Shown here piece after piece: positions 1 through 36,694 of a stretch of DNA of 36,694 nucleotides (the first letter of the stretch is position 1; every line of letters starts with the position of its first letter). The notes under the pieces are model-generated. The model worked only from the letters and a program-made list of their open reading frames with translations, was not told where the DNA came from and made no database searches. Source of the stretch: Verrucomicrobiales bacterium (lineage in GTDB: Bacteria > Verrucomicrobiota > Verrucomicrobiia > Verrucomicrobiales > DEV007); the NCBI GenBank assembly GCA_029213195.1, contig JARGNI010000049.1:1-36694 (forward strand), written 5' to 3'. A program made the position numbers and the translations under genes.

Positions 1-221
1 CCGGGGCGATGCGCGGTGACGGAGTGGCGGGGTTGAAAAAGCAAATCCTTAGCAGCAAGTCGATCCAAGTGTGGTGTCTCGACATGCTCATTGCCATAGC
101 AACTGAGAGTCGGCCACCCTTGGTCATCTGTCAGGATAAAGAGAATGTTTGGCTTCTCTTTTCCATCCACCATGGAAATAGCGAAGGCCAGGAGAAAGAC
201 AGCAAAACAGATACGTGCCAT
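1..221 (-). CDS. Sulfatase, N-terminal fragment (runs off left edge)
   Basis: Reading leftward from an ATG at 221, the first 73 codons give a signal peptide (about residues 1-20) followed by KPNILFILTDDQGW and later HVETPHLDRLAA. These are the canonical N-terminus of type I (FGly) sulfatases, including the DD pair that helps bind calcium. In these enzymes a Cys-x-Pro-Ser-Arg site would follow shortly; it lies beyond the window. The last residues (QPRHSVTAHRP) fall inside a 24-nt motif at 13-36 that recurs at 3774-3797. Either the gene is truncated by a dispersed repeat here, or the coding sequence simply continues; HSVTA is also compatible with a sulfatase. It lies 187 bp downstream of the autotransporter gene on the same strand. 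A periplasmic sulfated-glycan hydrolase is expected from the family; the substrate is unknown. Confidence 0.65.
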   Translation of the reverse strand, partial: MARICFAVFLLAFAISMVDGKEKPNILFILTDDQGWPTLSCYGNEHVETPHLDRLAAKDLLFQPRHSVTAHRP

Positions 222-408
222 AGGACGGGGAATTACCTTCCTTCTGTATCTCAGCGGGAGGCTCAATCGTCAATCCTGGGAATTTTTAGTAGTGAAAGTC
301 AGAGATCAATCAATACTCTCGTAGATTGATGCAAGTGCTCCAGACGATTGCAAGCAGGTTCCCAGCAGAATCAGTCTTCCCAAATTCCCTGTAGACTTGA
401 GCAAAGAG

Positions 409-1944
409 CTAGAATTTGACATGCAAACCGACCGCACCGGACACGGTAGCATCAAGACCCTCGGTGGAACCAAAAACAGATGCATGGATGCTAGCTGTGT
501 CATTCAAGCGATGTACCAACTCGCCACCTGCCCGACCCCACGTTTCCGTTTGGTCTTGTTGATTTAGATTGAATGCCACGCCACCTGATGTACCCTCCAA
601 GCCTCCTGCAGAGTCTGAGCGAGTCACGCTTTCCAGAATCATCCGAAGCTCTGTTTTATCAGTAAGTTCACAGTCGATATCAACACCCGCCCGAACTTCG
701 TGATCCCGGGTGTGCTGGTTTGTAAAAGCGGCTGGAGCTGCACCACCTACTTCAGTGTAGGCGTCAGCTTTCGATTCAATGAAGGTGTAAGCGACTCGCG
801 GCGTGATCGAAAGCTTTTCGGTGCTGAAAGCATCCTTCCAATCGACTCTGAAACGAACGGCGTAGGAAACGGCGTCCGTCTCGCCAATAGAAGGAGGCCC
901 TCCAGCGGCATAACCCCGCACGGTGTCCACATCGTATTCTCCGTAGTAGAGGAGAGGAGAAATAATGATCTTTTCCGTGAAACGATAGTTAGCTTCTGCG
1001 ACAAAGAACTTACCATCGATCTCATTTCCTCCTCCGAATATAGCGTCTTGATCTGAAGATGTGTACCCGACTCCCAAACCTAGGCGAAGCCTATCGTCTT
1101 GGAGACCGCGGCTCACACCCACTTCCGAAACCGTTTGAGACGCATTGAACTCATCAAAGTGGGCAAGGTCGTTCGTCGCCCACGCGTGCCAGCCATCTTC
1201 ATCCAGCGCCGAGTCAATCAAAAGGCGATGGTGTGCACCATTGATGGTTGTTGTCGCCAGCTTTGGTGTGACAGCATTCACATCAAAAGACTCATTGAGT
1301 GAGGCCATATCAATGGGAGGTAGAATCAGCACCAGAATGTCATCGAAAGCAATGTCGCCCGTAAAGCTACTACCACTGGTATAATCAAACTGGAATTTGA
1401 ACTGGCTATTACCGTCGTAATCGGAAAGATCGATATCTACTTTCTCCCAGTCTCTCTGGTCGGTGAGACGTTGTCCTCCAAATGTTTTCACCGTGGTGTA
1501 GGTCGCTCCATTGTCGCCTGAGAGTTTGATATTCAGAGTTCCGATCGTATCCCCGTAGCGGTGCAGATACAATTGAAGGCTTGCTCCGTTCGCGGAACTC
1601 AAATCGATCGTCGGTGAAGAGGTTATGAATGATGTATTGGGGTAACCATCGGCTGAAGTCTCGGAGTAAAGGTAATTGCCGCTATCATCTTTCTTAGTGT
1701 TATCAAAGTCAGGCCCTGTGAGGCCGGAGGATGTCGTACCTTTCTCAATTTGCCAGGTTGCAATTCCACCGCCTCCATCGCTCTCGATCGTCCAGCCAGA
1801 GGTTCCCAAAAAACTTGACCAACCGCCCTCGGAATAACTCTCGAAATCCTCTGAGAAGAAGTTTTGTGCGGTGGAGAGTGATAATCCCAATGAAGTGCAA
1901 GCTCCTACCAACAGGAGCAATTTTATCGGTTGTCCCAAAGTCAT
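409..1944 (-). CDS. MAM-like domain / autotransporter beta-barrel outer-membrane protein
   Basis: Protein of 511 aa. The ATG at 1944 is chosen because AAGGA lies about 8 nt upstream and a typical signal peptide follows (LLLLVGACTSLGLSLSTAQ); an upstream in-frame extension lacks these. Residues about 25-215 form a jelly-roll of MAM-like type, with long beta-strands, an edge motif WEKVDIDLSDYDG and the terminal motif GDIAFDDILV. From about residue 240 there are alternating amphipathic strands typical of an autotransporter barrel, starting near DEDGWHAWATND and ending VGLHVKF, with the C-terminal Phe expected of a BAM substrate. The predicted product is an outer-membrane barrel displaying one small adhesive or glycan-binding domain. 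The passenger is far smaller than in classical autotransporters. No protease or cleavage motif was seen. The ligand is unknown. Confidence 0.75.
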   Translation of the reverse strand: MTLGQPIKLLLLVGACTSLGLSLSTAQNFFSEDFESYSEGGWSSFLGTSGWTIESDGGGGIATWQIEKGTTSSGLTGPDFDNTKKDDSGNYLYSETSADGYPNTSFITSSPTIDLSSANGASLQLYLHRYGDTIGTLNIKLSGDNGATYTTVKTFGGQRLTDQRDWEKVDIDLSDYDGNSQFKFQFDYTSGSSFTGDIAFDDILVLILPPIDMASLNESFDVNAVTPKLATTTINGAHHRLLIDSALDEDGWHAWATNDLAHFDEFNASQTVSEVGVSRGLQDDRLRLGLGVGYTSSDQDAIFGGGNEIDGKFFVAEANYRFTEKIIISPLLYYGEYDVDTVRGYAAGGPPSIGETDAVSYAVRFRVDWKDAFSTEKLSITPRVAYTFIESKADAYTEVGGAAPAAFTNQHTRDHEVRAGVDIDCELTDKTELRMILESVTRSDSAGGLEGTSGGVAFNLNQQDQTETWGRAGGELVHRLNDTASIHASVFGSTEGLDATVSGAVGLHVKF

Positions 1945-2139
1945 TTGCGGTTCCTTACGAACTAGTTGCATGGAAGGTGCCAAATGCCTGAGGATTGGCA
2001 ACAAAAAAAATATCGGTTCTTCTCGGATTTTCGTGGGCGCGGATTTGTGGCAAGGTGATGGATGCGGGAAGATTTGAAGGCCCATTACGGGCAGTTGTTG
2101 GGACTGGAGTCGCCTTGGGAGGTTGCATCAGAGGTTTTA

Positions 2140-2473
2140 GGGGTCAGGAGAAAAATTATTGACAATTAGCTTCATCCGTTTCTTCGTCATTCATGTCGCG
2201 AGCCCCGCGAATACGATACGAAGGCGCCATCTACCACGTGATGGCGCGGGGGAACCGGAAACGGCGCGGCTGCACTCTGGGTTTCATTTTCCATCTCCGC
2301 TTCCGAGGGGGCGTCATGGGCGCAGAACAAATCAGGAGTCAGGGCTCGATGTTGCGATCTGCTAGCCAGGAGGTTCGAGATCTCGAAAAATTACCCGAAG
2401 GCAGAATCCCACGAGAGATTCGAAGTCGGATCAGTGAATTCAAGAATTGATTCGAAGATCGATACCTGACCCC
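2140..2473. mobile_element. RAYT/REP-type element remnant with inverted terminal motifs
   Basis: GGGGTCAGG at 2140-2148 and its exact inverse CCTGACCCC at 2465-2473 bracket a decayed transposase gene. A TTGACA follows the left motif within about 20 nt. GGGGTCAGG-type motifs flanking Y1 (HUH) REP-associated tyrosine transposase genes are a pattern I recall from several phyla. The two motifs would be the ends recognised by the enzyme. About 330 bp remains, against roughly 1 kb for an intact unit. No target-site duplication is visible, as expected for HUH elements. Confidence 0.6.
2193..2450 (+). pseudogene. REP-associated tyrosine transposase (RAYT), internally deleted
   Basis: The first 24 codons (MSRAPRIRYEGAIYHVMARG and the NRK that follows) match the start of Y1_Tnp/RAYT proteins. 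The HUH motif and catalytic Tyr that should follow are missing: the frame passes directly into an unrelated-looking stretch and then a short charged helix (about residues 50-85) that could be the family's C-terminal tail. Only 85 aa remain, against about 200-330 aa for the family. The simplest reading is a large internal deletion that left both ends and the flanking inverted motifs. It cannot be an active transposase. The C-terminal assignment is tentative; the N-terminal match is clear. Confidence 0.65.
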
Positions 2474-2639
2474 ACCCCGCCATCTCCGTCCTTGCTGGTG
2501 CCAGGCATTCTGACGATTGGATCCAGGAATTTGGAAAACCGCGGGACTTGTTCTTTCAGGGAGGATACCGAGCTTCGTGCGATCCGGCGCGACGATCGAA
2601 TTGACGGAGACTTTCTCCAACCCAGGGTTATCTTCAGCC

Positions 2640-3077
2640 ATGGAGTCTGAAGAGCCGAAGAGCCGCGGTGAACGGAGATTTCTCAAGAAACGTCGCTGGC
2701 GTTTCGTTGTGCTTCTCCTCGTGATCGCCCTTGCTTCGCTGGCATTCCAGTTTGTCATCGAGGCTCCGATCCACATTCCCGATTCCTTCTTAGCGCTTCC
2801 TTTTCTTTCCCTGTGGCAACCGCTGTTCGGCCTGCCTCTCATCGCCTTCTCCGTCTGGTGGGTCCTCGACAAGAGAGTGTCCCTTTTCGTGCTGATCATT
2901 CCCTTTGTTCTGATCGCGTATTGCGGGCGTCTCCTCGTCGGAAGCCCGCCAGAGAGGACGGATGAAGAGCACGAAGCGTTTATGGAGTTCCTGACAGAGG
3001 AAGAACGAGAGCGCTTCAGCGAGAGGAGGAATCGGCCTCGTTACAAGCGCAACTTTTTCCCTCCTTTCGAGAAGTAG
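2640..3077 (+). CDS. Small hypothetical membrane protein
   Basis: Protein of 145 aa, not recognised. The ATG at 2640 gives a charged cytoplasmic N-terminus (ESEEPKSRGERRFLKKRRW) directly before the first membrane segment; an in-frame upstream ATG at 2517 would add 41 atypical residues. There are three hydrophobic segments, at about residues 24-42, 53-74 and 80-100. The C-terminal tail of about 45 residues is hydrophilic and mixed-charge (Glu/Arg-rich, ending FFPPFEK). By the positive-inside rule the N-terminus is cytoplasmic. No conserved catalytic motif is apparent. It is 109 bp upstream of another small anchored protein in the same direction and might be cotranscribed with it. Confidence 0.55.
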   Translation: MESEEPKSRGERRFLKKRRWRFVVLLLVIALASLAFQFVIEAPIHIPDSFLALPFLSLWQPLFGLPLIAFSVWWVLDKRVSLFVLIIPFVLIAYCGRLLVGSPPERTDEEHEAFMEFLTEEERERFSERRNRPRYKRNFFPPFEK

Positions 3078-3186
3078 CGGCTCCGCTGGTCCCTACCTCG
3101 GCAACGAAAAAGAAACCATCTTTCTCCACAAGAAATCTTGTGTTCGGGTCCGACTTGCCGCCAGTCTCCTACCAACCTCAGAATCC

Positions 3187-3720
3187 ATGACTGGAAGAAA
3201 GAAGAAGACTCTCATAATTGTGGCTTCCGCCCTGGTGCTCCTCGTTCTAGCCAGCCTTCTCACTGGCGGTCTGACCTATGGATCTCAGCAATGGTTCGGA
3301 GGCGGGAGGACCGTTCCCTTGGAGGATGGAACCGAAGTGAGCCTGTGGCTCAATCCCACCCAGAAGAGGTGGAATGTACCCTTCCTGGCGGGCTATTTCT
3401 CCAGTAAACCTCCGTATACCCTCCAAGTTTTTGTCGCTGAACCCGATCCGTCCTGGAAAGTGTTCCGGATCACCGAAGCGATTGTGGAGTATCAGGATGG
3501 AAGAAGCGAACAACGAACAGGCATAGCGCAGTGGCAGGATGCGAGCCGGGAGCTGTCGCTTTTTCGAGGACCTTTGGCGAAGCTGGTCACGACTCACGAG
3601 GACTGCAAGGTTACCTTGAAGGGGACCATTGTGACTGTGGATGGTGAAGCCACGTATTTCTCCTTGTCTCACGAGTTTGAAGCGAGACCGCGAGGTTGGG
3701 GGATCCGTCCCACCTGGTGA
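3187..3720 (+). CDS. Hypothetical membrane-anchored protein
   Basis: Protein of 177 aa, family not recognised. The N-terminus is MTGRKKKT followed by one hydrophobic segment (residues 9-31, rich in Leu/Ala/Val). This fits a signal anchor or uncleaved signal peptide, leaving about 145 residues in the periplasm. The exported part is predicted as mostly beta-strand, with regular polar/hydrophobic alternation and many Trp, Tyr and Thr (for example PPYTLQVFVAEPDPSW and CKVTLKGTIVTVDGEATYF), suggesting an immunoglobulin-like or other beta-sandwich fold. A single Cys is present in the exported part, so no disulfide within the chain. There is no clear functional link beyond the adjacent small membrane-protein gene. 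Confidence 0.55.
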   Translation: MTGRKKKTLIIVASALVLLVLASLLTGGLTYGSQQWFGGGRTVPLEDGTEVSLWLNPTQKRWNVPFLAGYFSSKPPYTLQVFVAEPDPSWKVFRITEAIVEYQDGRSEQRTGIAQWQDASRELSLFRGPLAKLVTTHEDCKVTLKGTIVTVDGEATYFSLSHEFEARPRGWGIRPTW

Positions 3721-3911
3721 GTTCTGGGACAGCAGGGATAGCGGGTCGCACCTTTTCTGACGCGAGGCGGCCCGCGGTGACAGATCAGTGGGGTTGAGCT
3801 CTAGCGAAGCGCGGATACACAGCCGCAGGTGGCTTTGCGGCGGAGTGAATGCGACATCAAAAAGCGAAACCCTGGGCGTTAGTCAGGAATTCCGGGCAGT
3901 CAGTTGGCCGT
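3721..3911. other. Intergenic stretch with dispersed-repeat motif and hairpin
   Basis: This 191-bp convergent gap holds a 24-nt motif at 3774-3797 that matches 19 of 24 positions with 13-36 at the left edge (both end GGGGTTGA and start GCGGTGAC). It also holds a small hairpin with GCCGCA at 3822-3827 and TGCGGC at 3836-3841. The hairpin has no following T-run, so it is not a clear intrinsic terminator. No coding sequence is supported here. Confidence 0.4.
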
Positions 3912-4382
3912 TTACCCCCCGGGGGGGCGAGAGAAGGGAGCGGCGGCTTCGCGCGCCTCCTTTTCCATCTCCGCTTCCCAATAGCCATCTCGGACGCATT
4001 GGAGAATGTATTCCCGTAGAAAAGCCTCGACGCCTCCGAGTCTCTCGAACTGGGCGACGTGAGTGAGCTCGTGAACCAACAACGAGGGATTGGTGGCCTG
4101 GGATGCCTCGAGGTAGATCCCGTAGTTGACCGCCATTCCGGTCGGGCCTTCTGCGAACATGCGGAAGAGCCGAGTGACCCATGAACCCGGAGTCGGGATT
4201 CGAGGGACGGGGAGGATGCGGACTTCCTCAGGTTTCTTGACCCCGACATCGGTCGCCCACATCGTTTCCCACTCACTGAGGGGGCGGCCTTCATTCAGGA
4301 TCGTCGCTTCCTGACGCTCCGCCCACTTCGTTCCGAAGGGAACGAGGAGTTTTACGATCAGGTCTGTCCAGAATGACTTCAT
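3912..4382 (-). CDS. Putative zinc metallopeptidase (HELTH motif)
   Basis: Protein of 156 aa. The centre carries LLVHELTHVAQFERLGG, in which H104, E105 and H108 form an HExxH zinc-binding/catalytic motif. About 30 residues later an acidic helix (YWEAEMEKEARE) offers a Glu as probable third ligand, most likely E142, giving a gluzincin-like HExxH...E arrangement as in DUF4157-type minimal peptidases. There is no cleavable signal peptide; the N-terminal segment (about residues 8-16) is only weakly hydrophobic. The C-terminus SRPPGG is encoded by a C7G6 run directly before TAA, so its length is sensitive to homopolymer error. The gene sits just downstream of the lipase-maturation-factor homologue on the same strand (82 bp), possibly one operon. 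The substrate is unknown. Confidence 0.65.
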   Translation of the reverse strand: MKSFWTDLIVKLLVPFGTKWAERQEATILNEGRPLSEWETMWATDVGVKKPEEVRILPVPRIPTPGSWVTRLFRMFAEGPTGMAVNYGIYLEASQATNPSLLVHELTHVAQFERLGGVEAFLREYILQCVRDGYWEAEMEKEAREAAAPFSRPPGG

Positions 4383-4464
4383 GGGGGAAGGAACAACGGT
4401 CGCAATGTAGCCACTCGTCAGGAGAGGTCCAGTCCCTCTCTTGTGCCGTTTCCCGTTCGCTTCG

Positions 4465-6045
4465 TCAGGGAGTTTTCAGGGCCACCGGTCGGAGATAGGT
4501 CCCGAGCAGCTCGCGTTTCCACCAGTTTCCCGTCTCGGCTTTCTCTTCGGGGGTCGTGAATTCGTAGTCGTAAAGCTGGAGACGGAGGAATCGGGGTGGC
4601 GCGTCCGGGAAGGGGGAATGCTTGATGAGAGAGCGGACTTCGGGATCATTCTCCAGCAACTGCATGATGAGAGATTCGATCCAGGGCGCGTTGGATCGAT
4701 CCTTCTGGAAGTTCGCGCGCAGGGCTGCAAACCAGAATTGCCAGGCGACACGGGGCTGGTGGGGGGCCACGAAGCGAGGGCGATCTCCCAATTCGTCGAC
4801 CTTCCATTCGAAGTCATAGGCCAGCCAGTTCTCTCCGTCATTGCTCCCCTCGAGGATGATCTCCGGTCGCGAGGTCGTCATCGTGCGAAACAATCCGTAT
4901 CCAGAGGCGATTCGAAAGGGCTGAAAGAATCCCGCAAACTGATCGAGCCATTCCGGGTTCGGATTCTCCGAGATCATCGGTTTCGGTGCCTGGTGAAGAT
5001 CCCGGAGGATGGTGTGGAGTTGGAGCAACCCGAGGATACTGAAGGAAACAATCGAGATCCCCAGTTGCAGCCGAAAGGTGTGACGGGGAGCGGGGTTGGG
5101 GATTCCGATGGGAGAAAACTGGAGCCCGGTGCGGATCCACTTGGGCCACAGCGAATCCGGGACGAGGGGAATGCAAAGCAGGATCGTGAGCCAGTTGAAG
5201 TAGGTGTAGTTCCCGGTCGCCATGATGGTGATCATGAGAAACGAAAAACCGATCGCGGCGGTGACTCTTCCCCAGCGACCCAGGAGGATGGCAAAGGGGA
5301 GCAGGATCTCGACGAAATACATCAACCAGATCGAAACGGCGTGAACCCACTCCGGCGCATGGTGCATGTGCCACGCCGTCCAAGTCGGCAGGGGCTGGGT
5401 CATGTAGTGAAAATCGAGCGCGGTGCGGTCCGGCCACCACTCGGGCTGGAGCTCGCTGGCCCAGGCCAGCTTGACCCAGCCGGAGAAGAACATGAGCTTC
5501 GCGATGAGGAGCCAGAAAAAGACGAGGGCGATCTTTTGGATCAGGTTGAGCGGTTCGGGATTCCGCCACGGGCTTCGCATTCTCCACGAGGTGAGAAAGA
5601 GAGCGAGAAATCCTGCCTCGAGGAGAAGGATGTCCCACTGAAAGCTCATGAATACTCCTCCCGTCTGGACCAGGGAAAGATAGATCACCCAGAGGGCGGG
5701 GAGCGAGATTCCGGTGAACCGCCCGAAGAGGACGAGGAGCGAAAAAACGATGCCGCAGAGGCAGACGAAGTGGAGGGCGAAGTCGGAGGCTCCCGTGAGC
5801 CAGAAGAGGTTGGGGAGTGCGAAAAAAGGGCTCTCGCCCCGGTTTTCGAGTGCTTCCCGGACGTTCTCGAGAAAGAGATTGGCCGGGGTGAGGCCATCGG
5901 AACCGACGAGGAGGGCGACCTGGCTGGCCCAGGACAGGATCGCGATGAGATAGATGAGTCCCAACCCTCGGAGGAAAAAAGACCGGGCGATTCGATGACG
6001 ATCGAGATCGAGACGAAAAAACTCAAGCCATCCGGGAATAGACAC
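4465..6045 (-). CDS. Lipase maturation factor (LMF1/LMF2-like) family membrane protein
   Basis: Protein of 526 aa from a GTG start, with an N-terminal polytopic region of roughly ten hydrophobic segments through about residue 340 and a globular C-terminal region. Recognisable family features include SFQWDILLLEAGFLALF, FFSGWVKLAW, the histidine-rich AWHMHHAPEW loop, GNYTYFNWLTILLC, and the C-terminal DGENWLAYDFEWKVDE and RVAWQFWFAAL. In vertebrates LMF1 is an ER protein needed to fold lipoprotein lipase dimers; bacterial homologues are of unknown function, so a chaperone role for exported enzymes is inference only. The neighbouring HELTH peptidase gene lies downstream on the same strand. The start is uncertain, but GTG at 6045 leaves only a short cytoplasmic N-terminus before the first membrane segment. 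Confidence 0.8.
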   Translation of the reverse strand: MSIPGWLEFFRLDLDRHRIARSFFLRGLGLIYLIAILSWASQVALLVGSDGLTPANLFLENVREALENRGESPFFALPNLFWLTGASDFALHFVCLCGIVFSLLVLFGRFTGISLPALWVIYLSLVQTGGVFMSFQWDILLLEAGFLALFLTSWRMRSPWRNPEPLNLIQKIALVFFWLLIAKLMFFSGWVKLAWASELQPEWWPDRTALDFHYMTQPLPTWTAWHMHHAPEWVHAVSIWLMYFVEILLPFAILLGRWGRVTAAIGFSFLMITIMATGNYTYFNWLTILLCIPLVPDSLWPKWIRTGLQFSPIGIPNPAPRHTFRLQLGISIVSFSILGLLQLHTILRDLHQAPKPMISENPNPEWLDQFAGFFQPFRIASGYGLFRTMTTSRPEIILEGSNDGENWLAYDFEWKVDELGDRPRFVAPHQPRVAWQFWFAALRANFQKDRSNAPWIESLIMQLLENDPEVRSLIKHSPFPDAPPRFLRLQLYDYEFTTPEEKAETGNWWKRELLGTYLRPVALKTP

Positions 6046-6070
6046 GCCGATTTATAGCGGGAGACGGGCT

Positions 6071-6099
6071 TTGCTGAAACGAGAAAAGTGAGTTATTCT
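6071..6099 (+). promoter_or_regulatory. Candidate sigma70-type promoter of the OmpA-domain gene
   Basis: TTGCTG (6071-6076) and TATTCT (6094-6099) are separated by exactly 17 nt and lie immediately upstream of the ATG at 6113. A start site near 6106 would leave a leader of only a few nucleotides, consistent with the absence of a Shine-Dalgarno sequence. The -10 and -35 hexamers each match the consensus at four positions. Assigned by sequence only. Confidence 0.35.
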
Positions 6100-6112
6100 A
6101 CAAAGTTCACTC

Positions 6113-7180
6113 ATGGCATCTCCCTACGACTGGCATCCGGCTTCGACAGGCCGATCCGTATTCAAGGTCGAGACCCGCAACCTTGGTTGGTGGGTCCTTC
6201 TTGCGATCCTCCTGTCTGTGATCGTCCATGTCGTGCTTTACATCATTCTCGGTGGAATCGAGCGCAGCGGTCTCCGACCGGGCGAGGATGGGGTCGTCTG
6301 GAGAAATACCAAGGAGCAGTTGACGATCGACCAGGACAAGCTCAATGAGCTGCTCGAGGAGCCTTTCATTCCGGAAGAGACCGACATCGAGCCGGAAAAG
6401 TTGAGCGATCTCGACATAGTCGACACATCGCTGGATGAGTTCGATCTCATGGAGCAGATGAAGGAGGAGACCATTCGCATGGCTCCGCTGGACACGCCCA
6501 AGATTTTCTCGGGAGAGGCCCCCAAGGCTCCCGGGGAAGCCTTGGCAGCTGCCTCGATCGGGGCGCTCGATCTTTCTGTCGCTGAGATTCTTTCCAAGGA
6601 TCTCAACGATATGCGCAACAAGCTGATCGATTCGTCGGCCAACGTCTCCGCAAGCCAGCCCATCCTGGAGCTGAACGAAACCGATGATCTCGGGAACACG
6701 GTCGATACGGACGAGTTTTTCAAGGAAGCCGCCGCCAAGGCGTTTGGAACCAAGGCCGATGAATTTGTCCAGGGGTACACCAGCCTCGATGCAATGATCG
6801 GTCGCACTGGCGGCCTGCCTACGGGAACGGAGAAGATCGCGCTGCCCACCGACATTCTCTTCGAGTTCAACGAGCACGTCCTCAAGGAGGAGGCTCGCCT
6901 CAGCATGATGAAGCTGGCCTTTGTCGTGCAGACCAATCCGGACGCCACCTTCATCATCGAAGGCCACACCGATGGCATCGGGGGCGACGAGTTCAACCGC
7001 GAGCTCAGTCTCAAGCGGGCCACGGCGGTGAAACAATGGCTTATCGAGCGCCTCCGCATCGATACGGGCAACATCCAGGTCGTGGGTCTCGGCAAGTCCC
7101 GTCCCATCGTACCGACGGCGGGAACGAAGGAAGAGCAGGCCTTGAATCGACGTGTCGAGATCGTCGTGAAGAAATCCTGA
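6113..7180 (+). CDS. Inner-membrane-anchored OmpA-family protein with TonB-like N-terminus
   Basis: Protein of 355 aa. Residues 27-48 form one transmembrane segment after a 26-residue cytoplasmic tail. It contains S35-V-I-V-H39, the SxxxH pattern that in TonB is needed for coupling to ExbB/ExbD. Residues 50-240 are an acidic Glu/Asp/Leu-rich linker. Residues 243-355 are an OmpA C-terminal (OmpA/MotB) domain, with PTDILFEFNEHVL, EGHTDGIGGDEFNRELS (D287) and KRATAV (R302). D287 and R302 match the Asp/Arg pair that binds diaminopimelate in peptidoglycan. There is no signal-peptidase site, so the protein should span from the inner membrane to the cell wall, like MotB or TolR. A MotB-type stator function is less likely because no Asp follows the membrane segment in the usual position. 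The partner is unknown. Confidence 0.75.
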   Translation: MASPYDWHPASTGRSVFKVETRNLGWWVLLAILLSVIVHVVLYIILGGIERSGLRPGEDGVVWRNTKEQLTIDQDKLNELLEEPFIPEETDIEPEKLSDLDIVDTSLDEFDLMEQMKEETIRMAPLDTPKIFSGEAPKAPGEALAAASIGALDLSVAEILSKDLNDMRNKLIDSSANVSASQPILELNETDDLGNTVDTDEFFKEAAAKAFGTKADEFVQGYTSLDAMIGRTGGLPTGTEKIALPTDILFEFNEHVLKEEARLSMMKLAFVVQTNPDATFIIEGHTDGIGGDEFNRELSLKRATAVKQWLIERLRIDTGNIQVVGLGKSRPIVPTAGTKEEQALNRRVEIVVKKS

Positions 7181-7235
7181 ATCCATCCGTGATTCGCTGA
7201 TCGCAGCCCGGTTCCGTTTCGTAGCCCCTTTTCCC

Positions 7236-7670
7236 ATGACCCAACCCTCTTCTGTCAAAGACCTGACCCTGTTGGGTCACAGCGAGAATCGACTCCCCAG
7301 CACTCCCGAGGAGGCTACCCTGGAGGTGTTTCCGAATCGCAGTGCCGACCGGAACTACTGGATCGAGCTCGATTATCCCGAGTTCAGTTCCCTGTGCCCC
7401 GTGACCGGTCAGCCCGATACTGCTCATCTCACGATCAAATACATCCCGGGAGACAAGTGTGTCGAAACCAAGTCGCTGAAGTTCTATCTCGCGTCGTTTC
7501 GGAACACTCCTTCCTTCAACGAGGAGATCGTGAATCGGATCCTCGACGACCTCTCGGGTGCCTGCGTTCCTCGCAAGATGATCGTGCGTGGTAAATTTTC
7601 TCCGCGGGGAGGGATCCAGCTGACGGCGACCGCATCGTATCCCGATGCCGGACTGGAGGAACTGGGATGA
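7236..7670 (+). CDS. queF: NADPH-dependent 7-cyano-7-deazaguanine reductase (QueF)
   Basis: Protein of 144 aa, the size of unimodular (type I) QueF. It reduces preQ0 to preQ1 in queuosine synthesis, the only known biological nitrile reductase. The catalytic Cys54 and Asp61 lie in FSSLCPVTGQPDTAH, and the NADPH-binding QueF motif is present as E77-T-K-S-L-K, followed by FYLASFRNTPSFNEE. The C-terminal PRGGIQLT is also conserved. It precedes queC with a 4-bp ATGA overlap, so the two are translationally coupled and act in consecutive steps (QueC makes preQ0). queD and queE, needed to supply 7-carboxy-7-deazaguanine, are not in the window. The product acts in the cytoplasm. Confidence 0.95.
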   Translation: MTQPSSVKDLTLLGHSENRLPSTPEEATLEVFPNRSADRNYWIELDYPEFSSLCPVTGQPDTAHLTIKYIPGDKCVETKSLKFYLASFRNTPSFNEEIVNRILDDLSGACVPRKMIVRGKFSPRGGIQLTATASYPDAGLEELG

Positions 7671-8338
7671 AAGTCGTCGTCCTCGTCAGTGGCGGGATGG
7701 ATTCCGTGACCGCGCTGTATCGTGCGGCACAGGAACATGACGTGGTGGCCGGTCTGAGTTTCGACTACGGGTCGAAGCACAATCACCGCGAGATTCCCTT
7801 TGGGAAAATGCACTGTGATTTGCTCGGGGTTCCACATCGATTGGTTCCGCTTCCCTTCATGAATGAGCTTTTCGAAAGTGATCTACTCCAGAGCGGGGGA
7901 GCGATCCCGGAAGGCCATTACGAGGCGGAGAACATGAAGCAGACGGTGGTTCCGTTTCGGAATGGCATTCTCCTTTCGATTGCGGCCGGTTTTGCCGAGA
8001 GCGTGGGCGCGGAAGGGCTGGTCATCGCGGCGCATTCGGGGGATCACGCGATCTATCCGGATTGTCGGGAAGAATTCATGAAGCCCATGGCCGAGGCCAT
8101 CACTGCGGGAACGTATGCCGACCTCGAAGTCCTGCGTCCTTTCATCCATCTTCGGAAAGAAGGCATTGCTGCACTGGGCGCCTCTCTCGGGATCGACTTT
8201 TCCCTGACTTGGTCCTGTTACAAGGGTGGGGAGATCCACTGCGGGAAATGCGGGACCTGTGTCGAGCGCAAGGAAGCATTCGAGAAAGCTGGGCTCGAGG
8301 ATCCGACGGAATACGAGGGGGAACCCGAGCAAGGGTAG
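7667..8338 (+). CDS. queC: 7-cyano-7-deazaguanine synthase (QueC)
   Basis: Protein of 223 aa, standard length. It converts 7-carboxy-7-deazaguanine to preQ0 using ATP and ammonia. The PP-loop signature is VLVSGGMDSVTALY (residues 5-18). The zinc-binding cluster near the C-terminus has C184, C192, C195 and C198 in the pattern C-x7-C-x2-C-x2-C (SCYKGGEIHCGKCGTCVERKEAF region). The internal PFRNGILLSIA and AAHSGDHAIYPDCR motifs are typical of QueC. The start overlaps the stop of queF (ATGA at 7667-7670). Downstream, a cyclic-nucleotide-binding protein gene follows in the same direction with a short gap. Confidence 0.95.
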   Translation: MKVVVLVSGGMDSVTALYRAAQEHDVVAGLSFDYGSKHNHREIPFGKMHCDLLGVPHRLVPLPFMNELFESDLLQSGGAIPEGHYEAENMKQTVVPFRNGILLSIAAGFAESVGAEGLVIAAHSGDHAIYPDCREEFMKPMAEAITAGTYADLEVLRPFIHLRKEGIAALGASLGIDFSLTWSCYKGGEIHCGKCGTCVERKEAFEKAGLEDPTEYEGEPEQG

Positions 8339-8367
8339 GCAATGGAGAGAACTCTCTTGCCAACCGG

Positions 8368-8844
8368 GTGATTTTCTCGTTGGTTCCCCCTGTGACTGTT
8401 TCAGATGCCATTTCGACTCTCCCCGAACGATCACTGGATGCAGGGGCTTCCCTGATTACGGAGGGGGAAGAACTTCGAAAGATCTACTTTCTCAAGAGTG
8501 GACGAGTCGAGGTCAAACGCGACGGGATCCGGATCTCGCGGATCAAGACGCCAGGCAGTGTCCTTGGTGAAATTTCGGTGCTCCTGCAGTCGAACGCCAC
8601 GGCGGATGTGATTGCGACTGAGGATTCGGTCTTTTATGTTGCCGACGATCCGGAGGAATTTCTCAAGACCTATCCCGAGGTCAATCTGCATGTCTCGCAT
8701 CTCCTCGCTTCTCGGCTCACCGCCGCGACCCAATACCTTGTCGATGTCCGGGAGCAGCTCCGAGACTGTTCCGATCATGTTGGAATGGTGGATGGGGTCC
8801 TCGACAGCATTCTCCACCGCGATCTGAAAAAACGCGTTTCGTGA
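8368..8844 (+). CDS. Stand-alone cyclic-nucleotide-binding (Crp/cNMP) domain protein
   Basis: About 158 aa if read from GTG at 8368; GTG at 8392 or TTG at 8380 are alternatives and no Shine-Dalgarno sequence decides between them. The conserved core is the cupin-like cNMP-binding fold: GASLITEGEELRKIYFLKSG, then RISRIKTPGSVLGEISVLL (the phosphate-binding cassette region, GEIS) and ATADVIATEDSVFYVADD. No helix-turn-helix, kinase or channel domain follows; the C-terminus is one helical stretch (about residues 115-158). The canonical Arg of the cAMP-binding cassette is not evident after GEIS (sequence QSNATADV), so ligand binding is unproven. The gene is only 29 nt after queC and may be cotranscribed, but no functional link to queuosine is known. 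Confidence 0.65.
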   Translation: MIFSLVPPVTVSDAISTLPERSLDAGASLITEGEELRKIYFLKSGRVEVKRDGIRISRIKTPGSVLGEISVLLQSNATADVIATEDSVFYVADDPEEFLKTYPEVNLHVSHLLASRLTAATQYLVDVREQLRDCSDHVGMVDGVLDSILHRDLKKRVS

Positions 8845-8865
8845 GGTTCGGAGACAGCTCTTGGG

Positions 8866-9600
8866 CTACGAGGTGGTGACCTCGGAGAGCAGCAGTTGTT
8901 CGCAACCCTCCATGCCGCACCAGGTCAACTTCCCATCCTGGAGCTCGATCTCGACGGTTGCGGGTTTTTCGCCGGTTTGCTTTCCCCCGTTCAGCACGAC
9001 GGTTTCTCCGATCCGATCGAACCAGGATCCTTCCGGGTAGTAGGGGGCGTTGTGGACGTGTCCGGAAAGAACAGCGGTAGGGCTGTAGCGATCGATCCAC
9101 TCGACGAGGGTCTTGTCGCCGAGGTCTCGTTTTCCGTTCCAGCTGACTTTCGAGCCCTGGGGAGGCGCATGATGCACCCAGAAGACTGGGCGGGGGTCCT
9201 CAGGGTGTTCCTGCTCTTCGAGCCATTGAGCGGCGCGGTCCCTTTCCGCTTCGGATTCCCACCAGGGAAGAGAGAGAATCCGAACCGATTCGTTGGCGAA
9301 GCTGTTGTGATCGACCGTAACTCCTGGAATATCGATGTCGGCAAGCCATTCGGAAGAACGGCTGCCATCAAATTCCTCGACCAGATCGTGATTTCCCGAG
9401 CAGACGACGAGGGGAGCCTGTGCAGCGATTCTCCGGAAATACTGCTCGACGACCGCTGCCTGCGTGTCGGGATCGACCGTCGAGCCCAATTCCATAAGGT
9501 CTCCGGCGATGATCATGAGGTCAAAGTCTCCCGCATTTCGTACCAGCCAGTCATATTGCTTCAGACTGTAGTGGATGTCGGAAACGACAAGAATTCTCAT
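8866..9600 (-). CDS. Calcineurin-like metallophosphoesterase
   Basis: Protein of 244 aa from ATG at 9600. All metal-binding motifs of the class are present in order: SDIH (near residue 8), GDLME, GNHDL, VHHAPP and GHVHNAP. These would hold a dinuclear metal centre for phosphomono- or diester hydrolysis. It has no signal peptide, so it is cytoplasmic. It resembles the broad YfcE/ICC-like group, which cannot be given a substrate from sequence. The gene converges on the cNMP-binding gene (21-bp gap) and diverges from the DUF4870 gene across a 158-bp gap. Confidence 0.85.
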   Translation of the reverse strand: MRILVVSDIHYSLKQYDWLVRNAGDFDLMIIAGDLMELGSTVDPDTQAAVVEQYFRRIAAQAPLVVCSGNHDLVEEFDGSRSSEWLADIDIPGVTVDHNSFANESVRILSLPWWESEAERDRAAQWLEEQEHPEDPRPVFWVHHAPPQGSKVSWNGKRDLGDKTLVEWIDRYSPTAVLSGHVHNAPYYPEGSWFDRIGETVVLNGGKQTGEKPATVEIELQDGKLTWCGMEGCEQLLLSEVTTS

Positions 9601-9758
9601 GAGGAGCAAGGGTAGGGAGCAATCCCCAGAAAAGCAATGAAGGACTGATCAAGGGTTACGTTTCGCTCCCGACTTTTTGACGCGAAGAATCGATTTGGTG
9701 ATGCGACTTGGGCTGCTATTTGCTTGATGTAGGATCGAATCCGAATTAACAAGAGAAC

Positions 9759-10355
9759 ATGAGCGATCCCAATACCCCTCCGCCTATGGATGACTCAAAC
9801 TCCGAGGAGAAACCACCCGCTGCCGATTCTTCTCCGGCTCCCGAGACAAAGCCAACGAACCCGGAGCCAGCGCCAAGCGACCCCGCTGCGGCGCAGGATT
9901 CGAGTCCTGATCCCACCCCAAGTGAGGCTGATCCCAGCGAGTCCGAATCCAGCGAAACTCCTCCTGCGAGTGAACCGAGTCCAGTAGGAATGGGTGGAGT
10001 CGCCCTGGGCCAGGGAGACTTGGCCGAGACAGATGAGCGGACGATGGCGCTGCTCGCGCACATCCTCGGTGCGGTGACCTCCATCGTCGGGCCACTCATC
10101 ATCTGGTTGATCAAGAAGGACGAGAGTCCCTTTGTGAACGACCAGGGCAAGGAAGCGCTCAATTTTCAAATCACCGTCCTGATCGGATATGTCGCGACGG
10201 GGATCGTCGCGGTCCTGCCCGTGATCGGGTGCATCGCAGGGATTCTCTATCCTGCCGTGATGGTCGTCAGTCTCGTGTTTGCAATCCTGGGAGGTATGGA
10301 GGCGAACAAGGGTGTTGCCTATCGTTATCCGTTCGCTGCTCGATTCGTGAGCTGA
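9759..10355 (+). CDS. DUF4870 membrane protein with Pro/Glu/Ser-rich N-terminus
   Basis: Protein of 198 aa. The first 75 or so residues are low-complexity, rich in Pro, Ser, Glu, Asp and Ala with no bulky hydrophobics, hence disordered and probably cytoplasmic. Residues 90-195 match the DUF4870 (Tic20-like) pattern: RTMALLAHILGA, GPLIIWLIKKDESPFVNDQG, KEALNFQIT, then two further hydrophobic helices and a YPF motif near the end. Family members are small membrane proteins of unknown role. The acidic disordered head is longer than in most family members I know. The 148-bp region upstream separates it from the divergent phosphoesterase gene; no convincing promoter was identified. Confidence 0.75.
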   Translation: MSDPNTPPPMDDSNSEEKPPAADSSPAPETKPTNPEPAPSDPAAAQDSSPDPTPSEADPSESESSETPPASEPSPVGMGGVALGQGDLAETDERTMALLAHILGAVTSIVGPLIIWLIKKDESPFVNDQGKEALNFQITVLIGYVATGIVAVLPVIGCIAGILYPAVMVVSLVFAILGGMEANKGVAYRYPFAARFVS

Positions 10356-10392
10356 TTTCTCGCTCTCTTTCCTCCTTCTTCGTCCGCACCAC

Positions 10393-12396
10393 ATGTCCAT
10401 CAAGAAGGGCCTTCTCGCCCTGAATCCGCCGCAGCGCGAAGCTGCGGAGCAGATCTACGGTCCCGTGCTCATTCTCGCCGGCGCGGGAACCGGGAAGACC
10501 CGTGTCGTGACCACCCGGATCGCGGGGATGCTCTACAATGAGATTCCAGCGAGTCAAATCCTCGCGGTGACGTTCACCAACAAGGCCGCCAACGAGATGC
10601 GGGAGCGTGTCGGATCGATGGTGGATTCTGGAATGGCGGATGACGTGACGGTTTGTACTTTTCACAGTCTTTGCGTCCGCATTCTCCGCACCTGTATCGA
10701 GCGACTGGGATACAAGAAGACGTTCAGCATCTACACGCAGAGCGACCAACTCGGACTGCTGCGACGCATCATTGTTCGGAAATTGGGAAAGGATGAAAAC
10801 CTGGAACCCAAGCTCGCGAACATGATGATCAGCCAGGCCAAGAATACGGGGCAGCCGATCAGTGATCGCGAGGATTCCCTGATCTCGGAGGTGTATCGCA
10901 CCTACCAGAAGGAGCTGAAGCAGCTCAATGCCGTCGACTTCGATGATCTCATGATCCTCGCGGTGCGGGGTCTCGAAGAAAACCCCGACATTCGAAAAGA
11001 TTGGCAGCGGCGGTTTCGTTTCATCATGGTCGACGAGTTCCAGGATACCAATCACCTGCAGATGGATTTGCTCCGGCTGCTGGTTGGCGAGGAGCGGAAT
11101 GTCTGTGTGGTCGGCGACGACGACCAGAGTATCTACGGATGGCGGGGGGCCGAAATCACCAACATCCTGGACTTCGAGCGATTCTTTCCCAACCCGAAAG
11201 TGATCAAGCTGGAGGAGAACTACCGTTCCACCAATCGCGTCCTCCGTCTCGCCAACAGTCTCATCAAGCACAACCTCGACCGGCGGGAGAAGACCCTCTG
11301 GAGTGGGCTCGGCGAGGGCGAGAAAACCCGGATCGTCTCCATGCCGGATGCGGAGAAGGAAGCCGAGTGGGTCATCGCGGAAATCCTCGAGTGTCATCGC
11401 ATCGATCGGCGCAGTTACGACGATGTCGCAATTCTCTTTCGGATGAACACGCAGTCTCGGCTGATGGAAGAGAAGCTGCGCGAGAACGACATTCCCTACA
11501 AGCTGATCGGTGGGCAGTCTTTCTACGAGCGACGGGAGATCAAGGATCTCCTCGCCTATCTGAATCTCTTTCTCAATCACGACGACGATGTCAGTCTCCT
11601 GCGAGTCATCGCGACGCCTCCTCGAGGGATCGGGCAGGGGACGATTGCGCTGGCGACCCAGTTCAGCATCGATCACAAGATCAGCGTGTTCGAAGCGCTC
11701 AACGATTTCGAGTTCCTCGCGAGCCTGACGACGAGGGCACAGAATGCGATCGAAGAATTTGTTTCCTTCATCCATCGCTACAGCGACTCGGCCCATACCG
11801 ACAGCGCCAATTACGCGGCGATGACGGAGGAGTTGATGAAAGAGATCAACTACTCCGACTACCTCAAGAAAAACTGCAAGACCCAGGAAGAGATCGACAA
11901 CCGTCGCAAGAACGTCGGGGAACTGATCGATGGGATGCATCACCACTACGAGAAGTCGAAACGCGGGCTGCGTGGATTTCTCGACAGCGTGGCCCTGATG
12001 CAGGACAAGGAGGACAAAGAGGACGACAAGGGGCAGGGAGTTTCCCTGATCACCATGCACGCGGCAAAGGGGTTGGAGTTCCCGGTCTGCTTCATCGTCG
12101 GGGTGGAAGAAGGAGTGCTTCCTCACTCTCGCTCCATCGAAGAGGGGAGCCGAGATGAAGAGCGGAGATTGTTCTACGTCGGAATCACCCGTGCGAAGGC
12201 GGAGCTCACCATCACCTGGTGTCGCAGTCGAAAGCGATATGGTGAGAAGCACCTCTGCGAGCAGAGCAGCTTCTTCAAGGAACTCGACAAGGAAGAGTAT
12301 GAGGAGACCGATCACGAGACGCTGGAGTCGACCCCGGTCGAGGAAGATTTCGCGACGGATTACTTCGAGCAGATGAAGTCGATGCTCTCGTCCTAG
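10393..12396 (+). CDS. UvrD/Rep-family ATP-dependent DNA helicase (PcrA-like)
   Basis: Protein of 667 aa; SF1A 3'-5' helicase with all motifs in order. Walker A is LAGAGTGKT (residues 28-36), then TFTNKAANEMRERV (Ia), MVDEFQDTNHLQ (II, DEFQD), VGDDDQSIYGWRGAE (III), LEENYRSTNRVL (IV), ITMHAAKGLEFP (V) and EERRLFYVGITRAK (VI). The N-terminal LNPPQREAA is the Q motif that contacts adenine. Expected roles are nucleotide excision and mismatch repair or removal of stalled replication and recombination intermediates. At 667 aa it is shorter than PcrA or UvrD (about 720); the C-terminal RNA-polymerase-binding Tudor-like region seems reduced to an acidic tail. It cannot be assigned to Rep versus UvrD with certainty. 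An A-type Fe-S carrier gene follows in the same direction after 65 bp. Confidence 0.92.
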   Translation: MSIKKGLLALNPPQREAAEQIYGPVLILAGAGTGKTRVVTTRIAGMLYNEIPASQILAVTFTNKAANEMRERVGSMVDSGMADDVTVCTFHSLCVRILRTCIERLGYKKTFSIYTQSDQLGLLRRIIVRKLGKDENLEPKLANMMISQAKNTGQPISDREDSLISEVYRTYQKELKQLNAVDFDDLMILAVRGLEENPDIRKDWQRRFRFIMVDEFQDTNHLQMDLLRLLVGEERNVCVVGDDDQSIYGWRGAEITNILDFERFFPNPKVIKLEENYRSTNRVLRLANSLIKHNLDRREKTLWSGLGEGEKTRIVSMPDAEKEAEWVIAEILECHRIDRRSYDDVAILFRMNTQSRLMEEKLRENDIPYKLIGGQSFYERREIKDLLAYLNLFLNHDDDVSLLRVIATPPRGIGQGTIALATQFSIDHKISVFEALNDFEFLASLTTRAQNAIEEFVSFIHRYSDSAHTDSANYAAMTEELMKEINYSDYLKKNCKTQEEIDNRRKNVGELIDGMHHHYEKSKRGLRGFLDSVALMQDKEDKEDDKGQGVSLITMHAAKGLEFPVCFIVGVEEGVLPHSRSIEEGSRDEERRLFYVGITRAKAELTITWCRSRKRYGEKHLCEQSSFFKELDKEEYEETDHETLESTPVEEDFATDYFEQMKSMLSS

Positions 12397-12461
12397 CAGG
12401 AGGCATCGATTCCGTCGGTTTCCGTCCTTGCGAAACCCGTTGGCCTGTCGGAATTTCTCGC

Positions 12462-12824
12462 GTGTCGGAAGTCAAATACAAGCTCGGAAACGAAACGCTC
12501 ATCAAGGTCCTCGATGGAGCTTCGAACAAGTTGCGCTCCTTGCTCAAGAAGCAGGGGCGCCTGGATCACGGGGCCCTCCGAGTCGCCGTGATCGGGGGCG
12601 GGTGCTCCGGGCTGCAATACAAGATGGATCTCGTCGATGGTCCCGCGAATCGCGACATCATGGTCGAGTCCAACGAAGTCCGCGTTGTCATTGATCCCAA
12701 GAGCGCCCTCTTTGTGACCGGTTCCGAACTCGATTTCAGCGAGGACCTGCAGCAGGGAGGATTCAAAGTCACCAATCCGAATGCGGTGGTGACCTGCTCC
12801 TGTGGAGAGAGTTTTGCCGCGTAG
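12462..12824 (+). CDS. A-type iron-sulfur cluster carrier (IscA/ErpA family)
   Basis: Protein of 120 aa from GTG at 12462. The three cluster-binding cysteines are present: C48 in GGGCSGLQY, and C112 and C114 in TCSCGESF near the C-terminus. The spacing is that of IscA, ErpA, SufA and HesB, which carry [2Fe-2S] or [4Fe-4S] clusters from the scaffold to apo-proteins. The family member cannot be fixed because no isc or suf genes are nearby. The stop is 3 bp from the stop of the convergent sulfatase gene. It is on the same strand as the helicase gene upstream. Confidence 0.9.
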   Translation: MSEVKYKLGNETLIKVLDGASNKLRSLLKKQGRLDHGALRVAVIGGGCSGLQYKMDLVDGPANRDIMVESNEVRVVIDPKSALFVTGSELDFSEDLQQGGFKVTNPNAVVTCSCGESFAA

Positions 12825-12827
12825 GCC

Positions 12828-14258
12828 TCAGTCCTCGATCTTTACCACGGGGACGGGGTTGGGCACTTTCCCCGGCTCCCGCAATCCTTCGCCGGGTTTT
12901 CCCTGGTCCCCCAGATCCTTTCGTATCTCTTTCGCCAGATCGGAGAGCCGCAGGACAACCTCCGGATTCTCGGAGGCGGCATTGGATTTGCAGGACGGGT
13001 CATCGATGAGGTGGAACAGCAGAGGATGACTGGAATTCTCTCGCTTGAAATGAGGGTGACGGACGAAATTCTCGAGGGGGAGGAAGAGTTTCCAGGGACC
13101 GGAACGAACAGCCTGCAACTGATCGAGGTAGTAGTAGGCAAACCAGGGGTAAGGGGTTTTTGAATTGTCGTCTCCCCGGATCAAGGGGGAGATATCGAAC
13201 CCATCGACTTCGGGGGGCTCGCCACCTCCAGCCATTGCGACGAAGGTGGGAAGCAGATCCATCGTCGTGGTGAGTTCTTCGCAGACCGTTCCTGCCGGAA
13301 CCGTGCCAGGCTGCCAGAGGATGGTCGGGACACGAAAGGCTCCTTCCGAGGTGGTGTAACCTCGACCATGAAGCGGGGCGTTCGATCCGCGAGAGACATC
13401 CCCGGGTTCCGGCCGAATCGGGGCCCCGTTGTCGGAGGTCCAGATCACGAGCGTGTCTTTCTCCAAACCGAGTTCTCGGATCTTGTCTAGAATCTGGCCG
13501 GTGGAGTGGTCGAGTTCTTCGATGGAATCGCCCCAGGGGCCGTTCTCGCTTTTTCCTCGAAAGGCTTCGCTTGCGAAAGGACTCGATGTGCTCCCCGGCA
13601 TCGCGTGAGGAAGGTAGAGAAAGAAGGGGGTGTCTTTTTGCTCTTCGATCCAGTCGAGTGCGCGTTCGGTGTAGCGAAGGGTGAGTCCATTCCGATCCAC
13701 CGGCGCCTCGATGGCTTTTTCATTTTCCATCAAGGGCAGTGGGGGCCATTGGGAGCCGTCCCGGTCCCAGATCCTCTCCGTCATGTCATCGGAATAAGGG
13801 ACTCCGAAGAAGAAATCGAATCCCTGCCGCGTCGGGAGAAAGGGCTCCTGATCACCAAGGTGCCACTTCCCAATGATCCCCGTTGCGTATCCCCTGGCCT
13901 TGAGGGCCTCTGCGATCGTGATCTCGTCGGGGTGGAGGCCGTAGGGGGAAACCGGTCGCAGGACATGATGGTCGCGAGGATTGAGATGCATCCCGACTCG
14001 CTGGGAATAGCAACCGGTGATGAGACTGGAACGGGAAGGTGTGCACACGCCGGCGGTGACACAGAAGTGAGTGAATTTTCTTCCTTCTTCGGCCATCCGA
14101 TTGAGATGGGGAGTGCGATGCACTTTCGATCCAAAAGGCTCGATGTCTCCATAGCCGAGATTGTCGCAGAAGATGACGATGAAGTTCGGGGGCCGCTCTT
14201 CGTCGGCACAAAGCGTGGAGGCGAGAAAGAAGAGGGAGGAGAGGATGATGAATTTCAT
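12828..14258 (-). CDS. Arylsulfatase-type sulfatase (FGly, Cys-type)
   Basis: Protein of 476 aa with a signal peptide (about residues 1-18, ending STLCA). The sulfatase signature is C72-T-P-S-R76-SSLITG; Cys72 would be oxidised to formylglycine by an FGE or anSME enzyme not seen here. Metal-binding residues appear in FCDNLGYGD and in WTSDNGAP. Other family elements are IGKWHLG and DLLPTFVAMAG. Enzymes of this kind remove sulfate from polysaccharides such as fucoidan, carrageenan or glycosaminoglycans in many marine Verrucomicrobiota; the true substrate is not predictable from the sequence. The gene begins 2 bp after the DUF3147 stop on the same strand, so translational coupling is likely. It is distinct from the partial sulfatase at the left edge. 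Confidence 0.92.
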   Translation of the reverse strand: MKFIILSSLFFLASTLCADEERPPNFIVIFCDNLGYGDIEPFGSKVHRTPHLNRMAEEGRKFTHFCVTAGVCTPSRSSLITGCYSQRVGMHLNPRDHHVLRPVSPYGLHPDEITIAEALKARGYATGIIGKWHLGDQEPFLPTRQGFDFFFGVPYSDDMTERIWDRDGSQWPPLPLMENEKAIEAPVDRNGLTLRYTERALDWIEEQKDTPFFLYLPHAMPGSTSSPFASEAFRGKSENGPWGDSIEELDHSTGQILDKIRELGLEKDTLVIWTSDNGAPIRPEPGDVSRGSNAPLHGRGYTTSEGAFRVPTILWQPGTVPAGTVCEELTTTMDLLPTFVAMAGGGEPPEVDGFDISPLIRGDDNSKTPYPWFAYYYLDQLQAVRSGPWKLFLPLENFVRHPHFKRENSSHPLLFHLIDDPSCKSNAASENPEVVLRLSDLAKEIRKDLGDQGKPGEGLREPGKVPNPVPVVKIED

Positions 14259-14260
14259 GA

Positions 14261-14629
14261 TCAGAGGGCCATTCCGAAGCGTTTCAGGATCAGGGTCATG
14301 AGAAGATAGAGAACCATCGTCACGACGCAGCAGATGGCCAGGGTCGGCCAGAACGTGAGCCCCTTGCGCAGGAGCCAGGGAAAGAGGAGAAACATCGGCA
14401 GGCTCGGCAGGACGAACCAGAAAACCCCGGCCGAGTGTGCTGCCAGCTTTTCCGCCTGGGCTTCCGGATCCTCTCGAAGAGCCCCCCAGATCCAGATGAA
14501 GGTGATGATGGAGACGAGCGGGAGAGAAGCGATCATGCTTCCCAGCAGAGGTTTGCTGCGGGTGACCACGATCTCGTTGACGAGGTAGATCAACCCTGCA
14601 GAGAGGAGGAGCTTGATGACAGTAAGCAT
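14261..14629 (-). CDS. DUF3147 family integral membrane protein
   Basis: Protein of 122 aa with four hydrophobic segments and the family pattern LLGSMIASLPLVSIITFIWIWG, followed by AAHSAGVFWFVLPSLPMFLLFPWLLRKG. DUF3147 proteins are small membrane proteins of unknown function, sometimes discussed as transporter-like. It immediately precedes the sulfatase gene (2-bp gap), which suggests one transcript, but nothing in the sequence ties it to sulfate. The PBP1A-like gene ends 42 bp upstream on the same strand. Confidence 0.75.
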   Translation of the reverse strand: MLTVIKLLLSAGLIYLVNEIVVTRSKPLLGSMIASLPLVSIITFIWIWGALREDPEAQAEKLAAHSAGVFWFVLPSLPMFLLFPWLLRKGLTFWPTLAICCVVTMVLYLLMTLILKRFGMAL

Positions 14630-14671
14630 GACTTGGCTATTTTAGAACAAGTCATCCTGTTGAGTCACTCC

Positions 14672-17317
14672 TTAATCGAATTCGATCGCCTGGGGGGGCG
14701 CAAGGCGGACCCGCTGGGCGGGGAGGTCGGCATCCTCTTCATCGACCATGACAGGTCTCGCAACGGGAATGCCATTGCCATCGACCGGAACGGCTCGTGC
14801 AGGTTCGTCTTCGGATGCTCCTTCACCGGCGCCTTCTTCGCCTTCTCCCTCGCCGGATTCTTCGGCGACGACCATGGCGACACGAGCTCGAATAACCGGG
14901 GCAATGGAATTGTAGGGGTCATCCGAACCGATGATGGTCGGGGCAATCGGAAGAATCGGGTCTGCATTGGCCTCGACGACAAAGCCGGCGCGCAGCGGGC
15001 CGTCCTTGGGCTGCTTGGTAAGATCGCGAAGTCGGGATCCGGGTTTGCCATGGATATGGCAGATCATTTCCAGATCGGTACCAGGACGCAGGTATTCGTT
15101 GTAGGTGCATCGCACCTGGGAACTGATTCCGTTTCCTTTGTCGATGGTGCGGTAGCAATTGTTGGAGGCGAGCTCTCCTGACTCGATGCAAATCTCGACC
15201 TGCTCCGCATCGGGAGGGGGGAGAAAAGCACGAGGCTCGAACTTCTCGGCGGCCTCATTCATGACCTGGGTCCAGACAGGGAGAACCGTGTCGGAACTGA
15301 AGGCGCCGGGGTAGATCGTCTTGTTCTGATCGAAGCCAGCCCAGACCACGCAGGTGACTTTGGAGGTGTATCCGACAAACCAGTTGTCGGTGAAATTGTA
15401 TTCGGTCCCCGTTTTTCCTGCGACCGGGTAGTCCCCGAGGCCATAGCGTTCGTGGGCCTTGGCTCCCGTGCCACCGAGATCCTTGTCGAAGGTGTCTTCG
15501 AGGATGCTGCTGATCTGGTAGGCAGAGTAGGGATCGATGACCGGGTTCGACTGGAGCGTCACCTCGGGCGAGTAGATCAGGTTTCCGGTGGAGTCCTTGA
15601 TGTTCTCGATGATGTGAGTGCGCTCGGGACGCCTACCGCCATTCGGGAAAATGGTGTAGGCGAGGGCGAGGGATTCCGGCGAAGACGGGTTCCGTCCGAG
15701 GAAGGTGGCGTTGAATTTCTGGAGGTCTCCAGAGAAACTCATGCCCGCGGCCTCAGCCAGATCCACAACCGCCGTGGTGCCGACCTTCTGGCCGATTCGA
15801 ACCGTGGCGGCATTCTTCGACTTGGCGAGAGAACTCCGGGCCGTGAGACGGTTCTCGTAGACGTTGTCGAAGGTTTCGACGCCCCATTCCCCGAGAATCC
15901 CGGTGGTGCCTCCGATCATCACTTTGCGAGCATCCATGGGGGTGTCGTCGAGAAGGGTGCCGGGGAAGAAACCTTTCTCGAATGCCGTCGCATAGACAAA
16001 GGGCGTAAACGCAGTTCCCGTGGGGCGGCTTCCCTGGCTGATTCGATCGAACATGCTGTCGTTGAAGTCGCGCCCCCCTACCTGCGCAAGGACGGAGCCG
16101 GTCGCGTTGTCGATCACGAGGACGGCTCCCTGGAGATATTCGGGAGCTGCAAACTTCTGGTCGGGAAGTGCCGATTCTCGGAACGCTTTCTTCTTCTCCT
16201 TGTAGTCGGCGCGGGTGGGGTGCTCGAAATCTGGATGCTGCTCGATTTTGTCGAGTTGAGCTTTCAGGGTGTTTTCCGCCACGCCCTGGATGTCGCCATC
16301 GATAGTCGTGTGGATCGTGAATCCTCCTTTGGAAACCGTTTCATATCCGAGCAGATCGATGACCTCCTGCCGCACTTTCTCATACACGTAGGCGGATTTA
16401 CCGGTGATGTTTCCTTTGGGAATGGTGCGGATTTCGGATTTCTGCGAGCGCTCCATCGTATCCTTGTCGATGTAGCCTTCCTCGGCCATGCGGGCGAGCA
16501 CGTGGTTTCTCCAACGAAGCGAAGTCTCGGGGAAAGAGCGGGGAGAGCGGTGATAGGGGTTCGGGATGGCCGCAGCGAGAGTCGCGCCTTCCACGACCGT
16601 GAGACGGCTCGGGTCCTTTCCGAAATACCCTTCTGCAGCCGAGGCGATTCCGTAATAGCCGCTTCCGTAGTAGATTCGATTCACATACAGCTCGAGGATC
16701 TTCTGCTTACTCGCCAGCGCTTGCTCGATCCGCTGGGCGAGGAAGATCTCGGTGATTTTTCGGCTGATCGTCCGATCCTTCAGCTCAAAGGTCTGCCGGG
16801 AAAGCTGCTGGGTGATCGTCGAGGCACCCTGGTTCATCTGCTTCGAGCGAATCGCGTTGATCGCCGCTCGCATGATACCGACGTAGTCGGCGCCATTGTG
16901 TTCGTAGAAGCGACTGTCCTCCGCCGCGAGTAGGGCATTGATGAAATTGTCGGACACTTCCTCGAGCTGGACCGGGCGTCGATTCTGGACGAAAATCCGT
17001 CCCAGCTCCTTGCCGTTGCGATCGAGGATCCGGCTCGCCACCTCGACTTTTTCCAACTCGGACAGGTCGAAGGAATAGGCAAGATCGTAGCGAGGCTTGC
17101 AATAGAAGAAGGCTCCGGCGGCGCCAATGATGGCGACGATGAGAAAGAGGATGAAGGTGAAGCCAAAAAACTTCAGCCAGAAGACTCGCCGACGTCGACG
17201 CTTCAGCTTCGCCTGCGCTTCCTCACTGAGCGGAGGTATATCGACGACCGGCTTTGGTTCAGCCGGATCGATACTGCCGATCGCTTCAAAATCGCTATCG
17301 TCGAAATCGTTGGACAC
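14672..17317 (-). CDS. Class A penicillin-binding protein, PBP1A-like, with degenerate SxxK
   Basis: About 881 aa from GTG at 17317, chosen because it leaves 44 bp to the divergent methyltransferase start; a TTG at 17368 would overlap it. After a cytoplasmic tail ending KRRRRR there is one membrane segment (about 47-72). The GT51 glycosyltransferase domain follows, with catalytic Glu133 in AAEDSRFYEHNG, then STITQQLSRQ and EGYFGKDPSRLT. The transpeptidase domain (about 330-650) keeps SKN in LAKSKNAATVRI and KTG in VAGKTGTEYNFTDNW. At the SxxK position, however, it reads G-T435-A-F-T438-P: both nucleophilic Ser and Lys are replaced by Thr. The glycan-polymerising half should be active; acyl transfer is unlikely. 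The acidic C-terminal tail (about 190 residues) includes an ICIESGELASNNC segment. It likely polymerises lipid II at the inner membrane. Confidence 0.9.
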   Translation of the reverse strand: MSNDFDDSDFEAIGSIDPAEPKPVVDIPPLSEEAQAKLKRRRRRVFWLKFFGFTFILFLIVAIIGAAGAFFYCKPRYDLAYSFDLSELEKVEVASRILDRNGKELGRIFVQNRRPVQLEEVSDNFINALLAAEDSRFYEHNGADYVGIMRAAINAIRSKQMNQGASTITQQLSRQTFELKDRTISRKITEIFLAQRIEQALASKQKILELYVNRIYYGSGYYGIASAAEGYFGKDPSRLTVVEGATLAAAIPNPYHRSPRSFPETSLRWRNHVLARMAEEGYIDKDTMERSQKSEIRTIPKGNITGKSAYVYEKVRQEVIDLLGYETVSKGGFTIHTTIDGDIQGVAENTLKAQLDKIEQHPDFEHPTRADYKEKKKAFRESALPDQKFAAPEYLQGAVLVIDNATGSVLAQVGGRDFNDSMFDRISQGSRPTGTAFTPFVYATAFEKGFFPGTLLDDTPMDARKVMIGGTTGILGEWGVETFDNVYENRLTARSSLAKSKNAATVRIGQKVGTTAVVDLAEAAGMSFSGDLQKFNATFLGRNPSSPESLALAYTIFPNGGRRPERTHIIENIKDSTGNLIYSPEVTLQSNPVIDPYSAYQISSILEDTFDKDLGGTGAKAHERYGLGDYPVAGKTGTEYNFTDNWFVGYTSKVTCVVWAGFDQNKTIYPGAFSSDTVLPVWTQVMNEAAEKFEPRAFLPPPDAEQVEICIESGELASNNCYRTIDKGNGISSQVRCTYNEYLRPGTDLEMICHIHGKPGSRLRDLTKQPKDGPLRAGFVVEANADPILPIAPTIIGSDDPYNSIAPVIRARVAMVVAEESGEGEGEEGAGEGASEDEPARAVPVDGNGIPVARPVMVDEEDADLPAQRVRLAPPQAIEFD

Positions 17318-17361
17318 GGAATTTTTGTCAAAGGGGTTGGGGAGGGCTAGGATCTCCGGGC

Positions 17362-18501
17362 ATGGCAAACCCCCGAAAATCTTCGCATTCAGGCAAAGAT
17401 ACGCCTCTTTTGGATCTCGTCTTTCAAAGAATTGAGAAAAGTGAGGAGAAATCCATACCCTTTTCCGCCTTCATGGAACTGGCTCTGTATCATCCCAAGT
17501 GGGGGTACTACTCACGACCTGATTCGAGGGTGGTCGGTCGAGAGGGCGATTTCTTCACGAGTGTCTCGGTAGGAGAGACCTACGGATTTCTTCTCAGTGA
17601 GAAAATCCGGGCCGAAAGAAAGCAGGGTTTCTCTTCCCAGGGTCCGTTTCGCATCGTTGAACAGGGGGCTCATGATGGCCAGCTCGCGGTGGATATTGTC
17701 ACGGCGCTTTTGCGGCTCGATCCATCCGAATTGGGCGAGTGGGAATACTGTATCGTCGAGCCGAGAGCGACGGTGCGGGAGCAGCTGCGAAAGCGTTTCG
17801 AAAAGGAAGAAGTCCTGCGTGCCGAAGAAGCCGAGATCCGAGTCGTCTCTTCTCTCCCCGAAGCTTCCCATCCGCAGGGGATCTTTCTCTGCAACGAATT
17901 GCTCGATGCGTTTCCCTTCGATCGTGTCGCTCGCGAGGACGGACAATGGGGGGAAAAACAGGTCGGTATCGAGGACGGAGAGCTCGCCTGGGTGACTCGT
18001 CCGCTTCGCCCCGAGCTCGTTCCCTTCGTGGAGGCGCTCCCACGGGATTTACCAGATGACTATGCCACCGAAATCTGCCCTGCGGTCTCCTCCTGGATCG
18101 AGGAGGTCGCGCAGGTCTTCGAGTCGGGGACTTGGTGGCTCATCGACTACGGTTTCAAGGCCGATGACTACTATGCCTCTCATCGCTCGACGGGAACCTT
18201 CCGTTGCTACCGGGATCATCAGGCCTCGGAAGAACCTTTCGAGGCGGTCGGAGAAACGGATATCACCGCTCATGTCGATTTCTCCCTGGTACGTCGCGCG
18301 GCGGAAAAAGTCGGATTGAACTGGTCTGGCCTGACTGACCAGCATCATTTTCTTACCGAGGCGGCGCGTCCCTGGCTACTTTCGATGGAAGGGCAGGTGC
18401 CCGATGAAGTGGTTTCAAAACGACTGCGGCAGTTTCAAACCCTGACTCATCCCGGCATGATGGGGAAGCAGTTCAAGATTGCGAGCCTGCGTCGTCCCTG
18501 A
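17362..18501 (+). CDS. SAM-dependent methyltransferase, MidA/NDUFAF7 family
   Basis: Protein of 379 aa from ATG at 17362. Family hallmarks are SIPFSAFMELALYHPKWGYY, a SAM-binding strand-loop in RIVEQGAHDGQLAVDI (about residues 97-112), FLCNELLDAFPFDRV and WWLIDYGFKADDYY. Eukaryotic NDUFAF7/MidA dimethylates an Arg of the complex I subunit NDUFS2; bacterial targets are not established, and no complex I gene is nearby. The glycine-rich loop deviates (EQGAHDG rather than E-x-G-x-G-x-G), but that form is also seen in bacterial members. It is divergent from the PBP1A-like gene (44 bp) and its 3' end overlaps that of the convergent SDR gene by 29 bp. Confidence 0.8.
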   Translation: MANPRKSSHSGKDTPLLDLVFQRIEKSEEKSIPFSAFMELALYHPKWGYYSRPDSRVVGREGDFFTSVSVGETYGFLLSEKIRAERKQGFSSQGPFRIVEQGAHDGQLAVDIVTALLRLDPSELGEWEYCIVEPRATVREQLRKRFEKEEVLRAEEAEIRVVSSLPEASHPQGIFLCNELLDAFPFDRVAREDGQWGEKQVGIEDGELAWVTRPLRPELVPFVEALPRDLPDDYATEICPAVSSWIEEVAQVFESGTWWLIDYGFKADDYYASHRSTGTFRCYRDHQASEEPFEAVGETDITAHVDFSLVRRAAEKVGLNWSGLTDQHHFLTEAARPWLLSMEGQVPDEVVSKRLRQFQTLTHPGMMGKQFKIASLRRP

Positions 18502-19369
18502 CTTTTTCCCGTAGAGAGGGAATCAGCTCGGGATCGTCGTCGAGCGCATCGAAGAAGGAGGGGAACTGTGGAGTCCAGCCCGTCGACTTCAGAGCTGAGT
18601 TGTCGACGATCTTGTTCGTCCACGCTCGTTTGCGTTTCGTGTTGGGAGGAGATTCCGGAGGGATGGGCACTTCAAAATAGGCAGCGAGTCGCTCGTAGCA
18701 TTCGCGCTGGGTCATCGGGGTGTCGTCAACCGCGTTGAAGATTCGACCCTGAAAGTCGTCTCCGGATGTTCCGATGAGATGCTGAATCGCGGCGACGATA
18801 TCGGTTCGATGAATCTGATTGAGAAACCGACTCGTTTCTCCGGCTTCGATCTCGGCTTTCCCCTCGAGGATGCGCTGGAGATAAATGGACCGCCCCGGAC
18901 CGTAAATCCCGGCAAGTCTGAGAGCGATGCCCCCGGAATCTGCGACCTTTCTTTCCGCCTCGACGAGAATCTGGCTGGTTTCCCGATCCGGTTCGGTGGG
19001 AGACTCCTCCGTGACGACGGACCCATCGGTTTGCCCGTAGACGCTGGTGCTGCTCGTGAAAAGGATGCGCTTGTCGGGGAAGACGTTTTGAAGGTGATCG
19101 ATCCCATCCAGAAAAACAGCTCGATAGGCCTCCGCGCCCCCTCGGCTCGAACTGGCGCAGTGGACGATGGCGTCGGGTAAAGCGGGGAGATCGGCAGCCA
19201 GTTTTTCAAGAGAGGAAAGACTGCTCACATCGGCTTCGAAAACGGGATACGGGTTTTGCTCATCCCCGCTGCGATTTGCCACGGAGACAGTCCGTTCTCC
19301 AGCGGAGAGGCGTTGTGCGAGCTCTGACCCGACGTAGCCGTGACCAATGATGAGGATGTGCTGCTCCAT
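18473..19369 (-). CDS. NAD(P)-dependent epimerase/dehydratase, atypical SDR
   Basis: Protein of 298 aa. The dinucleotide-binding loop is ILIIGHGYVGSELAQRL (G9-x-G11-x2-G14). The segment RILFTSSTSVYGQTDGS and the following ESPTEPD and LRLAGIYGPGR are typical of atypical SDRs of the YeeZ kind. No canonical YxxxK is seen after SSTSVYG, so oxidoreductase activity is uncertain. The C-terminal region resembles nucleotide-sugar epimerases, with NKIVDNSALKSTGW. It is preceded on the same strand by the COG1407-type phosphoesterase (54-bp gap), probably one operon. Its 3' end overlaps the methyltransferase gene by 29 bp in a convergent arrangement. Confidence 0.8.
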   Translation of the reverse strand: MEQHILIIGHGYVGSELAQRLSAGERTVSVANRSGDEQNPYPVFEADVSSLSSLEKLAADLPALPDAIVHCASSSRGGAEAYRAVFLDGIDHLQNVFPDKRILFTSSTSVYGQTDGSVVTEESPTEPDRETSQILVEAERKVADSGGIALRLAGIYGPGRSIYLQRILEGKAEIEAGETSRFLNQIHRTDIVAAIQHLIGTSGDDFQGRIFNAVDDTPMTQRECYERLAAYFEVPIPPESPPNTKRKRAWTNKIVDNSALKSTGWTPQFPSFFDALDDDPELIPSLREKVRDDAGSQS

Positions 19370-19423
19370 AATCTTCGTTTCTTCATGCTACGCCCGAAGT
19401 GGCGAAAAGCGATCCTTGGGAAA

Positions 19424-20137
19424 TCAACGCACTTCGAAAACGCGGTGTCCTCCACAGGCCCACCGGGTGAATGGGTGAGCCTCGTTCCGTGGGCCACAGG
19501 GATGCCCTCCGGCCCACGGAGAGAAGGCAGGCAGAGTCCAGGTTTCACGGTTTCCCTCTGGAACTTTCTCTCGGGTAAAGATCGGAAGCTTCAGCGAGGT
19601 CCCGGCCCCGTCTCCGAAACGAATCGACGGGTGGATGTGTCCATGGACTTCGATCGTGGCGAGGGAAGGCAGGTCGCGGGGTTGATGGCCATGATGAAAA
19701 AAGTAGTGCCCTTCGCGATGCGTGTCGACGAAGGGGAAATGTCGTCGCACCGAGCCTCGGTCATGATTCCCGGCGATGAGGATCATCTCGGGACCGAGTT
19801 CCTGAACCGATTCCAGCCACTGGATCGCTTCTTTCGGAGCGGCGGCACTGTCGACGATGTCACCTACCAGGATCAGCTTGTGGGGAGCCCATCTCGCAAT
19901 CGCTCCCGCGAGGCGGTCGCGGATGCTCTGCATCCCCCAGAGCGGCCACAGTCCCCCGTCCCGGCGCCGACTGACCTCGTAGCCAAAATGCAGATCCGAA
20001 ACGGCCATCCACTTCTCTTTTTCGTGAAAAATGACGAGACGCCCATCGAGGAGGACGTCGGGGGCGACTCGCGCGAAGCCGAATTCCGACTCGGGAGAAT
20101 CGGAACCTTCGGTTGATTTTTCGTGGGGGTCGATCAT
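19424..20137 (-). CDS. Metallophosphoesterase, COG1407/PdeM-like
   Basis: Protein of 237 aa from ATG at 20137. The motif series is VSDLHFGYE, LVGDIVDS, AGNHDRG, FFHHGHQPR and VHGHIHPS, the pattern of COG1407 phosphoesterases, which include the ligase-associated protein PdeM. No DNA ligase or helicase partner of the PdeM system is adjacent, so the biological role is open. The C-terminus (about 60 residues) contains a Pro/Trp/Gly-rich extension. It diverges from lysS across 41 bp and lies upstream of the SDR gene. It is not close in sequence to the other phosphoesterase at 8866-9600 beyond the shared metal motifs. Confidence 0.8.
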   Translation of the reverse strand: MIDPHEKSTEGSDSPESEFGFARVAPDVLLDGRLVIFHEKEKWMAVSDLHFGYEVSRRRDGGLWPLWGMQSIRDRLAGAIARWAPHKLILVGDIVDSAAAPKEAIQWLESVQELGPEMILIAGNHDRGSVRRHFPFVDTHREGHYFFHHGHQPRDLPSLATIEVHGHIHPSIRFGDGAGTSLKLPIFTREKVPEGNRETWTLPAFSPWAGGHPCGPRNEAHPFTRWACGGHRVFEVR

Positions 20138-20178
20138 TCTTGCGTCTTGTCCCTCTACCAAATTTTACGGGAAATTCT

Positions 20179-21660
20179 ATGTCAGACGAAAACGAATCAA
20201 CGCAAGCCGAAGATCTGGGTGAGCTCCTGCGTGTCCGCCGTGAGAAACTCGACAGTCTTCGCGAGATGGGAGTCGATCCGTTTGGAGGACTCTACGAAAC
20301 GACCGATTCACCGGGTGAACTGCGCGAAAATTTCGTCGAAGAGAAACCGGTGCGCATCGCGGGTCGGATCACGGCGTTGCGTGACATGGGGAAAAGCAAC
20401 TTTCTCGATATCTCCGACATCAACGGCCGGATCCAGGTTTTCGTGAACCAGAAGCAGATCGGCGAAGAGCAGTGGGCCGCCTACAAGCAGCTCGATATCG
20501 GCGATTGGATTGGTGTTTCGGGAGAAACCTTCACCACGAAAGTCGGGGAGCCATCGGTGAAAGCGAACGAAGTCACCGTGCTTTCCAAATCGCTGCGTCC
20601 CATGCCCGACAAGTGGCACGGAGTCGTCGATCCGCAGATCAAGTATCGTCAGCGCTATCTCGATCTCATTGCCAATGAGCGTTCTCGCGAGGTCTTCAAG
20701 ACCCGTTGTCGCATGGTGGCCGAGATGAGGCGTTACCTGCAGGAAAAGGGGTTTCTCGAAGTCGAGACGCCCATGCTCCAGGACGTCCCTGGAGGCGCCG
20801 CGGCCCAGCCTTTCGAGACACGCCACAATGCCCTGGGGATGGACATGTATCTTCGGATCGCTCCCGAGCTCTATCTCAAGCGTCTCCTCGTCGGAGGATT
20901 CGACAAGGTGTTCGAGTTGAATCGCAGCTTCCGAAACGAGGGCATAAGCCGTCGGCACAATCCGGAGTTCACGATGCTGGAAGCCTACTGGGCCTATGCC
21001 GACTTCGAGCAGATGGCGGACATGGTCGAGGACATGATTTGTCATCTCGCCGAGACCTATTGCGGCGGTCTCGAGATCGAGCACAAGGATCTCGAAGGAA
21101 ATGTGACGAAGACGATCAACCTCAGTCGTCCCTGGCGTCGGGCCCCTTACAAGGAACTGGTCGCCGAGGCCGCCGGGGCGGATTGGTGGGATCTCGATGA
21201 AGCCGGTCGTCGTGCTCGTTGCAAGGAGCTCGGTGTCGAGATTTCTCCCGAAATGGAGGACTATGAAATCTCTCAGCAGGTTTTCGAAAAACTCGTCGAG
21301 GAGAAGTCGATCGATCCCATCTTTGTCACCCACGTTTCCAAGGAACTGGTCCCGCTTGCGAAGCAGAACACAAGCGATGACTCGGTCGTCGACGTCTACG
21401 AACTCATCATCAATGGAGCGGAAATTTCTCCCGGGTATTCCGAGCTCAATGATCCCGACATCCAGAGAAAACGCCTCGAGGAGCAGGCCGGGGAAGAGAT
21501 TCAGAAAATCGATGAGGACTTTCTCCTCGCCCTCGAATACGGCATGCCTCCTGCCGGAGGAATCGGCATCGGGATCGATCGTCTCGTCATGATGCTGACG
21601 GGTGCCGAGTCCATCCGAGACGTCGTTCTCTTTCCCCAGTTGAAAAGAAAAGAGGCGTAG
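20179..21660 (+). CDS. lysS: Lysyl-tRNA synthetase, class II
   Basis: Protein of 493 aa, typical LysS length. The N-terminal OB-fold anticodon-binding domain runs to about residue 150 (VRIAGRITALRDMGKSNFLDI). The catalytic core has motif 1 around FLEVETPMLQDVPGGA, motif 2 in FRNEGISRRHNPEFTMLEAY, and motif 3 in GIGIGIDRLVMMLTGAESIRDV. The ATG at 20179 is preferred over an upstream in-frame start, since it gives the usual short acidic N-terminus and leaves 41 bp to the divergent phosphoesterase gene. The inserted HVSKELVPLAKQ segment is characteristic. A 15-bp tandem repeat with a GC-rich hairpin follows the stop and may end transcription. Confidence 0.97.
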   Translation: MSDENESTQAEDLGELLRVRREKLDSLREMGVDPFGGLYETTDSPGELRENFVEEKPVRIAGRITALRDMGKSNFLDISDINGRIQVFVNQKQIGEEQWAAYKQLDIGDWIGVSGETFTTKVGEPSVKANEVTVLSKSLRPMPDKWHGVVDPQIKYRQRYLDLIANERSREVFKTRCRMVAEMRRYLQEKGFLEVETPMLQDVPGGAAAQPFETRHNALGMDMYLRIAPELYLKRLLVGGFDKVFELNRSFRNEGISRRHNPEFTMLEAYWAYADFEQMADMVEDMICHLAETYCGGLEIEHKDLEGNVTKTINLSRPWRRAPYKELVAEAAGADWWDLDEAGRRARCKELGVEISPEMEDYEISQQVFEKLVEEKSIDPIFVTHVSKELVPLAKQNTSDDSVVDVYELIINGAEISPGYSELNDPDIQRKRLEEQAGEEIQKIDEDFLLALEYGMPPAGGIGIGIDRLVMMLTGAESIRDVVLFPQLKRKEA

Positions 21661-21705
21661 CCGCAAAGTCCGTCTTCCGGGAGCTCAGGGTCCAGAAGGT
21701 CTACG

Positions 21706-21747
21706 CCTGGAGGGACCGCGCCTGGAGGGACCGCGTCCCCGCGGTCC
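21706..21747. repeat. 15-bp tandem duplication leading into a perfect GC hairpin
   Basis: The 15-mer at 21706-21720 is repeated exactly at 21721-21735 (CCTGGAGGGACCGCG). The second copy runs into an inverted repeat: GGACCGCG (21728-21735), loop TCCC, CGCGGTCC (21740-21747). This gives an 8-bp GC-rich stem without a T-run. It sits between the convergent ends of lysS and a small gene, so it could act as a bidirectional roadblock, or be a REP-like dispersed element. Confidence 0.6.
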
Positions 21748-21764
21748 GCCGTTCTCGGTTTGAC

Positions 21765-21983
21765 TCAGGAAGCAGGACTCTCCTTCTCCTCCAAGGCGTG
21801 CAGCAGGGCATCTGCCGCATCGACGGCGTGGTTGGCCTTGTCCTGCAGCGAGCAGTTGAGACTGAGATTGGCCGTGACCGCCTCGAAAAGGTGGACGGCG
21901 AAGTATTCTCTCTTCGTCATCTCGGAGGGTGTCGAAGCAGCGTGGAAGGGATTGTCGGGTGCGGGGTCCGGAGCATTGTTCAT
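21765..21983 (-). CDS. Small hypothetical protein resembling phage-associated MTKREYF proteins
   Basis: Protein of 72 aa. From the internal Met the sequence MTKREYFAVHLFEAVTANLS, with DKANHAVDAADALLHALEE after it, matches a short family often seen in phages and prophages (MTKREYFA..., ending in an amphipathic A-D-A-L-x-x-A-L helix). The first 21 residues (Pro/Ala/Asn-rich) may be an extension, and translation could begin at that internal ATG. Function is unknown. No other phage gene lies nearby, so it is an isolated relic or a domesticated gene. It converges on lysS. Confidence 0.55.
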   Translation of the reverse strand: MNNAPDPAPDNPFHAASTPSEMTKREYFAVHLFEAVTANLSLNCSLQDKANHAVDAADALLHALEEKESPAS

Positions 21984-22094
21984 GGGAAGGAAGACGATTC
22001 CTCCGAATCGGCGGCCTGTCCATTGGCGCAGTCGGGCGTGTTTGAGAGGGAGAAAGGATGGTCAAACCGAAAAGGATAGGTTTCAATTCTCCCC

Positions 22095-23591
22095 ATGTCG
22101 ACGCATCGCCTCTGCGCCTTTCTTCTCTTTCTCTCCCCGATGGCAATCTCGGGAGCCGATCATTTCCTGACGATCGGGGGAGGCTATTCTCCTGCGGGAA
22201 ACCAGGTTTCCATTGAGAAGAACATCCAGTTCTATCAGCGAGTCATCGATGGGGTGGGGATTTCTTCCGCTCCGCATGACCTCTATTTTTCCGATGGCAA
22301 GGCACCGGGTCGGGATGTCCAGTTCGAGCCGGCAGAGAGCAATGTTCCCGACGCCAACCGCCTTCTCGCGAAGCTCTTTGGCAGCGAGAAATATCTCGAT
22401 CTCCAGTATCGGGATCACGAGGTGGAGAAGGTGACGGGCATGACGAGTCCCGAGGCGATCGAATCCTGGTTCAAGAAAACCGGAGCGAAGCTCGAGAAAG
22501 GAGACCGACTGATCCTCTACGCGACGGCTCACGGCGGGAGAAGCCAGGACAAGAAGAACCTGCACAATACGAAGCTGTATCTCTGGAACACGCGTCCCAT
22601 CGATGTCTCTCGGGTTGCCGAGTTGATCGAGGGTCTTCCTGACGGGGTGCAGGTCACCCTGATCATGGCCCAGTGCTATTCGGGGGGATTCGCGCACACG
22701 ATTTTTCCGAGCGGCGATCCCAAGAAGGGAGACCAGGAGCGGGTCGTCGCTGGATTCTTCTCCACGACGCACGATCGCATGGCGGCGGGATGCACTCCAG
22801 ATATCGACGAGGAGAACTACGATGAGTTCAGCAGTCATTTCTGGGCTGCGCTTCTCGGCCAGAGTCGGACCGGGAAGCCAATCGAGTCCGCCGACTACGA
22901 TGGAGACGGTTCCGTCAGCTTTGCCGAGGCGCATGCCTACACCGTTCTCGTCTCGGAGACGATCGATATTCCCCAGAAAACCAGCGATGCCTTTCTGAGG
23001 AAGCGGAGTCAGTTCAAGGACAAGGAACATCCCAAGCTGCTCTCGAAGGAGATCCCGTTTTCCGAAATCGAAAAGCTTGCGAATTCGTTGGAAACCACCG
23101 TTCTCTCTCGGCTCTCGGAGTCGCTGGATCTCGAGGGAGAGAAGCGATATGGGACCGCGCGAAAGCGAGCCGAGGAGATTGCGAAGAAGCGAAAGCAACT
23201 TGCCGAGGAAGAGAAAAAGGAGAAACGAAACTACGATTCTGCGCGGTCGGCCCTTCGCCAGGCGGTGACCGCGCGCTGGCCAGAGGTCGCCAACCTGCTC
23301 AAGCCCGAATCGATTCGGTTGATTACGGAAAACGGTGATGAGTTGGTCTCTGTTGTAGAAAGTCATCCCCGTCATGCCGCCTGGATCAAATCAGGCGAAA
23401 AGCGAAAACAACTCGTCGATGAGCGGTTCCGGCTGGACAAGGACTGGGCCAAGCTACAGCGCTTCCTGGTCGCTTGTGATTCCATTCTTCTCGAGGAAAA
23501 CCTGAAGCGATTGGATCGACCGGAAAGTTGGAAGCGCTACGAGGAAGTGATCGCGGCAGAGGGGGAGTTCCTCGGCTCGTCGGAATCCTGA
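22095..23591 (+). CDS. Secreted caspase-fold (clan CD) cysteine peptidase with EF-hand loop
   Basis: Protein of 498 aa with a signal peptide (residues 1-20, ending MAISG). The catalytic pair expected of clan CD peptidases (C13/C14) is visible: His146 in LILYATAHGG and Cys194 in LIMAQCYSGGFAH, each at the end of a hydrophobic strand. Residues 267-278 (DYDGDGSVSFAE) form a canonical EF-hand calcium loop with D267, D269, D271 and E278. From about residue 325 a Lys/Glu/Ala-rich stretch (KRYGTARKRAEEIAKKRKQL) predicts a coiled coil. It converges on pbpC (8-bp gap). Specificity is not predictable; the S1-pocket Asp typical of metacaspases was not identified. Calcium activation is plausible by analogy but unproven. 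A legumain/gingipain-like role is also possible. Confidence 0.72.
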   Translation: MSTHRLCAFLLFLSPMAISGADHFLTIGGGYSPAGNQVSIEKNIQFYQRVIDGVGISSAPHDLYFSDGKAPGRDVQFEPAESNVPDANRLLAKLFGSEKYLDLQYRDHEVEKVTGMTSPEAIESWFKKTGAKLEKGDRLILYATAHGGRSQDKKNLHNTKLYLWNTRPIDVSRVAELIEGLPDGVQVTLIMAQCYSGGFAHTIFPSGDPKKGDQERVVAGFFSTTHDRMAAGCTPDIDEENYDEFSSHFWAALLGQSRTGKPIESADYDGDGSVSFAEAHAYTVLVSETIDIPQKTSDAFLRKRSQFKDKEHPKLLSKEIPFSEIEKLANSLETTVLSRLSESLDLEGEKRYGTARKRAEEIAKKRKQLAEEEKKEKRNYDSARSALRQAVTARWPEVANLLKPESIRLITENGDELVSVVESHPRHAAWIKSGEKRKQLVDERFRLDKDWAKLQRFLVACDSILLEENLKRLDRPESWKRYEEVIAAEGEFLGSSES

Positions 23592-23599
23592 CACATCGC

Positions 23600-25924
23600 T
23601 CAAAGCGCCTTGACGACGACACGGGTCGTGACTGCTTTCCCGCTGACTTCATCGATCGCGGTGACTTCGTGTTCGCCGGGTTTGAGGAGGAGCCAGTGAT
23701 GGTCGCCTTCGGATTCGATGGAGAGACTGGAGGATTCCCACAGGATTTTCTCTGCCCCGCTCCCGGCGATTTCCAGGGGGAACTTGCTTCCGTTTCCGGG
23801 TAGATCGGGATCGAGAAAGGCGACGGTCCCGGAAACCGGGCTGATGATTCGGAAATTCGGACGAGTTTCCATCGGGGTGAGGGGGCGGAGTTCGGCGATC
23901 GAAGCCAGGGAATGCTCGGCATTCTGCCACCAGTGATGATATTCCCTGGTGAGCAGGGTTTTCTTCTCGGGCGTATACTCCTCTTCGGAGGCTGGCAGAG
24001 GTTGTTGTCCCGAGAGAAACCACTCCCTCGTCAAACGGGAGACCGGGAGATCGAGGTGAGCGGGAGGGGTTTTTCCTGAAAGGCGATCGACCGCGATACG
24101 GCGAGCCTTCTCCGGCGGATCAAACCACCGAGGTTCTCGATCACGATACAGTTCCGTCATGACCCGGTGAAAGATCGGGGCGGCACCGATCGCACCCGAG
24201 ATCTGGTTCAGGGGGCGATTGTCGAAGCGCCCGACCCAGACCCCGACCGTGAAGTCCGGGGTGTAGCCCACCGTCCAATTGTCGCGAAAATCTGTTGAGG
24301 TCCCCGTTTTTGCCGCGACCCGGAAAGGGAGGCGGAGTGGCGAGTGAAGCCCGAAAGCCTCGACCCGAGCCTGGTTGTCGGAAAGGACATCGGCGATGAG
24401 CCAGGCCTGGTCCGGGTCGAACAGGGTGGAGTCCTCGACCTGACCCTGTTGAGTCGCGGTCGTGGTGGCGAGTCGGTAGGGGACCGCTCTCCCGAGTCGG
24501 GCAAGAGTGGAGTACGCCTGGGTCAACTCGAGGAGACGAACCGGGGCGTTCCCGAGGGTCAGTCCGAGACCGAACTCGTCGGAACCCTCCGAGAGACTGG
24601 TCATTCCGAACTGGCTCGTCAGGGTTTGGTGGAGAATGTCAGGCCCGCCGATCGAGTCGAGCAACTTGACGGCGGGAACATTGTAGGAGCAGGCCAGTGC
24701 CCGGCGGAGAGAGACGGGGCCATGAAAGCGGCGGTCGAAATTGACCGGTTGGTAGGTTCCGGTCGAGGTCACGTATTCGATCGGGGTATCGGCGATGACA
24801 TGAGACGGGTGGTGTCCGCGTTCAAAGGCGAGGAGATAGGTGAAGGGTTTCAGGGTCGATCCCGCCGAGCGGGGCTCCCAGGCGCCGTTGATTTGACCTC
24901 CCTGGGATCGGAAGAATGAGCGAGATCCGGTGAGGGCGAGGACGTTCCCGGTTTCATTCTCCAGGACAACGACGGCGGCCTGGAGATCATCGGTCTCCCG
25001 GGATTGATGAGCGAGACGAGAAAGCTCAGCGGATACGGCGCTCTCGACAAAGGTTTGCAGGGAAAGGTCGAGGGTGGTCGCGACTTCTGATCCGGAGTCG
25101 CGTGCCTCGGTGATAATGTCAGGATGAATCTGCTCGACCAGTTCTACGAAGTGAGGGGCATGGAAGACCTGGGAGGAACCGGGGAGCAGTCGGAGCGGCT
25201 CGATAAGAGCGGTAGTGAACTCGGCTTCCGTGATCCAGCCCTCGCTCTTCATTCTCTCGAGGACCCAGTGCTGTCGTTTGCGGGCTCCGTCGAGATTCCT
25301 CCAGGGATTCAGGCGAGAGGGCTTGTTGGGGAGCCCGGCGAGGAGGGCTGCTTCGGCAAGGGATAGGTCTCGCAGGGGTTTCCCGAAGTAGCCTTCGGCG
25401 GCGGCTCGGGCTCCCGTGAACTGGTTTCCGTAGGGAAGACGATTTAGGTAGGCCGTCAGGATGGTTTCCTTGTCCGCCCACATCTCGAGTTTTCGGGCGG
25501 TGAGAGCTTCCCAGATCTTGGTGCGAAGGGTTCGCCGGCGAGGCTCCGAGTATATCTTGATCGTTTGCTGGGTCACGGTGGAGGCACCAGATACGAAACG
25601 TCGATGAAGCAGGGCATCCCGGCTCGCTCGAGCCACCCCGAGCAGATCGATTCCGTTGTGCTGATAGAATCGAGAGTCTTCCGCCGCGAGGGTGGCCTGG
25701 ATCAGGAGGGGGGAGAATTCCTCGAAGCGGGCCGGTTCGGCGGCTCGCAGATCGTTGTCGAGGAATCGACGGATGGGAGTGCCTTCCTGATCGACAAAGA
25801 GCAGGCCCTGGGGGGCGCCGTCTGCTATGCTTTCAGGAAGGGAGAAGAAGAGAGGGGCGATATAGAAAACGGCGCCATATCCCACGAAGAGGATACCGAG
25901 AAAGATCAGGAGGCGCCTTTTCAT
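23600..25924 (-). CDS. pbpC: Penicillin-binding protein 1C (PbpC)
   Basis: Protein of 774 aa. One N-terminal membrane segment (about 5-27) is followed by a GT51 glycosyltransferase domain with catalytic Glu82 in AAEDSRFYQHNGIDLLG and STVTQQTIK. The transpeptidase domain has intact S356-T-L-K359, S413-Y-N415 and K539-T-G541. The C-terminal 120 or so residues form a beta-rich BiPBP_C-type domain (RIISPVSGTVAFLDPDLPG, HHWLLLKPGEHEVTAIDEVSG). It lies 30 bp downstream of the alpha-2-macroglobulin gene on the same strand, a pairing found in many Gram-negative bacteria (yfhM-pbpC). The proposed role is to repair peptidoglycan where the macroglobulin has trapped a protease. Unlike the PBP1A-like protein at 14.7-17.3 kb, all acyltransferase residues are kept. 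Confidence 0.93.
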   Translation of the reverse strand: MKRRLLIFLGILFVGYGAVFYIAPLFFSLPESIADGAPQGLLFVDQEGTPIRRFLDNDLRAAEPARFEEFSPLLIQATLAAEDSRFYQHNGIDLLGVARASRDALLHRRFVSGASTVTQQTIKIYSEPRRRTLRTKIWEALTARKLEMWADKETILTAYLNRLPYGNQFTGARAAAEGYFGKPLRDLSLAEAALLAGLPNKPSRLNPWRNLDGARKRQHWVLERMKSEGWITEAEFTTALIEPLRLLPGSSQVFHAPHFVELVEQIHPDIITEARDSGSEVATTLDLSLQTFVESAVSAELSRLAHQSRETDDLQAAVVVLENETGNVLALTGSRSFFRSQGGQINGAWEPRSAGSTLKPFTYLLAFERGHHPSHVIADTPIEYVTSTGTYQPVNFDRRFHGPVSLRRALACSYNVPAVKLLDSIGGPDILHQTLTSQFGMTSLSEGSDEFGLGLTLGNAPVRLLELTQAYSTLARLGRAVPYRLATTTATQQGQVEDSTLFDPDQAWLIADVLSDNQARVEAFGLHSPLRLPFRVAAKTGTSTDFRDNWTVGYTPDFTVGVWVGRFDNRPLNQISGAIGAAPIFHRVMTELYRDREPRWFDPPEKARRIAVDRLSGKTPPAHLDLPVSRLTREWFLSGQQPLPASEEEYTPEKKTLLTREYHHWWQNAEHSLASIAELRPLTPMETRPNFRIISPVSGTVAFLDPDLPGNGSKFPLEIAGSGAEKILWESSSLSIESEGDHHWLLLKPGEHEVTAIDEVSGKAVTTRVVVKAL

Positions 25925-25954
25925 CTCAGGGATTCACCAGGAACGAGGATTCTA

Positions 25955-28900
25955 TTATCGGAGCGCCACTTCGCCTGCCCCGAGAGCTTTGGCGGCAGCA
26001 CGGATTCGTCCCGTTCCGCTGAGGCCGAATCGTTGCGGCTCATACATCGCCTCGATTTTCGCAGGGGGGGATGTGACCTCACCCGGAGCGACGACGCGAG
26101 CCAGATACTGGAGGCTGTAGTCACCCGCCCGGTAGACCTGATCGGCAAAAAACAGGACCCGATCTTTCCGGATTTCACGGTAGTGCGTGTAGAGCGTTCG
26201 CCGTTTCTTCGTGGTATTGACCTTCTGGGTGGCCTGCGACTTGAAGGTGGGGTTCACTGCTTCGAAGATGGCGGGCAGGGCATCGTCGATCGCGAGGTAG
26301 TTCTCTCGGTCGTTGGGGATGTTGAGATCCAGCGTCACGAGGATGAGATCGCCGACTTCGAGGTCTTCGGCTGCCGAGATCGATCCATCCGAGTCGACTT
26401 TTTCGTAGGTGCGCTGGATTGCAAATCCGTTGTTCTCCGGTTCGATCGGCATCAGCTCGGGACGGGTTTCGACTCGGATCGTCGTGTAGACGGTGCCGCT
26501 CCCGCGAGGAGCAATCGAGAGAGCGTCGACGCCGATGTTCTCTTCAAAGGAAAAGGATTGAGTCTGGCTATCGGGAGTCGCGGTGAGCTCGATCGCTTGG
26601 CTTTGCCCGTCGAAGGTCACTTCCACCTGGTTTGCCGCCATCGAGCCAGCAGTGGCCTCACTGTAGTTCGCGAGGGCGATCAGCGGCCAGGCATTCGAGT
26701 AGGTGCTGCCCCAGCCATTCCTCGGTTGGCGCAGGGACATGAGTTCGTCGAGAAGGGTGTCGACTCGATCGCTTCCCGGATCGTGACGGAGTTGGGCGAG
26801 GAGCCGGGTCGCGGCAAGATAAGGCCGTTTGTACCAGGTCACCTCGGCGACGGGGACGGCTTCGGCCGGAGCGAGAAGGGCTTCGATTCGATCCGGGGAA
26901 GAAGCACCGCCTTCGATCATCGCGAGAGCGAGGAGGGAACGAGCTTCGAGAGAGAGCTGCTGGCGCTTCTGATAGAGCACTTCGTGGTAGCTGTTTTCGC
27001 TGACGCCGGCAAGAGCGAGCGCATAGGTGGAGAGACAGCGTTGCGAGAGTTCGTAGGTGTTTCCGAGATCGGCAGTATTCCGCAGATTCTTGGCGAGGTA
27101 TTTCCAGAGGGCGTCCGCCGAGTCTTCCGGCACATCGAGCCCCTGTTGCTGCGCCAGGGCAATGGCGACCCCGGCGTAGGCGCTTCCCCAGAGAACCGAT
27201 TCGCTGGCTCCGGGCCAGTAGCCCAAACCGCCGTCGGAGGTCTGCATGGAAAAGAGGCGATCGATCGCCTTGCCGGTCACCGAGGCGACATGCTCAGGTG
27301 ACTGATCCAGCGGTGGCATCACTTTTCGAAGTTGTTGCGTGCTGAGCCAGGGGATCAATGATGAGGTCGTCTGCTCGACGCATCCGTAGGGATACTTCAG
27401 GAGATAGTCGAGACCATCGGCGGCCTCGATGAGTCGTGAGTTGGAAAAAGAAACTTCGACCTTCCCGGTTCCGGTCCGAAGCCTCGGCTCCACTTTCTCG
27501 AGGACGCTCTCGAGGCTCTCTCCATTCTTCAGGGTGAAGCTATGAGACTCCCGAAGCAGGGGCAGGGGGTAGCCCACCTGGATAGTCGATTCGGTGGCAT
27601 CGCGAAGTCGTTCCTCGGTGAGCGAGTTGACACGCCAGGTCCACTTGGCCTCTCCGACCGAAGTCATGGCGATGGGAAACGAGAGAGTTTCGGTGGCTTG
27701 GGGCTCAAGAAGGGCGCGGACGGTTCTTTCGGTTTCACGAGAGTCCGCAGAGAGACTCGTGGAAAGGTTTTCTCCAATCCGGGAAACGAAAACGGCATGA
27801 TCATCGAGCGTGACCGTGACCTCGACCTCCTGCACCTGTTCGGTGTTGTTGTGGAGAACGGCCGAGACATCGACTTGATCAGTCAGGTTGGTGAAAACGG
27901 GGAGCGCAGGCTCGATGATGAGCGGCTTGTTGATGATCACGGGGGCTTCGCCATGTCCAAAGCGATTCCCTTCGGAGACAACTGCCATCAATCGGAAGGT
28001 CGTCAGATTGTCAGGGGCGGTAAATGTCGCGGTGACCTTGCCCTCCGCATCGGTTCTCAAGGTCGGTTCCCAGAATGCGAGTGCCTTGAAGTCCTTGCGG
28101 ATGCGATCTGGATCCAGTCCCTGGCCGTGTCCACCGCCTCCGATGACGTATCCCTTGTTCCCGAAATCCTGCTCCAGGGGATTCTCGGGTAAAAGCTCAC
28201 TGATGCTCTGGCCGGTGCGGACGGAGAGAGGAAACACTTCGTGAAACACTTCGTGAGGATCCGGAGTTTGATGGCCGGTCAGGCTGAGGACTCCCTCGTC
28301 GACGGCGAAGAACGTCACCGAGGCATTGGCGACGGCCTCTCCGCCGAGGGTCTGCACCAAGGTGGTCACTTCGACTTCTTCTCCCGGTTGGTAGTAGGCC
28401 TCGGGACCTGAGTCGATCGTCACCTCTAGATGGGAGGCGGGATCGTCGACCTCGATCTGGGTATAGCCGAGGCGATAGTCCGCGGAGGTGTGAATGTGAG
28501 GGCTTTCTGCAGATCCTCGAACGAGGAAGGCCGACGCAAAAATATTCGGGGCGTCGCCTTGCTGGATCGGAATTTCGACGACGGTTTCATATTCCGTGAT
28601 CTCGATAGGTCGGCTCGCACGGACTCCGCCTCTCTCCGTGGTGAGGATGCCTTTGCCGAATACCGGGGATCGGACGAGGACTTTCGCGACATCACCAACC
28701 TTGTAGCTGGACTTGTCGGGGATCATGTCGATGCGGATAACGTCGTACCAGGACCAACTGGGTTCTTCGGCTCCGATGACAGTGAATCGGGTGCGCGTCA
28801 GGACAGGGCGATTTTGCGCATCTCTCGCCGTGAGCGTGATGAGATAGTCGCCCGCCTCAGCAAAAGAAAGGGACTGAGGAAATGCACGAGTCAGGCCGGT

Positions 28901-31357
28901 TTCGGCATCCACCACGGTAACGAGCTCGATAGTTTCTTCCTGGACCGTTTCGAGCCGGTGATCGTTGCGGTAGGTCATGCGACCATTCGCGCCCATGACT
29001 TTCACGGTATTGTAGATTTTGCGTTCGACGAGGATCGTGGTCTCGACGGGAGTAGTGTAGGCGGTCCCATCTGCGGAAACTGCGGCAAGAGAGAAGGTCG
29101 GACTGTCGCCAGCTCGGTGAACTCCATCGGGGCTGTTGAGCCCGAGGTAAAAATCGGAGCTGTGAACGGTGAAGGACGCACTGCGGGAAATCGTTTGTTG
29201 ATTCGCATCCGTGACTTGCGTGGTCAGGCTGACACGACGAGGGCCGGGAGCGACTTTCTGTTCGGGGAGGTCGACCACGACTTCTCCATTACCTTTCGAC
29301 GAGAGAGGCTCGGTGCCATCTGCGCTGAAGCTCTCCCGGTCGACCGTGAGGTTGCCGAAGTCGAAGTCATCGAAACCGCGGGGGCGGGGGTATTCCCGGT
29401 AGGCGTAGATGTTCCACTGCATCTCGGCCTTGGACAGGGCCTTGCCCATGTAGTATTTCGCGGAAATTCCGATGGGGATGGGTTCTCCGAAATCGTAGGA
29501 TTGTTCGTGATCGATTCCGATCTCGAAGGTGTTGACCCGGTAGTCTTCCACCTGGAACGAGTGGTTGGTGATCAGTCTCCAATCGGGATGGTCTTCGAGG
29601 TCTCGGGGATTGAAGTCGAGTTCGACCGTGTGCCACCCCATCCCTGACGAGGGCAGGGTGAGGCTCTCGTCGAGTTCTCCTGTTTCGTCGATCTGAGCTT
29701 CTTCTTCGAAAATCTTTCGACGCCGGCTGTCATAGACTCGGAGTGTCGCTTCCCCGGCTCCTGGTCCGAGAAGTTTTTCTTCGTCGACGAATCGAGAGAT
29801 CGCTTTCAGTTTCACCTCATCCCCGGGACGATAGACATTGCGGTCGGAAAAGATCATCGTCCGCCGTTCCCCGACGGCGAGGTCGTTGTATCGCTGGTTG
29901 ATCGAGAAACTCCAGAGCCCGAGGGAGTTCATCCGCTGGTAGAAAGGCTTCACATGACGGTCCTGTCCGAACTGCACATCGAGGTAAAAAGAGGATGCGC
30001 CTTCCGGATCATCCGCGTAAAAATCGGCGTCGAAACTGACGAGTCCCTGGGCATCTGTGGTCGCTTCGGCGAGAACTCGGGCATCGGAGTTGGCGAGGGC
30101 GATTTTTGTCTGGGCGAGCGGGGTCCCATTCCGAATCGAGAAGGCATAGATCAGCGTTTCATCGGAATTCTGCTTCCAAGCGAGACCGATATCAGTCAGC
30201 TGGATGAGGGACTGGGCGCCGACTTCCCGCTTCTCCCGGGTGGCTGATTTTCCTTCGGAACAGAGATAGAAAGCTCCCGTGGTCGTGTTCTCACTCAGCT
30301 CATCCCAGTCGAGCGATACGGTCTCTGTCCTGTCGATCTTTGCTTCAGGCTCATGGAAGTGGTCGTAGATCGTTTTCCCGGGGATGGAGGAAAAGGCGAG
30401 GGCCTGCTCTTCTCCCCACCCTTCGTATTTCTCGCCGTATTCGTGAAGAGCCAGAATCAGTTGGTCACCTTCGAGTCGTTTCACCCGGGTGCGGAGCCCG
30501 GTGAGGTTCCCCATGCGGACATCGAAACGACGATGCCCCGTGGCATTCTGGGTGGTGGAAAATGCCGGGTAGGTCACGAATCCTTCGTTGGGCTCGAAGG
30601 ATACGGTCTTCGTGATCGTCTGGCTTAGCTGGGTCAGGTCGTGCGCGATGATCCCTTCGCGCAGGGTGACCTGGTAGGGGGTGCCATAGTCGAATGATCC
30701 GGTGAGGGAAATGCGATATCGATCGCTCTCGATCTTGAGGTCCGAGGGGGCAGGGGTAATCTGGACGTGTTCGGCTACTTTGGCCGAGTCGAATCCGGGG
30801 GCGAGTCCGGCCTTGTTGTGAGAAAGGTTGATCACGAGAGGATTGTCATAAGGAGCCCGCGCGCTGATTTCGTTGATCACGAAAGCCCGGAGAGACGCGA
30901 GGTAGTCCAGTCGGCTCTCGGTGATGGTATGAGTCCCAGTGGTGTTGGAAAGTCCCTGGCGAGCGTGAAGATACCAGGTGCCGCCCAGGGGGAGGGAGTT
31001 GGCCGGGCCCAGGAGGACGAAATGACCGGGATCCGCGTCGGTCTCGCTGGTTCCGAGGTAGCTCTTGATCTCTTCCTGGGAAGGCCGTTTTGCTGTGACG
31101 GCGACAACGCGGCGATGTGGTTTATCGTAGAATTGGAGGAACTGCGCCGCGGTCGCTGGAGCGACGGGTTCGCTGAAGCGGAGCAGGATCGCGGTGTTGG
31201 CCGTAAAGGGACGATCCGAGGAGAAACTCGAGGGATACTGGCGATAGGTCAGAGCGGAAGTGGCTTCTTCCTCCTGCGAGTGAACGGGAGCAGGGAGAAA
31301 GGGGATCGTGATGGCGAGTGCCAGCAGGCAGAAGACGGGGAGACGTAGGGGGATCAT
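25955..31357 (-). CDS. Bacterial alpha-2-macroglobulin (thioester-containing, YfhM-like)
   Basis: Protein of 1800 aa from ATG at 31357; a cleavable signal peptide precedes SQEEEATS, with no lipobox, so unlike E. coli YfhM it is likely soluble in the periplasm. The order is macroglobulin (MG) domains, then a bait-type region, then the thioester domain with C1326-V-E-Q in YPYGCVEQTTSS, then an alpha/alpha toroid (helix-rich, for example LGYWPGASESVLWG) and a C-terminal beta domain. The Cys-Gln thioester traps attacking proteases covalently. It pairs with pbpC downstream, as expected. A 12-bp tandem duplication at 28231-28254 encodes HEVFHEVF in the middle of the protein. The exact protease targets are unknown. 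Confidence 0.92.
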   Translation of the reverse strand: MIPLRLPVFCLLALAITIPFLPAPVHSQEEEATSALTYRQYPSSFSSDRPFTANTAILLRFSEPVAPATAAQFLQFYDKPHRRVVAVTAKRPSQEEIKSYLGTSETDADPGHFVLLGPANSLPLGGTWYLHARQGLSNTTGTHTITESRLDYLASLRAFVINEISARAPYDNPLVINLSHNKAGLAPGFDSAKVAEHVQITPAPSDLKIESDRYRISLTGSFDYGTPYQVTLREGIIAHDLTQLSQTITKTVSFEPNEGFVTYPAFSTTQNATGHRRFDVRMGNLTGLRTRVKRLEGDQLILALHEYGEKYEGWGEEQALAFSSIPGKTIYDHFHEPEAKIDRTETVSLDWDELSENTTTGAFYLCSEGKSATREKREVGAQSLIQLTDIGLAWKQNSDETLIYAFSIRNGTPLAQTKIALANSDARVLAEATTDAQGLVSFDADFYADDPEGASSFYLDVQFGQDRHVKPFYQRMNSLGLWSFSINQRYNDLAVGERRTMIFSDRNVYRPGDEVKLKAISRFVDEEKLLGPGAGEATLRVYDSRRRKIFEEEAQIDETGELDESLTLPSSGMGWHTVELDFNPRDLEDHPDWRLITNHSFQVEDYRVNTFEIGIDHEQSYDFGEPIPIGISAKYYMGKALSKAEMQWNIYAYREYPRPRGFDDFDFGNLTVDRESFSADGTEPLSSKGNGEVVVDLPEQKVAPGPRRVSLTTQVTDANQQTISRSASFTVHSSDFYLGLNSPDGVHRAGDSPTFSLAAVSADGTAYTTPVETTILVERKIYNTVKVMGANGRMTYRNDHRLETVQEETIELVTVVDAETGLTRAFPQSLSFAEAGDYLITLTARDAQNRPVLTRTRFTVIGAEEPSWSWYDVIRIDMIPDKSSYKVGDVAKVLVRSPVFGKGILTTERGGVRASRPIEITEYETVVEIPIQQGDAPNIFASAFLVRGSAESPHIHTSADYRLGYTQIEVDDPASHLEVTIDSGPEAYYQPGEEVEVTTLVQTLGGEAVANASVTFFAVDEGVLSLTGHQTPDPHEVFHEVFPLSVRTGQSISELLPENPLEQDFGNKGYVIGGGGHGQGLDPDRIRKDFKALAFWEPTLRTDAEGKVTATFTAPDNLTTFRLMAVVSEGNRFGHGEAPVIINKPLIIEPALPVFTNLTDQVDVSAVLHNNTEQVQEVEVTVTLDDHAVFVSRIGENLSTSLSADSRETERTVRALLEPQATETLSFPIAMTSVGEAKWTWRVNSLTEERLRDATESTIQVGYPLPLLRESHSFTLKNGESLESVLEKVEPRLRTGTGKVEVSFSNSRLIEAADGLDYLLKYPYGCVEQTTSSLIPWLSTQQLRKVMPPLDQSPEHVASVTGKAIDRLFSMQTSDGGLGYWPGASESVLWGSAYAGVAIALAQQQGLDVPEDSADALWKYLAKNLRNTADLGNTYELSQRCLSTYALALAGVSENSYHEVLYQKRQQLSLEARSLLALAMIEGGASSPDRIEALLAPAEAVPVAEVTWYKRPYLAATRLLAQLRHDPGSDRVDTLLDELMSLRQPRNGWGSTYSNAWPLIALANYSEATAGSMAANQVEVTFDGQSQAIELTATPDSQTQSFSFEENIGVDALSIAPRGSGTVYTTIRVETRPELMPIEPENNGFAIQRTYEKVDSDGSISAAEDLEVGDLILVTLDLNIPNDRENYLAIDDALPAIFEAVNPTFKSQATQKVNTTKKRRTLYTHYREIRKDRVLFFADQVYRAGDYSLQYLARVVAPGEVTSPPAKIEAMYEPQRFGLSGTGRIRAAAKALGAGEVALR

Positions 31358-31560
31358 AGACAAAACTGGGTTCCGAGTTTTTGACGAATCATACGGTCCA
31401 GATATGACTCATCTTTCAGACGAAAATGCGATTCCCGAACGAGACTTGCTTTGTCGTTGGCGGAAATCGCGCTTCCTCTTCTAGGACGATGGAGGAGCTG
31501 TCGTTCTTAGTGGCGGATCGGGGAAACGAAATCCAGGAACGCGTTTCCTCAATGCAGAGG

Positions 31561-33510
31561 TCAGGATGCGGTCTCGATTCTCACGAAGGGAGGAATCGGA
31601 CACCCCATGGCGTCTGCGATCGCTCGAATGAGCTCGGCTTCCCGACTGGCGACGTAGCCGTCGGCGAGGACGCTGCAGCTGGCCGCGTCGAGGAAGTGTT
31701 TTTTCACGATGGGAGAAGCAAAGGCGATTCGATCGAGCGCCTCATCGACCTGGGCGAGACCACACTGCTCGGGAGGGAGGAAGGGGATAGACGCCGAAGT
31801 GAAATTGGCGAGTCGTTCCGTTGCTTCTCGAAAAGCGGCTTCCTGGGCCGAGGTGTCATCGGGGTGACTCATCGCCGCCAGCGTTGTCAGTAGCACGCCG
31901 GTCTCCTTTCGGATCCGATGAAAGTCCTTGTAGCGAATTCGATCGGGGCGGCGCTGCTCGAAGAACGCGTCGAGGTGCCGATTGATGACTTTGAGCAGGG
32001 AGAACTCGAAGAGATCGACTTGACGATCACTTTCGATGAGATGCTGGGTGAGCGATTTGAACTGCGCGTATTCCTTCCTCGAGAGATGGCGGAGAGTGGG
32101 CAGGGCGAGGTCGATCAGACCAAACTTGATGCGAGAATGGGCGTCCTGCAATTCGTGAGAGAGGGCTGAAACGGTTTCGATGATGTCTTCGCCCGCTATA
32201 CTTCCGAGGTGCTGGAGCTCTTCCCTTCGCAGGGTCTCATCCTGCGCGAGGAGGAGGGAAAACACGATGGCCTGGGCGCCGAATTGGGACCGGCAGAGTT
32301 CGATCCAGGGTTCAGGGAGCGAGGCATAGAGATCGCGTCCCAACTGCACTTGCTCGGGGTGGACCATGCTCATGCTTTCCACTGCCTGGCTCTGGGTGAG
32401 TGGGAGATCCTCCTTGTCGGAGAGCATGGAAACGGGGGAGCCAGAGGAAAGACCCGACAACTGCGAGGTGTTTTGATCCGTTGCCGGAGAAATCGGAATG
32501 AGCCGTTCGTTCTTGAGTTCCCCATCCCAGTGGGGGAGGAGTCGGCGGATCCGCTTTTCGAGGGGTGGATGGGTCGCGAATGCCATGGATCGAAAGGCAT
32601 TGCCAAAAAAGAGATGGCTGGCATCCCGCGCCATGGGGTGCTCGACACGGGAACCTTCCGCGAGCCCGCCGATCTTCATCAATGCTCCGGCCAAACCGTC
32701 CGGATTTCTTGTAAACTGAACCGCGGAGGCGTCGGCAAGAAATTCCCGTTGCCTTGAGACGGAAGCCTTGATGAGATTTCCGAAAAAGTTCCCGACATAG
32801 CCGATCGCGAGAAGTCCGAGTCCGGCCACGAGCATCACCATCGCAGCTCCCGCTCCTTCTCGACGGCTCGAATGCATGCCTCCACGGACGCCGAAACGCA
32901 TGATCAATTCTCCCATCAGCGCGAGAAAGAGAATCCCGAAGAGGATGGACATGAGGCGAATGTTCAGCCGCATGTCTCCGTTGAGAATGTGCGAGAATTC
33001 GTGCGCCATGACCCCCTGGAGCTCATCTCTCGTCAGCAGGGTCATGCATCCCCGGGTCACCCCGATGACGGCATCGCTCGTTGTCTTGCCTGCGGCAAAG
33101 GCATTGATCGATTCTTCGGAATCGAGCAGGAAGACGGTGGGGACCGGGACACCTGAGGCGATCGCCATTTCCTCGACTACGTTCAGCAATCGGCGTTCGT
33201 GATAGTCCGTCGTGTTGAGATCCAGCTCTCTTCCACCCAATTCCCGGGCGACGACGGCGCCCCCGCCGGAGAGTTGGGCGGCCTTGAAAGCGCTCGCGAT
33301 GAAGACGACTCCTGCGGTTCCGATCGCGACGTAGAGAAAGGTTTCCGGTCTCCAGAGAGGTTGGGGGCCGGGTTGGTCATCGAGAAAGAAGAGAATCCCG
33401 GTCGCCAGCGCGTAGGTGGCGACGATGATCCCAAGGACGGCGAGTACGAAATAAAAGATGAGGACGCCGGTCTTCTTCCGGGCCTGCTCCTGGTGCTCGA
33501 AGAAATCCAT
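31561..33510 (-). CDS. M48-family membrane metalloprotease with long C-terminal extension
   Basis: Protein of 649 aa. Two membrane segments lie near residues 16-42 and 58-75; the zinc-binding motif is H170-E-F-S-H174 (GVMAHEFSHILNGD), followed by two further hydrophobic segments (about 185-205 and 222-242) and a distal Glu in RQREFLADASAVQ. This is the HtpX/M48 arrangement up to about residue 345. The remaining 300 or so residues (from about RLIPISPATDQ) are a soluble extension. Its helical end (REAELIRAIADAMGCPIPPF) resembles a TerB-like domain. HtpX itself is only about 290 aa. It is 46 bp downstream of lemA on the same strand, the common LemA/M48 partnership. It would cleave membrane or misfolded proteins at the inner membrane. 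Confidence 0.88.
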   Translation of the reverse strand: MDFFEHQEQARKKTGVLIFYFVLAVLGIIVATYALATGILFFLDDQPGPQPLWRPETFLYVAIGTAGVVFIASAFKAAQLSGGGAVVARELGGRELDLNTTDYHERRLLNVVEEMAIASGVPVPTVFLLDSEESINAFAAGKTTSDAVIGVTRGCMTLLTRDELQGVMAHEFSHILNGDMRLNIRLMSILFGILFLALMGELIMRFGVRGGMHSSRREGAGAAMVMLVAGLGLLAIGYVGNFFGNLIKASVSRQREFLADASAVQFTRNPDGLAGALMKIGGLAEGSRVEHPMARDASHLFFGNAFRSMAFATHPPLEKRIRRLLPHWDGELKNERLIPISPATDQNTSQLSGLSSGSPVSMLSDKEDLPLTQSQAVESMSMVHPEQVQLGRDLYASLPEPWIELCRSQFGAQAIVFSLLLAQDETLRREELQHLGSIAGEDIIETVSALSHELQDAHSRIKFGLIDLALPTLRHLSRKEYAQFKSLTQHLIESDRQVDLFEFSLLKVINRHLDAFFEQRRPDRIRYKDFHRIRKETGVLLTTLAAMSHPDDTSAQEAAFREATERLANFTSASIPFLPPEQCGLAQVDEALDRIAFASPIVKKHFLDAASCSVLADGYVASREAELIRAIADAMGCPIPPFVRIETAS

Positions 33511-33556
33511 TCTGTCTCGTTCGTCCCTGCCTCGAATGGCTCGTGCCGGGGGCGGT

Positions 33557-34153
33557 TCAGAACTTCACTTCGACCGCATCCCGCTCGGAGTCATCGGATA
33601 CTTCGAAGAGGGTAGCGGGGACAAATTGGAACATCCCCGCGATGAAGTTGGACGGAAAGGTCTCCAGCTTGTTGTTGAAGTGCATCACGGAGTCATTGTA
33701 GGCCTGGCGGGCAAAAGCGACCTTGGACTCGGTGGAAGTGAGCTCCTCCTGCAACTGTAGCATGTTCTGGTTGCTGCGGAGATCAGGGTAGGCCTCGGAA
33801 AGGGCAAAAAACTTCCCCAGAACACCACCAAGCCCGGCTTCTGCAGCGGCAAGTTGGGAGAGATCGGCTCCTCCCTGTTCGGGCGAGGCTGAGGACCTTG
33901 CCGATTCTGCAGCATTTCGAGCCTGGATTACGGCTTCCAGCGTCTCTTTCTCGTGAGCCATATAAGACTTGGCCGTCTCAACCAGGTTGGGAATCAGGTC
34001 GTGACGGCGCTTCAGCTGTACGTCGATCTGGGCGAAGGCGTTCCGGTATTTGTTTCGCTGGCGAACGAGGCCGTTGTAGAGACCGATCACGAGAAAGATC
34101 GGAATCGCGATGAGAACAACGACGACAAGGATGATGAGGATAAGGTAGCTCAT
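33557..34153 (-). CDS. LemA family protein
   Basis: Protein of 198 aa. An N-terminal membrane segment (about residues 3-26) is followed by a helical coiled-coil domain with the LemA pattern YNGLVRQRNKYRNAFAQIDV, then KRRHDLIPNLVETAKSYM, then SEAYPDLRSNQNMLQLQEELTS and AFARQAYNDSVMHFNN. LemA proteins expose the C-terminal domain outside the inner membrane; function is unknown. The M48 protease gene follows with a 46-bp gap, an arrangement seen widely. It diverges from the ExbB/TolQ-like gene across an AT-rich 222-bp region. Confidence 0.92.
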   Translation of the reverse strand: MSYLILIILVVVVLIAIPIFLVIGLYNGLVRQRNKYRNAFAQIDVQLKRRHDLIPNLVETAKSYMAHEKETLEAVIQARNAAESARSSASPEQGGADLSQLAAAEAGLGGVLGKFFALSEAYPDLRSNQNMLQLQEELTSTESKVAFARQAYNDSVMHFNNKLETFPSNFIAGMFQFVPATLFEVSDDSERDAVEVKF

Positions 34154-34313
34154 AATAGTTGGTGGCTCCGATGAAGATAGAGTGACTCCGTTCAGAAATC
34201 GAACAGAACATCGTCAGTCCAGACCCTCTTTGCGATTACAAAAAATGCGTCGGTTTCTCCTTCGAGCCCGCCCATTTTTTTGAATCTAAAGAAGAAAAGG
34301 CTCGTCCAATCGG

Positions 34314-34356
34314 TTGTTTTTTGTTAATTTTGGTTAATATTATAAAATTATTAACC
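34314..34356 (+). promoter_or_regulatory. AT-rich promoter with palindrome over the -10 element
   Basis: TTGTTT (34314-34319) and TATTAT (34338-34343) are spaced by 18 nt. The -10 lies within an inverted repeat: GGTTAATA (34332-34339) and TATTAACC (34349-34356), with a 9-nt spacer. GTTAAT also occurs once more upstream, at about 34323-34328. A regulator bound here would cover the -10 element, so repression is plausible. It precedes the ExbB/TolQ-like gene at 34376. The base composition is far more AT-rich than the surrounding genes. Confidence 0.5.
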
Positions 34357-34375
34357 GTTTTGCTGCGTCTGAGTC

Positions 34376-35335
34376 ATGAACCCGATTCTTTTTGATTTCC
34401 CGAGTTTGGGGAGCATTCAATCTGCCCTCGACCAGCCGGTCTTTCCTGGAAAGCTTGTCATCTGGCTCCTTTTCATGCTTTCGATCGTGAGTTGGGTCAT
34501 GATCCTTTCCAAGGCGCTCCAGCTTTGGAAGATTCGAAAAGCCGATCGGGATTTCGGGATTCGACTTCGTCAGGCGAATACGACCCTTGAATTGTTTGAA
34601 GCCGGATGGCGAGATGAGTTTTCCCTGCAGTTCCTCATCTATCTCGCCGGGGCCCGGGAGACTGCCTTTCAGCTCCTTGGGTCCCGGAATCCGGTCCGTG
34701 AGATGCATCGCAAGATCCAGGAAGCAGGAAAGCTGTCCGATCAACAGGGCAGTTTCCTCGAAGGAGCCTTCAATGCTGGCTTGCGGCAGGCCACGATGAA
34801 ATTGAGATCCGGTGTGGCCGGTCTCCGTTTTGTCGTCGCCTTCGCGTCCTTGCTCGGGATCATCGGCTGCGTGTGGACGCTGATGAGTGGATTTGATGCC
34901 CAGCAGTCCGATCAGCCTCTCGGCCCCGTCGTCGGGACGGCCCTCGGCTTTCTTGCTATCGCCCTTCTTGTCGTCACTCCCGCGATCTTGGCAAGGCTTG
35001 CGTTTTCGATTCATCTCGAAAAGCGAACTTACGAGCTGGAGAAATTCCGCGACGATATCGCCCGTCTCTTCGAAAGAAAATTTGCCCTCATCGAAGTGGC
35101 TGCCGTCGCATCCCGCGATGCCGACCACGTCGATCCGGAGCCTCGGGACGAGGATCGGGAGCCCGAAAACCAGGTTGAATTCCCTCCTTCGGAAGCTCCG
35201 GATGGGAAGAAAAAGCGCTATCACTCGGTTCGTGATCGGCTGCTTCGTCCTCCGGGCGAACCAAGAGGAGGAGATGAGTTTTCCTCGCTGAATCCCATTG
35301 CCCGGCAGACCCGTGCCGCGGAATCCCCCAGTTGA
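34376..35335 (+). CDS. MotA/TolQ/ExbB proton-channel family protein
   Basis: Protein of 319 aa. Membrane segments are at about residues 22-44 (KLVIWLLFMLSIVSWVMILSKAL), about 148-170 (LRFVVAFASLLGIIGCVWTLM) and about 182-206. The last two match the conserved LGLLGTVxG-type and following helix of ExbB/TolQ. Between the first two lies a large cytoplasmic loop with helical charged residues, as in the family. The C-terminal tail after residue 230 is long, acidic/Arg-rich and disordered, which is unusual. ExbB/TolQ act with ExbD/TolR in a proton-driven complex; no ExbD or TolR gene follows here. Instead a single-pass linker protein lies 27 bp downstream. Assignment is by topology and motif. Confidence 0.75.
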   Translation: MNPILFDFPSLGSIQSALDQPVFPGKLVIWLLFMLSIVSWVMILSKALQLWKIRKADRDFGIRLRQANTTLELFEAGWRDEFSLQFLIYLAGARETAFQLLGSRNPVREMHRKIQEAGKLSDQQGSFLEGAFNAGLRQATMKLRSGVAGLRFVVAFASLLGIIGCVWTLMSGFDAQQSDQPLGPVVGTALGFLAIALLVVTPAILARLAFSIHLEKRTYELEKFRDDIARLFERKFALIEVAAVASRDADHVDPEPRDEDREPENQVEFPPSEAPDGKKKRYHSVRDRLLRPPGEPRGGDEFSSLNPIARQTRAAESPS

Positions 35336-35362
35336 CGAACCGAGTCCCTTCCCCTGATTCCC

Positions 35363-35965
35363 ATGAAACTCAGCTTCCAGACCTTTTGCCTGATCTTTGT
35401 CGTGACGATCCTTCACCTCGTCGCGATCACCTTGTTCGCTCCGCTCACCAAATCCGCGTCCGATTACTTCGCTACTCTCGATGTCGAGACCATGCTCGAA
35501 AATGGGAGAGAAGATCTCGCGGCTTTGCGGAACGAGGAAATGCAGCTGCCGGAGACGTCAATCGCGAACGAGGAAGAATGGGTTTCCGAGGAAATCGATT
35601 TGCGGGAGCCTGCTTCGGTGAAACCTGCGGCGGAAGTTGGGGAAACAGCCGAAGAAAAAGTAGCCGCGGCCCTTCTGAGGAAAGAAGAAGAAATCCTCGA
35701 GGAGAATTCTGCGACCGTGGAAGCTGAAACTCCTGCTGTAGCGATCTCGGAACCGGCTCGGGGAGCGATTGCCGACGTGCGTATTCTCTCGGAGAGAGTT
35801 GGTCGTCCTGAGTTGCTTGTTCCTTCAGGAGATCCTCAGGAGGAAGCCAATCCATCAAAGACACCGGATCCCGTGACCCGGGCAGAGCCTGCTCATTCGG
35901 GAGCCATCTCCAAGACTGCGCCGAGTGCTCCTCGGCTTCAGATTCGCGAGATCCGGCCGCTCTGA
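35363..35965 (+). CDS. Single-pass membrane protein with acidic linker (TonB/TolA-like N-terminus)
   Basis: Protein of 200 aa. Residues 5-26 form one transmembrane segment after a three-residue tail, with His18 inside it (VVTILHLVAITLF). The rest is a Glu/Ala/Pro-rich stretch (for example EKVAAALLRKEEEILEE) without recognisable globular folding. A TonB C-terminal domain is absent. The SxxxH motif of TonB is not matched exactly; Thr15 is three residues before His18. It follows the ExbB/TolQ-like gene after 27 bp and is probably cotranscribed, so a TonB/TolA-like transmission role in an energised complex is a reasonable guess. Not recognised as a named family. Confidence 0.55.
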   Translation: MKLSFQTFCLIFVVTILHLVAITLFAPLTKSASDYFATLDVETMLENGREDLAALRNEEMQLPETSIANEEEWVSEEIDLREPASVKPAAEVGETAEEKVAAALLRKEEEILEENSATVEAETPAVAISEPARGAIADVRILSERVGRPELLVPSGDPQEEANPSKTPDPVTRAEPAHSGAISKTAPSAPRLQIREIRPL

Positions 35966-36055
35966 TTGCGTCTTCGCCAGGATCGGGGCGAAATTGGAAG
36001 GTGGATCTGTTTGCCGTGGGCAAAGGCTGCTCGTATGGTTTCGCGGTAATCCTCC

Positions 36056-36640
36056 ATGAACGTTCCGAATCAGCTCACCGTCGCCCGACTGTTTCTTTCC
36101 TTTGTCTTTGTGGCTCTTCTTTCCCTGGAGGATCTTCCTTATTCGAAGACTGCCGCCTTGGTCGTATTCGTAATCGCTTCGATCACCGACTTTCTTGATG
36201 GTTATCTGGCCCGGAAGCACGGATTGATCACCAACTTCGGGAAGTTGATGGACCCACTCGCGGACAAGGTGCTCATGTGTGCGGGCTTTGTCCTCCTGAC
36301 CCGCCTGGAATTGATTCCGGCCTGGATTGTTGTTGTCATCCTCGCCCGGGAGTTTCTGGTGACGGGGCTCCGTCTTCTCGCTTCCGCGGAAGGAGTCGTT
36401 CTCGCTGCGGAAAGTCTCGGGAAGTACAAGACGATTTTCCAGATTGTCACGGTCATCTACTTTTTGCTCTACCTCGCCGCCGGGGAAGCGCTTCTTCGCT
36501 TTCTCGAGCCCGTCTTCAATGCCTTCTATTTCGGGCCGGATCACCTTGGCCTGTTGCTCATCTGGATCAGCCTGATTCTGACGGTCTGGTCCGGTTGGAG
36601 TTACGTCTGGAAGAATCGGAAGCTGCTCGGGGATATGTAG
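36056..36640 (+). CDS. pgsA: CDP-diacylglycerol--glycerol-3-phosphate 3-phosphatidyltransferase (PgsA)
   Basis: Protein of 194 aa, family-typical length. The CDP-alcohol phosphotransferase signature is complete: D45-x2-D48-G-x2-A-R53-x8-G62-x3-D66-x3-D70, in DFLDGYLARKHGLITNFG and the LMDPLADK after it. These residues bind the metal and CDP-diacylglycerol. The N-terminal MNVPNQLTVARL is also typical. Five or six membrane helices follow. It makes phosphatidylglycerophosphate, the precursor of phosphatidylglycerol and cardiolipin, in the inner membrane. A related phosphatidyltransferase is possible but less likely. The stop codon abuts the tandem repeat at the right edge. Confidence 0.93.
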   Translation: MNVPNQLTVARLFLSFVFVALLSLEDLPYSKTAALVVFVIASITDFLDGYLARKHGLITNFGKLMDPLADKVLMCAGFVLLTRLELIPAWIVVVILAREFLVTGLRLLASAEGVVLAAESLGKYKTIFQIVTVIYFLLYLAAGEALLRFLEPVFNAFYFGPDHLGLLLIWISLILTVWSGWSYVWKNRKLLGDM

Positions 36641-36694
36641 GTCACGGGTCACGGGTCACGGGTCACGGGTCACGGGTCACGGGTCACGGGTCAC
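36641..36694. repeat. Heptamer tandem repeat, about 7.7 copies, open at the right edge
   Basis: The unit GTCACGG is repeated seven times without mismatch, plus a partial GTCAC, beginning directly after the pgsA stop codon. The array continues to the last base of the window, so its full length is unknown. The unit length is not a multiple of three and no ORF extends into it from pgsA. Perfect identity suggests recent slippage expansion or an assembly break in a repeat. Confidence 0.9.

Follow-up and report, generated by a model that had tools for sequence, protein, structure and literature searches.

We describe a class A penicillin-binding protein (aPBP) from a Verrucomicrobiales bacterium that belongs to an ancient group, here termed Thr-type aPBPs, in which the GT51 domain probably polymerises lipid II and the transpeptidase (TP) domain probably persists as a conserved, non-catalytic pseudo-transpeptidase, with cross-links being made by other enzymes; we put the probability of this reading at roughly 0.7. 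The gene lies in a window of 36,694 nucleotides, which is the whole stretch of DNA analysed (contig JARGNI010000049.1, assembly GCA_029213195.1). The reading draws on sequence facts, the pattern of conservation, synteny in some families and a predicted fold, from which we infer the glycosyltransferase (GT) activity, the lack of TP activity, the partners and the scaffold or sensor role. Class A PBPs are regarded as bifunctional, and one half of a two-in-one enzyme here seems to have become a non-catalytic component that is nonetheless preserved, beside normal synthases, in many Verrucomicrobiota. A search of the titles and abstract openings of the open-licence literature found no description of a natural pseudo-transpeptidase aPBP in this group, nor is one treated in the available part of PMC5147048.

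The reading frame of the protein is open throughout its 881 codons, and its residue 1 is also where the alignment of many orthologues starts (Table 1). Both domains of a class A PBP were recognised by Pfam, namely GT51 (PF00912, 188.5 bits, E = 9.1e-56), with Glu133, which we take to be the catalytic glutamate of this family, and a C-terminal transpeptidase fold (PF00905, 71.6 bits against a cut-off of 22.1, E = 8.2e-20). The protein scored below the curated cut-offs of both the PBP1A subfamily (TIGR02074, 482.6 against 508.75 bits) and the monofunctional glycosyltransferases (TIGR02070, 127.6 against 182.65 bits, with a TP domain present), and is assigned to neither. The context of the nucleophile site is R-P-T-G-T435-A-F-T438-P-F-V-Y, with the codons ACT (16013-16015) for T435 and ACG (16004-16006) for T438, and the register of the site is correct because 'GTAFTPF' aligns with 'GSTIKPF' of Acinetobacter baumannii PBP1a. 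The S-x-x-K motif of active transpeptidases and penicillin binders is thus absent, and S-x-N and K-T-G are present, so that the initial annotation, which had reported TAFT in place of SxxK with SKN and KTG retained in a PBP1A-like protein, was correct on this point.

Table 1. Positions of the features of the Thr-type aPBP and its neighbour in the window
Feature	Coordinates	Strand	Remarks
Class A PBP with putative pseudo-transpeptidase domain, 881 aa	14672..17317	-	GTG start; TTG upstream at 17368 is an alternative start
N-terminal helix, residues 32-82	17072..17224	-	Predicted; holds the presumed membrane anchor
GT51 glycosyltransferase domain, residues 102-277	16487..17014	-	Pfam match
GT51 Glu133 (E-D motif)	16919..16921	-	0 changes in 82 representatives
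Transpeptidase fold, residues 397-656	15350..16129	-	Pfam and prediction; pLDDT mostly >90
T435-A-F-T438, where S-x-x-K is expected	16004..16015	-	Start of predicted helix 434-447
Clade signature loop G473-I-L-G-E477-W-G-V-E481	15875..15901	-	Replaces the [WY]-x-P-x-N loop
Motif 2, S500-K-N502	15812..15820	-	Intact here; frequently G or I in relatives
Motif 3, K635-T-G637	15407..15415	-	K635: 1 change in 82 representatives
PF02636 SAM-dependent methyltransferase ORF	17254..18501	+	Divergent neighbour; true start probably more internal

An AlphaFold2 model built from 75 sequences (mean pLDDT 86.1) places the beginning of its helix 434-447 at the threonine motif, as for the catalytic helix. The best match in the PDB was A. 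baumannii PBP1a (3ue1_B; Z 49.0, rmsd 6.8, 492 residues aligned), and a further class A PBP, 4oon, matched with a Z of 46.8 and an rmsd of 2.5 over 387 residues. The TP fold is therefore predicted to be maintained, although a fold match carries no information on activity.

Protein searches yielded matches in 73 of 74 genomes of the window's own family (E up to 1e-60), 277 of 288 of its order (1e-130), 77 of 236 of its class (1e-135) and 43 of 288 of the phylum (1e-125), all 43 of the latter being in the window's class; some of the matches are paralogues. Orthologues were read from 70 of the 74 genomes of the own family, from 61 genomes of the same order outside the family and from 25 of 35 matched genomes of other orders, those outside the family being a non-random choice by score, spread and availability. 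The four remaining genomes of the own family (G046, G064, G070, G071; 59 to 81% complete) gave no orthologue-level match in the protein search. The resulting set comprises one orthologue from each of 156 genomes, which span 15 family codes of one class; second copies (L110, L111) were dropped beforehand, and five extra pseudo-transpeptidase paralogues (L237, L238, L240, L241, L248) were assigned to neither the orthologue nor the canonical set.

Residue 435 is Thr in 150 of the 156 orthologues, Ser in five and missing in one, so T435 is not a chance feature of the window protein. Residue 438 is Lys in 46, Thr in 44, Leu in 36, Phe in 8, Met in 7, Ile in 6, Val in 3 and His in 2, with Gln, Gly and Ala once each and one missing; it is hence other than Lys in 109 of the 155 orthologues with a residue there, and Thr435 is kept in 108 of these 109. 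The combination Thr-Lys occurs in 42 genomes, and 40 of the 46 genomes with Lys438 also have S500, N502 and K[TS]G (four of the 40 with Ser435). Hydrophobic forms include GTAIL and GTSIL in the genus g19 (family f2, small genomes) and GTAFL in a genome consisting of one 8.2-Mb contig (G110, family f4). The orthologue alignment at the SxxK site, which had been proposed as a check, revealed an intact Ser-Lys pair (GSAFK) in only one genus of the window's family, g6, with four of the 156 genomes (L102, L105, L107, L108); a single genome of family f3 has Ser-Leu. Further loci from genomes that were already in the count were left out of it; the one distant hit among these loci (L071) also reads GSAFK.

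In a tree of 119 representatives, built without the motif columns, the Thr clade comprised 89 rows, seven of them second copies, and was separated from the canonical PBP1A-like paralogues with an SH-aLRT of 99, and a mixture-model tree of 56 rows gave the same split with a support of 100; both were quick tree searches. Of the 156 orthologue loci, some with short flanks, 106 have a divergent PF02636 methyltransferase gene next to the PBP gene: 64 of 70 in the own family (f1), 21 of 23 in f4, 11 of 26 in f2, 4 of 4 in f14, 2 of 2 in f6, 2 of 9 in f3 and the single loci of f5 and f29. The neighbour was not found in 20 loci of f23, f31, f33, f42, f45, f51 and f53, nor in the 14 loci of g19. Where it was hit, its orientation was divergent in every case (131 of 131, repeat loci counted).

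The g6 loci retain the same divergent neighbour, and the genus is nested inside the order with an SH-aLRT of 97 in the mixture-model tree. Its Ser435 codons, TCC and TCA, are each one step from a Thr codon. A tree constrained to hold the Thr rows together without g6 scored 2.40 log units above the free tree under LG+G4 (AU p 0.52), whose search had missed this better-scoring topology, and 9.79 log units lower under the mixture model (AU p 0.14), and was not rejected. The Ser-Lys state of g6 may be a reversal, which the nesting and the serine codons favour, or a retained ancestral state, with which these p values are compatible.

Parsimony changes per column were counted on the tree for 82 representatives of the Thr clade and 18 canonical representatives; as the sets are unequal, absolute counts are not comparable between them, but the comparison of GT and TP domains is. 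In the Thr clade, residue 435 changed twice against 37 times for residue 438; the counts were 0 for P439, 1 each for K635 and G637, 2 for T638, 13 for S500, 11 for N502 and 0 for E133. None of these nine columns changed in the canonical set. S500 is retained in 58, N502 in 53 and K635 in 81 of the 82 representatives, and E133 and D134 are unchanged (80 with a residue there). Each of the four Thr codons occurs at position 435, which indicates that the residue and not its DNA is held by selection. Among the 42 TP columns that are invariant in the canonical set, the Thr clade shows most changes at 484, 482 and 480, in the WxPxN loop region, and at 438, the position of the catalytic Lys. Columns invariant in the canonical set were kept at 90% or more in the Thr clade in 26 of 32 cases for GT but in 19 of 42 for TP (Fisher p 0.002), and the overall change ratio of the Thr clade relative to the canonical set was similar for TP (4.10), GT (3.84) and the linker (4.04). 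Taken together, these patterns suggest a TP site that has been remodelled within a maintained fold and is not rotting, with Thr selected and Lys drifting. A conserved fold whose catalytic residues have been replaced under long-term constraint is what characterises a pseudoenzyme, and the sequence and predicted fold of the window protein fit this pattern.

The signature loop is an insertion between motifs 1 and 2 that is found in the Thr clade and absent from the 18 canonical representatives, which carry [WY]xPxN at this position. Its G473, E477 and E481 are unchanged in all 155 rows with a residue there, and the form GxLGEW[GA]xE fits 142 of 156 rows. A DNA pattern for the loop was searched in 387 genomes of the phylum and matched 48, every one a member of the window's class (reversed control, 1 hit); five genomes of the order in this list were without a strict match. 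The g6 proteins with GSAFK also carry it, as GEWAxE, and the loop therefore does not require Thr435. The WxPxN loop region lies at the pocket entrance in other PBPs.

The genome of the window (5.9 Mb, 115 contigs) encodes four GT51 proteins: the window protein, PbpC and, outside the window, two PBP1A-like proteins that read GSTFK and GSIFK. PbpC, at 23600-25924 of the window, has GSTLK and thus the intact STLK that had been noted for it. Seven proteins matched PF00905, three of them without GT51 and presumably class B PBPs, and 16 matched YkuD, the L,D-transpeptidase (LDT) family; with these other TP-bearing PBPs and YkuD matches, the capacity of the genome for cross-linking is independent of the window protein. 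The split of cross-linking roles that the initial annotation suggested would not be with PbpC specifically, given the two canonical PBP1A-like proteins, the three PF00905 proteins and the YkuD matches. A canonical GSxxK PBP1A-like paralogue was present in all 17 genomes inventoried for GT51, which were chosen among those already known to carry the Thr-type protein; in the 2.1-Mb genome G380, the GT51 set consists of the Thr-type and one canonical PBP1A-like protein and nothing more. YkuD matches numbered 6 to 18 per genome in all eight genomes tested, and further PF00905 transpeptidases occurred in the same eight.

With both the nucleophile Ser and the general-base Lys gone, the window protein is expected to be incapable both of cross-linking stem peptides and of being acylated by beta-lactams, and it would accordingly lack beta-lactam binding; its Thr-Lys relatives might still bind beta-lactams, as slow enzymes. 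From lipid II, the GT51 domain would produce uncross-linked strands, and other enzymes would then join these in trans: class B PBPs, L,D-transpeptidases or, with lower probability, a canonical PBP1A paralogue. The pocket, of which T435, KTG and the GEWGxE loop are retained, would most likely serve as a scaffold or as a non-covalent site for a stem peptide or partner that tunes the GT domain, and the retention of KTG together with the new loop favours, on conservation, a non-covalent binding role. According to an excerpt of PMC4632607, Escherichia coli PBP1A and PBP1B with the TP site blocked or its Ser mutated still polymerise lipid II into strands that lack cross-links, strands made by a TP-dead aPBP become cross-linked through class B PBPs in pneumococcus, and a mixture of TP-dead and GT-dead E. 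coli PBP1B gave no significant cross-linking and no complementation; it is the failure of this mixture that makes linkage by a canonical aPBP less likely than linkage by class B PBPs or LDTs. E. coli depleted of LptC is fully protected from lysis by PBP1B(S510A), which provides strands for LdtD, with PBP6a (PMC6428754, in excerpt). By analogy, a natural counterpart, with GT activity from the Thr-type aPBP and cross-links from class B PBPs or LDTs, is plausible because of the YkuD matches and further PF00905 proteins in the eight genomes.

That the motif is missing through faulty sequencing or assembly, or because this one genome's copy recently became a pseudogene, is highly improbable; no evidence in favour emerged, and the idea was rejected on the evidence of relatives: the frame is open, the class-wide Thr excludes a read error at 435, relatives from the own genus combine Thr435 with Lys, Met, Leu or Thr three residues on, and T-x-x-T recurs in 44 of the 156 genomes, the window's included. 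The candidate that another SxxK acts as nucleophile was likewise discarded, since S496-L-A-K499 is a chance match: 72 of 82 representative relatives have Ala in column 496, and column 499 changes 43 times (92nd percentile of TP columns). The glycosyltransferase with a pseudo-transpeptidase domain proposed by the initial annotation remains the best reading, and as Thr for Ser is class-wide it is better supported than could be known from the window; the nucleophile, however, has not simply been lost. Several findings count against it, namely the 46 genomes with Lys438, the 40 with all other motifs kept, and Ser-Lys at the same locus in g6. Judged by conservation, the near-invariant K635 is more than a fully dead site would need, and the strict retention of Thr435 is not explained by a mere scaffold.

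One alternative is that the Thr435 of Thr-Lys members (42 of the 156 genomes) still works as a nucleophile, though a slower one, and that activity was lost later only where Lys was lost, as in the window protein. Such an enzyme is possible in the Lys438 genomes because Lys, S500, N502 and K[TS]G are retained together; Thr435 is under selection, and S500 and N502 are both kept in 9 of 11 Lys-bearing against 21 of 71 Lys-less representatives. The idea that SxN is kept in Thr-Lys members because they are active, which these raw counts suggest, was nevertheless dropped, as phylogenetic pairs do not bear it out (about 2.5 concordant and 0.3 discordant of 9; median sign-test p 0.5, range 0.125-1). 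Moreover, Thr is equally fixed without Lys, Ser-to-Thr mutants of PBPs are generally poor enzymes, and we consider a slow Thr nucleophile unlikely. A somewhat stronger, though still tentative, candidate is that Thr435, Lys635 and the loop residues Glu477/Glu481 have become a new site, for binding or catalysis, that works without the old Lys; its ligand might be a different feature of the stem peptide or a small molecule. Only 23 of 240 TP columns have two changes or fewer, and T435, K635, G637, T638 and positions 476, 477, 479 and 481 all belong to these; the positions of the old general base, SxN and WxPxN are relaxed, and the invariant Gly and Glu residues sit in an insertion without a canonical counterpart; yet the loop occurs outside the Thr state as well, and its conserved Gly and Glu may be structural. 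More speculatively, the family could be a class-wide one with a rebuilt pocket, in which Thr is fixed, the general base freed, and the Glu loop with KTG makes up a site, ligand-sensing or newly catalytic, through which the state of stem peptide or partner is coupled to glycan polymerisation, Ser-Lys having been regained in one genus.

If the pseudo-transpeptidase reading is correct, Thr-type aPBPs would provide direct evidence for a non-catalytic role of the TP domain (scaffold, sensor or GT regulator), which is otherwise probed with point mutants, and would constitute a beta-lactam-insensitive polymerase in bacteria that include at least one with canonical peptidoglycan, Verrucomicrobium spinosum. 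An excerpt of PMC12283558 describes tri-tetra and tetra-tetra dimers in this species, as well as a transposon library and targeted mutagenesis; the available main text does not mention penicillin, transpeptidase or glycosyltransferase. Occurring in Thr-Thr, Thr-Lys, Thr-hydrophobic and Ser-Lys states, this one locus would form a clean comparative system that is testable in V. spinosum. Akkermansia retains an aPBP (PMC8406291, in excerpt).

Among known proteins, E. coli MrcA and A. baumannii PBP1a share the GT51 and TP architecture, the fold and KTG with the window protein and are its best sequence and fold matches, whereas the window protein has Thr for Ser, has lost the Lys and carries the GEWGxE insertion for WxPxN. 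The monofunctional MtgA and SgtB would act alike, polymerising without cross-linking, but have no TP domain, while the window protein keeps the whole TP fold. E. coli PBP1B(S510A) and TP-inactivated pneumococcal PBP2A also combine GT with an inactive TP domain and obtain cross-links from LdtD or class B PBPs (PMC6428754, PMC4632607, both in excerpt); these are laboratory mutants, whereas the Thr-type state is natural, old and class-wide. The canonical PBP1A-like paralogues of the same genomes (L001, L004, L160, L261, L262 and others) have the same domains at about 35 to 39% identity and differ in their GSxxK and, in the nine examined, in SRN[TA]M, KTGTT and [WY]xPxN. They share with the Thr-type proteins Cys residues in the C-terminal tail, which are present in the window protein and absent from E. 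coli MrcA.

All nine inventoried genomes of family f2 encode an additional protein with a glycosyltransferase domain (GT51), at loci L152, L153, L154, L162, L163, L164, L166, L179 and L267. The open frames are between 578 and 626 aa long. The transpeptidase (TP)-like region of this protein is shortened and more degenerate than that of the class A PBPs (aPBPs) of the Thr clade, the lineage of the window protein in which Thr435 replaces the nucleophile Ser. The nucleophile site takes the forms GDLFTP, GELFTP, GSAFEP, GTLFEP and GFLFVP, and no SxN or KTG was aligned in any of the nine proteins. For L153, the structure prediction has a mean pLDDT of 76.6 and is still recognisable as related in fold to class A PBPs, with a match at Z 27.6 and rmsd 5.2 over 438 aligned positions. 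As a result of this extra degenerate protein, genomes G085 and G116 (both genus g19) hold three aPBPs each, only one of which has the full catalytic set (Ser-Lys, SxN and KTG).

Some genomes of the window's own family also carry an additional pseudo-TP paralogue in which the nucleophile is replaced otherwise (L237, L238, L240, L241, L248, L110, L111 and L269; site forms GTAFA, GTTIA, GTAIT, GFAFA, GAAFF, GTAFT, GSAFL and GSAFF). The tree covered the first seven of these; all seven were placed with the Thr clade and share its inserted loop (G473-I-L-G-E477-W-G-V-E481 in the window protein, in place of the canonical [WY]xPxN). The loop is likewise present in the genus g6 orthologues L102, L105, L107 and L108, which occupy the same locus as the window protein and have a full Ser-Lys-SxN-KTG set; they may be a natural case in which a dead transpeptidase has reverted, or else may represent the ancestral state. 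The match to orthologue L099 (genome G014) was split in two, and query residues 415-684 are absent from it; the TP domain may have been deleted there, or the assembly may have a gap.

Matches to the YkuD domain numbered 6 to 18 per genome in G000 and seven other genomes, with stops inside one match of G380; their abundance suggests a strong capacity for L,D-cross-linking in these genomes.

Several other genes of the window were recorded, among them a PbpC/alpha-2-macroglobulin neighbourhood of a kind already known in other bacteria.

Other genes in the window
Feature	Position	Strand
PbpC (intact GSTLK) and adjoining 1802-aa bacterial alpha-2-macroglobulin	23600-31363	-
LemA-family ORF adjoining M48 peptidase ORF	31561-34153	-
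MAM domain and autotransporter beta-domain fused in one ORF	409-2085	-
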